Shown here: in pieces, positions 1 through 64,000 of the stretch
How the letters are laid out: the number at the start of each line of letters is the position of its first letter
How positions within the stretch are numbered: the first letter of the stretch is position 1
Assembly (NCBI GenBank): GCA_009192285.1
Contig: CM018607.1
Coordinates: 1,053,736-1,117,735, forward strand
Origin: Morchella semilibera
Taxonomy: Eukaryota > Ascomycota > Pezizomycetes > Pezizales > Morchellaceae
Reading direction: 5' to 3'
Length of the DNA: 64,000 nt
Translations under genes and position numbers: made by a program
The notes under the pieces: generated by a model
Told to the model about the DNA's origin: nothing
The model's database searches: none
What the model saw: the letters and a program-made list of their open reading frames with translations, nothing else

Positions 1-926
1 AAAAGTTATTCCAATAAAGACATAACATTTGGCCCTACAACGCCCCCACTTTATGTGCACAGGTCACCACCACTTAATATTACTCATCTCACTACCTATC
101 ATATTTCACAACTAATAACCAAGCCTGCAGAACTTTGGAGGTTCATGAGCTTTGTTCCGCATATCCAGCCCTAGCAGCCACAATAACATCTCTCACGAAG
201 GAAGTGACATGAAAATAAGGGTCGAGATACCGTTACTACACCCCACCGCACATTGTGTATCCAATCTCCCACCAGGTCAGCCAATCCCCATTAGAGTCCG
301 AGGTAAATATCCATTTGCTAGCTCCGCCCCCACTATATTCCCTCTATGAAGCAAGAAAAGAAAGGGGAAAAAGGAAAAAGATAGCTAATTAATGGATGAG
401 ATTGGGTTTAGTTAGGGTTTGACATAGCAAGCCCCAAAGGAGATGGATTGCAAGGAGGGGAAACACACCAGCTCCGCCTACAATCACTTTCCCCATCCGC
501 GACTCCCCCCAAGAGAATGATAAGGGATGTATACAAAAAAAAAAAAAAAAGAACTACGACCGTCGTTAACAGTGGTATTGAACTTTATTGGCCCGAAAAA
601 CGAAAAGTAGCAAACGCAAAGCAAAAAACACCCCATTCTCCTGTTACATGCCCTAAACAAATAAATCTCCGAACCATACTAACAAAAAGAAGCAAAGACA
701 AGAAAAAAAAAGCTGCAAGCGGTACGTCACCCAAAAGTGCGAGTTCCATAGTTCGATAGCCCAATTCACACAAAGTGGGAGGGTTCTCCCAAAGGATATA
801 ATAACAAAGAACGGGAAATGGGAGGTACACACAGGTGAAGTTATAAATAATAGAGCAAAGGCAAAACTGAGCTCCCCCGCCCTCATACACAAGTACACTT
901 TTTTCACACGCGGAGCTATTGGTACC
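1..926. other. Gene-free stretch downstream of the SUN gene
   Basis: This holds the 3' flank of the SUN-domain gene, which ends at 927 on the minus strand. It is rich in A runs (for example 535-550 and 700-711) and in short overlapping open frames on both strands with lysine- or phenylalanine-rich low-complexity products. None resembles a known protein. I see no RNA gene or repeat element. Confidence 0.6.
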
Positions 927-3887
927 CTAATATTCATAGGGATGAATAGGAATAGCCCTTTTACCCGCATCTAGATCCTGCTCATCCATCACCTCAGATA
1001 CTTTCTGCGGGATTCCATGGACTCTCACACGGTACAAACACGTGTAATCAGGGTGACCCCAGTTGTTAATAACCTTGAAGACAACAAGTTGGGTGGTGAT
1101 GTTTAAGTTGATCAGGTCAACAGGAAGATCCCAGGTTTGAATCCTCGGGTTTCCCACGTTTATATCGTACTTGAATACACCTAACTTAACGAAGTTGTCA
1201 TACAAGGCCCCGCTGGGTCCTGGAGGAGACGAGGTGCTCTCGCGGTCCCATAGCCTGTCCTTTGACCACTCAATCTCATTTAACGCTCTTGCCGCGGCCT
1301 TCTCAGCTCTCTCCCTAGTCTCTTCGTCCTCAAACTGAGCCCAAAACTCAATTTTTCGCGGCGCAGATGATATATCCACAGCGTGGGATTTCGGGATGTG
1401 TTCGACTGAGATTTGAGTGGCAAATATGGGCAGCGCAAGTCTGACGCCAATGTTACCCTGGTCACCAGGGAAGGGCCAGCACTGGCCAACATCGCTCGTA
1501 GGAGTGATAGCAACTGTAGGTTGTGCGATGACGCCTCTTCGCCTACCGAAGACAGAGTAGAACCAACGATTTTTGTCGTTTGACCATTCAAATGTTGGAG
1601 ATGTTGCCCATGGGGAAATCTTTCCGCCGGTGAGAAGAGAGGCATAATCTGGTATGCTGAGCGAGGGGACCTCAACATCGGAACTAGAGCCTGAACCAGA
1701 GGAAACGGAGCCCCCCTTAGACGCAAAATGGGGGTTTTGGCTGATATACTTGCGAACGGCACTATCGACAACAATTGGTGATTTTTTGATTGCGTCTTCG
1801 ACAAGAGTTGGAAGAACCGAATCTTGTTTGATCCGCTCCATGAATTCTTTCTCGATCTTTGGCCAAAACACATTGACGGCCCAATCTCCATTCTCCTTGA
1901 CCTTTTGGTCGATTAGCTGCGTAACGGTCCCTTTGCTCAATAATACTTGATCTTTGTACTGATCATATGTGAGACCTGTGTGTTCATCAATAAGTCCCCT
2001 CAGTCTCTTTTCATTCTTTTGAAGGAAGTCATTCCAATCAGGATCTCGCTGAAGAGTTTCGCTGTCCGTCTTGGTAAACTTTGTAGGCCCGTCTGACGGA
2101 TAAGTTTGTTTAATAAGCTTCTCCAAGGCCTTCTCAAGCTCGGGAGGGAAGTTATAAGATCCATCATGTCCAACGTCAAAGACCATCTTGTCCGGAAGAG
2201 AATCCTTGATCGATCCCATTGAATCATCCTGCTGGCTTCTGAGACTTCGAAGTATTCTCTTGTGTGCCTCAAAATCCCTTTCGATCTGCTCCCGGAACGT
2301 TGCAAAAACTTGAATACTCTCGTCCAAACTCTCCAGCTTCCTTCGCGCCTCCGCAACAGCCTTTCCGTTTTCTTCCCCATTCTCTTTAAGGCCGGTCATT
2401 TTCCCCTCAAGAATTTCAACTTCCTTCCGCATTTCTTCCTGGAATCTGAGCTGTTCTCTGGATGCATAATAACCAAACTCTTGAATGACCTTTTCAACTT
2501 CGTGCATGCGATATTGGACCTCTTCAAGAGTTGCCGGGGGATGAAATGGGCGCTCATAAGTGAAATGCGTGGCTTGGAGATTCCGGAGGTCAACACCAAA
2601 ACCATTATGAAGAACCCATAACCAAGCCGAGAGAGCTAGTATAGCGAAAAATGTGGCCGAAATCACGCCAAGGAAACGTTGACGTAGCCACCAATTCCAG
2701 TGATACATAATCATTTCTATACCGAAATGATCAGGCCTTCCAGCAGGGGGCAAACCATCGCCCTTCACTCCCTCTATCAAAATAGGGAGTAGCTGCTCCG
2801 CAAGTTCGAGTTGTTTAGAAATCCCGCCATTTCTTATGTATTCGTCCCTTGCGTATCTCTCATCATCATCATCCTCCCCCTCTTCCTCGTCCTCCTCACT
2901 CTCACTGCCATCGCCCGGCCCATACATGTCTGATGGATCATGCTCAGAGTAATCATCATAATACTCTTGATCCCCTTCCTCGGGGAGACCTTGTTCGCTT
3001 GGCGTTTTATGTTTAGGTGCAGGCTCTTGGCTAATTTTCCCCGAATGCTTAGATCCAGCTGTAGATCCAGCATCGCTCTGCCGTATACTCCCTCTTGTTG
3101 GTGCACCAAGCCAATTATCCCCAACCGGCCCATCATCCTCATCAGTTGCGGACCCATCTGATGGAAGATCAGCCAAATTTTGGGTAAATTTTCGACCAAG
3201 AGCGATGCCAAGATCATCTTCGGAAGCATATGAACGGCTCATTCCCTGGGTAGTGTCGAAACCGATGGAATACGAATGGTCAGAGACTTCTGTGCAACAC
3301 ATCTATATCAGCCAAAACGATATAGATATATCAAAGTAAATGAGGGTCGTTATTGTAGACCCTCCCTACAAGTGAGTAGACTGCAGAAGCTTACCAGATG
3401 GCTGCCTTGGGCTCCTTCGGCGCGGCGGCGGCGGCATGGCACTAGACACTGCAGTTGGAGCTGTTTGCGCTTCGTTTGCGGCACTACTAAGACTACTTCT
3501 CAGCGACTTTGTCCCTTGCTGAACCCGTGCAAGCTCCGACCCTTTCTGTGGCCTTTTATCCGCTGCAGCTTTGTCAGGGTCAAACCTTCTATGATCCTCT
3601 GGCTCTACAGTGCCTGGCTCTCTTGCAGCTCTCTCTCTCTCCATTTCCTCCGCTCTCATTCTAGCCTGTGATGCATCCTGCTGCTGCTTCAGCGCAACAG
3701 ACAATGGAACCTTTGTTTCCGCCAACTGAGGGGGTTTAGGCATGTTGCTAAATTGTGAACCGTACGAATAGTTGTTTCTAGTTGCAACAAACGGGAGCTG
3801 CTCCTTATCCCCAAGTCCGATCGATTTCCGACCCGCTGACCGCCTTCGATTGACGGAGGGAGGTGTTGCAGTAAACATTCTTGACAA
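927..3887 (-). CDS. SUN-domain inner nuclear membrane protein (Sad1/UNC-84 family)
   Basis: Two exons on the minus strand, 3887-3395 and 3289-927, give 951 residues; the 105-bp intron has GTAAGC and ACAG ends and the phase fits. Seen: a basic, serine/proline-rich N-terminal part; an acidic run near 295-310; one membrane segment near 371-391; a coiled coil at about 415-515; and a C-terminal SUN domain at about 705-925, recognised by the block around WFYSVFGRRRG, the CWPFPGDQG stretch and the VFKVINNWGHPDYTCLYRVR block. Family knowledge: SUN proteins cross the inner nuclear membrane, face the perinuclear space and pair with KASH proteins to link the nucleus or spindle pole body to the cytoskeleton. 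The long acidic nucleoplasmic half and single membrane pass match fungal Sad1-like proteins. The start is the first ATG of exon 1. Which SUN subfamily it belongs to is not certain. Confidence 0.93.
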
Positions 3888-4762
3888 GACGAACGAAAAA
3901 GCTAGTTAGCACGGCAGAAAGTATGGGGCAAATGCGCCAGCGCACACAGGCGGATGTACAACGATGTAGGCGGTATTTTACAAGTAGAGGGGCCTGTAAC
4001 TAACTGGAAATAAAGTGCTGAAGGATTTCTAGAGGTTGCTAGCGGGGCCAAGTGTAGATATCAAGAAACTATGGGATATAACGCGGACAGACAAGCAATA
4101 TAGCTGTAGGTAGAAGATGCCGGGGTGGAGGCTGTAAGTAGTAGTTTGTGGTTATAGTATTCGGGGCGGGAAGGAAGGTTGGGGGGGGGGTGTTTTCTTT
4201 GTCTGGTAGAAAACAGGCGGTGGAGAGTAGTGTAACTATCGGGGCATTGTCTGCGTCCAGGTAGCGGCGGTGGAGGAAGTACGATCCTTCCAGGATCCGG
4301 TGCGGAGGAGAAAGAGAGATGTTGACCAGTTAGGAGTCTCTTGTAGGTGATGGATGGGGTGGTTGGGAAAACGTGGCTTGACCAACGGAGAGAGGGTGAG
4401 GGTGGGAGGGTTGTATTCGATGTGTGGGATGAGCTTCCGAAGAAGGTTATATTCTGGAACTGCTTTTGTTGGGGTTGTTTCCCTCGAATTGTTTTTGACA
4501 GCGATGAAGGGAAAAGGTACGAGGGTTCCAAATCACGAGGAGACGTGGTTGTCAGGGCCAAGCCTGTTCGCCTGCAACCGCTCCATCTAAACAGGCGTCA
4601 ATCTTGGCACCACCCCTCCAAAACCTAACAGCAGCTGGGGAAGTGATCATCGTTGTGTGTGCTGGTCACCATTACCATACCAACCTTCCTGGTTAAACAA
4701 AGGGCTCTCTTCTCACACCGCACACCCCTCTCACAAACCCAATCCTTTCCACCAAGGAAACA
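3888..4762. other. Intergenic region between divergent SUN and microprotein genes
   Basis: This is the shared upstream region of the minus-strand SUN gene and the plus-strand candidate microprotein gene. From about 4690 to the ATG at 4763 the sequence is CT-rich and ends with an AAACA-type start context, typical of a fungal leader. A 166-codon minus-strand open frame at 4061-4561 is serine/proline-rich and unlike any family I know; I treat it as chance. Confidence 0.5.
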
Positions 4763-4926
4763 ATGCCATCTATTTTCTCGACCAAACAAAGGACCTTGTG
4801 GTCATTGGGCGCTGTTGGAATACTGATAGTGAGTAGAACCCTATAGACCCCCCCCCCCCACCTGTGCCTGACACCTCTCTACCCTATTAGTTCTTAGGCC
4901 TATTAAACATGCCCTACGCTCCATGA
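4763..4926 (+). CDS. Candidate 33-residue single-pass membrane microprotein, one intron
   Basis: Exon 1 at 4763-4828 and exon 2 at 4891-4926 flank a 62-bp intron with GTGAGT donor and TATTAG acceptor. The spliced product has 33 residues. It begins MPSIFSTKQRTLW, so the N-terminus is short and basic, continues with a hydrophobic stretch of about 16-18 residues (roughly residues 14-29), and ends in NMPYAP. Support: the ATG has a good fungal context (caaggaaacaATGCC) after a CT-rich leader, the intron is of normal size with normal ends, and splicing joins two hydrophobic halves into one plausible membrane helix. I do not recognise the family. By size and shape it could be a small subunit or assembly factor of a mitochondrial or ER membrane complex; that is a guess. 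It lies upstream of the epimerase gene on the same strand. Without transcripts the call stays provisional. Confidence 0.5.
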
Positions 4927-5422
4927 TGATCTGCCTAGAGAAAAAAAAGAAAGAAAAAAAAAAGAAAAAAAAGACAATATCCCATACAAGTTCGTTTCGT
5001 CCCCTGTCGTAGTCCCCCAATATATCCAGCTACATAGCAAGAGAGAGAGAGCGAGCCATTTTTTGTTTGACTCAAGACTCCCGGGTCCACAGCTCGGAAG
5101 TGCCGTTTAACCCCTCCCCCAATACCCGGCTATGTGTAAAACCCGTCATCTTGATCATCCACCCCTCCCCCATCCAACTCATCCCATTTCCCCTCTCTCG
5201 AGTTAAAACCCCGCCATATAGTACTCCTACTACATACTTGTATCTACAACCCTTTGTGTTCTTGCACACACATCCACTTATATTCTCACATTCCATTGTC
5301 TTGTTTTCCATCTCTAGACTAACGAGCCGGCTTCATTGATTCATTAGCTCGCCTTTGTCTTTAGTCGTCGTCCATCCACTCCCACCACTTCCCCCACGAC
5401 ATCCTCTCCACTACCGGGCAAT
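4927..5422 (+). promoter_or_regulatory. Promoter and leader region of the UDP-glucose 4-epimerase gene
   Basis: An A/G-only tract occupies about 4938-4973. From about 5150 the strand is strongly CT-rich up to the start codon at 5423, as in many fungal promoters and leaders. A TATATAG-like sequence lies near 5216. No specific operator was recognised. Confidence 0.4.
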
Positions 5423-6825
<1,403 letters not shown>

Positions 6826-7526
6826 ATATCTCCTATGGTTTAAGCTAATTTTCTGGTAGGCTGGGAAGTGTGGATAGACTTTAAACGTGATTTTATTCCT
6901 AGCTAGTAGGTATTTTGGTATAAAGTTTCTGAAGACTCAGGAAGAGGAAGATTGCCCAATGCTCGAGACAAGATGAGACCTGCTTTGAAAGGTGAAACAA
7001 TGATCGGCGTGCTCTCTGGCTGGGACTTTGGCGGATCGGCTAGGTGAGATTGCGGGAAGTGCCGTCACTATATCGATTGTAAAAGTCTTGACACCTCCTG
7101 AGATCTATCGCTGGAGCTGTATCTCCCAAAATTAAAACCGAGGTTCACCTGTTCCCACCGAGACCCCTCTCCCATCGCACTCGTATCGTGTTTGTGTTTG
7201 CACAACCCACTAAGCCAATCCCTACCAAATTTCGTCATAACCCCGCCCATTAGTTGCATCCCGCCAAAACATCACTCTCATGTAGTACAACAGCCTTGCC
7301 CTGAGTAAAATCATCCTTTATGCAAGTACCTATTTTAAATACCTACTTAACATGTATGCATAGACTCGGCCGATATCTTCCCGTAGCAGGGTTACAAATA
7401 CGAATGTCATGCAAACCCACTTACAAACCAAGGTTTAGTGTTAGATCAGAGTACATGTAGTCAATCAATCGAGCAGGCTGTCAATTAGTGAATATAAGAA
7501 CCTCGGGCGGGTACTTAAACATTCCA
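6826..7526. other. Intergenic region between epimerase and quinone oxidoreductase
   Basis: Terminator and promoter sequence with no recognisable gene. One ACATGTA palindrome occurs near 7453. Short open frames on the minus strand (for example 7068-7259) show no recognisable features. Confidence 0.5.
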
Positions 7527-8853
7527 ATGTCTCCTCGTTTTGCGATCCGTATACTCCACTCTTCATCAGTTCCTTATATATCACGGCCATCATCATCAGT
7601 ACTACTTCCCCATCCCTCTCTGAAAGCTCACCAGCCCCCCAAAGTACGCTTATCAATCCGCAAAATGTCGTCAATTCCAACGACCCAAACTGCTGTTCAA
7701 ATCAATTCCCACGGTGGCCCTGAAGTTGTCGAGATCAACACCGCTGCCCCAGTCCCCACCCCGTCCCCCAGTGAGCTCCTCATCAAGAATGAGTTTGCTG
7801 GAATTAATTTCATTGACACCGTGCGCCCCCTCACCCCTCCCATACCCCACGGCAACTAACCAGCAGCAGTACTTCCGCAGCGGCCTTTACCCGGTCCCCA
7901 AGTTCCCATACACTCTCGGCCGTGAAGCCGAAGGTATAATTGTCTCCGTCGGCGCCGACATAACTGGCTTCAACGTTGGTGATCGTGTTGCCTACCTTGC
8001 CGGTGATTCCCAAGCCGAATACGCTATTGCTCAACCTCTGCACACTACGCATATCCCCGATGGCCTTGCCCCGGGCCTTGCCGCGGCTTCGATGATCCAA
8101 GGACTTACAGCACTAACGCTCATACGTGAGAGTTACGAGGTTAAGAGAGTATGTATGCCCCCTTTGTCTATCTAGTAGCAGTAGCAGTAGCAGTAGCAGT
8201 AGCAGTAGCAGCAGTAACAGCGTGCCAATATGAATCTACAGGGCGACTACATTCTCGTGCACGCCGCAGCAGGAGGCGTCGGATTATGGCTCTGCCAGAT
8301 TCTACGTATCATTGGCGCACACACGATTGCGACAGCGTCTACCGCCGAGAAGTTGTCTCTTGCAAAGGACAACGGCGCGGAGCACTTGATCAACTACAGC
8401 AGCGAAGACTGGACCGCACGGGTACTAGAAATTACCGGTGGGAAGGGTGTTTCCGCAGTGTTTGATGGTGTTGGTAAGAGCACATTTGAGGGTGATCTTC
8501 AGGTGCTTGCCAGGAAGGGATCGTTGGTGTCGTTTGGCAATGCCAGTGGTGCAGTGCCACCGTTTGCCATTGCGAGGTTGTCTGCAAAGAACTTGAAGGT
8601 GCTGAGGCCGCAGCTTTTTGGGTACATTGGTATGTTCCCCCTCCTTCCGATGATAATGACTAGACTGGGCTAACTAGAGGGAACAGCAACGAGAGAGGAG
8701 TTTGACCAATACACCCAGGAGATTTTCGGGTGGTTTAAAGAGGGCAAGATAGATGTGAAGATCCATAAAATATATCCGTTGACGGATGTGAGGAGGGCTC
8801 AGGAAGATATCGAGAGTAGGAAGACCACGGGCAAGTTGATCCTAAAGATCTAA
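7527..8853 (+). CDS. Zeta-crystallin-type NADPH:quinone oxidoreductase, likely mitochondrial form
   Basis: Exons 7527-7820, 7870-8148, 8242-8629 and 8678-8853 give 378 residues. It belongs to the medium-chain dehydrogenase/reductase superfamily, quinone oxidoreductase branch (relatives: yeast Zta1, vertebrate zeta-crystallin), which reduces quinones and reactive enals with NADPH. Seen: GINFIDT joined by splicing to YFRSGLYPVPKFPYTLGREAEG; the NADPH-binding motif VHAAAGGVG at about 197-205; VFDGVGKSTFEGDL; and the C-terminal SRKTTGKLILKI. The first ATG at 7527 gives an arginine/serine-rich, acid-poor presequence of about 46 residues, suggesting import into mitochondria. A second in-frame ATG at 7665 (MSSIPTTQ) would give a 332-residue cytosolic form of normal family length. 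Dual localisation is inference. Intron 2 carries a hexanucleotide repeat. Confidence 0.93.
8174..8214 (+). repeat. Hexanucleotide (AGTAGC)n microsatellite inside an intron
   Basis: About six units of AGTAGC lie within intron 2 (8149-8241) of the quinone oxidoreductase gene, just upstream of the acceptor at 8241. Length change here would alter the spacing between branch site and acceptor but not the protein. Confidence 0.85.
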
Positions 8854-10406
8854 TTTTTTTTCTTGACGGCATTATTAGCGAGTGAGATTCTGTGATCAAG
8901 AAATACAAATAGTCGAATGCTTGGCAATTATTAAATTGAAAGATGACATGTCTTGCTAGACTGCCGTAAAGGTTTTTCCTTCTCCTCCTTCCCTCTGCAG
9001 GGCCGAAGAAGTACAAGTAGGGTCATGTAGGTAAAATGCTAAAATGCTACACTACAATCTCGCTATGAAGATATGAAAATGTGACAATTCTACACCAGAG
9101 AATATCCTTATCGGTCATTTATCCTTATAAGAAGTGCCCAGTTCACCCAAAATAACCCTTGTCGAGACCCAAATTACATACCCTCAGAGGCAGTATATCC
9201 TTACAGACGATATCTTTACAACGAGATTGTACTGTAGGCGATACACTTATATAATTATCTCGATTGAGTAGAACGAGGGCATCCTTGTATGGGTAACAAT
9301 AGAGAGGCCAATCTATAGCTAAGTCCCACACACGAAACTCTCTATTTTATATTTTGCTGAACTATACGCGGGGAGATGCCAGTGCTCAGTATCAACCGGG
9401 CACAGAGCCGTTGGGTCATCATATCCTCACATCAAAAACTTCCTTGCAGCTGGTAGAAGGCTAAGCTCTGAATTAAACTTACCAGCATCTTTTGGCCCCC
9501 TATCTCGCCGGCTGATTATACGCTTGGTCCTCGAGGTCTCCATCAATTACTATAAGATGGTTCATCTACTATATATATGTGACTACAAAGTGGGGCCTTG
9601 AGTAGGTTGGGTCAGCCGGGGCTAGAGGCTAGGGGTTTTATTTTGCAGGCGAGTTGGGAAAAGGCAAAGAAGCTGAGAGCTTGGGTGGGTAAAGGAGAAA
9701 TATTGCGATTGTTTGGAGAGTCAAAGGTTGGGAGGTTGGAGGTGAATAAATTCTGAGTTGAGGAATCCAGGGAAACCCTAACACTAATGTTTCTTAGTAA
9801 ACCTATGAACTGTGAATTAGCTTAGGCGCTGGTGCCTAAACGTTAGCTGATGTGATAGCCCCCAAAATAGGAGTATATCCAGCCGAGTGATACTTCATGA
9901 CCAACTACCTACACCTCACTCGATCCACCAACAACAAGTAAAGAACCGTCCTGCCAAATATACCGGGGTAATGGTCTTTCAAAAGCATCTAGAAGTACAA
10001 GGGGCGCACCTTTCCTCTAAATGATATGCTGCGATTTCTGGCTTAAGTATCAGACGAAATGAGGCCTACCTGCCCTCAGGGCCGCGAGAAACAACCCCAT
10101 CACCGTCTCCCAGACAAGTGTTTGTCTGGCTTCCATTTATCTCGCCATAAATACTCTGCACAAGCTTGTCTAACTGCTGTGATCTTCATTCCGTTTACAG
10201 TTTCCAAGTTTCCTCCCGAATCTTTTGATAGAGGCCATAGCGTGATTTCCCTTGTTCGGGTGATCGTAGAGGGCTTGCCCTCAGGGATAAGATTTGTTTT
10301 TCCTTCTCGGTTTGTGCTCTCCACCCGGCCAAACCGTTCTCGGCTAGCCACCGGACCGGTCACGAACGCCCCCCACCCTTCTCCACGGGTGGTCATTTAG
10401 GTAGCG

Positions 10407-10570
10407 TATCCTTTAGTCTGTCAGTAAATGCTGACCCCCCCCCCCCCAGAAGAAGCAAATTTATGTGGCTTTACTAACAGATCCCGTTATCTCCCTTATC
10501 AAATAATAGACTTCCATACAGATTTAATTCCTCTATTATAGGGGGGTCAGCATTGATAGACTAAGGGATA
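10407..10570. mobile_element. MITE, TATCCCTTA family, copy 1
   Basis: A 164-bp segment with terminal inverted repeats: TATCCTTTAGTCTGTCAG at the left, and the inverse of TATCCCTTAGTCTATCAA at the right, each followed inward by AATGCTGACCCCCC-type sequence. The interior matches the copy at 40071-40230 in opposite orientation. It is too short to code for a transposase, so it is non-autonomous. Confidence 0.9.
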
Positions 10571-11056
10571 CAGAGGGCGGTTCTCCTTCGATCGATGTTG
10601 CCCATGTGCTAGGGCTCTCCGCCAGGTTCCAGGTGCGGTACGAACTTACATAGCTATCCCTCAGTAGTCTCTTTTTCAGGTGTAGTAAATACAAGGACCC
10701 ACACTTAACCCGTCTTATGGCTGATTATCTCTTGTGAACCAACGATGCTGCCAAGGTATCACCACTAGCATAGCGTCTCCCTATAGATAGACGTTGCGGT
10801 AAAATTCAAAGCAAAATCCAAAAGCTTGAGAGCCAAATCAAGGGCAAATCACTCGAGCTCTCCTGCTACCTTCATACAAGCACATCTCCAAGATCCTCCA
10901 AGATCCCCAACAATCCTCAGAGATCCTCAAGGATCCCAGTCGCTAATCAGGTCTAATTAGTGTTTGTTTGAACCAATTATAGTCACGCTTGAAATAATAC
11001 AAAAGATACATCTGTAGTTCGCTATATATAAGGGGAGTGCAGCTTACAGTCATTGG

Positions 11057-11292
11057 TATCTCTTAGAACGTCAGGCCGAATCGAAATCAGAGTGACCTAA
11101 CGCAAAGTGGAAATCGTGATATAGTAAACTCAAGACCGATATGAATGTTTGTCTTGCAACGTACAATTCGTCACTTATAGACTCCACGATAATTTCTGTC
11201 GTTGCTACTCTTATAGGCGTGCTTAATATCACGATTTCTATTTTGCCGTTAGGTCGCTCTGATTTCGATTTGGCCTGACGTTCTAAGGGATA
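11057..11292. mobile_element. MITE with about 64-bp terminal inverted repeats
   Basis: A 236-bp element. The left arm begins TATCTCTTAGAACGTCAGG and the right arm ends in the inverse of TATCCCTTAGAACGTCAGG; similarity between arms continues for about 64 bp with few mismatches, through a CGAAATCAGAG(T/C)GACCTAACG stretch. The outermost nine bases are the same as in the TATCCCTTA family, suggesting a shared transposase type. There is no coding capacity. Confidence 0.9.
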
Positions 11293-13603
11293 GTTGCGGT
11301 CAGTAGGTACATGTAGAGTCGAATCTTCCCTTGTCTCGAACCAGACGCTAAGTAGGCCAGTAAGCCGAATTGGGTCTGGTTCGAGGTGAGTAATAATTTA
11401 CGACAAAAGAAGAAGCCAACGCTTTAGCACAGGACAATGCGACAGCGGCGTGTGGGGAACTTTGAGGGTCTGCCATCCATGCGAGACTCCATGTATGGCT
11501 GACTCAGGCTCTGCAGAATATCTGTGGCGTAGGGTTTGGGGACATAGAAAATCGGGACGCAGAACATCGTTAGGACATGGGCGAATGGACACGCCTCTGC
11601 TGGTACAGGTAAATAATCTAAAGCCACTTGGGGGGTCCAAACCACCCTCTGTGTACTGGAGGCCACGAGATATTCGGTGTTTACATGTAAACAGCCAAGG
11701 ATGACTGATGCGGCAGTGTAGGGCTTGCCCTTGATCAGAGCAGGGAAATCCTTATCTGGCACCCCACTGTCGCCTAGGTACGATCCTTTCTATTAACTTT
11801 GTCCAAGGCATACAGTCCTTTCTAGATCTCCCCTCCATAAATTCGCCGCGCTTAAAGTCATCTCCATCTCTTGATCATGCATCCTTCATCTTCTAATCTA
11901 CCTTTTCCCTATCTCTCCCCGTCTAACCCACCCCCCCCCCCGAACCTTTATCCTCAGGTTTATGATTTCTCCCTTATCAAACCCTCTGTTTTTTTCCCTT
12001 GCCTAACCTAAACACCCCCTCGCTGCATGAATGTATGAATTTTCAATCAATCAATAAACACCCCTCTCCGTTCACCGGCCGAGTGATATTCCATGACCGG
12101 GATTCTTGGATTAAGAGGGTCGGGGTAAATGTTGGGCCAGTCATTGGGTGGCAAGTCACTGCCACCCCAACAAAGACACATACAAGTATGAAAGAAGGTA
12201 TGTACCAGTAAGTCGAGAATCCATATACCCAGTACAGGTCGGGGTATACAGTATCGGAGAGAAACTTTAGATATGGGCTTCTATGCGCGCCGCCATCTCG
12301 GGACCATGGGTTATGTACATGTACTTATAACTACATATAACTAGCCCCCTTCTAAGCGTCCTAACAAGCCTATCGTCGAAAAGACGGAGCTTCGGGAGTT
12401 TCTTACCTTTGGTAGGTGACTATAATATATCAATACGAGTCTCTCGTTGGTAATTATTTCCGAAACTCCGGCCAATGTTACTCTTACGCCTATACTGTCG
12501 ATATGACCCCTAGGCGAGGAAGATTCTTTGCCTACCTATAGTAGCCTTTGGACAATTGAATCATGCTTCTGATCCAGGCGTGAACTTTGTACCGGCTTTC
12601 TCCGGCTTTGTGATTGGTACATGTACTTCTGCGGTGAGATCTCTCTCTACACGATGAACTTATTCGGAGTCGGCCGGTATATTTATTTTACTTAATTTAT
12701 ATGATGGATATAGATCCGTTTATTTCTGATATAACTACTAATCCGGAAGGATATGGGAGCTTTCTACCTAGGCCTGTGCTGTTACACGGAAGAGATAGAC
12801 TATAGTAAGCTTTATACATTTAGCTATATCAAAGAGGACTATCAGCGTAACACGGAAGGAGAGGGGGGGGGTGACAGAAAGACTGCTCGTATTTTTTTTT
12901 ATCTAAAAGGCTCTGCAGTGAGCCAGCAATCTACCTTCTAATAATTTAATAAACATGGGGCCCGGGGTCGTTGCAAGTGTAGGCCATGCATGGATTATGT
13001 AGAAAAATATACGCCGTGAGATTGTCACTCTTACAATATCACAATAAAAAAAAATACGTTGTCGTAATTTTCTAACACCGTGTCACTTGTAGACCTAGAC
13101 CACGGTGTTCTGACAGTGCCCCCCGCCTTTTATAGGTCGCCAGACTCTTAGACTCTTGATAAATCCATTCATCCTTCTTCGCCCCCAGATAACAATCTCT
13201 ACCTAGATATAATATCCGGGGTTGCCGAGATCCGCCCCGAGAACAAAAACCTACCTACCTACCACCTAGCTAGACCCTAGTTATATATCTACAAGGTAGG
13301 GAGGAGACCCCTCTATCTTGTTTAATCAATTACTGGGATTAAATAATCACCATTGCCAGAATGCGAGGGGGGGCCTACATACAACAAGCCAAAGCTTACC
13401 TTCCCATAATCCCAGACCCAAGCCTTAAGTCCCGCGCTAGTTCCATATCATGCGTCAACGATCATTGACCCCAAGTCTTGGCCCCTGAGGCTCTAGAAAT
13501 TTATCGCAACTACGACACCAACCACCACCACCAACCGAATATCATCAATTACCGTCGTTTGTCAATTGGCATCCAACACCCCCGAATAATACTGTATCCT
13601 GCA

Positions 13604-15286
13604 ATGCGACACCCCGCGCAACGTCTCCACTACTGCGCGAGCACCAAAACGCTCCTTGTCGCGCTCGGCGGCACCCTCCAGTGCTTCTCCAGCACCACGG
13701 GGGCCCTCACTGCCTCATGGAGCGCACCGCAGACACCCCCGCGAGTAACCAAAAAGGAGAAGCGGGCGCAGGCGGAGGAGCAGGAGAAGAAGGCCGCGGC
13801 CACAGAAGAAAAGAAGGACGGTGACGACGCAGCGGCAGAGAAGAAAAAGGTGAAAGAAGGCTCGCCGAGCAAGAAACGAAAGGTCGACACGACGGAGGAG
13901 CCGGCCTGGGTGCGGACGTCGATGCTGGGGGTTGGCGCGCCGCGCGGAGACGGCGAAGGCACAGGGAATAGCATAACGAGGATAATGACGGTGAAGGAGG
14001 GGAAGTATCTTGTCGCTGTGACGAACGAGGATAAGATGCTCAGAGTTTTTGAGGCTGTGGACGGGAGGTTGAAGATGCTGAGTGAGCGGTATGTCTATTC
14101 CTCTTCCGCTTCCACTGAGAGCGGGCGTTAGAAAGGGAGGGAGATTGCAAAGCTGACCCTCCGCCGCTGCCAGCGCAATGCCAAAGCGCCTCTGTGCAAT
14201 CGCCACGGCTGACTCCGAAAATACCGTACTTCTCGCCGATAAGTTCGGTGATGTCTACTCCGTCCCGCTCCTCCCCGCACCGGAGGAGCTCGCAGCACTA
14301 ACAAGCACCCCTGCCGCCGAGCCAGGACTCAAACAAACCGCAGCCCAGCTCGCAAAGGCCGAGCGTGACCGCCTCGCCGAGGAAAAGCGAAAGCGCACCG
14401 AGATCTCGCTCGACCTCCCCTTCACACACACTCTCCTCCTTGGCCACGTCTCCATGCTCGTCGACATCGCATCCGTCACTGTCTCCGGCCCACAAGGCAA
14501 GCCGCCCCAGACCTATGTCCTCACAGCAGATAGGGACGAGCATATTCGTGTGTCACGCTACCCCCAGGGGTATGTCATCGAGGGCTTCTGTCTCGGCCAC
14601 GAGAGCTTCGTGAGTAAGCTACTAGTCCCCAGCTGGGACGCAGAAACATTGGTTTCCGGTGGCGGCGACGACTTCCTATTGCGCTGGGACTGGAGGTCTG
14701 GGGAGGAGCTGCAGAGAGTTGAGGTCGGTGAATTAGTTGCTGGCGTCGTCGGTCGGAAGGTCGCAGGAGGAAAGCTCAACCAGGGTGAATCCACCGACGC
14801 CACCGAGAAAGAGTTTAAAGTGACCGTTGTGGGACTCTGGGAGGTCCCATCACTACGACAGATACTAGTCGCATTCGAGAGGTAAGACTTCTTTTATTTA
14901 GCACCATCAGCGTGTCCTAACACCCCTAAAGCGTACCGGCCATCTTCGTCTTCACCCACAAAATCGACAGCGGCAACCTCATATACGCCTCTACTGTCCC
15001 ACTCACCGGGCACCCCCTCGATATCGCCGTTAATGTCGCCGCTGCCACTCCATCACTCTGGGCATCCGTGATCCCGGGCAGCGCCGATGAGCCAACGATT
15101 GAGCAGTTTGCATACACGGGCGTGGAGTGGGCTCCCGCCACAGAGGGGGCAGAAGCCCTAGCGACCATTGCGGTAGAGACGGCGAAGGTCGAGTTTTCTG
15201 GCGACGAGAAGGTGCTTAACGAGGGTCTGCTGTATGCTACTGGGCTACTGAGGAAGGGGACGGGCAAGCCAGATCGAGAGGAGTAG
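13604..15286 (+). CDS. TRM82: Trm82-type WD-repeat subunit of tRNA (guanine-N7) methyltransferase
   Basis: Exons 13604-14088, 14174-14881 and 14932-15286 give 515 residues. Trm82 (WDR4 in animals) is the non-catalytic partner of Trm8/METTL1 in the enzyme that makes m7G46 in tRNA. Seen: an N-terminal beta-propeller blade (HYCASTKTLLVALGG); a long lysine/glutamate-rich insert with a KKRK stretch at about 46-95 that may serve as a nuclear signal; the family marker LADKFGDVY after the first splice; LLGHVSMLVDI; TADRDEHIRVSRYP; and SFVSKLLVPSWD followed by LVSGGGDDFLLRWDW. Splices at 14088/14174 (RAMPKRLCAI) and 14881/14932 (AFESVPAIF) restore frame and sense. The start is the first in-frame ATG. 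The catalytic subunit is not in the window. Confidence 0.92.
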
Positions 15287-18200
15287 GTAGACAGCTGTAC
15301 TACTGGACTGGACTGGGAAGTGAGGAAATATAGGGGGGGGGGGAGGTTGGCCAAAAAAAGGTCTGGATTAGTTTTTTATCTTTTATTTTTATTTTTATTC
15401 TTTTTTTCGTTGTCTTTTTGTGTACGCTTCCTTTTTTTCTTCCCCTGTAGCTCTACGCCAGGCCAACCAGCTAAAGGAGGTCTACATGTATTCTGCTGCA
15501 TACCTCATATTACATATAAGCTATCTACGCCCTAATCTGGGCCTGTGCAGTACATGTAGTTGATCGTTGTAAGCAGTCAGATCCTTTTTCACAAAAGTCA
15601 ACATTCCAAGTTATATGATTTCTAAACATACCACACTCTTTCCCTCGCCCCCCCCCCCCCTACTTGAATACATGTATACCCACAGGAAAAAGTGAAGAAA
15701 CAGCTGGTGCAACCCGTCCGAACCCCAATGCAAAATTGGAAATAAAAATGAAAAGAAGCAATATAACTAAACAACAAAATACAGAATAGATACTATAGCC
15801 TCTAAACTGTACTCACCACTTTTTATAATCTCACTGGCCCTTTCCTACTGCTGCAATTCTCTTTGCCATGCTGTCAATGATTTTGTATACATTTCCCCCA
15901 ATCTGGCCTTTCCTACTCTTTCCTAGCTTGGGCTTCAATAACCTTTATGTTTTCATTTAGAGTAGCCTCTATCCACTTTCCAGAATTGTCAGTGGGGTTG
16001 TATTGCAGGTCTGGGATGTCAAGTTGGAGGCACCCGTTGTCACGCTTCTCAATTTTTTCCTGCGGGTGTACATTTACTCTACCCCGATCTGCCACCACGA
16101 TTGGCCCATAACCGCACCACCATCTGCGGGCACCCGCGCGAGAAGAAAAAAAATCTAACCTCCTCCTCCCCTTCCCGGCCGGAAGACAGGCCCGTCTCTC
16201 CTCCGATTGCCCTCAGGGCAAGCCGCAGATCCTGCCGGCCGGAGGAACACATGAGGAGAGGAGAGATGTGGGGATTTTCTTCCCCCTTCTAGTGGGCCCG
16301 GGGCCCTAGGGGAGGGCGGGGGGGGGGGGTGGTTACATGCACGAGTGCTCACTCGTTCTTCTCGCCCGATAGAGCTAGCCACATAAATGTGTTCAAAAGG
16401 AGGTGCTAGCTAGGCACAATTGCAATTGCAATGATATTCGCATCTTAATCATTTCCCCGGACGGTAGGTGGTTGACGTGTGTGTATGTAAGTGAACGGGA
16501 ATCCCCGGTGGTGGATAGAGAGTTTATTCGAAGATTAATTAAACCGCATGTTTACGTACATATGTGCAGAGTAGCACCAAGACCTTCCGTCCCTTTCCAT
16601 ATATCTCATAGGGGGTAAGATCCCAGGTGGAATCGAAGTGTATTCCATCCCCCCCATCCCAACTCCATCGTGCTGAGCTCAGTAGGACAGACTTTTCATC
16701 TATTTCCCCCCACCCTTAATTCGGTGAGATATAGTAGACGCCAACCCCAATACAGCCCTGCATGTGAAATATAGTATCTGCAAATATCTGTACGTCTTGG
16801 CCTCTAGGGAGGGCCCAACTACTATACTGTAACTCGACTCCCTCCCTTCCCTCTCCCCATGGGGGAAAGCTTTCCCATATTGCACATGACGCCGATTTCC
16901 AACCCATATATTCACCTACTCCAGAGCCTAGTTATCCATTCGCCTAATCTCCAGGTACAGCAATATCAGAAAGGGAGGCTTATCTTCGCTATTAAAACAT
17001 TTATTATATAATCCAGTCCCTCTCTCTATATTCGGATCATGGCATCTCACCCGGGCCCCGGGGGTGCGCGTGGATCAGTGTCATATCAGGCCTAGTGGGG
17101 GCACCTACTGTTAACAAATCAAGATGCTACCAATTTGGGTACATATTTCCCTAATTAGCTTCGTATTGCGTGTTTTTCAGCTCGTACTTTAGTCCGTGAT
17201 CTTCTCCGGTTGCGATCAGACACTCGTTTTTTTTTTGTTCGGTGATATATGTAAATATATCTTTCTTTTCCCTGCTAAATTAGTTACCTAGAAGTATGTA
17301 GCTAGGCAGCTTTCTAGAGCGGAGGGGAAAGTATTTTTGTTGCCTCCTTTTAAATATTAGATCGAGTTAGGCCGGTGGAAGGTAGCATGTTTCGCTTCTT
17401 TATAAACCCGAGACTAGGGCAAGGGTAGGGTAGGGGAGTTTCGGGCCTGTGACGACAGCGTGCCTAGAGACGTTAGACGTGACAGATCGGATCTCAATAG
17501 ATTTTCGAGTAAACTTGCCCGGCTACCTGCCTTATACGGCTTATACTTTATTTAGCCCGTGGGTAAACAAGTTTAGACATGTTAATATCGGCCGGGGGGA
17601 AAAAAAGTATTTCTCTTGAGGTCCAGAGTACATGTAATTAACGTAACGACCACGCTGATATTATTTACGTTTAATTGTGTACCGACGTGGTATGCAGTCA
17701 AGTAGTTGTCGCAGCTTAAGTTCATAGTGCGAGTTATCGGTTGCTGCCAATTCACTTTAATTTGGCAGGGTCGTCTTTGACTACATGTACTAATGAAAAC
17801 GCTGATAGATGACCATGATGGGTGTAGTTACATAGATGTCAGGTGACTGCGCACATCCATCAACCTCAAAGTTAAAATCGTAGGGGTCGTCTTATCGATC
17901 CAGATCCCTCCAGGCTCCAGGACCGTATCCTCGGGCGGGCGACAAGCGTGTTTGTTTGTTGCAGTACCAGCACAAACAAGTGCCCTTGACTTTGTCGCCG
18001 TGGTGATCCATCTTAACATGCACGACCTCCGTGCCTACAGCCAGAAGCGCTGTGGTTCTGGCTTTTTTTTTTTTTTTTTTTTTTTTTGCACATTGATATT
18101 CATGCGCTTTTAATCTTGTTATAATAGGGCGCTTGGACAATAACTGTGATGTTGAGTTTTAGTTCATTTCTTTTCTATCCTATTTTACTTTCCCTTTTTC

Positions 18201-19220
18201 CTTTTTCCTTTCCTTTTTCCTTTTACTGGTGTAAAATGTGAGGTAGAACTAAGCCTACTGTACTTGTCTCCGTCCGCGCCTCAGCAGCACCACCGAGACA
18301 TGCGTGTTCTTCGGAGAATTATGTATCCAAGTCCTCCCCCCACCCTGGCCCGACCCCGATGCTTGCTTGTTGCTGCTAATCTCATATATAGCGGTATGAA
18401 AAGCGTAGTTGGTCGATGGGGTGAAACCAGGGCCGGGGTGAGGGGATTCAGTGTGTGCTTGTGGTTTGGTCGAGTTTCAAGCTTAACTGATGATAGGTTG
18501 GTGAAGCACATGAATCTCTTACGTGTTAAGATTGTGTGTGTACTCTGTACTTGCGGTAGGTTTGACTAGCTAGAGCAGGTACTCATCAAAGCGTGATGGG
18601 ATGGATGGGATGGGGAAAAATAGAGTACGGATCGTAAAGAAAGTTCATGACAGTGTCGGATGTGACATGCGCATACGTATTACCATGTCGACCGTTAACT
18701 TAATCAACCCTACAATAGCATCAGCGGCACCCGGTGCAAGATGGGATCGGTTTACCGTGCACTCTCTCCACCCCTAAGAATGATCTTAGATTTTCTGCCT
18801 TCCACCCCCTCTTCCAGTCAGCTTCTACGGGGGAGTGGTACTCTTGAAAAACTGACAACTGATTAGGTTTGTTCTTCCTCCCACCTTACTAACTGACTGC
18901 TTGCATTTCAGCCCTTTTCTGCAGGCCCGATATAAAGTACGTGTATGCTTCTATCTTAGTGAGCACCGCGTTATTTCGCTATTATTACTTTTCCCATATT
19001 TATATACATTTTACAGGCAGGTAGGTATTAAATGCAGACCCAGCGAGGCAACTGGCAGGATCAGGACCCCTGGCGTCATACCTACTCTCGACCCCTTACC
19101 CGGCAATACTTGCTCTCGCCGGCTGTTGGGCATCTAATCTAGCAGACCATCTAGGCACCGCCTCACGTCCATTCATCTCCCCCACACACACCCGTCACAG
19201 CATTGAAGCACAGACAAATC

Positions 19221-19319
19221 ATGTTTCGCACAGCCATTGCTCCTAATCCCGACATAGCGGTTCTCCGCATCAAGCCTCAAATTCAACAGGTTGTGCTTGA
19301 GATTGGGATAAGCTCTTGA
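19221..19319 (+). CDS. Unassigned small open frame (32 codons), possible orphan exon
   Basis: An ATG preceded by a C-rich leader-like stretch (about 19165-19220) opens a 32-codon frame beginning MFRTAIAPNPDIAVLRIK. After the 23rd codon lies CAG followed by GTTGTG, a weak splice donor, so it could be a first exon. I found no convincing following exon. The function is unknown and the frame could be chance. Confidence 0.15.
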   Translation: MFRTAIAPNPDIAVLRIKPQIQQVVLEIGISS

Positions 19320-21020
19320 CGTATCCAATCTACTATGTACTAGATTATATATACGTACTCTATAGTGGCGTGCGCAGTAGTAATGATGGCCTAGGGATTT
19401 ATCAATTCAATCTACTAGAAGTATAGTACACTGGTAAAGAGAGAGGTACCTTGGTAGTTTGGGTAAGTGCTACAGCTGTCACACCACTACATGTAGTACT
19501 CTGCTCTACTCTAGTCAGTACTCTACTAAGTTGGAACAACAACAATAGAAGACATCCCATTGGACGACTCCTAGCTAGCATTGCCTTTGTGGTTAGCAAA
19601 TCCTTCTCGCAATTTAGGGACATCTAATCCAGTAGAGGAGATCGAGAAAGCGCTTAGAGGAACAAGGCTTCCGTTAGAGAATTGTTCTCTACATAGACGC
19701 GCGACCCCCTCAATCTAGAATATTACGTTTTAGGGAGAGGCTTGTAGTACCTAACTGTTACATTTCCTTGCCAAACAACGCCTGATTCCCAATAGTTTTT
19801 TTATTTATTTTTATTTATTATGATTGTTTGAAAGCCTGGTTCATAAAGATGTTGGGCTAGCCGGAGCGGAGCCCATGGGCCACCAGTGCACCATTGAGGA
19901 AAAGAAAAGAAAGAAAAAAAGTGTAGTGTCCAAGCACGGCACAACTTTCGTTCTAAAAGAATCATTCTTCCTTGGTGGGTTTGCAAGGAGACACCCCTAC
20001 GAGTAGAGGAGAGGGATGGGATGGATGGCTATGGGGGGGGGGGAGGTAGGGGGGTAGGGGTATGTAGTAAGTAGCAAGCTAGACAAACGTCCCGATGGAT
20101 TCTGTCACTCAACTGGAACCCCATATCTACATCATGTACCTACCACCTCCTACATACATATTCCATACTCCACCTCCTTCCTCCACACCCCACCCTGGGA
20201 TTCCATTTTCTCCGTTTCTCTTTCTCGCTTCTGTTGGAGAACTTGCACACAACAGGCCAATACTTTTGAGCCAATCTTCCTGGAAACTTCTTTTTTTTCC
20301 CCCTTGCAAGTTCATGTTCGCTTCCGCAGTGTAAAATTCCACCCAGATAACATCCTCACTAGCATCCCTCAAAAAAAAACTTTCGAAGTCTAGGCAAGGC
20401 AAGACAGTTCAACCGTTTTTTGATACTATCATACCGTACTTGCAATACATATACAACCTCCACCCCCAACCTACAAAGCAAAATAAGAAACCCACTCTCC
20501 CTCTCAACTACTTATCGTCCCTCGTTTTGCCAAAGAGAGCTCCAAGCTCATCCATTGTCCTTCCTAGAAAGGAATATCTCTCTTCAGTTGTCTCTGAGTC
20601 GAGACCCAAGGGTCTGTGCTTGTGTTATAATTGGAAGTGACAGCGGCCCGAGTACCAGCATAAGGAAAAACGGAGAGAACTGCGCACATCGAGGAAGAGG
20701 TTTTTGTGTGGGTGTGTGTTGGATTAAGAACTTGACATTCCACGGATTCGATAAAATTCCAAGGACCAAGGAAAAAAAGAACCCCAGGACACGGCCGTTA
20801 TGACGCCACGTTATTGAAAGGGTTCGAATCGGCAGTATCATATTCGTATCTGTTATTCCCCATATCTCTCTTCTTGACGTCTTCGCAGCGGCGACGGATA
20901 TCAATCATACCTTTCTAGTATAGATAAAACCGGAGATCCGCTACTGATCGCGTGTGGGCAGAGCAACATCTCTCTCCCTTGCATCGTGCTGCTGCACAGA
21001 AAAGCATAACTACTTACCCA

Positions 21021-21064
21021 TACATACATACATACATACATACATACATACATACATACATACA
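21021..21064 (+). repeat. (TACA)11 microsatellite
   Basis: Eleven perfect TACA units lie about 300 bp upstream of the start codon of the Zn2Cys6 regulator, probably in its promoter or leader. Confidence 0.97.
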
Positions 21065-21364
21065 CACAGCTCTGTGCCCTTTGCAGCAGTAGCAGCAACA
21101 TCAGTCGGCTCCCATCTTCACCCCTAGAAAGAAAGGGAAGCCACTCATTTTTGTCCCCGCTGGTTACGCTTCTCCACCCAGCTCTTCTCACAATAAAGAA
21201 GAAAAAAAACCGCCATCACGTCGGTCGCTACGCTTTCTCACCCAGGTCTTCTTGCATTCGGCGCCGACCCACCCTCGCGCCGACTAAGCACAAAGAAGAC
21301 GAATCGTCAAGGGCAACTCGGCCGTGGTGCGGCGGTAGCAGGTGTGAAGAGAGTGGCAGGATTG

Positions 21365-22605
21365 ATGGCTGCAGATGAAACGACGGTGGTCAATCGGCCG
21401 AAGCGAGTGCGGACAGGTAATTTACCTCATCCCATCCCAATGTTTCCTTCTTCCTTTTTTCTTTTTCTTTTTCTTTTTTTTTTCTTTTGTCCCTAGGTTG
21501 GAGATTGTTGCCCTACCGACTACTGTGAACAACGGACTAACTAACCGATCATTGTTTTGCGTGCAGGATGGTATGATCTGCAATCCTAAATCCTAATGCT
21601 TTTTAAAACAAATATCAACCCCCCCGGGAGATCTTCTTTACTGATGGGACGCTTTTATTATGTGTGTATATTTAGCCTCACTTGCAGGTACGTCTGTATT
21701 TCTCGAAATCTGTTCCTTTTACGATCTACCCCAATTTTTTTTTCCCGTTATACTAACAGATAATGCAAAAATAGAGAACGTCATTTGAAATGTTTGAGAT
21801 CCCCCTTTATTTATCCTTTAGTTGGTTACTAATATATGTATCTTTCCATCTTTATAGGTGATGAAGCAACTCCAGACTGTCAGGTAAACCGTTTATTCAT
21901 CAATTCAATATGATAGGATTATCACTGATTGACTCACTAGAATTGTCGAAAATCTAGTCGGATATGCAAGCGTGGTGTGCGGCTCAATTTCATAGATATT
22001 CAAACCGAGCAACCCCCGGTAGTGCCTATCTCACACGAGTGGAAGGGTAAGAGTTCTTTTTATTTCCTCATGAGCTGTGACTGATTTGGAGGGCTCTTTA
22101 GTTCATTTTCAAGACGAGTCCAGAGATATTGCGTCGGAGTATGCTGGTGGTATTTCTCGATATGCTGCTGTTTCCCATGCACCAGCTCCAAAGACTACCA
22201 GGAATTCACCGCCTACACCAAGATCTACGGCAAAGATCAGCTCTGCTCCATCTGCGGTGCATAACACTTTGCCTCCGATCCTACCATTGTTACCTACCCC
22301 AATGCATATGGAAAGTAATAATCGTGAGGAGGCAAATAATCATACTCACCGGCAATCATATAATTCAAATAATTATGCGCCGCCCCCACCACCCCCACCG
22401 CCGCCACCATCATCTGCGACGATGAGTTCTGAACACAATCTAAGCCCGCCACCACCTCAGAAAGAGGTTCGGAGCCATTTGAATGATAAAGAGGAGACAT
22501 TGTTTATGCAGGTTTTCGTAGAAGAAGTGGGCATATGGATGGATAGTCTTGATCCACATAAACATGTAAAATCCCAATAACCTTCGCTATTCTTCTCCCT
22601 TTCCT

Positions 22606-22638
<33 letters not shown>

Positions 22639-23965
22639 TTTTTTTGCTAATAACACCCGGAATCAGTTCTCGCGCCTTTTACCATTCTCGTCGCTCAGTG
22701 AGCCCATGCTTCTTAATGCTTTTCTAGCCTGTGGAGCTCGTCATCTCACATTAGTCAATCCTGCGTATCACGAAGACAAGGCACTTAATTATTACGATAC
22801 GGCCACCCGACTTCTCCTCAATTCTTTACAGAATCCCAACCGTGACACAGAAATGTGCGCAACAACAGCAGTCATACTTAATGTTTATGAGATCATGTCC
22901 GAAAGAGCTACCCAACGAATGAACCATATTGCAGGTGCACGTGCCCTCTTGAAAGAATGTGGATGGAATGCGAGGACAAAGGGCATTGGCGGTGCTTGTT
23001 TCTGGCTGAATGTGTCTATGGAATTACTCAGCTGCCTCCACTTCAACTGGGCAGTTGCATGGGAGCCTGATGAATGGGGTGTTGATATGGACTTCAACCG
23101 AGATTCCGAGCCTGGAAAGGAAGAGATATGGGCGTATAGAATCACCTATATTCTAGCTAAGATTGCGAACTTCAGGGCTGCTGCTAAAACTGCGAATCAG
23201 CAGGAGGTCAATTACTCAGACATGTACCTCGGCGACAACACGCAAAAGCGATATCAAGAGTGGAAACGTCTGAAAGACTTGTGTGATGCTTGGAATGAAC
23301 ATTGTCCGCGCAACATGCATCCTCTGGCATACCTTCACTCTTACCAGACTTCTGCAAAGTCAGCCTTCCCAGAGGTCTGGCTCATCAAGAGATCAGCGAT
23401 TGTAGCGCGCCTATTCTACCACACGGCTATGGTATTATTGGCCCAGCTCAATCCGTGGATGACTAGGATGTCTGAGGAAATGCATGAGACCGTGATGTCA
23501 CACTCTCACCAGATCTGCGGTATTGCAGCGCACGTGAAGGACCGAGGCGTCGCAAGTGTTGCCCTACGGTCGTTGGCCATTGCCGCAGAATGCCTTACCG
23601 TTCGTCGAGAGCAGGAAGAAATCCTCGTGATCTTCCAGAAAATCACGAAGGAGACCGGATGGAGGGTTGGTTTCGTGTACAAAGAATTAAAGATCAAGTG
23701 GGGCTGGGAAGCCCCCGATCCCCCACCACAGCCAACTTCTCTCCTACAATCGGCTATGCTCCATCAAAACCCGCCCCCGCCTACGCAGTATAACCAGTAC
23801 CAGCGGCAGCAGCAGCAGCAAGCTCCGCCGCCAAGGAAGCTACCGCACTTGGTGAACCCGTTGATTTCTGCGACGCACTTTTCATCCGACTCGCATCCAT
23901 ATCATCCGCATTATGTTTCGGCACCTCCGCAGCAGGTTGATCGTCATCATGGCCACTATATGTGA
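21365..23965 (+). CDS. Zn2Cys6 transcription factor with zinc finger split over micro-exons
   Basis: Eight exons: 21365-21416, 21567-21570, 21676-21687, 21775-21791, 21858-21883, 21941-22046, 22102-22565 and 22667-23965, giving 659 residues. The spliced N-terminus is a perfect fungal binuclear zinc cluster, Cys19-X2-Cys22-X6-Cys29-X6-Cys36-X2-Cys39-X6-Cys46, preceded by the basic RPKRVRTG. Exons 2, 3 and 4 have only 4, 12 and 17 bases, and every one is needed for frame and motif. Then come GVRLNFIDIQ, the QDESRDIASEYAGG block, a proline- and asparagine-rich linker with a run of ten prolines, and a helical C-terminal region resembling the fungal-specific transcription factor domain (Fungal_trans_2 type), ending in a Gln/Pro/His-rich tail. 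Family knowledge: such proteins bind DNA in the nucleus and control metabolic or developmental genes. Targets are unknown, and I do not assign a name. Intron 7 has a long T run (22619-22645). Confidence 0.93.
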
Positions 23966-26061
23966 CTGGAATCCCTCGAACTCCGGGCGCGCTAATAGCA
24001 CACTCTAAGCTTGGGGTTACGAAACGTCGATTCGCAGATTGTACCATATCCCCTCCTCCACTTAGAGGCATAATCGGGGGGCTTTTGTTTTGGAGAATGT
24101 GGTTCCGTCCAGGTACTTTTTTTTTTTTTATCTGATCTGTTTTTTACCCTTGGTATTTCTGCATCAATGTGGGTTTGCGGTGGCGCTTGATAAATGACGT
24201 CTTCATGGGTCCTTTTTGTTTCGTTTTTGTCTTTCATTCAGTTTTTTTCCTATATTCAATGCCTTCCCCATTTTACCATGATTTGTGTTTTTAAAAATAA
24301 AGTTTATTTTCCTTTGTCACCTTTTGGGGAGGGGGGTTTTTTTTTTCTTCTTTCATATATATATGATGTTTTGAGCGAGGAAAACGGTACATGTGGGGCA
24401 TACTGTCTAGACTAAATTTGTTTAATGGGTTCGTTGATCATCGAATATATTCACTATGGTGCAACTAGCACTAGAAGCAGAAAGACTTGGAGCTGGGCAG
24501 CTGACTAGGTGGCTTCTTCTAAGGGAATTTCCCTTTTAGCTATTTGTTTTTTTGTACTATCACCTAGTTTTTCCCCAGCTATCTGCAGCGATTCTGTGTT
24601 GTACAACATATTTACGTAGTTTGGATATTGCATCGACCCTCCTCCCCTTCCTCTCGCTCACTCACTCACTGCATATAAGTAATTGTTCTCATGCAGACAC
24701 CCGTGATCCAAAACACTAGTCGGAAAATCTGACACAACTCTCTTCCCAGTGATATCTCGATGCGGGTAGCAATCGATCGATGTAACATCCTCGGGGGAGC
24801 GGCGGAGGGAGGGGGGCAGGTTTCGGGCGAAATAACAATAATCAGGAGAACAATGAGCAGAGGAGAGGTCCGTCGAGGGAAAACCCTGGTACTTTACAAT
24901 ATCTTCTACTACAAACCTCAACATCCCCATGAAACATACATTCGGAAACGTTGCCTTTTTCTTTTTTCCTTCTCTCGTCCTGTTGCTAAGGGTACTCAGC
25001 TAGCTGCAGGGGTTCTTTTAACCTATGCAGCAACAGGTTCCTGTCATGGCAAACCTTGAGCGCTCGGGGCGGCCCAAACTCCTGGAAACATCACCTGCAT
25101 GGAGATCTTATCGGCTAGTGCCCCTCGGCTGGAGTTATCCATGTTCTTTTTCCCGTGGTGTTTTTTTTTGTGGTGCAGCCGTTCGGCAAATTGCTTACTG
25201 ATCAAGCTGGATTTGGGTTAGGGAGCACTATGGTTGAAGAGGAAGGTGCTCTGGGCTCTGACGCGGGACGATGATCTTTTTCTTCTTTGGAGAGAATGTA
25301 GTAGGCGAGTGATGTCCGGTGAAGATGTATGTCAAAATGTTCCCCAGTTCATAACCTCCCGTCGTCCAAAGGTGAGCTTATTTCTTCTTCAGCCCTCTTG
25401 GTCCCGCCCGAATACTGCTACTAATGACGACATATCCATTTCTAATCTGGCCTAGGCGAGGGAGAAACACATATCTCATGGATACATACTAAGTCTACTC
25501 TTCTCACCACAAAGTAATTCAATCACGTGCATGTCCTAGCTTGGTGATTAGGACCAATGATCACTCTGGATCACCGGCGAAGGTCATTTCTAGATTTTCC
25601 TCCCCATGTGTCCAGGAGATGAGCGTAAAATTTGGTTTTAGGAGTGGAGTTTTCAAGAGCAGGCCAGCCCTCTTGAATTTTTTTCATCTCTCCCAAGCCG
25701 TTGCAATTGCCCAGGCTTATTGGCAGCCATCAATCTAATAACAGGAGAAGGATGTCATCAAACATATCTAAGGGGTTATTGATGCGGTGGGGCTTATTCA
25801 TGTTTAATAAAGGAGCCCAGAATTAGCACAAAATATCAAAACCTCAAGGATAGGTTAAAGGCCTAGCTTTGCTCTGTTTCCCGAGAATTTCCTTTTCTCT
25901 TGGCTTAACAGAGATGCGATTTTTTGTTATTTAAAGGGCACTATAGTTATAAGAGATGTCCGAACCTAGTATCAATTTGATATTTAACCCGTATATGTGC
26001 TCTAGCTGGCAGAGGAGCAAGGGATAATATGGGACTAACGATAGCCTAGCCCTGGAGGGTG

Positions 26062-26156
26062 TATATGTACTTGCCAGATTTTTAAGTTTAGGACGAGATA
26101 TAACCAAAGTTTGGGTGGCAACCGTCCTAAACTTGAAAATTCGGCAAGTACATGTA
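26062..26156. mobile_element. 95-bp inverted-repeat element
   Basis: The two arms, each about 34 bp, are nearly perfect inverted copies. The left begins TATATGTACTTGCC and the right is the inverse of TACATGTACTTGCC; both run inward to AAGTTTAGGACG. The loop is about 27 bp. It is consistent with a very small MITE or a hairpin. Confidence 0.75.
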
Positions 26157-27496
26157 GTTTCATAAGACGGTTATAACTGTAGTTACTTATATATAGATAA
26201 TCATAGGTTTGTGTAAGACGTAGCTAGTATAAAGGGGGGGGGGGTGAGGTTTGACCCACAAACCTCTTACATATCATCTTATCATCATTAATACGATAAA
26301 TGACTCAGACGTCTCTTACAACAGGAACCTACCACCACCTTTTCTAGTTTCATCAGATTTTACCGCAATTCAAACTTGGCCTCTCGCCCGGCCCCATCCC
26401 CAACAACCCTACTTATAAGCTCCAGCTAGGACTCCTTTATATTTCTTGAAGGCATCGCATCCCCCCTATGAGCCAAACCCAACTTCATGCGCCACGCCAT
26501 CCCACACGACCTTTTGGTCCTTAACAACAAATCGGACAAATTTGGCATCAGTCATCGGTGCGCTGTGAAGAACTTGGTGACTGTCGCCAGATACTGCGCT
26601 AGACCTACTCTCAGGCGGCAGTGGCACCCTGCCGGAGAGACAGCTTGCGCTTTGCAGAGGTATAGAGGGAGTATGTGTGTACTTAGGGGTTAGTAGAGGA
26701 AGTAACGGAGGCCCTACAGCTGGTTTCAGTCCTGGATCTGCCTCGTTGGGTTAGGTTAGGTATTTTGGGTGTTGATTTTGAGGCGGCTGGGCTCAGTCCC
26801 TGGTACATGAAAAACTATAGATTCTAGTGCAGTTGGTTTAGAGCTATTGAGATACCTGAAAGCTTAATATAGCAGCTTTTAGTAGTGTGATCAGTATGAA
26901 AAGTATAGCAACGTGGCGCCTTAGGCATTCTAGATATCAATTCGTGAACCGGTGGTAAACACACCGTCTAAGTTGTACCCAAAGCCAGAAATGAAAGATA
27001 AAGGGTAAGAAGTTAATATTTAGGGTGAATTGAGTGCTAAACCTAGATGTGGTGGTCTCAGTCGATCACAGATCATGCAACGGAAACAACGAGCGGTAAG
27101 GAGTGCGGCCAGTTGATAGTGGGACTACGGTAAAGGTCTGCATATATCTTTTGGATGGGGGAGGAGGAGGGATAAGTGAAGTACGCTATAAGGTGAGATG
27201 AACCACAACTCCACTTCCTTAATAATTGGCGGCACACAAATGCAACCGAAATCATGAAATATCACTCGCTACTTAATTTAGCCTGAGATCAACAAAAGAA
27301 GGTAATTTTTTTTTTTTGTTTACTAATTTATTTATAAATAAAGGAATAACAATAGAGTATGACATAATTGCCTAGGCTCTTAAAGCCCAAGGAAGTTTCC
27401 TGTTCCAAGTGAGGTTACATACATATATGTATGTACTTACAATACCCAAAAGAGGGGTGAGGTCATAGGGATAGGGTATTAGTACATATGTACTTT

Positions 27497-27716
27497 TCCT
27501 CCAATGCCAGTTTAATTCGGTATTCATCGCTAAATCCCGTAGTCCTATAGTAGTGATTTCACCCCGTTTTTGATACTATAGTTTATAACGTGGTGGATAT
27601 GTACATGCCGGTAGACCTATAGCTATCGATTGATCTTAAAATTGCAATATGAAAAAAACGGGGTGAAACCACTACGGAATTTAGTGATGAATACCGAATT
27701 AAACGGCATTGTAGGA
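27497..27716. mobile_element. 220-bp inverted repeat with long arms
   Basis: Arms of about 70 bp are inverted copies sharing AATTCGGTATTCATC and GGTTTCACCCCGTTTTT-type sequence. The sequences nearest the centre resemble the outer ends of the element at 51151-52048, so this may be two element ends facing each other rather than one simple MITE. A further partial match lies near 44142-44175. Confidence 0.75.
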
Positions 27717-28397
27717 ATAATAACTCCACCTTGAACTAAACCGGCGTTATAGGAAGAATACTGTACCAATACCGTATTATTAGTGCATTGCTGTCGCGTT
27801 AGCGGGAATACCATAGCGAATCCTCAATAAGCTCATTGATCAAACAAGACAAGACACTTGCGATATAGCGTAGATCGTATATCGATGGTTTCGCTATCGA
27901 TTGTGAACTCAAATGTAAGCGCATCATATATTAGTTTGAGTAGGTCAGGCAAGAAGAACCTGAAGAATGTGAAGACGCGTTAGCAGGCGCCAAATTGGTT
28001 GCTACATACTTTACAGAAAAACGATGTCCAGGCTCTTCTTGCCTGCCCCGAGTACATACATGTACCTACATACCGGGTACCTCTCACCTTTGCACAATCT
28101 TGTTAGCTACATGCATACCTGTAGATTAGAGACCCTTAGTTTTTCCTACATTCCGCTTTTGGGCTTGAGTGTCAGTTTTGTTCTAAGTGATCTAAAATCA
28201 TCCGAGTCTTTCCCGAAACTACATGTATATAGATTTAATGACGAATGAGTCGTTTATGTCCAGACCCATCGACCACCGCAATTAACAAATACAAAGTCTG
28301 ACTACGCATAGAGACATGTACTCACAATTTCATATCGTTTTTGAACTTGAATACACACAAAAAACCGTTAAGACTACATTTTTGCATGGCATGTAAT

Positions 28398-28630
28398 AGA
28401 CGCTCTCATGGGGGGTATGGCGACCACGGGGATGTAGGGATTTTTCTATTGCAACGTCGAAAGGTACTAAAACCGATTTCCAAATGGATATAATTCAAGA
28501 TAATAGGTTGTTCGAGCTTCATGTGATATTTCGAACTTACTTATCCTTGGGAATTTAGTTGTCCTTTGGATGGAAACAAACCAGAAATCCCCCACACCCC
28601 CGTGGTCGCCATACCTCCGTGAGAGCGTCT
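28398..28630. mobile_element. 233-bp MITE with about 46-bp terminal inverted repeats
   Basis: The left arm starts AGACGCTCTCATGGGGGGTA and the right arm ends with the inverse of AGACGCTCTCACGGAGGTAT; the arms stay similar inward through GGCGACCACGGGG. There is no coding capacity. Flanking bases do not show an obvious target duplication. Confidence 0.85.
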
Positions 28631-29282
28631 AGGCGCTATGAAATTGCGAGTATAGCTACTATTTTCTATCGACGGTGCTCACGCGTCATCGAGTCCCCGC
28701 TACTTAAATACCGTAGTCTCACTGAAGCTCCACCAGAGCCTCTAAGGTAGGCAAAGAAAGTGATTTTCAATTGATAGTACGTCAGTGACCAGAGCAACTA
28801 CATACATACATACTACAAATCTGCATTTGGTAGCCCCTATAGGAGAATTTAAGAACACGTTTGACCCCCTCGCTGTATACAGTTTGATACCACGAACAAT
28901 GCTACCAGTTCCCAACGCTTATATATCCAAAAAACCATCCCACATCTCAGCTCCGGAATCCACGCGACGGCAAAATTATAAAAAGAAACAAGAGAACATA
29001 AACGGAGGAAGAAAAGTAAATAAAACAAAGAAGGAGAAACATACTTAAAGATAAAATACCAACGCCTGTCAAAGTATTACACGAAAGAAGGAAAAGGAAG
29101 ATAATTCTTTGCATCACAAAATTCTGTCCTTGTAAAGTCCATGGATTGCACATGGATATTGTTCAGTCAGTCTCATTCATACATGAGGCTCTGGCCCATT
29201 TTTTCACTGGAATCTAGCAACCTATGACGCCCCCACAATAAAGATCAGCACCTGCGCAGCTGTAAAAGCCAACCCAAGGACC

Positions 29283-30642
29283 CTAAATACGGGAAACGTA
29301 CGAGTATTGCTTTGTCAATACGCACTCCCCTCCTTTCTCCATGTCTACGTTATAAACATAGAAGTATCCATCACTAGTAACGACCATAATCTGTGGGCTG
29401 GTGCTGCTCAAAGCCACGACACTCCTCACACCAGCGTTTGGTAGCTTTACATACGCAAAGTCTCGGCTTGGCTCCCACATCTCTGTGACTGCATGCGGTA
29501 GATAGCCGCCCGCTGCACCGGCAAGCGTGCGTCCTATGTGCTGTGACGACCTTCGGATCATAGATCCAAATGTCCCTGATCCATTCCGGCGTCTTGACTC
29601 CATATAGTGTTCAAAGCCGGCACCAGCAGCCCCTGCATGGTTTGAAGGTGAAGAGCCTACCGAGCCTGTTGGCGAGTTGCCCCCATTGTCTCCGTTCCGA
29701 CTTGCTGGTATATTTTCAGAAGTCATACTTCCAAGGCGGAATATGTGAACTGTTTCTGTCGCTGATGAAACACAAAGTAGTGTAGACATGAGATTGAACG
29801 ACATGGAGTATATTCGCGATGGGTACGTTCCACGTCGGAATTGGTAGACCTTCTGCGCTGCAGGGACGGAGAATACTCGGATAACAGTGCCCTTATCGGA
29901 GGCAGTGGCTAATAACGTACCTTCACTGTTGAGAGCTACGGAAGATAATGGGGATTTGTGGGCTTCAATCACATTCACAGCCTCAAGTTTGAGGGCATCA
30001 AAAAGAAGAATATCCCCTACAGGCGGTAGAGCTGCATTGGAGTTCGTAGGCACGTGGGAAGGCGGCGAGAATGGTGTTGGGGTAGTGGTTGTGGGGCGGG
30101 GGTAAGCGATGTAACATCTATCAGATGAAGGGGAGAGTGCACAGATTGCTAATAACGAAACACGCCATCAGAAACAAAGTCTCAAGAAAATAGGATACTG
30201 AATCCTACCATTGGGATTAGGCGAAGTTTCGATGGTATGTAGGAGCTTCATATTGCTGATGTCATAAACATAGATTTGCTCCTCGAGAACCACAATCAAG
30301 CGCTTCCGGTTTAGTTTGACGGCTAATATGGAAGTAGGGAACGTCAGTTCGCAGATAGTCGATTGCCTCTGGGAGCGTGTCAGATATGTATTGGTAGAAA
30401 ACTGAGAATTATAAAGAGAGAAAAACCCCATGACCAACCTTGGTATTGGTGATGACCAGCCGGCGAGGTGACAGGATAAGAGCTACTAAAGAGGTCGCGA
30501 AAAGCATCTCTATGATAGAGATATCGCCCTCCTTTTGTTCATAAACTTTACCAAACGGCTCACAGTTGTATATCCGGTACCCAGTACGGGTCCCAACAGC
30601 AAGACATGAAAAGTCTTGGTTAAAGGTAACGAAGTTCATCAT
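29283..30642 (-). CDS. ATG18: Atg18, PROPPIN phosphoinositide-binding WD-repeat autophagy protein
   Basis: Exons 30642-30439, 30368-30209 and 30148-29283 on the minus strand give 409 residues. Atg18 is a seven-bladed propeller that binds PtdIns3P and PtdIns(3,5)P2 on autophagic, endosomal and vacuolar membranes and works with Atg2 in lipid transfer to the phagophore. Seen: [25 protein letters not shown] and [11 protein letters not shown] near the N-terminus; [19 protein letters not shown] with [25 protein letters not shown]; and the lipid-binding motif [12 protein letters not shown], with Arg226 and Arg227 of the FRRG core. A Ser/Gly-rich loop at about 260-300 and [13 protein letters not shown] precede the last blade ([12 protein letters not shown], then [11 protein letters not shown]). 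Similarity in sequence and order to yeast Atg18 is close, which favours Atg18 over Atg21 or Hsv2. The start is the first ATG of an ATGATG pair; no upstream ATG is seen in the leader. It is divergent to the Tyw4 gene. Confidence 0.95.
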
Positions 30643-31820
30643 GTTCGGGGTGAGGAAGCCAGTTCTATTACAGTGTAATGATAGTAGCACAAGTATGTGC
30701 ACTGCCAGGGGAACAAGAGTCTTTTAAAGATTGGTGGTAGCTGAGATGTTGTTTATTTAGGCTGCTGGTGATGTCGATCAGTGACGGTAGTGAGAGATGG
30801 CCGTAGGAAGTTGGAGGTGATGATGAGTCTCGCAGAGGGGAGGTTGAGAGTGTATTCTATGCGAATCTAACCAGAAGAGGAAAGGCGTCCGGAAAGTGAT
30901 CTGCGTACGGCGCCCCAAACCCCAGTGTCGGTCCTGTAGATACATACATGTAAGTACATGTACTTAATGCAAACCCACGTCTAGTTAGAGAGATACATGT
31001 ATGTATACTTAAGTTAATAAGGGGCCTGCGGTAGTAGCTCAGTAATCCATGCGATGACATTCCTCAATTCCAGTCGAGCTTTGTCCATTTATAAAATTGT
31101 CATGCGGATTCACACAACCCTCCTGCGACATATGAGAATACCTTTTTTTACTCTCATCATCATTGAACTATGTATATATCTAAGGTTAACTGCATGTGAG
31201 AACGTCTGGGCCCATAGAGTCTAGACGTTGGCGGGTTCTTTTTTTTTCCTAGTGTCCCCTTCAATAAGCGGCAGAGACTGCGGCACTAGACACCACCTTC
31301 TGGCCTTCTGGGCGCTCTCGTCTCCATTACATTTACCTTCATAGCAGCCACTAGAAAGCCGTTGACACTCCAAGCTTCATCTATCAGGGGGTTAAGACCT
31401 TGTGATCTGAGCTAAAAGGTTAGACGTTGCTCGGCTTGGGTACGTCAATATTTCGGTGGAGGGGATGATGTCCTTACATGTAGTACTGGTAATAGGGCGA
31501 AGACGAGATAATTGGAGGTATTCCTTCTTTATATACTACCCAACTACACAACTTATGTGTACCTATGTACTCATGCACAGAATTGGGAGCACTGGCCCTG
31601 AATAAGGTCGCAAGGAGGCTGACCGGTGAGGCTATGTAGCCACCCTAGGGAAAGTCCCGGCAACCGCCCATGCATGCATGGGACCCCTCAGCGGAAGCCA
31701 CCGCCCGCACAAGAACTTAAACACAGACCAAAAGTCACGATACCATTGAAATATGTCGATTTATAGCGACCACAAGCCCTTCAACACCACAAACCTTCCA
31801 TATCCTCATCAGTAGCCGAC
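30643..31820. promoter_or_regulatory. Divergent promoter region between ATG18 and TYW4 genes
   Basis: A 1.2-kb region with starts pointing outward on both sides. It contains clustered ACATGTA palindromes near 30944-31000 and no recognised gene. An ATTACACTGTAATAG stretch on the minus strand just upstream of the ATG18 start could be a leader-intron acceptor. Confidence 0.45.
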
Positions 31821-34800
31821 ATGGAGTCTTCCACGAAGAAGAAAGATGGGCCGAAATCAGAGAAGGAGAAGAGAGATGGTGCGATTATGGGTGTATGAAT
31901 TTTTTTCCCTCTTCATTTCCAGTTCATAATTCCCCCACTTCACCCCACTAGACCTATAAATAACTTCCTCCTCCGTTCCACAATGGTCCTTAATACTAAA
32001 AATCATGATAGACAAACAATAGTTCCATCGTCAGCAAAAGAAGCGTCGAAAGACTCTACTCGAAGCCGGGTGAGGACCAATTCCTGCGCTACTTTGTCAA
32101 AAAGCCACAGAGGAGGTCGCCTCTGATAAATAGGGGCTACTGGCTACGTATGCGTGCTGTGGAATATGTGGTACACTCTTTCCTTTCTGAGGAGCTTTTC
32201 GACTCCAGGACAAAAAAGGTTATTATAAACTTAGGTTGTGGATAGTAAGTTTTCATTCCCCTTATTAGTGTCTTAACAATTTTTTAGTCTGACAATATTG
32301 ACAACTGGTAGTGATCCCTTGCCATTTCAGTGCATTTCGGAAGCAAAAAACGTCTGTGGCGATGTCCTATACATTGATATCGACTATCCAGACTTGATTA
32401 GGAAAAAAGTGCAAACTATCTGCGAAACACCACAACTAGTGGCTCTCCTTACAGAACCCAGGGTCCATGATCCACCGTTGAGCCATGTACATTACTCTAG
32501 TCTAGAATATCTCGCCATCGGCTGTGACCTCCGGGATTTGAAGACGCTTCAAGCCATATTTGACGAACCGAGAATCACCAAAAGCGCATTCTTATTCACT
32601 GCAGAGGTTTCTCTAGCCTATATGGATCGAGAGGCCGTGGATTCCCTTGTAGCCTGGATTGCTACCATTCCAGATGGTAATCCTACTCTCCCAAAATTTA
32701 TACACATAGACTTGTAGTTACTTATATCATTTACAGCACGCTTCTCTATACTGGAGCAATTCCTCCCCTCTGGAGATACCCACCCATTTGCACGTACTAT
32801 GCAAAACCACTTCAACTCCCTGTCCACGCCGCTTAAATCGATTCTCTCGTACCCAACTCTCACCAACCAAGTAGCTAGATATTCAGACCGTGGATGGGGT
32901 TCGGTTGACGCAGTCGACCTCCTTGCCTTCTGGAGCAGCATGGTCACAGAGGAGGAAAGAAAATATTTGGAATCAATAGAGCCATTTGATGAATGGGAGG
33001 AGTTTTTCCTCTTTTGCCAGCATTACTTTATTCTCTACGCCTGGACTGGGGAGAACCCATACGGCCCTTTTAGAAAGGAAGGAATGAGGTGGGTAGGGGG
33101 GGAATATTGCTATTTTCCCGACCATAGGCCACAATACATGCGCTCCCAAAGCTCGGAAGAATCCCAGGTCGAGGAAGGCCTTGATGCGGACTTTACTAGG
33201 TCTCCATCATTGAAGCGGTGGTTTGGTGCAGCTGCAGAGTGGGGAGGGGGCAAGCTTGTTTACCATGGTGGACTGGGTGCAAAGACTAGGATAGGAACAT
33301 CTTTACTGATTGCAGAGGAGCATGAGAAGAACCATAAATGTTCACTTAGCACAAGCCCGGGACCTGGCGCACGAATGTGTCACACTTTGACCCAGGTTGC
33401 TCCCGGGAAACTGCTTTTGGTCGGTGGTAGGGCATCGCCAGGTCAGGCACTAAGTGATGTATGGCTACTTGAAGCAGGATCTTGGAAGAAGGTGCAGAGT
33501 CTCCCAAGCGGGAGATTCAGACACTCCGCCGCTGCAATTGGTAACGGCAAAGTACTTATCTGCGGTGGTAAACGGGATAACGAAATTATAGACGAGTGGT
33601 TGATCTGGAGCGAATGTGATGGGTGGAAGCAGGCCAAAGTTGAGGCAGATAGAAAGCCTTCTCCAAGATTCGGGGCTGTGCTTTGCTGGACCGACAAATT
33701 ATATGGTATATTGAGTGGGGGGATGGATTCCAAAGGGCAGGTTCTGGGTGACATGTGGAGACTAGAGATCACTAAGGGCACCGAGACCTATACGCTTGTG
33801 GTGTCGTGGAGCTTCGTCAATCTACTTTCGACCAGGAGTTTACTCAGACGGTTCGGGGCACGTGCCGTGTATCTGGGCGCTGGAAGGGTGTTGGTCATTG
33901 GAGGCGTGTCTGGAGGAGCATTAATAAAGAGCGAGGATGAGATGGTCGAGATACATTGCGAGAAGGTCATAGTTAGGGTCATTGACGTTCAATACACCTA
34001 TGAAGGTGGTGGACTACCACTATTGATTGGGCATGATGCTGTACTCGCTAGTAAAGAGAAGGTTTGTGTAATCGGCGGCGGAGGCGTTTGCTTCAGTTTC
34101 GGTGGATGCTTTAACGAAGGAATGTGGACTCTACATGCGTTCAAAGATGGAGAGGCAGAAAGCGATTGGAAAATATTGGAGGAAGGTGAACTATTGGAAA
34201 AAAAGAAGCGGAGACAGACTTTTCCATTCGAGGAGAGAGGCATTATAACACCCAGACCTAAGACCTCGCAAGCAATGGACATTAAAAGAATGAAAGTCAA
34301 AACTGCAGAAGACTTTGAGAGGATTAGAGAGGCGGGCGAGCCCGTTATCATGGAAGGATTGAACATCGGGGAATGTGTCAAGAACTGGTGTCCTGATTAT
34401 CTTAAGGAGAAACTTGGAAATGAGCGCAAGGTTAGTGAAAACTTCACTCCCTTGAAAAAAATTCTACTCACAGGTACTAGGTCATCGTACACTCCGCCCA
34501 ATCCCAGTTCATGTCTTTCCAATCCAAAAACTTCAGCTACAAAACTATGCCATTTGAGGAATTCATAGACATTGCTTTCGATCCCAACGCGAATGAATAC
34601 CTCTATCTTCGGTCCCTCTCTACTTCCAACCCAACATCAGAGCCTGCGAGTATATTAAAAGACTTCCCAGAGATAGCCGCCGACTTCTCAATACCTTCAG
34701 AGCTTGATTTTGTCAAAGCCAATGAACACAGCTCGCCGTTCCGCATCTCAAGCAAAGAAGTGGGTATGTGGCTTCACTTCGATGTCATGGCTAACGTCCT

Positions 34801-35221
34801 CTGTCACATTCGTGGGACAAAGCGATTTCGGGTCTATCCACCCACAGATGTAACTCGTCTCTCCTTTCCTCCAGGGGCATCCTCCTCCACTATCAACCCA
34901 TTCACCGAGGGTGATATCGATGATACGTACCCTCAGGAGGCAGTGCTACAACCTGGCGACGTACTATATCTCCCTGAGTTATGGCTCCATGCAGCACTAC
35001 CACTGGAGCCGTGCATAGCAGTCAATGTATTCTTTAGGAGCTTAAAGAGCGGGTACAGCGTTGGAAAAGATGTGTACGGGAACAGAGACTTGGCGGCGTA
35101 CGAAAAAGGTAGAGGGTTACTCGGAAGGATCGCCCGAGAGTTTGAGGGGCTTCCTGAGACAGCTAGAAGGTTTTATATGGAACGGTTGGTTGAAGAGTTG
35201 GCCGATGTTGCGAGGGACTAG
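31821..35221 (+). CDS. PPM2: tRNA wybutosine-synthesising protein 4 (Tyw4/Ppm2): methyltransferase, kelch and JmjC domains
   Basis: Exons 31821-31892, 32012-32244, 32312-32676, 32737-34430 and 34481-35221 give 1034 residues, the usual size. The protein completes wybutosine at position 37 of tRNA-Phe by methylating and methoxycarbonylating yW-72. Seen: [17 protein letters not shown] and [13 protein letters not shown] typical of the leucine carboxyl methyltransferase fold; the SAM motif NLGCGYDPLPFQ at about 96-107, created by the splice at 32244/32312; [13 protein letters not shown]; kelch-like repeats at about 370-650 ([37 protein letters not shown]); and a C-terminal cupin/JmjC-like domain with His887-Phe-Asp889 and His959 as likely metal ligands ([33 protein letters not shown]). 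All phases agree. An alternative acceptor at 32287 would insert eight residues in the SAM motif. Confidence 0.95.
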
Positions 35222-36076
35222 GTTTTTTCTTTCTTTTTTCTTTTGTTCTCATTGAGAGATGAGTTGGGGTCTTTAATGAGAAACTTTCAGAGGTCTAAAA
35301 TGTATCTAATGGGAGTATAGACAGGCCCCTATTATTGCTTACAGCCCAGGTGGTATGCTCCTAGATCGAATTGTGCATCTGTGCATCCTACTACTAGAAC
35401 GGGGGGAACAGCTTCATTCTATAATACCTACGAGGCTTTAAGTAGGTGTAAGTTGAAGTCAAAGATACATCCACTTGATGCAAAAAAAAAACTTGGTTTT
35501 AGAAATTTTCAGTCTAGAAAAATAGACAATGCACCAACTCAGGCATATCGAATATCAGACAGGAAACGCATGCCCATCAACAATACATTCACCGAAATCA
35601 TACTATAGTGTCCCAAAGAAACTCATGTGATTTTCTACCGGTATGATAAGTCGGCTACAGTTTAAATACCTACCGCATCAGAGCAAAGGCTTGAGCGATT
35701 CAAGCAATGCTTCAACTTCGGATGGGCTGTGCACAAGTAAGTGGGTGACTAAACCGAGAGGTTTTTTTTCCCTCCTTCTATATTCCTTAGTTCTAGTCAT
35801 GAATACTTCAAGATTAGATGGTTATTAACATCTTTTACAATCAAGTTCGTTTCAATTTTTTGCGGAAACATTGAAAAGACAATACAACGCCGTCCATCGA
35901 AAACATGGCCAAAGGAGAAGGAATCCCAATTAAAATACAGACGCCAACGTACGCACTAGTGTTCCCATGCAGAAAACAGTGTTCATCCGAATCAACCCAT
36001 CTATGAAAAATCTGCCCAGACAGCTCAAAGCCAAACCCTATAACATATCCACTGCTCCCATCTCAACGGGACGCGA
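35222..36076. other. Intergenic region between two convergent genes
   Basis: This is the 3' flank of the Tyw4 gene (plus) and of the TFIIA small-subunit gene (minus). T runs follow the Tyw4 stop codon. Only short open frames without recognisable features are present. Confidence 0.5.
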
Positions 36077-36546
36077 CTACTGCTCCCCAGGTCGCTTGGA
36101 GTTGCAAGAGACGATCTTAACCTTTTCTGCGGTAACACTGGGGCTTTGGGATTGCTGGAACTTGAATGTAACGTCCTTTATCAAAAAGGTCCAAACTTCG
36201 TCGCAGAAGCGGTACGTGTCCAAGTGGCCCTGGGTTCGGAAGATGTTAGCTTCCTCCTTCTCGTAGCTTTGAAGGGCTGTAAACAAACCTTGAATGTCAG
36301 GTTTGCCTTGACCTTATCGGCCAAAACTTCAGTTATGGTGCGGTCAAAGTTAGACAGAATCTTCATGGCAAGCTGGGGCGCGATACGACCCTCACTGATG
36401 AGGTCGTCCAGAGCATCGGTCAGTGACATGCCGATGCTACGCGAATATTGTTAGTAAAGCCCTCACGAAGTGATCTCCCGGGCCAGGGACTAAAGGGCCA
36501 TCAACCTAGAACGTCGGTAGAGCTCATAGTATGTTTGGTTGTTCAT
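36077..36546 (-). CDS. TOA2: Transcription initiation factor TFIIA small (gamma) subunit
   Basis: Exons 36546-36506, 36436-36289 and 36229-36077 on the minus strand give 113 residues, the usual length. The gamma subunit joins the alpha/beta subunit to form TFIIA, which stabilises TBP on promoter DNA. Seen: [20 protein letters not shown] at the start, the near-universal family signature with YELYR and the IG.SL.DAL.DLI segment; DGRI-like [37 protein letters not shown] across the second splice; and [14 protein letters not shown] at the end. The first intron splits the serine after YRR; the second separates LTFK from GHLDTY. Both have GT-AG ends and matching phase. It is divergent to the OTU gene, with 616 bp between start codons. 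Confidence 0.96.
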
Positions 36547-37162
36547 GGCGACACAGTTGTTTAGATGAAGATGTTATGCACTAACGAGGGGCTGGGAAGA
36601 AAGGAAGTCAGCAAGCTGGGACAACCACGCCAAGTCGGATCGCCAAGCCCTAGATAGCTCTGCGTCAGCCAGAGTACATGTAGTACGGTGACCCAGCGAA
36701 GGGGGTTGGGTTGGTTTCCCAAGTGCTGCATAAATCTTGGACATTTGTGGATGTCCGTAAATGAGCCAGTGTCAGTCTCAGCCAGTCCTAGACTGTATGC
36801 ATATTATAGCTGTTATTTTCCTCAATTCTTGGCATCATTTGACTCCGATGTCTACAACTGCCCGGCTGCCCGGCGTAGTTGTTGGCGCCTAATCGCTTCT
36901 CGTCACTCCGAACAGCTCTGACTCCCTGTAATGTAACCGACCACTAAGAATCTTACAGTCGAGTGACTCTCCATGAGCGGATCAACAGGGTCAAAGTTTT
37001 TTGCTTCGCCAAGCGATGTTAACACACGACTGTTACTGTACAGGGGTTCCAAGAAACTCAAACCAACCTAAAGTCCCCTGTTCGTCAACTGGCGGTATTC
37101 GACGGTGAACTGTTACGGCTGTAGCAGATACCTACCTCGCTTTCTCTTGGGCATAGCACTTG
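36547..37162. promoter_or_regulatory. Divergent promoter between TFIIA-gamma and OTU genes
   Basis: This 616-bp region separates two outward-facing start codons. An ACATGTA palindrome lies at about 36677. A copy of the CCTGTTCGTCAACTGGC repeat lies at 37077-37093; a near-identical copy occurs upstream of Uba2. A short upstream exon of the OTU gene could also lie here. Confidence 0.45.
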
Positions 37163-38505
37163 ATGGGTGGTTCGCATTATTCGGAAGAATTCCCACTATT
37201 GGCCGGGGTTGGCTTATATGCTTCTGATATATCTGGTGACGGAAATTGTTTATTTCACGCACTCAGCGACCAGGTTTGTGCACACTCGAGATACGTATCA
37301 CTTTAAAACATCGTGCTCTAACCTTTCAAAGATATATGGCCATGAGAATAATCATGAGGAGATCCGTGAGAGGGTAGTTGAACGCAAGTGAACCCCTTCC
37401 ATCCAAGTTTCTTATGGTAACCCGCTCTCTTTACTCCAGATATGAGAACACATGCAGAGTACTTTAAATTGTTCCTTGATGTCGATACAACCCGCCGAGC
37501 ACCAAAAAGAAAAGCCCACGCCGCAGGTATATCTAAGTCTACTGCTAGTCCGACCGGGGATACCATAGACAAAGCTTTTGCCCAACATCTCAAAACCATG
37601 TCAAAACCTGGTGTCTACGGTGACAATATGGAGATTAGTGCTTTTGCGCGAGAGTATAACTGCGACGTTAAAATTTATCAGCGGGAGTTTGCATATGTCG
37701 TATCTGGCGGCGACGGGCCCAAGAAAACGGCGCACATAGCCTATCATGTAAGCCCCCACCCACAAATACTTGAGTATTCACAAATTCATTTTCCATTACG
37801 ATTCCTATTACTTAGACGTGGGAACATTATTCGTCGATTCGAAACCGTGACGGTCCTCACACAGGACCTCCAAATGTCACCCCGGCAACTTTAACTGAAG
37901 AGGGCAGGAGAGAACAAGAGCGTAAACTTGCGGGAACGTCGTATGTGCTTCCGTGGATGGAAGGGGTGGTCGCTTCGAGTCTACCACACACCATAGACCC
38001 AGCAAAGATACGTCAGATGCTAGAGAAGTGCAAGGGGAATGTTGACGAAGTGGTTTCCCAATTGCTAGATGAGGACGAAGCAGATGGCCCCGGGTCCACA
38101 GGGGGGGTTGTTTCAAATCCAACCCCCACAGAGCCTATAAAGGAATGTGATGGAGTGGCAGTACCAGAAGATGTGGGAGAAGCCGAAAACTTCAAGGGCT
38201 CAAAGGACAAAGTGGGCGTAGGAAGGTCAAAGAAGAAGCAACACGAAAACAGGTCTTTGACTCGCCTAAAGGGTACAGAGGGAAAAACGCTCGAAAATGA
38301 TAGTTCGAATAATTCGTGCTCAGCAAACGAACCACAAAAGCAGCCTACCACTCAAAAACCAAGACAGGAAACCAAGCGCGAGAAAAAAATGAAGCAGAAA
38401 GAAGCTAAGAAGCTTAGGGACAGAGAGAAGGCTGCTGACAAGAATAAAGAGATTGAGGGGACTGCAGCTACTATCACTGTTGGAATCAAAGAGCTACACG
38501 TTTGA
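37163..38505 (+). CDS. OTU-family cysteine protease (deubiquitinase), with a GC-AG intron
   Basis: Exons 37163-37273, 37332-37383, 37440-37747 and 37816-38505 give 386 residues. OTU proteases remove ubiquitin from proteins. Seen: the catalytic block SDISGDGNCLFHALSDQ with Asp26 and Cys29; IYGHENNHEEIR; MRTHAEYFKLFLD; GVYGDNMEISAFAREY; and HTWEHYSSIRN, whose His161 is the likely catalytic histidine. The C-terminal part has a UBA/CUE-like helical block (IRQMLEKCKGNVDEVVSQLL) and then a long, highly charged lysine-rich tail. The arrangement resembles OTUD3/OTU2-type proteins. Intron 2 begins GCAAGT instead of GT; no GT donor nearby keeps the frame. The start at 37163 is provisional: a CATAG acceptor-like site lies just upstream, so an earlier exon is possible. 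Confidence 0.88.
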
Positions 38506-38741
38506 TTTAAAAGCAAACATATAATGAGGCAAATTCACAACAATAAAAACCACAACATAAACTTTTGTCTGGTGGAATCGCTTTGATTGGTGTAACTATT
38601 TATCGAATTCTCAACGAGGCATCGGGGGAGGGCAAAAAGCTTTAAGGCTTTTCTATCACAAGCAACACAGAGCAAAGAATTTATTTGTACTCCTGGATAG
38701 CAGCCTGTATTCATAAGCACGTTAGACTTTATTGTGTATAA

Positions 38742-39223
38742 TTAAGACTGTGGGACATTTATTACTTTGATTGCTTGTTGATTAGCACCAACAACATTTT
38801 TGATCTTGTCGCCGTTCTTGAAGAAGAAAAAAGTCGGCATGGCACGGACACCAAGCTCCGACGCGACCGAGGGTACTTCATCGACGTCAACCTTGTAGAA
38901 ATCGACGTCGGTGTATTCTTCACTATATGTAGCGATTGTCGGGGCAATCAATCTACAAGGGCCTAGCAAAAAAGAAGAATCAGTATTGTATACAAGTAAG
39001 GAATATCCACCAAGAGGAGGCAAGCACCCACCGCACCATGTGGCGTAACAGTCAATGACAACGAGCTTGTTGGACTTAAGAGCCTCTTCGAAAGCTTTGT
39101 GACTTAATGCATTCATCCAAATCAGTGTACAGAAAAGATGGAGTGAAATAAGAACATCCCACGCATGCAGAAATTATTTAAAGTGGCAGGAGTAAAAACT
39201 TACTTCTTAATTTCTTTAACCAT
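38742..39223 (-). CDS. Thioredoxin
   Basis: Exons 39223-39204, 39102-39032 and 38962-38742 on the minus strand give 103 residues, the standard length. Thioredoxin is a small disulfide reductase reduced by thioredoxin reductase, serving ribonucleotide reductase, peroxiredoxins and sulfate assimilation. Seen: the active site WCGPC with Cys30 and Cys33, whose first glycine codon is split by intron 2; KLVVIDCYATW before it; APTIATYSEEYTDVDFYKVDVDEV; and the cis-proline loop RAMPTFFFFKNG. There is no targeting sequence, so it is probably cytosolic or nuclear. The first exon codes only MVKEIK plus two bases. It is convergent with the OTU gene, with 236 bp between stop codons. Confidence 0.95.
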
Positions 39224-40070
39224 TTTGGCTGATGATGACTGAAAGAATCGTTGGGACTGAAGTGGGGCTGTTGATGCGGCGAATTGGCGGGGGAGCGGGG
39301 CTGAGGAGAAAACTAGAGGTTTTGGGATTCTGATGGATGAGAAGAGACGAAACAGATTTTGACGATTTGCTGGTGCTACTCTGATGGGATGGCGAGCGGG
39401 ACCACAAAGAAGAAATCGGTGGCTATTTATTGCGTGGAGGGTCGTTAGTAAAGGAGTGCGCGTCGTAGTTACTCCTTCATATGTAGCCTGTAGGGTGGGG
39501 TGGGATTTTTTTTTTCTTGGCCGGGTTTTACTTTACGAAAGGTTTACTTACAACTGCATTGAGAGAGATAGAAAGATCTCCTGTTTTGATTTTCGTACAA
39601 TCAGCACTTTGAGGTTTGAAGGACTCAGGCGGCCTAGACTGGCTCTCATAATATGTCAGCGATGACGCCATCAGCCTCGGCGACGTATCAATCGATACCG
39701 CCAAGCTTCCTGCCAGATCTTCTATGTACAGCACCCCGCTGTACATACATGTATGTATCATATCTCGGGGGGGCAGGGCCACTAACTAAACTATATTTAG
39801 TAAAATATGTTGAAGATCGAGATTTTGTGGTATCTACTCGTCCTCCATGACGCTTCCAAACACGACCAATATTTTTATACAAAAGGGGGACTTGGCAATT
39901 TTTGGTATATATGCATGCAATAGCAGTCATGGCATGTAGTAGTACTACTAGTACCTACAGTCCAATCGCCCTATAAGGGTATCTTTTATAAGCTAAAATG
40001 GCATTTGTAAACAAATTCTCCCTGTATATATGCCCTGTAAGGGTACGACTTCGCGCCACTTTTGTACCCT

Positions 40071-40230
40071 TATCCCTTAGTCTGTCAATGCTGACCCCCC
40101 TATAATAGAAGAATTAAATTTGTATGGAAGATCTATTATTTGATAAGGAGATAACGGGATCTGTTAGTAAAGCCACACAAAATTTGCTTCTTCTTGGGGG
40201 GTCAGCATTTTACTGACAGACTAAGGGATA
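40071..40230. mobile_element. MITE, TATCCCTTA family, copy 2 (best preserved)
   Basis: 160 bp with perfect outer ends: TATCCCTTAGTCTGTCA at the left and its inverse at the right, followed inward by (A)ATGCTGACCCCCC. The interior includes TTTGTATGGAAGATCTATTA and GATAACGGGATCTGTTAGTA, shared with copies 1 and 5. There is no open frame. Confidence 0.95.
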
Positions 40231-40659
40231 GGGCAGGGGTAAGTCTGTTGACAGTGATCTGAACTATTGCAACCACGGCCGGTGTCATTAACAGAGTTAA
40301 CTACCACTACACGCGTAGTACATTAGTACGTGCAGGCATGAATGTTGGTCCGTCTGCTCTAGCCCGGGTTCAAGGCTCAAATCTAAGCCGTCTAATTGGT
40401 TGCTTTGCGTCTTGCCACCACCTATTGCTCTATTCTTTTGCACTAAACTCGGGCTCTTATGAAATTTTGCGGTACATGCACAGCTAGACCCTAAGTACAT
40501 GTACGGCTGTAATAGACTTGAGTAAACGATGGAGCTCTAACTAGGTACACTGTTCCTATCTCTTTATTAGACACTGCTCTGCTACACCTGTTTCCTCACT
40601 CACACATGCCCAGAAAATGGCAAGGCGAGCTGAAATTCGCGTGAGTATGCACTCTACAG

Positions 40660-40793
40660 TCTTTCGCAGCTGAAGACGGATCCTAAATGCTGACCCCCCA
40701 GCAAAAGCAAAGTTGGTGGCGCTCGCTAGCAGATCTTGTTATCTGACCCCCTATTATGGGGGGGGTCAGCATTGGTCGACAGCTTAAAGGATA
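40660..40793. mobile_element. MITE, TATCCCTTA family, copy 3 (degraded left end)
   Basis: The right end reads as the inverse of TATCCTTTAAGCTGTCGAC and the inner AATGCTGACCCCCC boxes of both sides are clear. The left terminal bases are diverged, so the left limit is approximate. The interior is shorter than in copy 2. Confidence 0.75.
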
Positions 40794-41254
40794 GTTGAAT
40801 TAGCCGCCAGAATGAACCCTACTATTGGCCTGAAACTCCTGTTCGCCACTACAGAGACCACCGTCACCCCGTGAGCTACTGTATCGTGTTGCATGACGTT
40901 GCCTAGGGCAAACTTAACCATTCCTAATGCTACGAGTGATATTTCATGATCGCCATCGTTCATATAGTAGTACCAGTGTTGTTAATAATATACAACAATC
41001 CAACCATCAAATCCACTGGAAGAGGGAAACCCCACATTTAATCACGTACCTACCCACCTACATACAGCGATAGGAATGGTCTATGGAAAAGGCAGTTATA
41101 TGGTGCACAGATTTCCCTCCATACAATTTTGACACCTCCATTGATCATCCCCATCGCTGTAGATAGATATGCGGTTCGGTTTGAGCTACGCCTTGGGCGG
41201 GTCTCACTTTTCTGGGCCTGTGCACAAATCTTGTCGATCAAACGCTACCGAGAG

Positions 41255-41356
41255 TCATTGGGTATTGACAGACACTAGGTGTTGATGAGCAGGGGCTTTT
41301 TTGTCCAATAAGAGGAAGTAAAAATGGGCTTTGGTGTGATCCATCAACACCCAGTA
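41255..41356. mobile_element. Small inverted-repeat element, TGGGTATTGAC family, copy 1
   Basis: The left end TTGGGTATTGACAGACAC is matched at the right by the inverse of TGGGTGTTGATGGATCAC. The interior shares GGGCTTTTT and CCAATAAG with the neighbouring copy at 41365-41478. Confidence 0.75.
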
Positions 41357-41364
41357 CCGTCACT

Positions 41365-41478
41365 CACTGGGTATTGACGGACACTGGACCGTGTTGACAG
41401 ACAGGGCTTTTTGGTCAATAAGCGAAAATAAACTAGGCTTGGCTGTTTCTCTTTGGTGGGATCCGTCAATACCCAGTA
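41365..41478. mobile_element. Small inverted-repeat element, TGGGTATTGAC family, copy 2
   Basis: The left end CACTGGGTATTGACGGACAC is matched at the right by the inverse of TACTGGGTATTGACGGATCC. It lies in tandem with copy 1, only about 8 bp away, in the same orientation. Confidence 0.8.
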
Positions 41479-41545
41479 TCTATCATCACCCCGTACGCGT
41501 GAACGACAGTACCAGTCGTTAGAGACTTTGCGCAAAGCCTCTATT

Positions 41546-41633
41546 GGATGACTTCCCGTGGAAATTTAGTTTCCAGAATCTGAATCTAAACAGAGGGAAA
41601 ATCTAAGGTCTAAATTTCTACGGGAAGTCATCC
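41546..41633. mobile_element. 88-bp inverted-repeat element
   Basis: The left arm GGATGACTTCCCGTGGAAAT and the inverse of the right arm GGATGACTTCCCGTAGAAAT differ at one position; the arms are 23 bp. The loop is about 42 bp. Confidence 0.75.
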
Positions 41634-41880
41634 ATTACCCGTAGACGACGATACCATGGTTTGACTCTGCCGTATTCTCAAGTCACTTGGAAGAACCTGT
41701 TCAGCTTCTATTGTAAATATCTAATGTTTAGAGAGGTCAGGTAGGATCTTCATACAAGACTTTCGGGAACCAAACCGCGGGACCTCCAGCACAAGACCAA
41801 AGGAGGTTTCTTTAGGCCAGATTCCAAAAATCCCGAGATGTCTTCTAGGACTTAGGTAATTTAGAGTTATATCTCGTCAC

Positions 41881-42010
41881 TATACCTTAAGCTGTCGATG
41901 CTGAACCCTATTTCAATAGAGAATTTGTATGGAGATTCATTTATTTGGTAACAAAAGCCGCGAACCTTTGCTTTTTCTAGGTCAGCATTTTCCAGACAGT
42001 TTAAGGGATA
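41881..42010. mobile_element. MITE, TATCCCTTA family, copy 4 (diverged)
   Basis: Left end TATACCTTAAGCTGTCGATG, right end inverse of TATCCCTTAAACTGTCTGG. The inner GCTGACC box is reduced. The interior keeps GAATTTGTATGGAGAT and CCTTTGCTTTTTCT, shared with the other copies. It is about 130 bp. Confidence 0.85.
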
Positions 42011-42408
42011 ATAGCTAGAGCCAGAAGAGGGTCTATACGCACTCCTAGCACTATGAAGCAAAACAATGCAGCTCTTAGTGGATCGTGACAATTAAAGAAA
42101 CGTTCTCCATACCGCAAAAACCCGAAAGATTGGCTATCTCCGGCCTGGGATTACCTCCTTCATAATTGGTTGAAGGGCGTCTCTACTACGCCAGGTAATG
42201 CATCACAAATGGATCCCAAAATGAATTCTTCGTGCTAATTATGAATTGGCAAATGAATCCTAAATGCATCAAAAAATGCATCAACAAATGCATCCTAAAT
42301 GAATCAGCTAATGCATCCTAAATGCATCGGCATATGCATCCCAGTCCCATTGGACGATTTTCCAATCAGGAAAAGAATCAGTAAATGTATCAGAAATAAA
42401 AAAGCTAT

Positions 42409-42495
42409 TTTGTGTTGGGGTTCGAACTTGAGTGCTTCCAGTGAGAAATTGCATAATAATATGATAGCTCTTACCAAGCGAGTCTATAGCCATCC
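42409..42495 (-). other. tRNA-like (A box / B box) segment followed by a T run
   Basis: On the minus strand CTCGCTTGGTAAGAGC resembles a Pol III A box and AGTTCGAACCCC a B box about 45 bases later, and a run of six T lies shortly after (about 42398-42403). Short CTC/GAG pairing is possible, but no full cloverleaf forms, so this is not called a tRNA gene. It could be a SINE-like head or a tRNA fossil. Confidence 0.35.
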
Positions 42496-42506
42496 GACGA
42501 CCTTAC

Positions 42507-42565
42507 CGACGCCTTTCCTGACGCCTTTCCTGACGCCTTTCCTGACGCCTTTCCTGATGCCTTCC
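42507..42565 (+). repeat. 12-bp minisatellite (CCTGACGCCTTT)n
   Basis: Nearly five tandem units of CCTGACGCCTTT, the last with GATG for GACG. It lies inside the AATGCATC-rich segment, beside the tRNA-like stretch. Confidence 0.93.
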
Positions 42566-43280
42566 AGAAAATAGTATAAGTTGGCAAAGTTGTCATAAAA
42601 TGCATCATGCATACCGATCAGGAGAGCCCTCGGTCGGCAGGTAATGCATCAAGAGATGCATTACCATGCCCGGTCTTGTATGGGCAATTCGATAATGCAT
42701 CAAATGATGCATTTCCTGGCGTGGTAGATATATGCATAGCCAATTTTTTCGAGCAATGGCGGTATTCTCTACAAACTATTAAAGTGAATCAGGAATGAAT
42801 CATGCGAATTAATGGATTAAATATGACATGTGATAAGGCAAATAACTATGGGAAATGAATCAATAAATAAATCTTAAGTTCATTTTGCCACTTAAGTTTG
42901 CACTCTTTTTTTATCGAAATTTTCAAAAAAAGAACGAAAAGTGGATCTTGATGGAGTTGAACTCTCACTACCTTGAGTCTTTAGCCTAGATCTTATAATT
43001 TCCGTCAACACTTCAGATAATAATATTTAAGAGAAAGTAGTAAAAAGCTAGAATTAAATATTGGTCAATTGATAATGGGTCAGTAAATGAATCAAGTAAG
43101 GGAATCAAGTAAATGAATTCAAATTTTTGTTGCAATTAACGTCCCCCGAAAACGAATCAAGTGATTCGTTTTCAGAGCTGGTAGATTTCTATAAAGAGTA
43201 TCATCTGTTATTAGGAATTTCGTTTAATTTATTACTGAACTTGGGTGACATTAGTTATAACTATCCCCGTTTTAACCATA

Positions 43281-43605
43281 CAGTAGACTCTCGATATAAG
43301 GATATTTGATATAGTGATATTCTCGTTATAAGGATACAATTCACCGGTCCGCAGGTGCCATTTTGTTAGCATCCTCTCACTTCGTATAAGGATAATTCCC
43401 TATCCCTTAAGCTGTCAATGCTGCCCCCCCTATAATAGAGGGTGAGAATTCGTATGGGAGATCAAATATTTGATAAGAGAGATAATAAGATCTATTATCA
43501 ACTTTTGCTTTTTTCTGGGGGGGCAGCATTTACTGACAACCTAAGGGTTAATAAGGATATACATATTTTTAGTCTCGACCGTATCCTTATAACGAGAGTG
43601 TACTG
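43281..43605. mobile_element. Pogo-like MITE with TA target duplication, carrying a nested MITE
   Basis: Left end CAGTAGACTCTCGATATAAG and right end inverse of CAGTACACTCTCGTTATAAG, flanked on both sides by TA. CAGT ends plus TA duplication are typical of the pogo/Tigger branch of Tc1-mariner elements. Without the inner insertion at 43401-43550 it would be about 175 bp. It has no transposase. Confidence 0.85.
43401..43550. mobile_element. MITE, TATCCCTTA family, copy 5, inserted into a pogo-like MITE
   Basis: Left end TATCCCTTAAGCTGTCAATG, right end TACTGACAACCTAAGGGTTA. The inner box here is GCTGCCCCCCC. The interior is close to copy 2 (TATAATAGAG, GTATGGGAGATCAA, TTGATAAGAGAGATAATA). The neighbouring sequence on both sides belongs to the outer element. 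Confidence 0.9.
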
Positions 43606-43651
43606 TACTCCCAGAATCGAGTTCGTCTACAGCAAATCTAAAGTACCGCAG

Positions 43652-43783
43652 TAATTCGTCTCAGCGGACGGCTACACAGCCGCCGAAGCTGCCCCCTACA
43701 GCAAGATTAGAGGGGCGTTTGTAAAACAAATGACTAGAACAAGTAACTTTAACGTCAATATGAGTGTCCGCTGAGACGAATTA
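43652..43783. mobile_element. 132-bp inverted-repeat element
   Basis: The left end TAATTCGTCTCAGCGGAC and the inverse of the right end are identical over 18 bp. The interior is unrelated to the other elements. A second hairpin, CGGCTACACAGCCG, lies within. Confidence 0.85.
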
Positions 43784-44519
43784 ATGCGGTATTGCGGCCT
43801 ATGGCAGAACTCTTAAATATATGTATGCATCCTAGTTCTATTCTCGGGCAGTGCCATCCCCAGCTTGGCATATATGCCCAATGAATTGGCCTCTTGAGGG
43901 CCGGGGGTGAAACCACTACCACCAGACTATGTCCTGGAGGCACTAGACACTGGCAAAATCTCTCTCATGTTTTTGCTACAGAAAATGTCTGGGTAGCAGT
44001 CCGCCGCATTATTAGCCTCTAGAATAGTTAAAAACCCCATAAACTTCGCACATAATTGTTTTATTTCAGTTAATCATTTCCTTTATAGGTCATACTAATG
44101 CATGAGAGATTTCGCCATTGTCTGGTGCCTCTAGGACAAGGAATTTAGTGACGAATACTGGATTAAATAAGTAGGTATTGAGTGGAAAGCACTGTACTCT
44201 TAGCGGAATACCGCAGAGAACCTACCCCTCTTTTTGGTCGGTGGCCTATCAGTATCTGAACCTTTCTTCAATAAGCTTCGATGCACTTTACATACATGTA
44301 ATTACTATGCGTACGTACGGAAACCATACAAGTATATAGCTAGGCTTCTGTACTGAATCATCTGCTCGCCCTGCCAAAATTAGAAGCCGCTTTGGTGACT
44401 TAAGATATTTTACCACCAAGTGATACTTACATGTAATTTGGCGTCCCTATACTAACTCTGTTATTGGCCTCAAATCCTGACCACCATCAGACAGGATCCG
44501 CCTTCACTCCGTGTATCAA

Positions 44520-44571
44520 GGGTATGTGAGTAGAACGCGGCGATGTGTTGTTACGTTCTACTCACTTACCA
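44520..44571. repeat. Hairpin with GTGAGTAGAACG arms
   Basis: GTGAGTAGAACG and its inverse CGTTCTACTCAC are separated by about 16 bases. It could form a stable stem; the function is unknown. Confidence 0.7.
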
Positions 44572-45340
44572 TTGACACCGTAGTACATGTATATACATGT
44601 AATACATGTACTCTACATATTAGGATACCCCTTCTATGAAAAAAGATTTATGAGTTTGGGAACTGTTTATTGCTATTAATATATTACAAAATCTGTTGTA
44701 TCTAAGGCCCCAGACCTGAATACATGTAGTTGCAACTTTGGACATTGGCCAGTAAGATGACGTTCGTTTAAAAACGCTAAAGATTGATCGTGGGTCCCTT
44801 AGATCAAGTAGAAAGCCGGGTTTCAGGGGCCCGGGTACATGCATCTGTACTCTGAGTTTATACTTGCGTTTAAATGATAGAAGACTTCTGCCTTCATCGT
44901 ATATATATATTACCGGTACCGGCCTCGAAGCATCTGTTGGGATATACGCTTTGGCGGGGTGTCACCAAGCCTAGAAAAATTGTGGGGGGTATATATAGAG
45001 TTTCATTTGCCTGAAACTTCCCCTAGACATCTCACAATGGGCATCATAATCTACCAGTTATCTAAACGTGCTAAAAGGTCGCCAATTCGGATTAAATCTT
45101 TTAGTAGCCCTTGTCTATAGGCGAAAGCTATATGTAATTAGCACTCGTATTTCTATTTCTATTCTATTCTATTCTTGAAGCAAAAAACACAGGAAAGGAA
45201 AACAAAGGAAGACAATTATGTTGCACTGTATAGTCTATCATGCAGCCGTCTATCAATCTATGTCATCGAGTCCTCAAACCCTTTCCACTTAACTCCGCCC
45301 GTCCACCACCACCAAGCCCCCCATCGCTCCACAGGCAATC

Positions 45341-46744
45341 TTAATACCAAATACTTCTTGTCCTATGGTGTGGGATCATTTTCTCCCCGTTTCTCTCCAT
45401 TTCCTTGGCCGTATCATAAAGATAAAAATCAATAAGGATAGCATTGATATGGCTCCCTGTCTCGGGGTGTAACTTCTGTATCTGACGTCTGATCAACTCC
45501 ACACACCAAATACTAGTTCCTCGTAGTTGAATCTCCCAGGGGTGACCCGCATATAAGGGTTTTTTTGCCCTAATATGGGCCTCAAGAGGGGGTGAGTAGC
45601 GCAGACAGCCAAGCGCATGAAGGATTACGGGAACACGGTAATCAGCAAACATTGTGATCGTGTCAATATCCGTAAAATGACCGTAGGAAGTTTTGTTGAA
45701 GCAGGCCCAAATATCTGTAACTTATCAGCTATAGTAGGTCAATATATTGTATTTCGGTGAGCTATACCTGCTACCAGGATCTGTGCTCGTTTGTAAATAT
45801 TCACTAGACGCCCTTCAAATATATGCTTATCTTGGAAGCATAAAAACTCATCACCGAGAAGAATTACGAGGGCAGAGGCGGAACCATCCGCCTCCTTAAC
45901 ACAGTTGGCAAATCTCCCATTATATCTCTGCTAGGTCAGTATAGTACTTGTTGTTTGGATTGGAAGAGGTAGGATTACGTCACAGAGAACTTCACCGGCT
46001 TCTCGAAGACACTCTATTCGCTTTTGAAGTAGAGGAATTTGTTCTTCTGTGGCGGATCGAAAGACGTAGGCGAGAAGTTCGTCGGAGCAGATAGTATGGT
46101 CGGCCCAGAAGTAGGGACATGTTATGGGTATTCCTAAAATCACAGGTTTTTTTTTATATTAGCTAGAATCTTAAGATCATGTGGACAAGTGTTCATATCC
46201 TACAATAGATATGTACTCATAAAAAATGACTAGGAAAAATATGTGCAAGCTAAACGGAGAGAGCTAAAAGTTATCAAGGGGTAAATCGAGTTTTAAACTC
46301 TCCACAACAGAAAATTAGAGACAAACCTTCGTCTAAGGCTCTTCTTAATAAGGCGACTAGACTCCAATACCCAGTGTACATCTTCCCTCCATATTCGATT
46401 GAGAACCTTTCCTCATCCCCCAGCCCACTCCAGAAGCTAAAGTTCAGCACATCCATAGTGAAGATAAAGTTCAATGTCCCCTCATCTTTCTCAAGGGGGT
46501 GCAGTTCGTGTTCTGACCACGTCGAGGTTCCGTATGCCTTCTCTTGCATTGAACTATAGATTTTTTCCGCTGCTTGCATGACACCGGGGGGATCTAATGC
46601 AACGTCGATTGAGTTATCGAAAATAAAGTGGGCATCCTCGAGGACTTTTGTGTCAGGTTTAGCTTTTGTGTCCGATGCCGGATCGAAGCCCAAGGCTTTG
46701 CGCATGAAGGCAAGGAGTTCTTGGTCGATATCATCGCCACTCAT
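45341..46744 (-). CDS. QNG1: Queuosine 5'-phosphate N-glycosylase/hydrolase (queuosine salvage, DUF2419/QNG1 family)
   Basis: Exons 46744-46327, 46133-45979, 45930-45768 and 45714-45341 on the minus strand give 369 residues, the family's usual length. The enzyme frees queuine from queuosine 5'-phosphate so that eukaryotes, which cannot make queuine, can reuse it for tRNA. Seen: VLEDAHFIFDNSIDVALD; VLNFSFWSGLGDEERFSIEYGG followed by YTGYWSLVALLRRALDEG; ITCPYFWADHT; EIPLL-like EEQIPLLQKRIECLREAG; YNGRFANCVKEADGSA with NIYKRAQILVAD; MFADYRVPVILHALGCLRYS; LRGTSIWCVELIRR; and the closing NAILIDFYLYD plus HHRTRSIWY. Three introns with matching phases join these blocks exactly as in relatives. It is divergent to Uba2. 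Confidence 0.95.
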
Positions 46745-47991
46745 TGTTGAGGATCAAGGGCGTAATTCAAGTAGACGTTGTAGCCGAAATTATTGAAGTG
46801 AGGCTCCCTGTTGCTATCGATCACTCGTTTTTTAAGGAGAGGACAAAGGCAGGTACCAAGCGGCAATCTAAAGATCAACCTGACTTAGAACTTAACATGC
46901 GTGCCAAGCTCAAGGCTAATGCACCAACGATTTCAGTGGGGAAAAGAAACTACATACGGTCTTTCGTGGTCGTTTAACGAATACTACCACTCTATTGGCC
47001 CAAAGCCCCCTGTTCGTCAACTGGCACCCTCAAGTGACTGTGAGAGACTGTACACAATGGAAGATGAAGAGTAGAGTATGAGCCTCAGGACAACTATTGA
47101 TTAAGCCACCCATAGTTTGCTTACATGTAGTCAATTACCGTAGGCTCCCGCTTTTCCACCTCTACTTTGTACATGTAGAGTACATGTATGCATTAGAAGC
47201 CATTAGATCAACTTGAATACGGAAGGCACTCCCCGCAGAACGATATCAAGTGGGCTTCTCCGGCTTTCGGACACTCGTCACGTCTTATAGTGTACCAGGT
47301 GTTGAGGGTAAATGCGGAGAGAATCTTGCTGTGTTTATCTTATCAGATTCTTGGTATTTATGGTTCCCCTGTACTACAATACCGTAAAAGTCCGGCTCGT
47401 AGCGTAAGCCACACCATTTTTCTGTGGCTTATGCCGGAAATGAGGAGGTGCTTTGGTTGGTTGGTTGGAAAATTTGGCAGGGATTAATTAACAGGGTAGT
47501 TGACTAAGCACGACGCATCAAATCAGAGCTAAGAACCGACAGTAACTGAACATTGAACTGGGTAGATTGAGAATGTTCATGTAAAAATCTAGAGTCTACC
47601 ACTGTTCCCTATACTGTCGCTGTTCCCTTACTCTACCACTGTTCTCTCTACTCTGTCGCTGTTCCCCTAATTGAAAGGGTGGGAATAATATTATTGAATC
47701 AACTCGCGGTCGCGAGCTAGTCTCTAGGTGCGACTGTACCTACAGAGCCTCCTTGATCCTTGTCGCGCCGCGCTCCCTTGAGTTTGAGTCCTTGCTCAGT
47801 CGTTCACTCTTGATCTCACTCAACCAACAGAGCTCAAACTTTATCACTCTAAGCTCTCCTTTTCTAGCTGTGTGTGCTATCCTTTCCGGATTCATCTACG
47901 CCCTCCCCACATCGAACACCACAACATCATCGTTCATCAAGGAAGGGGTGGTGAAGGGATAGAAAAAACAGCCCCATCCATTTGGGTAGTT
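46745..47991. promoter_or_regulatory. Divergent promoter between queuosine-salvage and UBA2 genes
   Basis: A 1.2-kb region between outward-facing genes. It holds a copy of CCTGTTCGTCAACTGGC (47009-47025), ACATGTA palindromes near 47126-47187, a hairpin GCGTAAGCCAC...GTGGCTTATGC at 47403-47434, and a partly repeated CTGTTCCC/TGTCGC(T) stretch at about 47600-47670. The CT-rich sequence from 47750 on is probably the UBA2 leader. No gene was recognised. Confidence 0.45.
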
Positions 47992-50450
47992 ATGGGACGC
48001 GATATGAATCCACGGAAGTCACTCGGTTCGCTGCACGGGAAGATCAAAGAGGTACGCACAGAATATGGGCAGATGGCGAATGTCTCTTGCTTTATTTCAA
48101 GTGAAAACCTGTGAACGACAGAGCAAGACCACCGCTAACGCGAAACACGGGAAATAGGCACGGGTCCTCATGGTCGGTGCTGGGGGTATCGGATGTGAGC
48201 TTCTCAAAAACTTAGTTCTTACGGGATTTGGAGAGATCCACATTGTCGATCTGGATACGATAGATCTTAGCAATCTCAACAGGCAGTTTCTCTTTGGGAT
48301 GCAGCACATAAAAAAGTCCAAGGCCATAGTACGTACATTTCCAAGGCACTAATGTAACTCCTTGCTAACGATGCAAATAGGTCGCAAAAGAGACGGCTGG
48401 GAGGTTCAATCCCAATGTCAAGCTAGAAGCGCACCATGCGAACATTAAAGATTACAATTTTAACGTCAAGTGGTTTAAAACTTTTGATGTAGTTTTCAAT
48501 GCGCTGGATAACTTAGATGCAAGGAGGCATGTTAACAAGATGTGTCTGGCCGCCGACGTCCCACTCATTGAAAGCGGAACCACGGGCTTTAATGGTCAGG
48601 TACAGGTTATCAAACAAAGGACAACCGAGTGCTATGACTGCACTCACAAGCCAATTCCCAAGAGCTTCCCAGTTTGTACGATCCGAAGCACGCCTAGTCA
48701 GCCCATCCACTGCATTGTTTGGGCGAAAAGCTATCTTTTTGTGTATGTACAACTTTCCCATGAATTCGCATTGCAATAAAACTAACCTTTGAAGTGAAAT
48801 TTTTGGAACTTCTGAAGAAAGTTCACCAGAGGTAGATCCGAGTGAGAACGACGAGAATGGTATCTTCACCCATTTTTTTGCCCCTAAATTCTTGCTATGG
48901 CCAGAATACCATCAGCCTTAAGATCTATAAGGATGGTACAGTTGCACGCCTATCGGGAATAAGTCGCACTTTTTTTTCTTTCCATTTGAGAACTATAGAT
49001 ATCCCGCTCCTTTGAAATCTTGTCAGCTGACCCTGGTCTTGCCATAGCTAAGGAAATTGCCAACCTCAAACGTGAAGCCGAGGAATTGAAGAATATCCGC
49101 GAGAAGATGGATTCTCCAGATTTTGCCGCCACTATATTTGGGAAGGTTTTTGCAGCTGACATTGACCGTCTCCGATCAATGGAAGATATGTGGAAATCTC
49201 GCAAACCTCCAGAAGCTCTTAATTATTCACAAATATATGAAGAGGCCGTGACGATCGATAATAGTATTGCAAAGAATGACCAAAAAGTCTGGACGCTGGC
49301 TGAAAACTACGTAGTCTTTGCAGATAGGTAGGCTTTAGTCTGTTGGACATTCTTTTATTGGCCAGGAAGGGGCATTATCTAGTGTTAATTGCATCTGACA
49401 TTGCTAGAACAGTCTTCAACGGTTGGCTAAGAGAATGCTGGAATCGAAGGCGTCCGTGAAAGATGGCGAGGCAGTTCCGATTCTAGCATTTGACAAGGAT
49501 GATGAAGATACATTAGACTTTGTCGCTGCAAGCGCAAATCTGAGGAGTTTGATCTTTGGGATTGATTCAAAATCAAAGTTTGATATCAAGCGTATGTACT
49601 GATTTGCATCCCCCCCCTTCCATATTTGTTTTGGACAAGAAGGGGATAAACATGGGATAGCACCTGCTAATGGGCAACAGAGATGGCGGGAAACATAATT
49701 CCAGCCATCGCGACAACCAACGCCATAACTGCTGGCCTGTGCGTACTACAGGCGTTTAAGGTACTTCGGGAGGACTATAAAACAGCAAGGATGGTATTTC
49801 TCTCCCGCTCCGCCGACCGTGCATTCAGCAGCGAAAAGCTTTCCCCTCCAAACCCAAATTGTGAAGTCTGTAGCGTTGCCAGGATTACCATTGAAGCAGA
49901 CGTTTCCCGTGCCACAATCGGTGATCTTGTCAATAAGGTTCTCCGTGAACAGCTTGGATACGGCGAGGAACTATCTGTACTAACTAAGGAGCTTCTGTAC
50001 GATGCCGATTATGACGATAACAAAGATACACCTTTGTCGGAGATTGGCTTCGGAGAGGAAACGTTCGTCACTATCGTCGACGACGATGAGGAGGAGCCAA
50101 GGATTAACCTAGTTCTTGTTGTGACCAACACCACCCTTCCAGATAACGATGAACCCATCCTGGTCCCAGAAAAATTCGAAATTCCGAGAAAGCCAAAAGC
50201 TATGCTGGTAGGAAATGGGGATGGGATGAATTGTCTTGCCAATGGGGTCAAACGGAGCCATGAGGACCTTGTTCTTGCTGCTGGTGAAGTGGCAAATGGG
50301 AACGTGAATGAGCCCGAACAAAAGAAGAGAAAGGTAGATGTCATCGTAGAGAACAGGGACGTCAATGTGAAGCGTGCTAAGGTTTTTGAGGAGAAAAAGG
50401 ATGATGACATTATCATCTTAGATGATGACGGATTCATCACTATTGAATAG
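47992..50450 (+). CDS. UBA2: Uba2, catalytic subunit of the SUMO-activating enzyme (E1)
   Basis: Exons 47992-48051, 48158-48328, 48381-48742, 48795-48859, 49027-49327, 49413-49591 and 49681-50450 give 635 residues. Uba2 with Aos1 adenylates SUMO and forms a thioester with it before passing it to Ubc9, mainly in the nucleus. Seen: the ATP-binding motif [20 protein letters not shown] at about 25-44; [40 protein letters not shown]; the zinc ligands Cys161 and Cys164 paired with Cys440 and Cys443; the active-site Cys176 in [35 protein letters not shown]; a ubiquitin-fold region (about 440-540); and a C-terminal KKRKVD-type nuclear signal followed by the acidic [16 protein letters not shown], which looks like a SUMO-interacting motif. 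All six introns keep phase. The first ATG at 47992 is used; 48004 is an alternative. Confidence 0.95.
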
Positions 50451-51150
50451 AACTGATTAGACTCGATATCTTCCCTTTGAATTGTATCGTTTCTTTTGTT
50501 GGAAGGTTTCGCTGGAATATACTTACTGAAGTAAGTTTTTCATTTTCATTTTCACACATTTTTTCACATTCCCTTAGCTTTTATGAGGTGCTGTTAGGGG
50601 AAGATGGTGTGCGGGTTACTTTTTTTTTTTTTATATATATTTACTTACTGGAGTAACATCGGGACCCTTGGTTATGCAATGTATTTTGTTTTCTTATCTT
50701 TGTCAAGTTTATTTCTCGATCAACTGGAATAATCTTAAAGGTTTTTTTCTTTTTCTCCTTTGATTTTAGCAACGGCTAGGAATGAATACGCCGGGGAAAT
50801 CCACATCAACTGTGGCTTTGGATTTTTGGGAGCTGGAGAAGTGGAACGACTTTATCTATAAAAGTGTACAATAATCATCCGGCGTTTATTAAAAACTTAT
50901 TGAGGGATGCAGCCTAACATCCTTCGGGAATTGTGGATGAAACATTGTGCAAAGAGTTGCAAATGTCTATCATCCCTAACTACATGTACCCCGGGGCCCT
51001 TAAAGTGAAGCAACTATCGAGCTCAACACTCTAATGTCGCTACCACCATCAAAGCTAGACCTACATGTAGTCAACCTTTTCATTTTTGTTTTCATGTACA
51101 TACTATTTATTATATCGTCCCGCCCGATTCAATTCAATCTATATAAATTA

Positions 51151-52048
51151 CAGTACGAAAAAATGGGGTGGGATCACTACTGTAGCATTATGGTAGTAGT
51201 GTGGTATTCTTATCTATTCCGTATTCTTTCCAATTCTGATTTATGGCGGCATTTGGGAAAATACAGTATATATTGCAGGGAACACCAATTAGTGCCTTCC
51301 GGTATAGCAGATTAGGAATAGTTCAGCCCCCCTTGAGTACATGTATACATGTAGTCTAGGCTCGTACCCAGCCCTCCTACGGCTGGCACCTACGGCTGGC
51401 ACTGCAAGTAGGGGATGGGTACGAGACTACATGTAGTCCTACTTTGATACTACGTACACTACTAGTACCGTCCTTAACCACTCTAACTCTGTCCTTCCGG
51501 AAGACATACTACATACCCTATTGGTACATGTAGTATATATCACCTGCGAACGTTTTGGCATCATCATCATCATCACCATCATCATGCATGATTATAATCG
51601 AAATTAGGAGATTGCCTAAAGAGATTGGCACATTCTCACATAAGACATTATCCCTAGATCAAGAAATCTTATTTTTTAAAAGTATATCCTAGATCTAGAA
51701 CACCCATTATCAGAGGATGAATCCCGAAGGGTCTATTGATAAGTTAATGTTGATAGTTGAGATCCTTCAATCTTAGAAATGCGGAATTAGAGTTAGGGAA
51801 TGAAAGGTTTAAGTATTTCTCTATACCCTGTAGTTCCACCAAAGTGCTGCTGTAATGAATAAAGCTCTGTATTCTTACCGTATTTACTCAAATGCGGTAT
51901 TCTTAAAAATGATACATTCTTTATTACATAATATTTACACTAGCACTGTAACAGTACCATACATGTAGTTGCTGTAGAGATCCGGTATTGTATTTCCTAC
52001 CGCAGTGGTGCTATAGTGATCCCACCCCTTTTAAATTTTTTCGTACTG
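51151..52048. mobile_element. 898-bp inverted-repeat element with CAGTACGAAAAA ends and TA flanks
   Basis: Left end CAGTACGAAAAAATGGGGTG, right end inverse of CAGTACGAAAAAATTTAAAA followed by GGGGTGGGATCACTA; both are flanked by TA. The arms share GGGGTGGGATCACTA. The interior has no transposase-like frame, so it is a long non-autonomous element or a shell around unrelated sequence. CAGT ends with TA duplication suggest the Tc1-mariner/pogo class. Confidence 0.75.
51347..51436. repeat. Inverted repeat with TACATGTAGTCT ends
   Basis: The left arm TACATGTAGTCTAGGCTCGT continues to ACCCAGCCCT; the right arm ATGGGTACGAGACTACATGT is its inverse with small gaps. The loop repeats CTACGGCTGGCAC twice. 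Confidence 0.75.
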
Positions 52049-52135
52049 TATCCCCTAACTTTGGGCATGGTGGCCAGCAGATGCAAAACTGTGGCTCCTT
52101 GTCACCATTGCATCACTTTAAGGACCCCCAAGGTA

Positions 52136-52362
52136 CAGCCCCGTTCGAAAAGTCCTGGCACCCCCGGGTCAAAAGTACGAGGGTGTTTCTTCTATTTTCT
52201 AATTCTCCCATAACTGTGACTATAATAACAGAGAGCTACAATATCTTCATTACGGCCATACCTATCAATTTTTGAGTATGCGCAGGAGAAATGGTTGTTG
52301 GTGGGTTAGAATTCATAAACAGACACAATATAGTAGGGTGCCAGGACTTTTCGAACAGGCTG
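52136..52362. mobile_element. 227-bp MITE, CAGCC(C)CGTTCGAAAAGTC ends, TA flanks
   Basis: Left end CAGCCCCGTTCGAAAAGTCC and right end the inverse of CAGCCTGTTCGAAAAGTCCT, both running inward through GGCACCC. TA lies at both borders. There is no open frame of note. Confidence 0.9.
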
Positions 52363-52364
52363 TA

Positions 52365-52474
52365 CAGTACCAAAAGGGGGGATGTAATAGATACCATAGC
52401 AATGCTGTACCAATACCGCAGTGTCATGGTATTCTGGTAGATAAGGTACTGGATATACCCACTTTTTGATACTG
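52365..52474. mobile_element. 110-bp MITE, CAGTA(C/T)CAAAAAG ends, TA flanks
   Basis: Left end CAGTACCAAAAGGGGGGA, right end inverse of CAGTATCAAAAAGTGGGT, each bordered by TA. Its left TA (52363-52364) is also the right TA of the preceding element. Confidence 0.85.
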
Positions 52475-52478
52475 TACT

Positions 52479-52701
52479 CAGGGTGTCGGAAAGTGATGCA
52501 CATTTTTGACTAAACACCCAAATACTTTATCACAATACAACGCAGCCGTGCAGAACCTCTCTACCAGACATGTATCTAAGCACTAAGTATATACTTGAAG
52601 AAGAGCATCCGCACCCATATTTACCTGAAATAGCCTTGTGTACAAATTAATTTCCGTGTGGCTATGGAACCACCGAATGTGCATCACTTTCCGACACTCT
52701 G
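52479..52701. mobile_element. 223-bp inverted-repeat element with CAG(G/A)GTGTCGGAAAGTGATG ends
   Basis: Left end CAGGGTGTCGGAAAGTGATG and right end the inverse of CAGAGTGTCGGAAAGTGATG, each continuing CACA. TA flanks are not obvious here. It begins four bases after the previous element. Confidence 0.85.
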
Positions 52702-52728
52702 GGTGCATGTAGGTACATGTACATACAT

Positions 52729-52838
52729 ATAGCGGCAGGTATTAAGTGATTGAACACAGCAATGCCTGCTTTGGTAAAACGTCACTAATATCTGGTGTTT
52801 GTACTCTTAGGGCGTTCTATCACCTATTACCTACTGCT
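52729..52838. mobile_element. MITE, GACAGGTAATAAGTGAT family, copy A
   Basis: The left arm AGCGGCAGGTATTAAGTGAT and the inverse of the right arm AGCAGTAGGTAATAGGTGAT frame about 110 bp. The interior (TTTGGTAAAACGTCACTAAT, TCTGGTGTTTGTAC) is the inverse of copy B at 53076-53184. Confidence 0.85.
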
Positions 52839-53075
52839 CTACTCTACATGTATTGGCATCACCACATCTCATGTCTAATAGAGTACCTTACCTTCGCCCC
52901 TCACCCTCACCCTCTCCCCCTCCTCGTTATTCATTTGAGGTTTGGGCGAGACTGGAGAGACCCTGCTCCCGAAGGCCGGTCATCTAAGATACCATGTAGC
53001 AAATCAATACATATATCCAACGAGTGATTCTTCTGAGCAATCAGGATCTGTAAATTTAATTCGCTACTATATGTA

Positions 53076-53184
53076 CAGCGACAGGTAATAAGTGATGGAA
53101 CGTCCTGAGGTACAAACACCAAATATTGGTGGCGTTTTACCAAAACGGGCATCACTGTGTTCCATCACTTATTACCTACCGCTG
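53076..53184. mobile_element. MITE, GACAGGTAATAAGTGAT family, copy B, TA flanks
   Basis: Left end CAGCGACAGGTAATAAGTGA and right end inverse of CAGCGGTAGGTAATAAGTGA, with TA on both sides. It is better preserved than copy A and in opposite orientation, about 235 bp away. Confidence 0.9.
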
Positions 53185-53448
53185 TACTATAGGCCTAGGC
53201 TATATATCCTCATGACCACTGCAATTGGTACCCTAAGTATATGTAAGGACGCTACCCTGTCTGGCTACCACATAGCCAAAGCAGCTGGGGCCAATCCTAC
53301 TATTATGATCCCGGAGGAGCTGGCCCCAAATTAAATTCCTCTTCAGTGCGCCACGATATACGTGTGTCATCTGGAGAAGCGCTACTAAACAATCTTTGAG
53401 ATACTCCAATTCATTATACTACTATTTCAGTAATTCTTTTACTAATAC

Positions 53449-54553
53449 CTAGAAAGTTGAAAGCCCACCATCAACAACTACTTCACTGCCGTTTGAGTAC
53501 TCATTTGTCAGTAGAAATAGTGCCGCATGTGCTATATCTTCTGGGGCCCCAAAATTCTTCATGGGTATCTGACTCCATGCTGCATTGGAGGCTTCTTTTG
53601 ACATTCCTATTATTGTATTGTTAGCATATCACCAAACTAGCTGATGAGTAAGATGAGGGATGGGGGACCATCAGTCATGTCCGTCTTTATATACCCAGGA
53701 AGAATAGCATTTATGCGAATTTTGTGGGCTCCGTATTCATCTGCGAGGGCTTTTGTGAGGCCTTCATGAGCGAGTTTGTTAGTTTGTTAGTTTGTCGGAT
53801 GCACATAAATGCGGGAAAGAAGTGTGGGCTTAGTACCAAGAATACCAGCTTTACTAGCAGCGTATACAGCTGAGCCCTTGCCACCTTTGTGGGAACCTAG
53901 GACTGAGGAGATATTGATTATTTTACCTATTGGGTATTAATAAGCCTTTCTATATCGGGGATTGTCGGGGAAAGAGGTTATTACCTCCTTTCCGGCGCAT
54001 CATATTCTTCAACACAGCTCTGCAGCCGTATATGCTACCCAAAAGGTTTGTGTTAACCACCTCATCAATCGTATCATACTTCATTGCGATCAGCAACGAA
54101 TTATGTGTGATTCCAGCGGCGTTTACGAGGATATCTAGGTCTGTCTATACTAAATTACCTTTCAATACCATACTAGACATTTAGAGGTGAACCAACATAA
54201 TTCTTCTTCACTTCATCCCAGAAGCTACGTTCCTTGACATCACCGGCCAGAAATCCATGTTTTCCCTGACCCCCCGGCACCCCAAGTTCGTGTTGGACTT
54301 TTGAGAGTGTATTGGAGTCACGGCCAACGAGAATGCAAGAGCAACCGGCACTAGCAAGTGCTTTTGCAATAGAAAGCCCGATACCGCGAGTGCCACCAGT
54401 TATTAGTGCACGTTGGTTGAGGAGCGGTAGCTCCGAATCTGCTACCTGATGGAGGTGAGTGCCATGGGAAGGCACCTGGTGAAACTGTGGGGTGCAGTGC
54501 AGGAGTCTCAAGCCCTGGGCTCTACGAAGTAGCGCCGATGGCAATTGATACAT
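53449..54553 (-). CDS. Short-chain dehydrogenase/reductase, probably mitochondrial 3-oxoacyl-[ACP] reductase type
   Basis: Exons 54553-54197, 54144-53985, 53926-53837, 53761-53669 and 53606-53449 on the minus strand give 285 residues. Seen: an N-terminal stretch of about 40 residues rich in Arg, Leu, His and Gln that looks like a mitochondrial presequence; the cofactor motif TGGTRGIG at 52-59; NAAG at 127-130; the catalytic serine in INISSVLGS (about 180) and YAASK with Tyr194 and Lys198; INAILPGYIKTDMT; and the C-terminal VVVDGGLS. The closest family picture is FabG/Oar1/CBR4, the beta-ketoacyl-ACP reductase of mitochondrial fatty-acid (lipoic acid) synthesis; substrate is inferred from fold and presequence, and other SDR roles are possible. 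Intron 4 has an unusual GTCCCC donor, though frame and motifs on both sides are good. Confidence 0.87.
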
Positions 54554-56917
54554 CTTGGTTGGTTGCGGGACTAGTTGGCGGTCCAGGACAGAGCTGATAG
54601 TTACAGTATCGGTATACCTGGGTTAGGGTTGTTCGGCTTTAAGATACATGTATGCGTACTACGGGTGTAGGGGTAAGACACTGTTGCAACCACAACCACT
54701 GTCCACAGAATTACCCCTAGTCTCGTTCCCGGCCCATACGGTGGTGGTTGTATAACTTAAGTTCATCATAGTAGGGTCTGGAGCAATAACTTTTCGGATG
54801 TCTAAAGACTTTTTTGGTAGAGAACCTGGAGTTTTTGGCAGCAACCGGGGATTTTGGACTTTTGGCATAGCAACCGAGCAAAAAAAAGGACTGGTACAAA
54901 CCTTTTGGGCAAGCACACCAGACCCTTCCGGTATTGAAACATACAACCAAAAAAATACCGCTGGGGCCTGGGAACGAGACTAACTTACCCCTACACCCGT
55001 ACTACATGTATTTACTCTAGCAAGAGTCCACCCCTACATAGAAATTGGCGAGTCTACTACATGTATCTACTATACTACATGTAGATTACATCGATTTGTG
55101 CGCTCCTTGGCGGTTACCCTGCCTCCAGTCAGGTGGCAACCGGCATGGGATTCTGGCACAGCTGGAAATAATTCAATAATTCAACTGGAAGCAATTAAAG
55201 CTATCGTCCCCTGCCCCCCCACGTATATGAGTATGGGAGAATTGTAGGGGAAGATGAACCTGGGGGAGGCGGGGGCCGAAGGCCCCAATATGAAAGGCAA
55301 GAATGAGAATTGGGGGGGGGGGGGCCTTCGGCCCCCATAACTACATGTATGTACCGTAGAGAGAGGATTACATGTAGTTACCACTATTCCATCAAATTTA
55401 CACAACTCTCGGTCGCGAGGTGGTAACCCCTAGTCTACATGTACCATGTACATGTAGTTTATGTGTGTGCCTACGCACGATAATATATTAAAAAATAATA
55501 GGGCGTGTCTGAAGATCCTCTCCCCGGAAGCAAGGGACCAGAGCGAGGAATGTAGACTCCGCGCAACTCAATGATACTGGAGCAGGATGCATTATTTGGT
55601 TGGATCACCATTGAGGTATTGAGCGAGTGATAATTCATGTTACACTTTAAAATTTAGAGAAAGACTACGGTTCGTTTACTAAATTGTATTGGCTTCTGCA
55701 TATATTCCACGATGGGTGAACATCTGTGCTTAATTATAAGGTGAGTCAGTAGGTCGTGAGTGAGTCAAGTTACATGCGGTATGTCGGGTGCCATTGCTTC
55801 TAAGCAGGTAGATGCAGAGTAAGGCATTGCACAGAAGATTGAACTGATTTCGACTTACATCTTTCGAAGGAAGAACGTGAGTTCTTGGGATCTTATTATA
55901 ATCATATCGTACTGTACTTCTTTGGTGTCTAGGGAGTGTGGGGTACATACATATGTGCGTAATTTTAGAGCCCCGGAGTGGGAAAAACGACCAAGCACTC
56001 TCTTACGAGACATCACAGAGCAGGGGTAAGCTCTGGCTGCCCAATAAAATTTTCGGAATTCTGCCACCTACATTAATTGCACCCAATTTGGTTTCAATAT
56101 GGCCTAAGGCTTCATTTGAAACCTCACAGATCGGTAAACAAATAGAGTTTTTCCTTCCCTCCTTACTGGGCGTCAATTTCATGCGCGATAGAATTGAATT
56201 GAATTGAGGGAGAAAGCAGTTATTCCGATGTCCGGGGAGGGGGTTGTAAATTGCATGGGCGCGTGGAAGAAAAGATGGGAGAGGGAGGTCCATATCGCTG
56301 TGTTGTCCCGCTGTTGTTGTCGCGGCTCCTACTCACCTTAAGCTTCTCCCAAGCGCTCACTTTAAGTAAACCCAGTCACGCCGATAATCTCAACCTAGCC
56401 GCATTTTGATTGTGGTACTATCTTAAGACTCACAATTTATCCTGTCACGAGCAACAGGTAAATACAGTACTGTGTACATGTAGGTACCTACATGTACTGT
56501 GTGGCTAGATAGAATGCAATCTACTTGCTTGCTCCGTTTCCTTCAAATCAGGCGTTCTACAGTGGATATTCTACTGTGCTTTCTACTCCTCTAATTTAAT
56601 TACCAACTGTACCCAGCTTAGCAAGATTGCCAAAGTAACGTTAGAGGGGACTCTGTCCCGCCCATAGGAAAAATAGAGGTGAAGAGCTGCTATTTTCCCC
56701 ATCCGTGACCTTTGTATTTCCACCGTCTCCCACCATCCGAGAGCCCCTCCGAAAGCCGTTATTATCAACTGCTCCGCTCTTCTAGTTACAGACGCTGAGC
56801 TAGATACTCTACCACCATTTGTCCACCATTCCCCCCCCCCCCCTCCCCCCACACACATACACACAACACATCACCATCATTCTCTCTCCCACTCGACACT
56901 CCCGACACAGGTCAGAG
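54554..56917. other. 2.4-kb intergenic region upstream of the SDR and RBR genes
   Basis: It contains a compound inverted repeat at 54658-55003, a GC-rich inverted repeat with GGGGGCCGAAGGCCCC at about 55268-55337 and clustered ACATGTA palindromes (55010-55085, 55350, 55440 and 56475). The stretch from about 56810 to the start codon at 56918 is C-rich and probably the RBR gene leader. Short open frames at 55855-56293 are without recognised features. Confidence 0.5.
54658..55003. mobile_element. 346-bp compound inverted-repeat element
   Basis: The outer ends TACTACGGGTGTAGGGGTAA (left) and the inverse of GTACGGGTGTAGGGGTAAG (right) match. A second block, TAGTCTCGTTCCCGGCCC on the left (54717-54734), matches inversely GGGCCTGGGAACGAGACTAA on the right (54964-54983). 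On the left the two blocks are separated by about 40 bp that the right arm lacks. Confidence 0.75.
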
Positions 56918-59883
56918 ATGGATACCCCATTAGAGCAGTTGCGAGAAATGTTCGCAGGGCGTGATGCTGAGAGCATAGTACGAGCCTTACTGCGGGCACA
57001 AGGAAACATCGAGGCAGCCACCGATATGATTCTAGCCGAAATTGAAGAAGAGGAATCAGTGCCATTACTTGAGCAACAGGAACTAGAACAACGACAACGG
57101 CAACGGCATCAGCAACAACATAACCGGACACCAGCTCCTCTTGTTCTCAAGCCAGATTCAGTGGCGGCGAAACCCCCTATATTACGTCCGCAGCTCCTCT
57201 CGCCTTCCTCATCGGCTGATTCTTTCGGTGCACTGACAATATCAGATCATGATGATGCGGTAGACAACGATTGGAACGACGATGACGATATTGAGGAAGA
57301 TGTGCCTATGCTCATTGAGCAGCACCGCCGTCACCACCAGCCCCAACCTCAACCTCAGCTTCAACTGGATGAAGACCCTCTGCCACACAACCATCAAGTT
57401 GACGAGTATCTAGCTGGAGTCCTCACCATATTTCCTGACGCATGCCCGGAACACATAAACAAATTGTACAGAGAGAACATCACTTTACAGGGCCCGAGAA
57501 TTACGGATTTTATAGCAAACAAGTTAGCCGAAGACGGATATCCGCGCGTTGAGCAGGAGCCAAAGCCAGGGCTAAAAAGAAAACGCCCAGTTGCAGAGGA
57601 GGATACCGGAAAAGACTACGAGGCTGAAGATAGAGAGAGGGAGGTAAACCCCGAGTACTTAGATTTTGTGTAAGCACTGCCGTTTCATCTGCCCATCTAC
57701 CCCGCCTACTCACGTGACTACATTGGTAAGGCTGAAACTATGATTGTATTAACTTGAACTTCTCTGCAGTAGGCTATTGTTAAGGCAGGAGTTTCCCACG
57801 ATGCCAGTGACATACATAAATAAGATTGTCGCGCAGAAACGTAATTTTTTAGCAGCGGCTTATGCGGCGTTGTTGGAAACCGACCGCACATACGATTCAA
57901 CCAATCCAAAACCTTATAGGAAGTTGAACCAGCCCAGGAAGTTGGATAACTTGGATGGGCGGGAAAAGATGGGTAAGATATGGACAAAGGTCACGGATGA
58001 GTTGGAGTGGGCAAGGAACAAAGCTAGACAAGCAAAACGTATGTTTCTTCGTTTCACCTGCTCTTTTCTTGCTCTTTCCCATAGTAATCATGGCGAAACT
58101 GATTGCCAATTAGTAAAGAAGCAAACGGAGAATGACGCGAAGATAGCTGCTGAGCTAAACGAGAAGGAATATGAAGAAAATAACATGCTGATGGAGTGTG
58201 CCTGTTGTTTTGGAGACTATCCTTTTGATAGAATGACGCACTGTAACGAATTGCACTTCTTCTGTTTGGACTGTGCCAGAAAAAACGCTGAGAACGAGAT
58301 TGGCAATGGCCGATATAAGTTATCTTGTATGGACGGCTCCGGTTGTAAAACTGAGTTTTCGAGGACAGAAATACTGCGATTTCTCGACGAGAAGGCGCTA
58401 GAGGCGCTAGCCAAGATCGAGCAGGAAGATGCACTGAGGATTGCTGAGATTGATGGATTTGTTTCCTGTCCATTTTGTGATTGGGGTGCAATCTGTGCAC
58501 CCGTTGAGGAAGATAGAGTGTTTACGTGCCAGAAAGAAGGATGTATGAGAATTGTTTCCCTTGTTTCTATCTAGATTCATGGCTAACTACGCAGAAAAGG
58601 TATGAAGAGCAGCTGCAGGTTATGCAAACAAATTTCCCATATACCGCAAACGTGTGAGGAGTTTGCCAAGGAAAATAAGCTTTCTGTTAGACATACTGTT
58701 GAGGAGGCTATGACTGAGGCGATGGTCAGGAAGTGCAAGTGGGTAATTCGAGAGCTGAAGAAGCGATCTTGGTACTAACAGAAACTAGAAAATGTTCATA
58801 TCCGTACATAAAAGAGTATGGTTGCAACAAGATCCATTGTAACCGCTGTAACACTTTGCAATGGTATGTACATGCTTATTCCTAGATCTCTAGAACTCAT
58901 TGCTAAGGCCTATCACTGTATTCAGCTACATTTGCCAAGAGATTATCAAAAACTATGACCATTTCAACGATCCAGCCCGAGGCGGAAAACTTGGCAATTG
59001 TCCCCTTTTCGATAACACCGATCAGCGTCACGAGCAAGAGATTCAGGCAGCCGCCAAAAAAGCGGTCGAAAAGCTCAAGGAAAAAGATCCTGATCTCAAA
59101 GAAGAAGATCTCCAGATACAAGTTTCAGATTCTGTAAAGAAGGCCGAACAAGCTCGGGTTGCCCAGTTCCAGGCCGCAAATCCGGGTATTAATGCATACC
59201 GACAACCTGCACAACCTGCACAACCTGCACGACCTGCACAAGCAGCCGGCCTCGCTCAGTATATTCCGGACGTGGTTCATCGCCGGGGAGCTCCACTAGC
59301 CCAAAGAATTCGAGAACACATGCGTAATGGACCTGGCGCAGCACATCAGGCCCAGCAAGCACTCCTGCTCCAGCAACAGGCAATACAGGCCCAGCATAAC
59401 CAACTTCTCCAAGCTCAACAAAACCAGGCACTACAAGCCCAGCATCAACAATTAGCACTCCAACGAGTCCATGCAGCCCAGCTTGCTGCACGTGCTGCGG
59501 CCGGAGGTAATCCACAAGCGAATCAGAATCACTATGACCCTTATATGTATGAGCAGGTTCAGGCCCAGGCTCAGGCTCAGCCGCAGCCGCAGCCGCAGCC
59601 GCAATATCGCGGGTTCCCGAAGCCGGACTTTATTCTGCAACAGCAACTAGCACAGCAACAAGCACAGCTAGAAGCACAGCAATTACAACCACCAAACCAG
59701 GTGGTAGCGGCGCAACAAGCTCAGTATCGTGGAGTACTTCATCGACGACCCCAGGCCCCGAATCCTGCGGTGGCCCTGATAGGGATAGGTGGAAGGCTAG
59801 AACGGCCAGATCAGCATATACAGCAGGCGATTAATGCCCAACAAGCATTTAACGTGCGGGGTGCACGACAGCCTAGAAGATGA
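56918..59883 (+). CDS. RING-between-RING E3 ubiquitin ligase (RNF216/TRIAD3-like)
   Basis: Exons 56918-57669, 57770-58038, 58114-58553, 58608-58738, 58789-58863 and 58926-59883 give 874 residues. RBR ligases receive ubiquitin from an E2 as a thioester on a RING2 cysteine. Seen: an N-terminal UBA/CUE-like helix block (LREMFAGRDAESIVRALLRA); an acidic, Gln/His-rich linker; a second helical block (AGVLTIFPDACPEHINKLY); RING1 at about 369-418 (CACCFGDY, HFFCLDCA, SCMDGSGC); an in-between-RING at about 455-505 (CPFCDW, CRLCKQISHIPQTCEEFA); RING2 at about 530-560 (CKKCSYPYIKEYGCNKIHC, CYIC) with Cys543 of GCN as the likely catalytic residue; and a long Gln/Ala/Pro-rich tail from about 640. The cysteine spacing resembles the RNF216 branch rather than parkin or ariadne. 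The donor at 58554 (GTTTCC) is the least certain splice. Confidence 0.9.
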
Positions 59884-60411
59884 CAAAATCACATACCATC
59901 CCTGATGAAATTTATATTACGAGACAACGAAAGCCCCTAGCAATACTACTCAAATTCCTTATCACTTCCCCTCGTATTATAGTTTCATGGAATTTTTACT
60001 ATCACTTTGCCGCTAATTTGTTTAATATTTGTATCGGTTCTCTTTTGTTATCTTTCTGGAGCGTTCTGTTTTTTATTGGTTTTACGGGTTCGGGAAATGG
60101 TGTTTTTTGCCCAAGTATCATTTGGTAGTTTGTCCTGTTCTTTTCATGGGACGGTTTCTTCTAGGGCGGATACGTTTGGACATCTCATGGAAGGCTGGAG
60201 TTTGGCTGGCGTAGATACGTTCAGACGCGTGACGTCATGTCAACCGCTTAAGGCCGCATACATATACTGGGCTAGTCTAAGCGAATAAATAGTCCCCTCA
60301 TTCTTTGTGTCGCTTATCTTATCCCTGTTTACCCTGTCTACTCTACTGCTGAGAACAATAAACACAAATACTACAAAACACAAAACACAAAACACAAAAC
60401 ACTCCATTAAG
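59884..60411. other. Intergenic region between RBR ligase and POLD4 genes
   Basis: 3' flank of the RBR gene and promoter of the next gene. A short run of ACAAAAC repeats (60376-60400) ends just before the start codon at 60412. No other feature. Confidence 0.5.
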
Positions 60412-60903
60412 ATGCCACCGCGAAGAGCAGGAAGGTCTTCGGGCACCCGCCAATCAGTTCTATCCTTTAGGACCCCTTCAAAGATTGTGAAAGGCACCAG
60501 TCTCCGCTCAGGGCCAAAAAAAGACCTGAAGAAGCTCGCAGTTACTACTCCCTCCTCTTCACCCCCCGTCGCCGATGAAGTCGTGCCTTCGAGCAAGTCC
60601 GATATCGTAGTCTCGAAAGAAGCCATCGCGGGGTACTACAAGACGCACATCCTTGGCACACGCTACACACAGCCTTTGCACCAGGAGGAGGTGAGCCTAC
60701 AGGATAAGGTATTGAGGCACTGGGATATGTGTACACAATATGGGCCCTGTATTGGTGTTAGTAGGCTTGAGAGATGGTGGAGGGCTGAGAGGTTGGGGTT
60801 GGGGCCGCCGGAGCTTGTGAGGGTGGTTTGTGAGGGGTTAGAGGACGGCGGGAGGGCGTGGATGGATGAGGCGTTGAGTTTGAGGGGGCTGTGTAGGATG
60901 TGA
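60412..60903 (+). CDS. DNA polymerase delta subunit 4 (POLD4/Cdm1 family)
   Basis: A single exon of 163 residues. This small subunit stabilises the replicative polymerase delta and is absent from budding yeast but present in fission yeast (Cdm1) and filamentous fungi. Seen: a basic N-terminus with RQSVLSFRTPSK, resembling a PCNA-binding (PIP-like) segment (QSVLSF); a low-complexity Ser/Pro linker; then the conserved C-terminal block LRHWDMCTQYGPCIGVSRLE followed by RWWRAERLGLGPPE, the family signature. The ATG at 60412 is the first in frame after a leader rich in ACAAAAC. No intron is needed. Confidence 0.93.
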   Translation: MPPRRAGRSSGTRQSVLSFRTPSKIVKGTSLRSGPKKDLKKLAVTTPSSSPPVADEVVPSSKSDIVVSKEAIAGYYKTHILGTRYTQPLHQEEVSLQDKVLRHWDMCTQYGPCIGVSRLERWWRAERLGLGPPELVRVVCEGLEDGGRAWMDEALSLRGLCRM

Positions 60904-63900
60904 GTTGTAAGGTCGCTGTTTGAGGATCTGGGGTTTGGGGGGAGTGATAAAGGTTGAGTGTTTCTTTTTTCTCCTTGAGTTCGTTCCTCCCTCTATGTAT
61001 CTTGCAGGGATTCTTTTCCCCATTCGCTTTTAGGCCGTTTGAGGCTTCAGGCAGGTGATATCAATCGATAGTTAGGACTTGAGTGCATATAGTTGCAATG
61101 AATAGGGAACTTTTTCCCACCTATAAGGAACACTCTTTCTCACAAGTAGTACTTTTTCTTTTACTCTTTAGTATTTTTCCCCTTCTACTAGTGATGTATA
61201 GTGGTTCGCATGGCAGTTAACCAACCTCATTCGCCACATATATATTCCTAGACAAGTATATAAGAAATTCGGAGAGTCCTTTATGCTGATGTCGTTTAGT
61301 ACAAAGACAACCGAGAATGCGAGTGCGGCAGCGAAAACCAGAGAGAGTAGAGGGAGAAAAGAACAACCTGGAGTATCTGTTATGGGCCGGGGGGGAGAAA
61401 GGGAAGGGGAACGGGAGATGTAGTATGGGTGGGGAGAATTGGAGAGGAGTAATAAAGGAAAGAATAGAATAGGAACGGCAAATTGTAAAGTGTGTGGGCT
61501 GTTTTCTTTTGTGTTTTTCTGTTTGTCGAGGAAGATTTACCCTGCCTCCGGTAAAGAGGGGGGGAAGGTTTTGTCATAGCCTACGGGCTGCATACATGTA
61601 CGAAGTAACAATTAATTAATATCGTTTAGTATAATCACAATCATAATCCATCACTCGGTACATTACCAGGCTTCCTACAGGATTGCAATCCCGATCAGGA
61701 CATTTATCCGCAACACTCTATAGAGTACATGCATTTATATATGCACTTTTAGGCATGTACTTTCTAGCTTCACCCCCAACCCCCTTCCACTTGTGGAAGT
61801 CATCTATCCTCTCTGCTACACCAATTATATCAAAGAGAGTAGATAGCTACGTAACTGACCCAACAGGCCTACATGTAGTTACATGTAGTTACGTACATGT
61901 ATGTACGAGAGATGCCCCAGGTGTTTTCACCCTCCCCGCTGGGTGTGTCAGCGGTTTACCCCCAGCACCGGCCTAGCGACCCACTCAAATCTTTTAGGTG
62001 GAGATAGGTCGGGTCGTCAACTCGGGCATTGGAAAGTGAGGATGGGCGAGAAGAAATTGCAAGGCCCCAGGGTTTTATCCAGTCGGCGCGGTGGCCTCGC
62101 TAATGAGCATACATTTACCTGCCCGCCGAGTTGGTTAAAGCCTGACAAGCTCAGTGAATATATACATGTATATTCGCTCTCCTTATTGGCTCTGGTATCT
62201 TTCCACTGATGGCTAGTTAGCTGCGCGTGTGCGCAGACAGTGGATTGGAAGTGAGTAGCGCGTGGCTAGATACATGTAGTTGAGGGGCACATTGATGTCA
62301 ACGCCGTTGTCAATTGTTATGTAACTCGGAGCTGGTTAATCATGAGCGGTCACTCGTTGTCCTGAGACTTGGGGGGGGGAAAAAATAACAAAAACGTACA
62401 TACTAACCCATCTTGCCTAATACTGTAACTCTGCTGTTAATCTTAGGTTCCTACCACTATCTAATAAGACTTAAATAAAGAACCAACTATAGCCAACACC
62501 TTCCTAACTACATGTACTTCATCTACTTTTCTTGGTGTTGTTTCAAAGCGCTGGGAGATGCGCGCAGTCCCCCACGCCGCATTTATCTAGCCTCCTCTCC
62601 TAAGCAGGACGAGCTAGGGCAGAATAATACCATACTGCTCCGTAAAATTTAAAACTTGAAGACCAGGCTGTCTCGCATCACATATTAGCTGGGTGACGCA
62701 ATCTCCCCAAACCTAGGGCAGGCAGAACCCAAGGCCTACATACAGGGAGATGTACCTACTTCCTGGCTGCAGGGCGATCTTTGACCTGATGCTCATTGGC
62801 ATAGCTCCCCCCAGCTTTGTATGGTATTCTATACTAGCGCGAGTAATCAAAATTCATGCAACACATTAATACCGGGATTCCGCTTGAGGTTGGCTGGCCG
62901 GCATACTCGCTTCATACCCGGCCTCCACGACCGGCCCGCGCCGCCGAGATACCGCGCCGCAACAAATGAATCCCTCTCTAAAGTTAAAAGGAAGTCCTTA
63001 CACTACAGTAACCTAAACTCAACAGAGACAAACAGTCAAATGGTTTCCTCCCACGGATCTAGGAATTCCCAGCAATCTGCGCAGATGTTCTACAGATGGT
63101 GTTTTAGGGCTTCGACGCTTCGTATCGGCTCACACTGGGGCTAGCCGGAAAGCGACTAGTCAGGGCACGAAAAAATTTACCGAGTGTTTTACTTAAGCTT
63201 TTTACCATAGCCGAGTCAGGGCACTGACTTCCGAGACTCCCCAGCGAGGCTAGTTACATAGTGTTATTGGTTAGCTCAAGACGGCAAGTCAAGGCAGCCG
63301 GGTACCTAATGTAAGTACTTGAGAGGCATCTTTTTTTTTTATATACTCTACTTGATACTTTTGAGGGAGAAAAAAGAATGTCCGCGTGGTCAACTCCCAA
63401 CTTGACCAAGCACATACTTATATACCCTAGATATAAAAAAATCTTTTGGTTGTGAGAGGAAATATCACACCTAGGCCTCGACAACGCATCTGATTTATTA
63501 TGTCAATACCTTTTAGAATATTTAGAAGCAGTATAGAATCTCCAGACATTGACCATGAACTCACTGAGTAAATGCACCAACGCTTCTCCAAGCTCATCCG
63601 TCAAAATCCCAAGCCAGGCCTGCCCCACATATCTCGCTGGCATCGGCATCAAAAGTTTAAATTTGCTCACAAAATACATCTGGACCCGTGGTTTCCTTTC
63701 CGCAACTAGCAAGGTTCAGTCAACCCAGACAGGTACCATCGTGCAAAGTCAAGGTCAGCAGGTGTTGGACATAAAGTATGCGAGTTGAAAGTGCTCTTAT
63801 CGTGAAAAGATTTTTTTTTATCTCTCGGCCCCCATCTATCAATCCACACCCCTGTTTTAAGTAACCCGTTACCGGATTACCGAAGGAATGGAATCCTCCT

Positions 63901-64000
63901 GACCACTCAGAAATTCTTCCAGATGTGCCAAGAATATAATAGTAGCACCCCCTGGAAAGAAGTGAGTGATCGGAGCGTAGTGCTCCGCAGCTGCTATCTT
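60904..64000. other. 3.1-kb stretch without recognised genes
   Basis: 3' flank of the POLD4 gene followed by sequence with ACATGTA palindromes (61868-61900, 62270 and 62512) and T or G runs. Open frames of 60-107 codons (for example 61683-61976, 62821-63144, and 63503-63788 on both strands) show no motif, leader or intron that would support a gene. Nothing is recognised up to the window edge. Confidence 0.5.

Follow-up and report, generated by a model that had tools for sequence, protein, structure and literature searches.

A putative four-nucleotide exon within the zinc-cluster codons of a predicted Zn2Cys6 regulator gene in Morchella semilibera

Introduction

Can four nucleotides serve as an exon of their own, and does the zinc finger of a predicted regulator in Morchella semilibera need them in order to be read? 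The bases in question, GATG at positions 21567-21570, lie within a 64,000-nucleotide stretch of genomic DNA that was analysed as a whole and is referred to here as the window; all positions are those of the window. Micro-exons have been defined as exons of at most 30 nt (PMC8042270). Far shorter ones are on record, including a 1-nt exon in plant APC11 (PMC4674806), a 3-bp exon in Drosophila homothorax (PMC7392893), and exons down to 6 bp in the P450 genes of Phanerochaete chrysosporium, which contain many small introns (PMC1184071). Given these examples, an exon of 4 nt falls within known biology. Among the matches listed from the open-licence literature we found no report of this regulator gene or of a fungal 4-nt exon, and none that describes four tandem micro-exons running through one fungal DNA-binding domain. 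Our data indicate that GATG is most probably a real exon that is normally included in the message of a Zn2Cys6 regulator, a confidence drawn solely from the motif, the reading frame and the splice signals.

Materials and Methods

Splice sites were scored with weights set by hand from the fungal consensus, a caveat that applies to every splice score given here. Hand-set weights were used because training on the M. semilibera genome failed twice: hexamer-based self-training kept one intron, and a codon-based version moved towards sites that lack the usual consensus. Motifs around branch sites were weakly enriched, with a strict intron pattern occurring 893 times vs 829 times for a control pattern. 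Individual sites were ranked against all AGs or GTs of the window on both strands. Ten reference introns from other genes of the window score 17.6-21.9, a range that is not independent of the weights as the introns come from a gene-finder run that used them. In another gene of the window, the sites GTATGT at 48743 and AAG at 48794 fit better than intron coordinates that score -11.4. At 58518-58700, in a gene that by eye is RING/IBR-like, a stretch of conserved cysteines seems to need an unusual GTTTCC donor and an AAG acceptor.

Enumeration of splice chains began at each ATG in 21365-21424 and ended at 22046; it allowed at most five GT-AG introns of 40-320 nt, set a minimum score per intron and admitted 36 of the 37 GTs and 23 of the 28 AGs. 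For the interval shuffles, the 259-nt interval between exons 1 and 3 was dinucleotide-shuffled 20,000 times with both exons fixed.

Results

As read from the DNA, the predicted gene has eight exons and seven introns (Table 1), and its spliced coding sequence of 1980 nt encodes 659 amino acids. The original prediction had placed GATG between a TGCAG acceptor and a GTATGA donor, with exon 1 ending at 21416 and exon 3 starting at 21676, all of which we confirmed. That first reading took in only part of the gene, since the three exons that follow are predicted to be micro-exons as well; all of exons 2 to 5 lie within the length that defines a micro-exon, and jointly they split the zinc cluster. 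Donors, acceptors and branch sites flanking these candidate micro-exons resemble the consensus; the exon 4 donor is weak.

Table 1. Predicted features of the regulator gene and of the competing first exon, in window positions
Feature	Positions	Strand	Description
Exon 1	21365..21416	+	52 nt; ATG at 21365, ends GGACAG; codes MAADETTVVNRPKRVRT plus one base
Intron 1	21417..21566	+	150 nt; GTAATT...ACTAAC...CAG; splice score 21.7
Exon 2	21567..21570	+	4-nt candidate micro-exon GATG; finishes a Gly codon and opens the codon of the first zinc Cys
Intron 2	21571..21675	+	105 nt; GTATGA...ACTGAT...TAG; splice score 19.2
Exon 3	21676..21687	+	12-nt candidate micro-exon CCTCACTTGCAG; covers Cys1 (end), Leu, Thr, Cys2 and Arg (start)
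Exon 3 donor GTACGT		+	within the top 0.1% of GTs in the window
Intron 3	21688..21774	+	87 nt; splice score 24.0
Exon 4	21775..21791	+	17-nt candidate micro-exon AGAACGTCATTTGAAAT; covers Arg (end), E-R-H-L-K and Cys3 (start)
Exon 4 donor GTTTGA		+	weakest in the gene; equalled by 29% of GTs
Intron 4	21792..21857	+	66 nt; splice score 16.5
Exon 5	21858..21883	+	26-nt candidate micro-exon; end of Cys3, DEATPDCQ including Cys4
Intron 5	21884..21940	+	57 nt; splice score 17.3
Exon 6	21941..22046	+	106 nt; Cys5, Cys6, RGVRLNFID
Intron 6	22047..22101	+	55 nt; splice score 20.1
Exon 7	22102..22565	+	464 nt; Pro/Ser-rich linker, then start of Fungal_trans_2
Intron 7	22566..22666	+	101 nt; splice score 16.0
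Exon 8	22667..23965	+	1299 nt; Fungal_trans_2 domain and stop codon
Competing first coding exon ATGAAACGACGGTG	21375..21388	+	its donor GTCAAT is weak; splicing from it would bypass the 4-nt exon

The gene is predicted to encode a Gal4-type (Zn2Cys6) transcription factor with its finger distributed across exons 1-6. If the exon model holds, the spliced product contains the six-cysteine motif CX2CX6CX6CX2CX6C and matches Zn_clus at 28.7 bits (curated cut-off 21). It also matches Fungal_trans_2 (PF11951) at 47.4 bits over residues 222-554 (cut-off 21); a C-terminal fungal-specific regulatory domain is common, although not universal, in Zn2Cys6 factors. HAP1/CYP1 and PUT3 are among the zinc clusters of solved structure that the finger matches in sequence (best E 1e-4).

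We asked whether this finger can be read only through GATG, as the original prediction held in stating that motif and frame demand these bases. The reading frame does need an exon of 3n+1 bases ending in TG between exons 1 and 3. Nine TG|GT or TG|GC sites have their donor in 19,801-21,636; the best donor among them is 21571, that of exon 2, and an in-frame ATG precedes only the site at 21389. Five AGs end within 21417-21679, and at two of them, 21566 and 21675, acceptor score and branch site are both good; 21675 is the acceptor of exon 3 itself. Scored together with its branch site, the exon 2 acceptor is among the best 0.35% of AGs; the exon 2 donor is among the best 2% of GTs. When all chains were enumerated, 7 of 182,381 encoded the finger CX2CX6C...CX2C...C, and these seven reduce to two solutions: the GATG chain and a chain that begins at ATG 21375 and uses donor 21389. 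The strict form of the earlier claim thus does not stand, as the second chain reads the finger without GATG. Exon 6 is intact in two of the seven; the remaining five derive from the ATG 21375 chain and carry an additional intron in exon 6. The GATG chain scores highest, with 98.8 over five introns, while the other six score 72.0 to 82.1 and the ATG 21375 chain with exon 6 whole reaches 72.0 over four introns. At a stricter cut-off, two of 3,868 chains encode the finger. When 21417-21940 was shuffled 400 times, no chain encoding the finger arose, a soft control since the shuffles averaged 47 chains vs the 3,868 observed.

GATG arose as a usable exon in 12 of the 20,000 interval shuffles and any four-base GNTG, GATG included, in 24. 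The observed summed splice score was reached by two shuffles, whatever the exon, and both observed intron scores by none. An in-frame exon of any kind that restores the cysteine appeared in 170 shuffles with both introns at 15 or above, and in 1,763 at the lax threshold of 10 or above. Across 264 kb (528,000 strand-bases), two AG/GT pairs at least as good stand 1-10 nt apart, the GATG pair included, with 0.09 expected per spacing. The genome thus has other pairs of this quality, and the improbable part is that one should stand in the right place, frame and codon. A gene finder blind to the motif placed an exon at 21567-21570 at both low and higher intron cost. It did not recover the finger: intron 2 was run past exon 3 to 21687 and the path went on through a zero-length exon, an artefact of permitting empty exons. 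This simple gene finder over-split genes at low intron cost.

Several results count against the GATG reading, among them the 1,763 shuffles at the lax threshold, the chain that reads the finger without GATG and the finger missed by the gene finder. Between the two N-termini, the Zn_clus scores differ by only 3.5 bits (34.5 bits with GATG, 31.0 bits with the ATG 21375 start, each scored on the N-terminal piece). In addition, the joined intron 21417-21675, which omits GATG, scores 19.1, on par with intron 2 alone.

It is unlikely, in our estimate, that the gene has no 4-nt exon and that GATG is a chance match, translation starting at ATG 21375 (MKRR) and a 287-nt intron running from donor 21389 to exon 3. 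This arrangement needs one splicing event fewer and leaves the finger intact (MKRRCLTC), with a Zn_clus score above the cut-off of 21, although the match is shorter than with the N-terminus MAADETTVVNRPKRVRTG of the GATG model. Its donor, GTCAAT, scores 2.9 and is equalled by 26% of GTs in the window; on strength alone it is no worse than the donor of exon 4, for which the figure is 29%. The intron as a whole totals 14.2, vs 21.7 and 19.2 for introns 1 and 2, and is longer than the other modelled introns of the gene (55-150 nt). It would also leave unused a better donor, CAG|GTAATT of exon 1 (score 7.8), and the strong branch site and acceptor at 21566.

If GATG is an exon, its inclusion might be regulated. 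The original prediction proposed retention or skipping of GATG as an on/off switch, an idea that remains speculative: inclusion would yield the regulator, and skipping a stop after 25 amino acids followed by decay. As had been claimed, skipping exon 2 loses the first cysteine and brings an early stop, which we computed to fall after 25 amino acids, and the joined intron has usable sites. Retention of intron 1 or of intron 2 would likewise truncate the product, to 43 and 24 amino acids, respectively. The nearest precedent is Xlr2 of Trichoderma virens, in which RNA evidence supports a 20-nt glucose-dependent micro-exon in the finger (PMC11121469). However, that precedent is not simple skipping, since its authors report no reads joining exons 1 and 3 (PMC11121469). 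The strong sites flanking GATG favour steady inclusion, and a stop upon skipping is weak evidence of regulation because it is common for any exon whose length is not a multiple of three. We consider a regulated switch quite unlikely.

A broader version extends to the whole cluster of tiny exons. Exons 2-5 can be skipped singly or in combination in 15 ways, of which two preserve the frame: skipping exons 2 and 4 (652 amino acids), and skipping exons 2, 3 and 4 (33 nt; 648 amino acids), which loses three of the six zinc cysteines and would require a joined intron of 441 nt. The N-terminal pieces of both in-frame products lack a Zn_clus match. In effect the 648-residue product is like the finger-less Xlr2-beta isoform, although here it is predicted from sequence. 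It is doubtful, but conceivable, that splicing controls the four tandem micro-exons as a module and so decides whether the DNA-binding domain is made. Under such a module full inclusion would give the active regulator and skipping of exon 2 by itself would give nothing; the 648-residue form, retaining the regulatory domain without the first three cysteines, could possibly compete with the active form.

It is highly improbable that the N-terminal part of the finger comes from an upstream exon outside the enumerated region. An open frame there ends at TG|GTGCGG, 21327 (RATRP, then Cys), with a donor of 4.9. It contains no ATG, however, and would require a 349-nt intron as well as a further exon beyond it, whereas the modelled exon 1 combines an ATG with a basic KRVRT stretch and has the better donor. 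The least probable reading, which we judge close to negligible, treats introns 1 and 2 as one nested twin intron (stwintron) from which GATG is also removed: stwintrons occur in Pezizomycotina and likewise need two ordered splicing steps (PMC5639578, PMC6616335), but loss of GATG joins exon 1 to exon 3, shifts the frame and stops translation after 25 amino acids, and a variant with a TG-ending exon needs TGGGT or TGGTGT, neither of which occurs in 20,801-21,640 (a scan that took in the split donors [D1,2] and [D2,3] only).

The GATG reading was also placed in its genomic context. No second copy of the gene was found in the 56.7-Mb, 23-contig genome, as three of four matches lie within the regulator gene itself and the fourth, elsewhere, is weak (29% identity, E 1.6e-5). 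In a six-frame Zn_clus search with at least 49 matches, none of the 49 listed falls on the regulator gene (C5:1075100-1077700). Five of these matches, chosen for partial coverage of the profile, served as comparison fingers. In four (L034, L035, L036 and L037) one intron appears to divide the finger, and its place within the motif is not the same in all; for L033 no split finger was obtained under the cut-offs used; tandem micro-exons are absent from all five. Zn_clus matches with the same scores and near-identical coordinates recur on C9/C10 and on C12/C13, a sign that the assembly may include duplicated or haplotype contigs. A pattern search for orthologues in collections that are prokaryotic and viral by description matched nine stretches, of which none was confirmed, and no viral ones. 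The family name EBR1 was considered and dropped, as the available part of PMC3577648 describes neither finger nor exon structure. A literature search for the finger peptides led to PMC2447501, in whose available text they do not occur.

Discussion

How could such a small exon be spliced? The original prediction rightly noted that four bases are far below the size for exon definition, but that argument does not apply to filamentous ascomycetes (Pezizomycotina), where splice sites are reported to pair by intron definition (PMC5639578). With pairing across the intron, a tiny exon would pose no barrier as such, and each flanking intron would be recognised by the spliceosome as a unit. Exon length would then count only insofar as four bases may be too few to hold two neighbouring complexes. 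The acceptor of intron 1 and the donor of intron 2, four bases apart, are probably not occupied simultaneously, so that the two introns would be removed one after the other, either first. Exon 2 would normally be included, because the finger is readable only then in the GATG model. The 25-residue peptide produced by skipping would come from a likely target of nonsense-mediated decay, and mis-splicing would thus lower the amount of regulator.

Among known systems, Xlr2 shares with the present gene a fungal Zn2Cys6 regulator and a micro-exon in the finger whose length is not a multiple of three. The Xlr2 micro-exon covers two cysteines and was missing from the annotated gene model (PMC11121469). 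Xlr2 differs in having one such exon with RNA support, whereas here four candidates stand in a row, the smallest of 4 nt, all read from DNA. Tiny plant micro-exons, like those predicted here, are far below normal size and often missed by annotation (PMC4674806, PMC8831610); a survey of plant exons of at most 15 nt includes a rice transcript in which exons of 5 nt and 12 nt stand next to each other (PMC8831610). The plant cases have RNA or RT-PCR support, while the fungal gene presents four sequence-predicted tandem micro-exons in one DNA-binding domain. The P. chrysosporium P450 genes are similar in placing very short exons in fungal genes rich in small introns, but they encode basidiomycete enzymes rather than regulators, and the available part of PMC1184071 gives no RNA proof of the 6-bp exon. 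In rtnA, exon II measures 15 nt in Aspergillus niger and 33 nt in Neurospora crassa, and its skipping is seen in transcripts (PMC6616335, PMC5639578). Like rtnA and the stwintrons of Pezizomycotina, the present gene combines a short exon with short introns and would depend on ordered splicing by intron definition; there, however, the introns are nested, and here the bases between the introns are predicted to be coding and needed.

If confirmed, the GATG exon would mean that a fungal spliceosome handles a 4-nt exon amid four micro-exons in one essential domain, and intron definition and ordered splicing could be tested cleanly on a natural case. Such a layout can easily be missed by ordinary annotation and regulators can be lost that way: none of the six-frame Zn_clus matches listed, of at least 49, falls on this gene, yet its predicted finger is complete once spliced.

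The locus has further sequence features. By eye, an (ATAC)n tandem repeat lies at 21020-21063, approximately 300 bases upstream of the start codon. Long T-rich tracts occur in intron 1 (21443-21490) and intron 7 (22600-22646) of the regulator gene; U-rich motifs in the introns flanking plant micro-exons were analysed in the survey cited above (PMC8831610).
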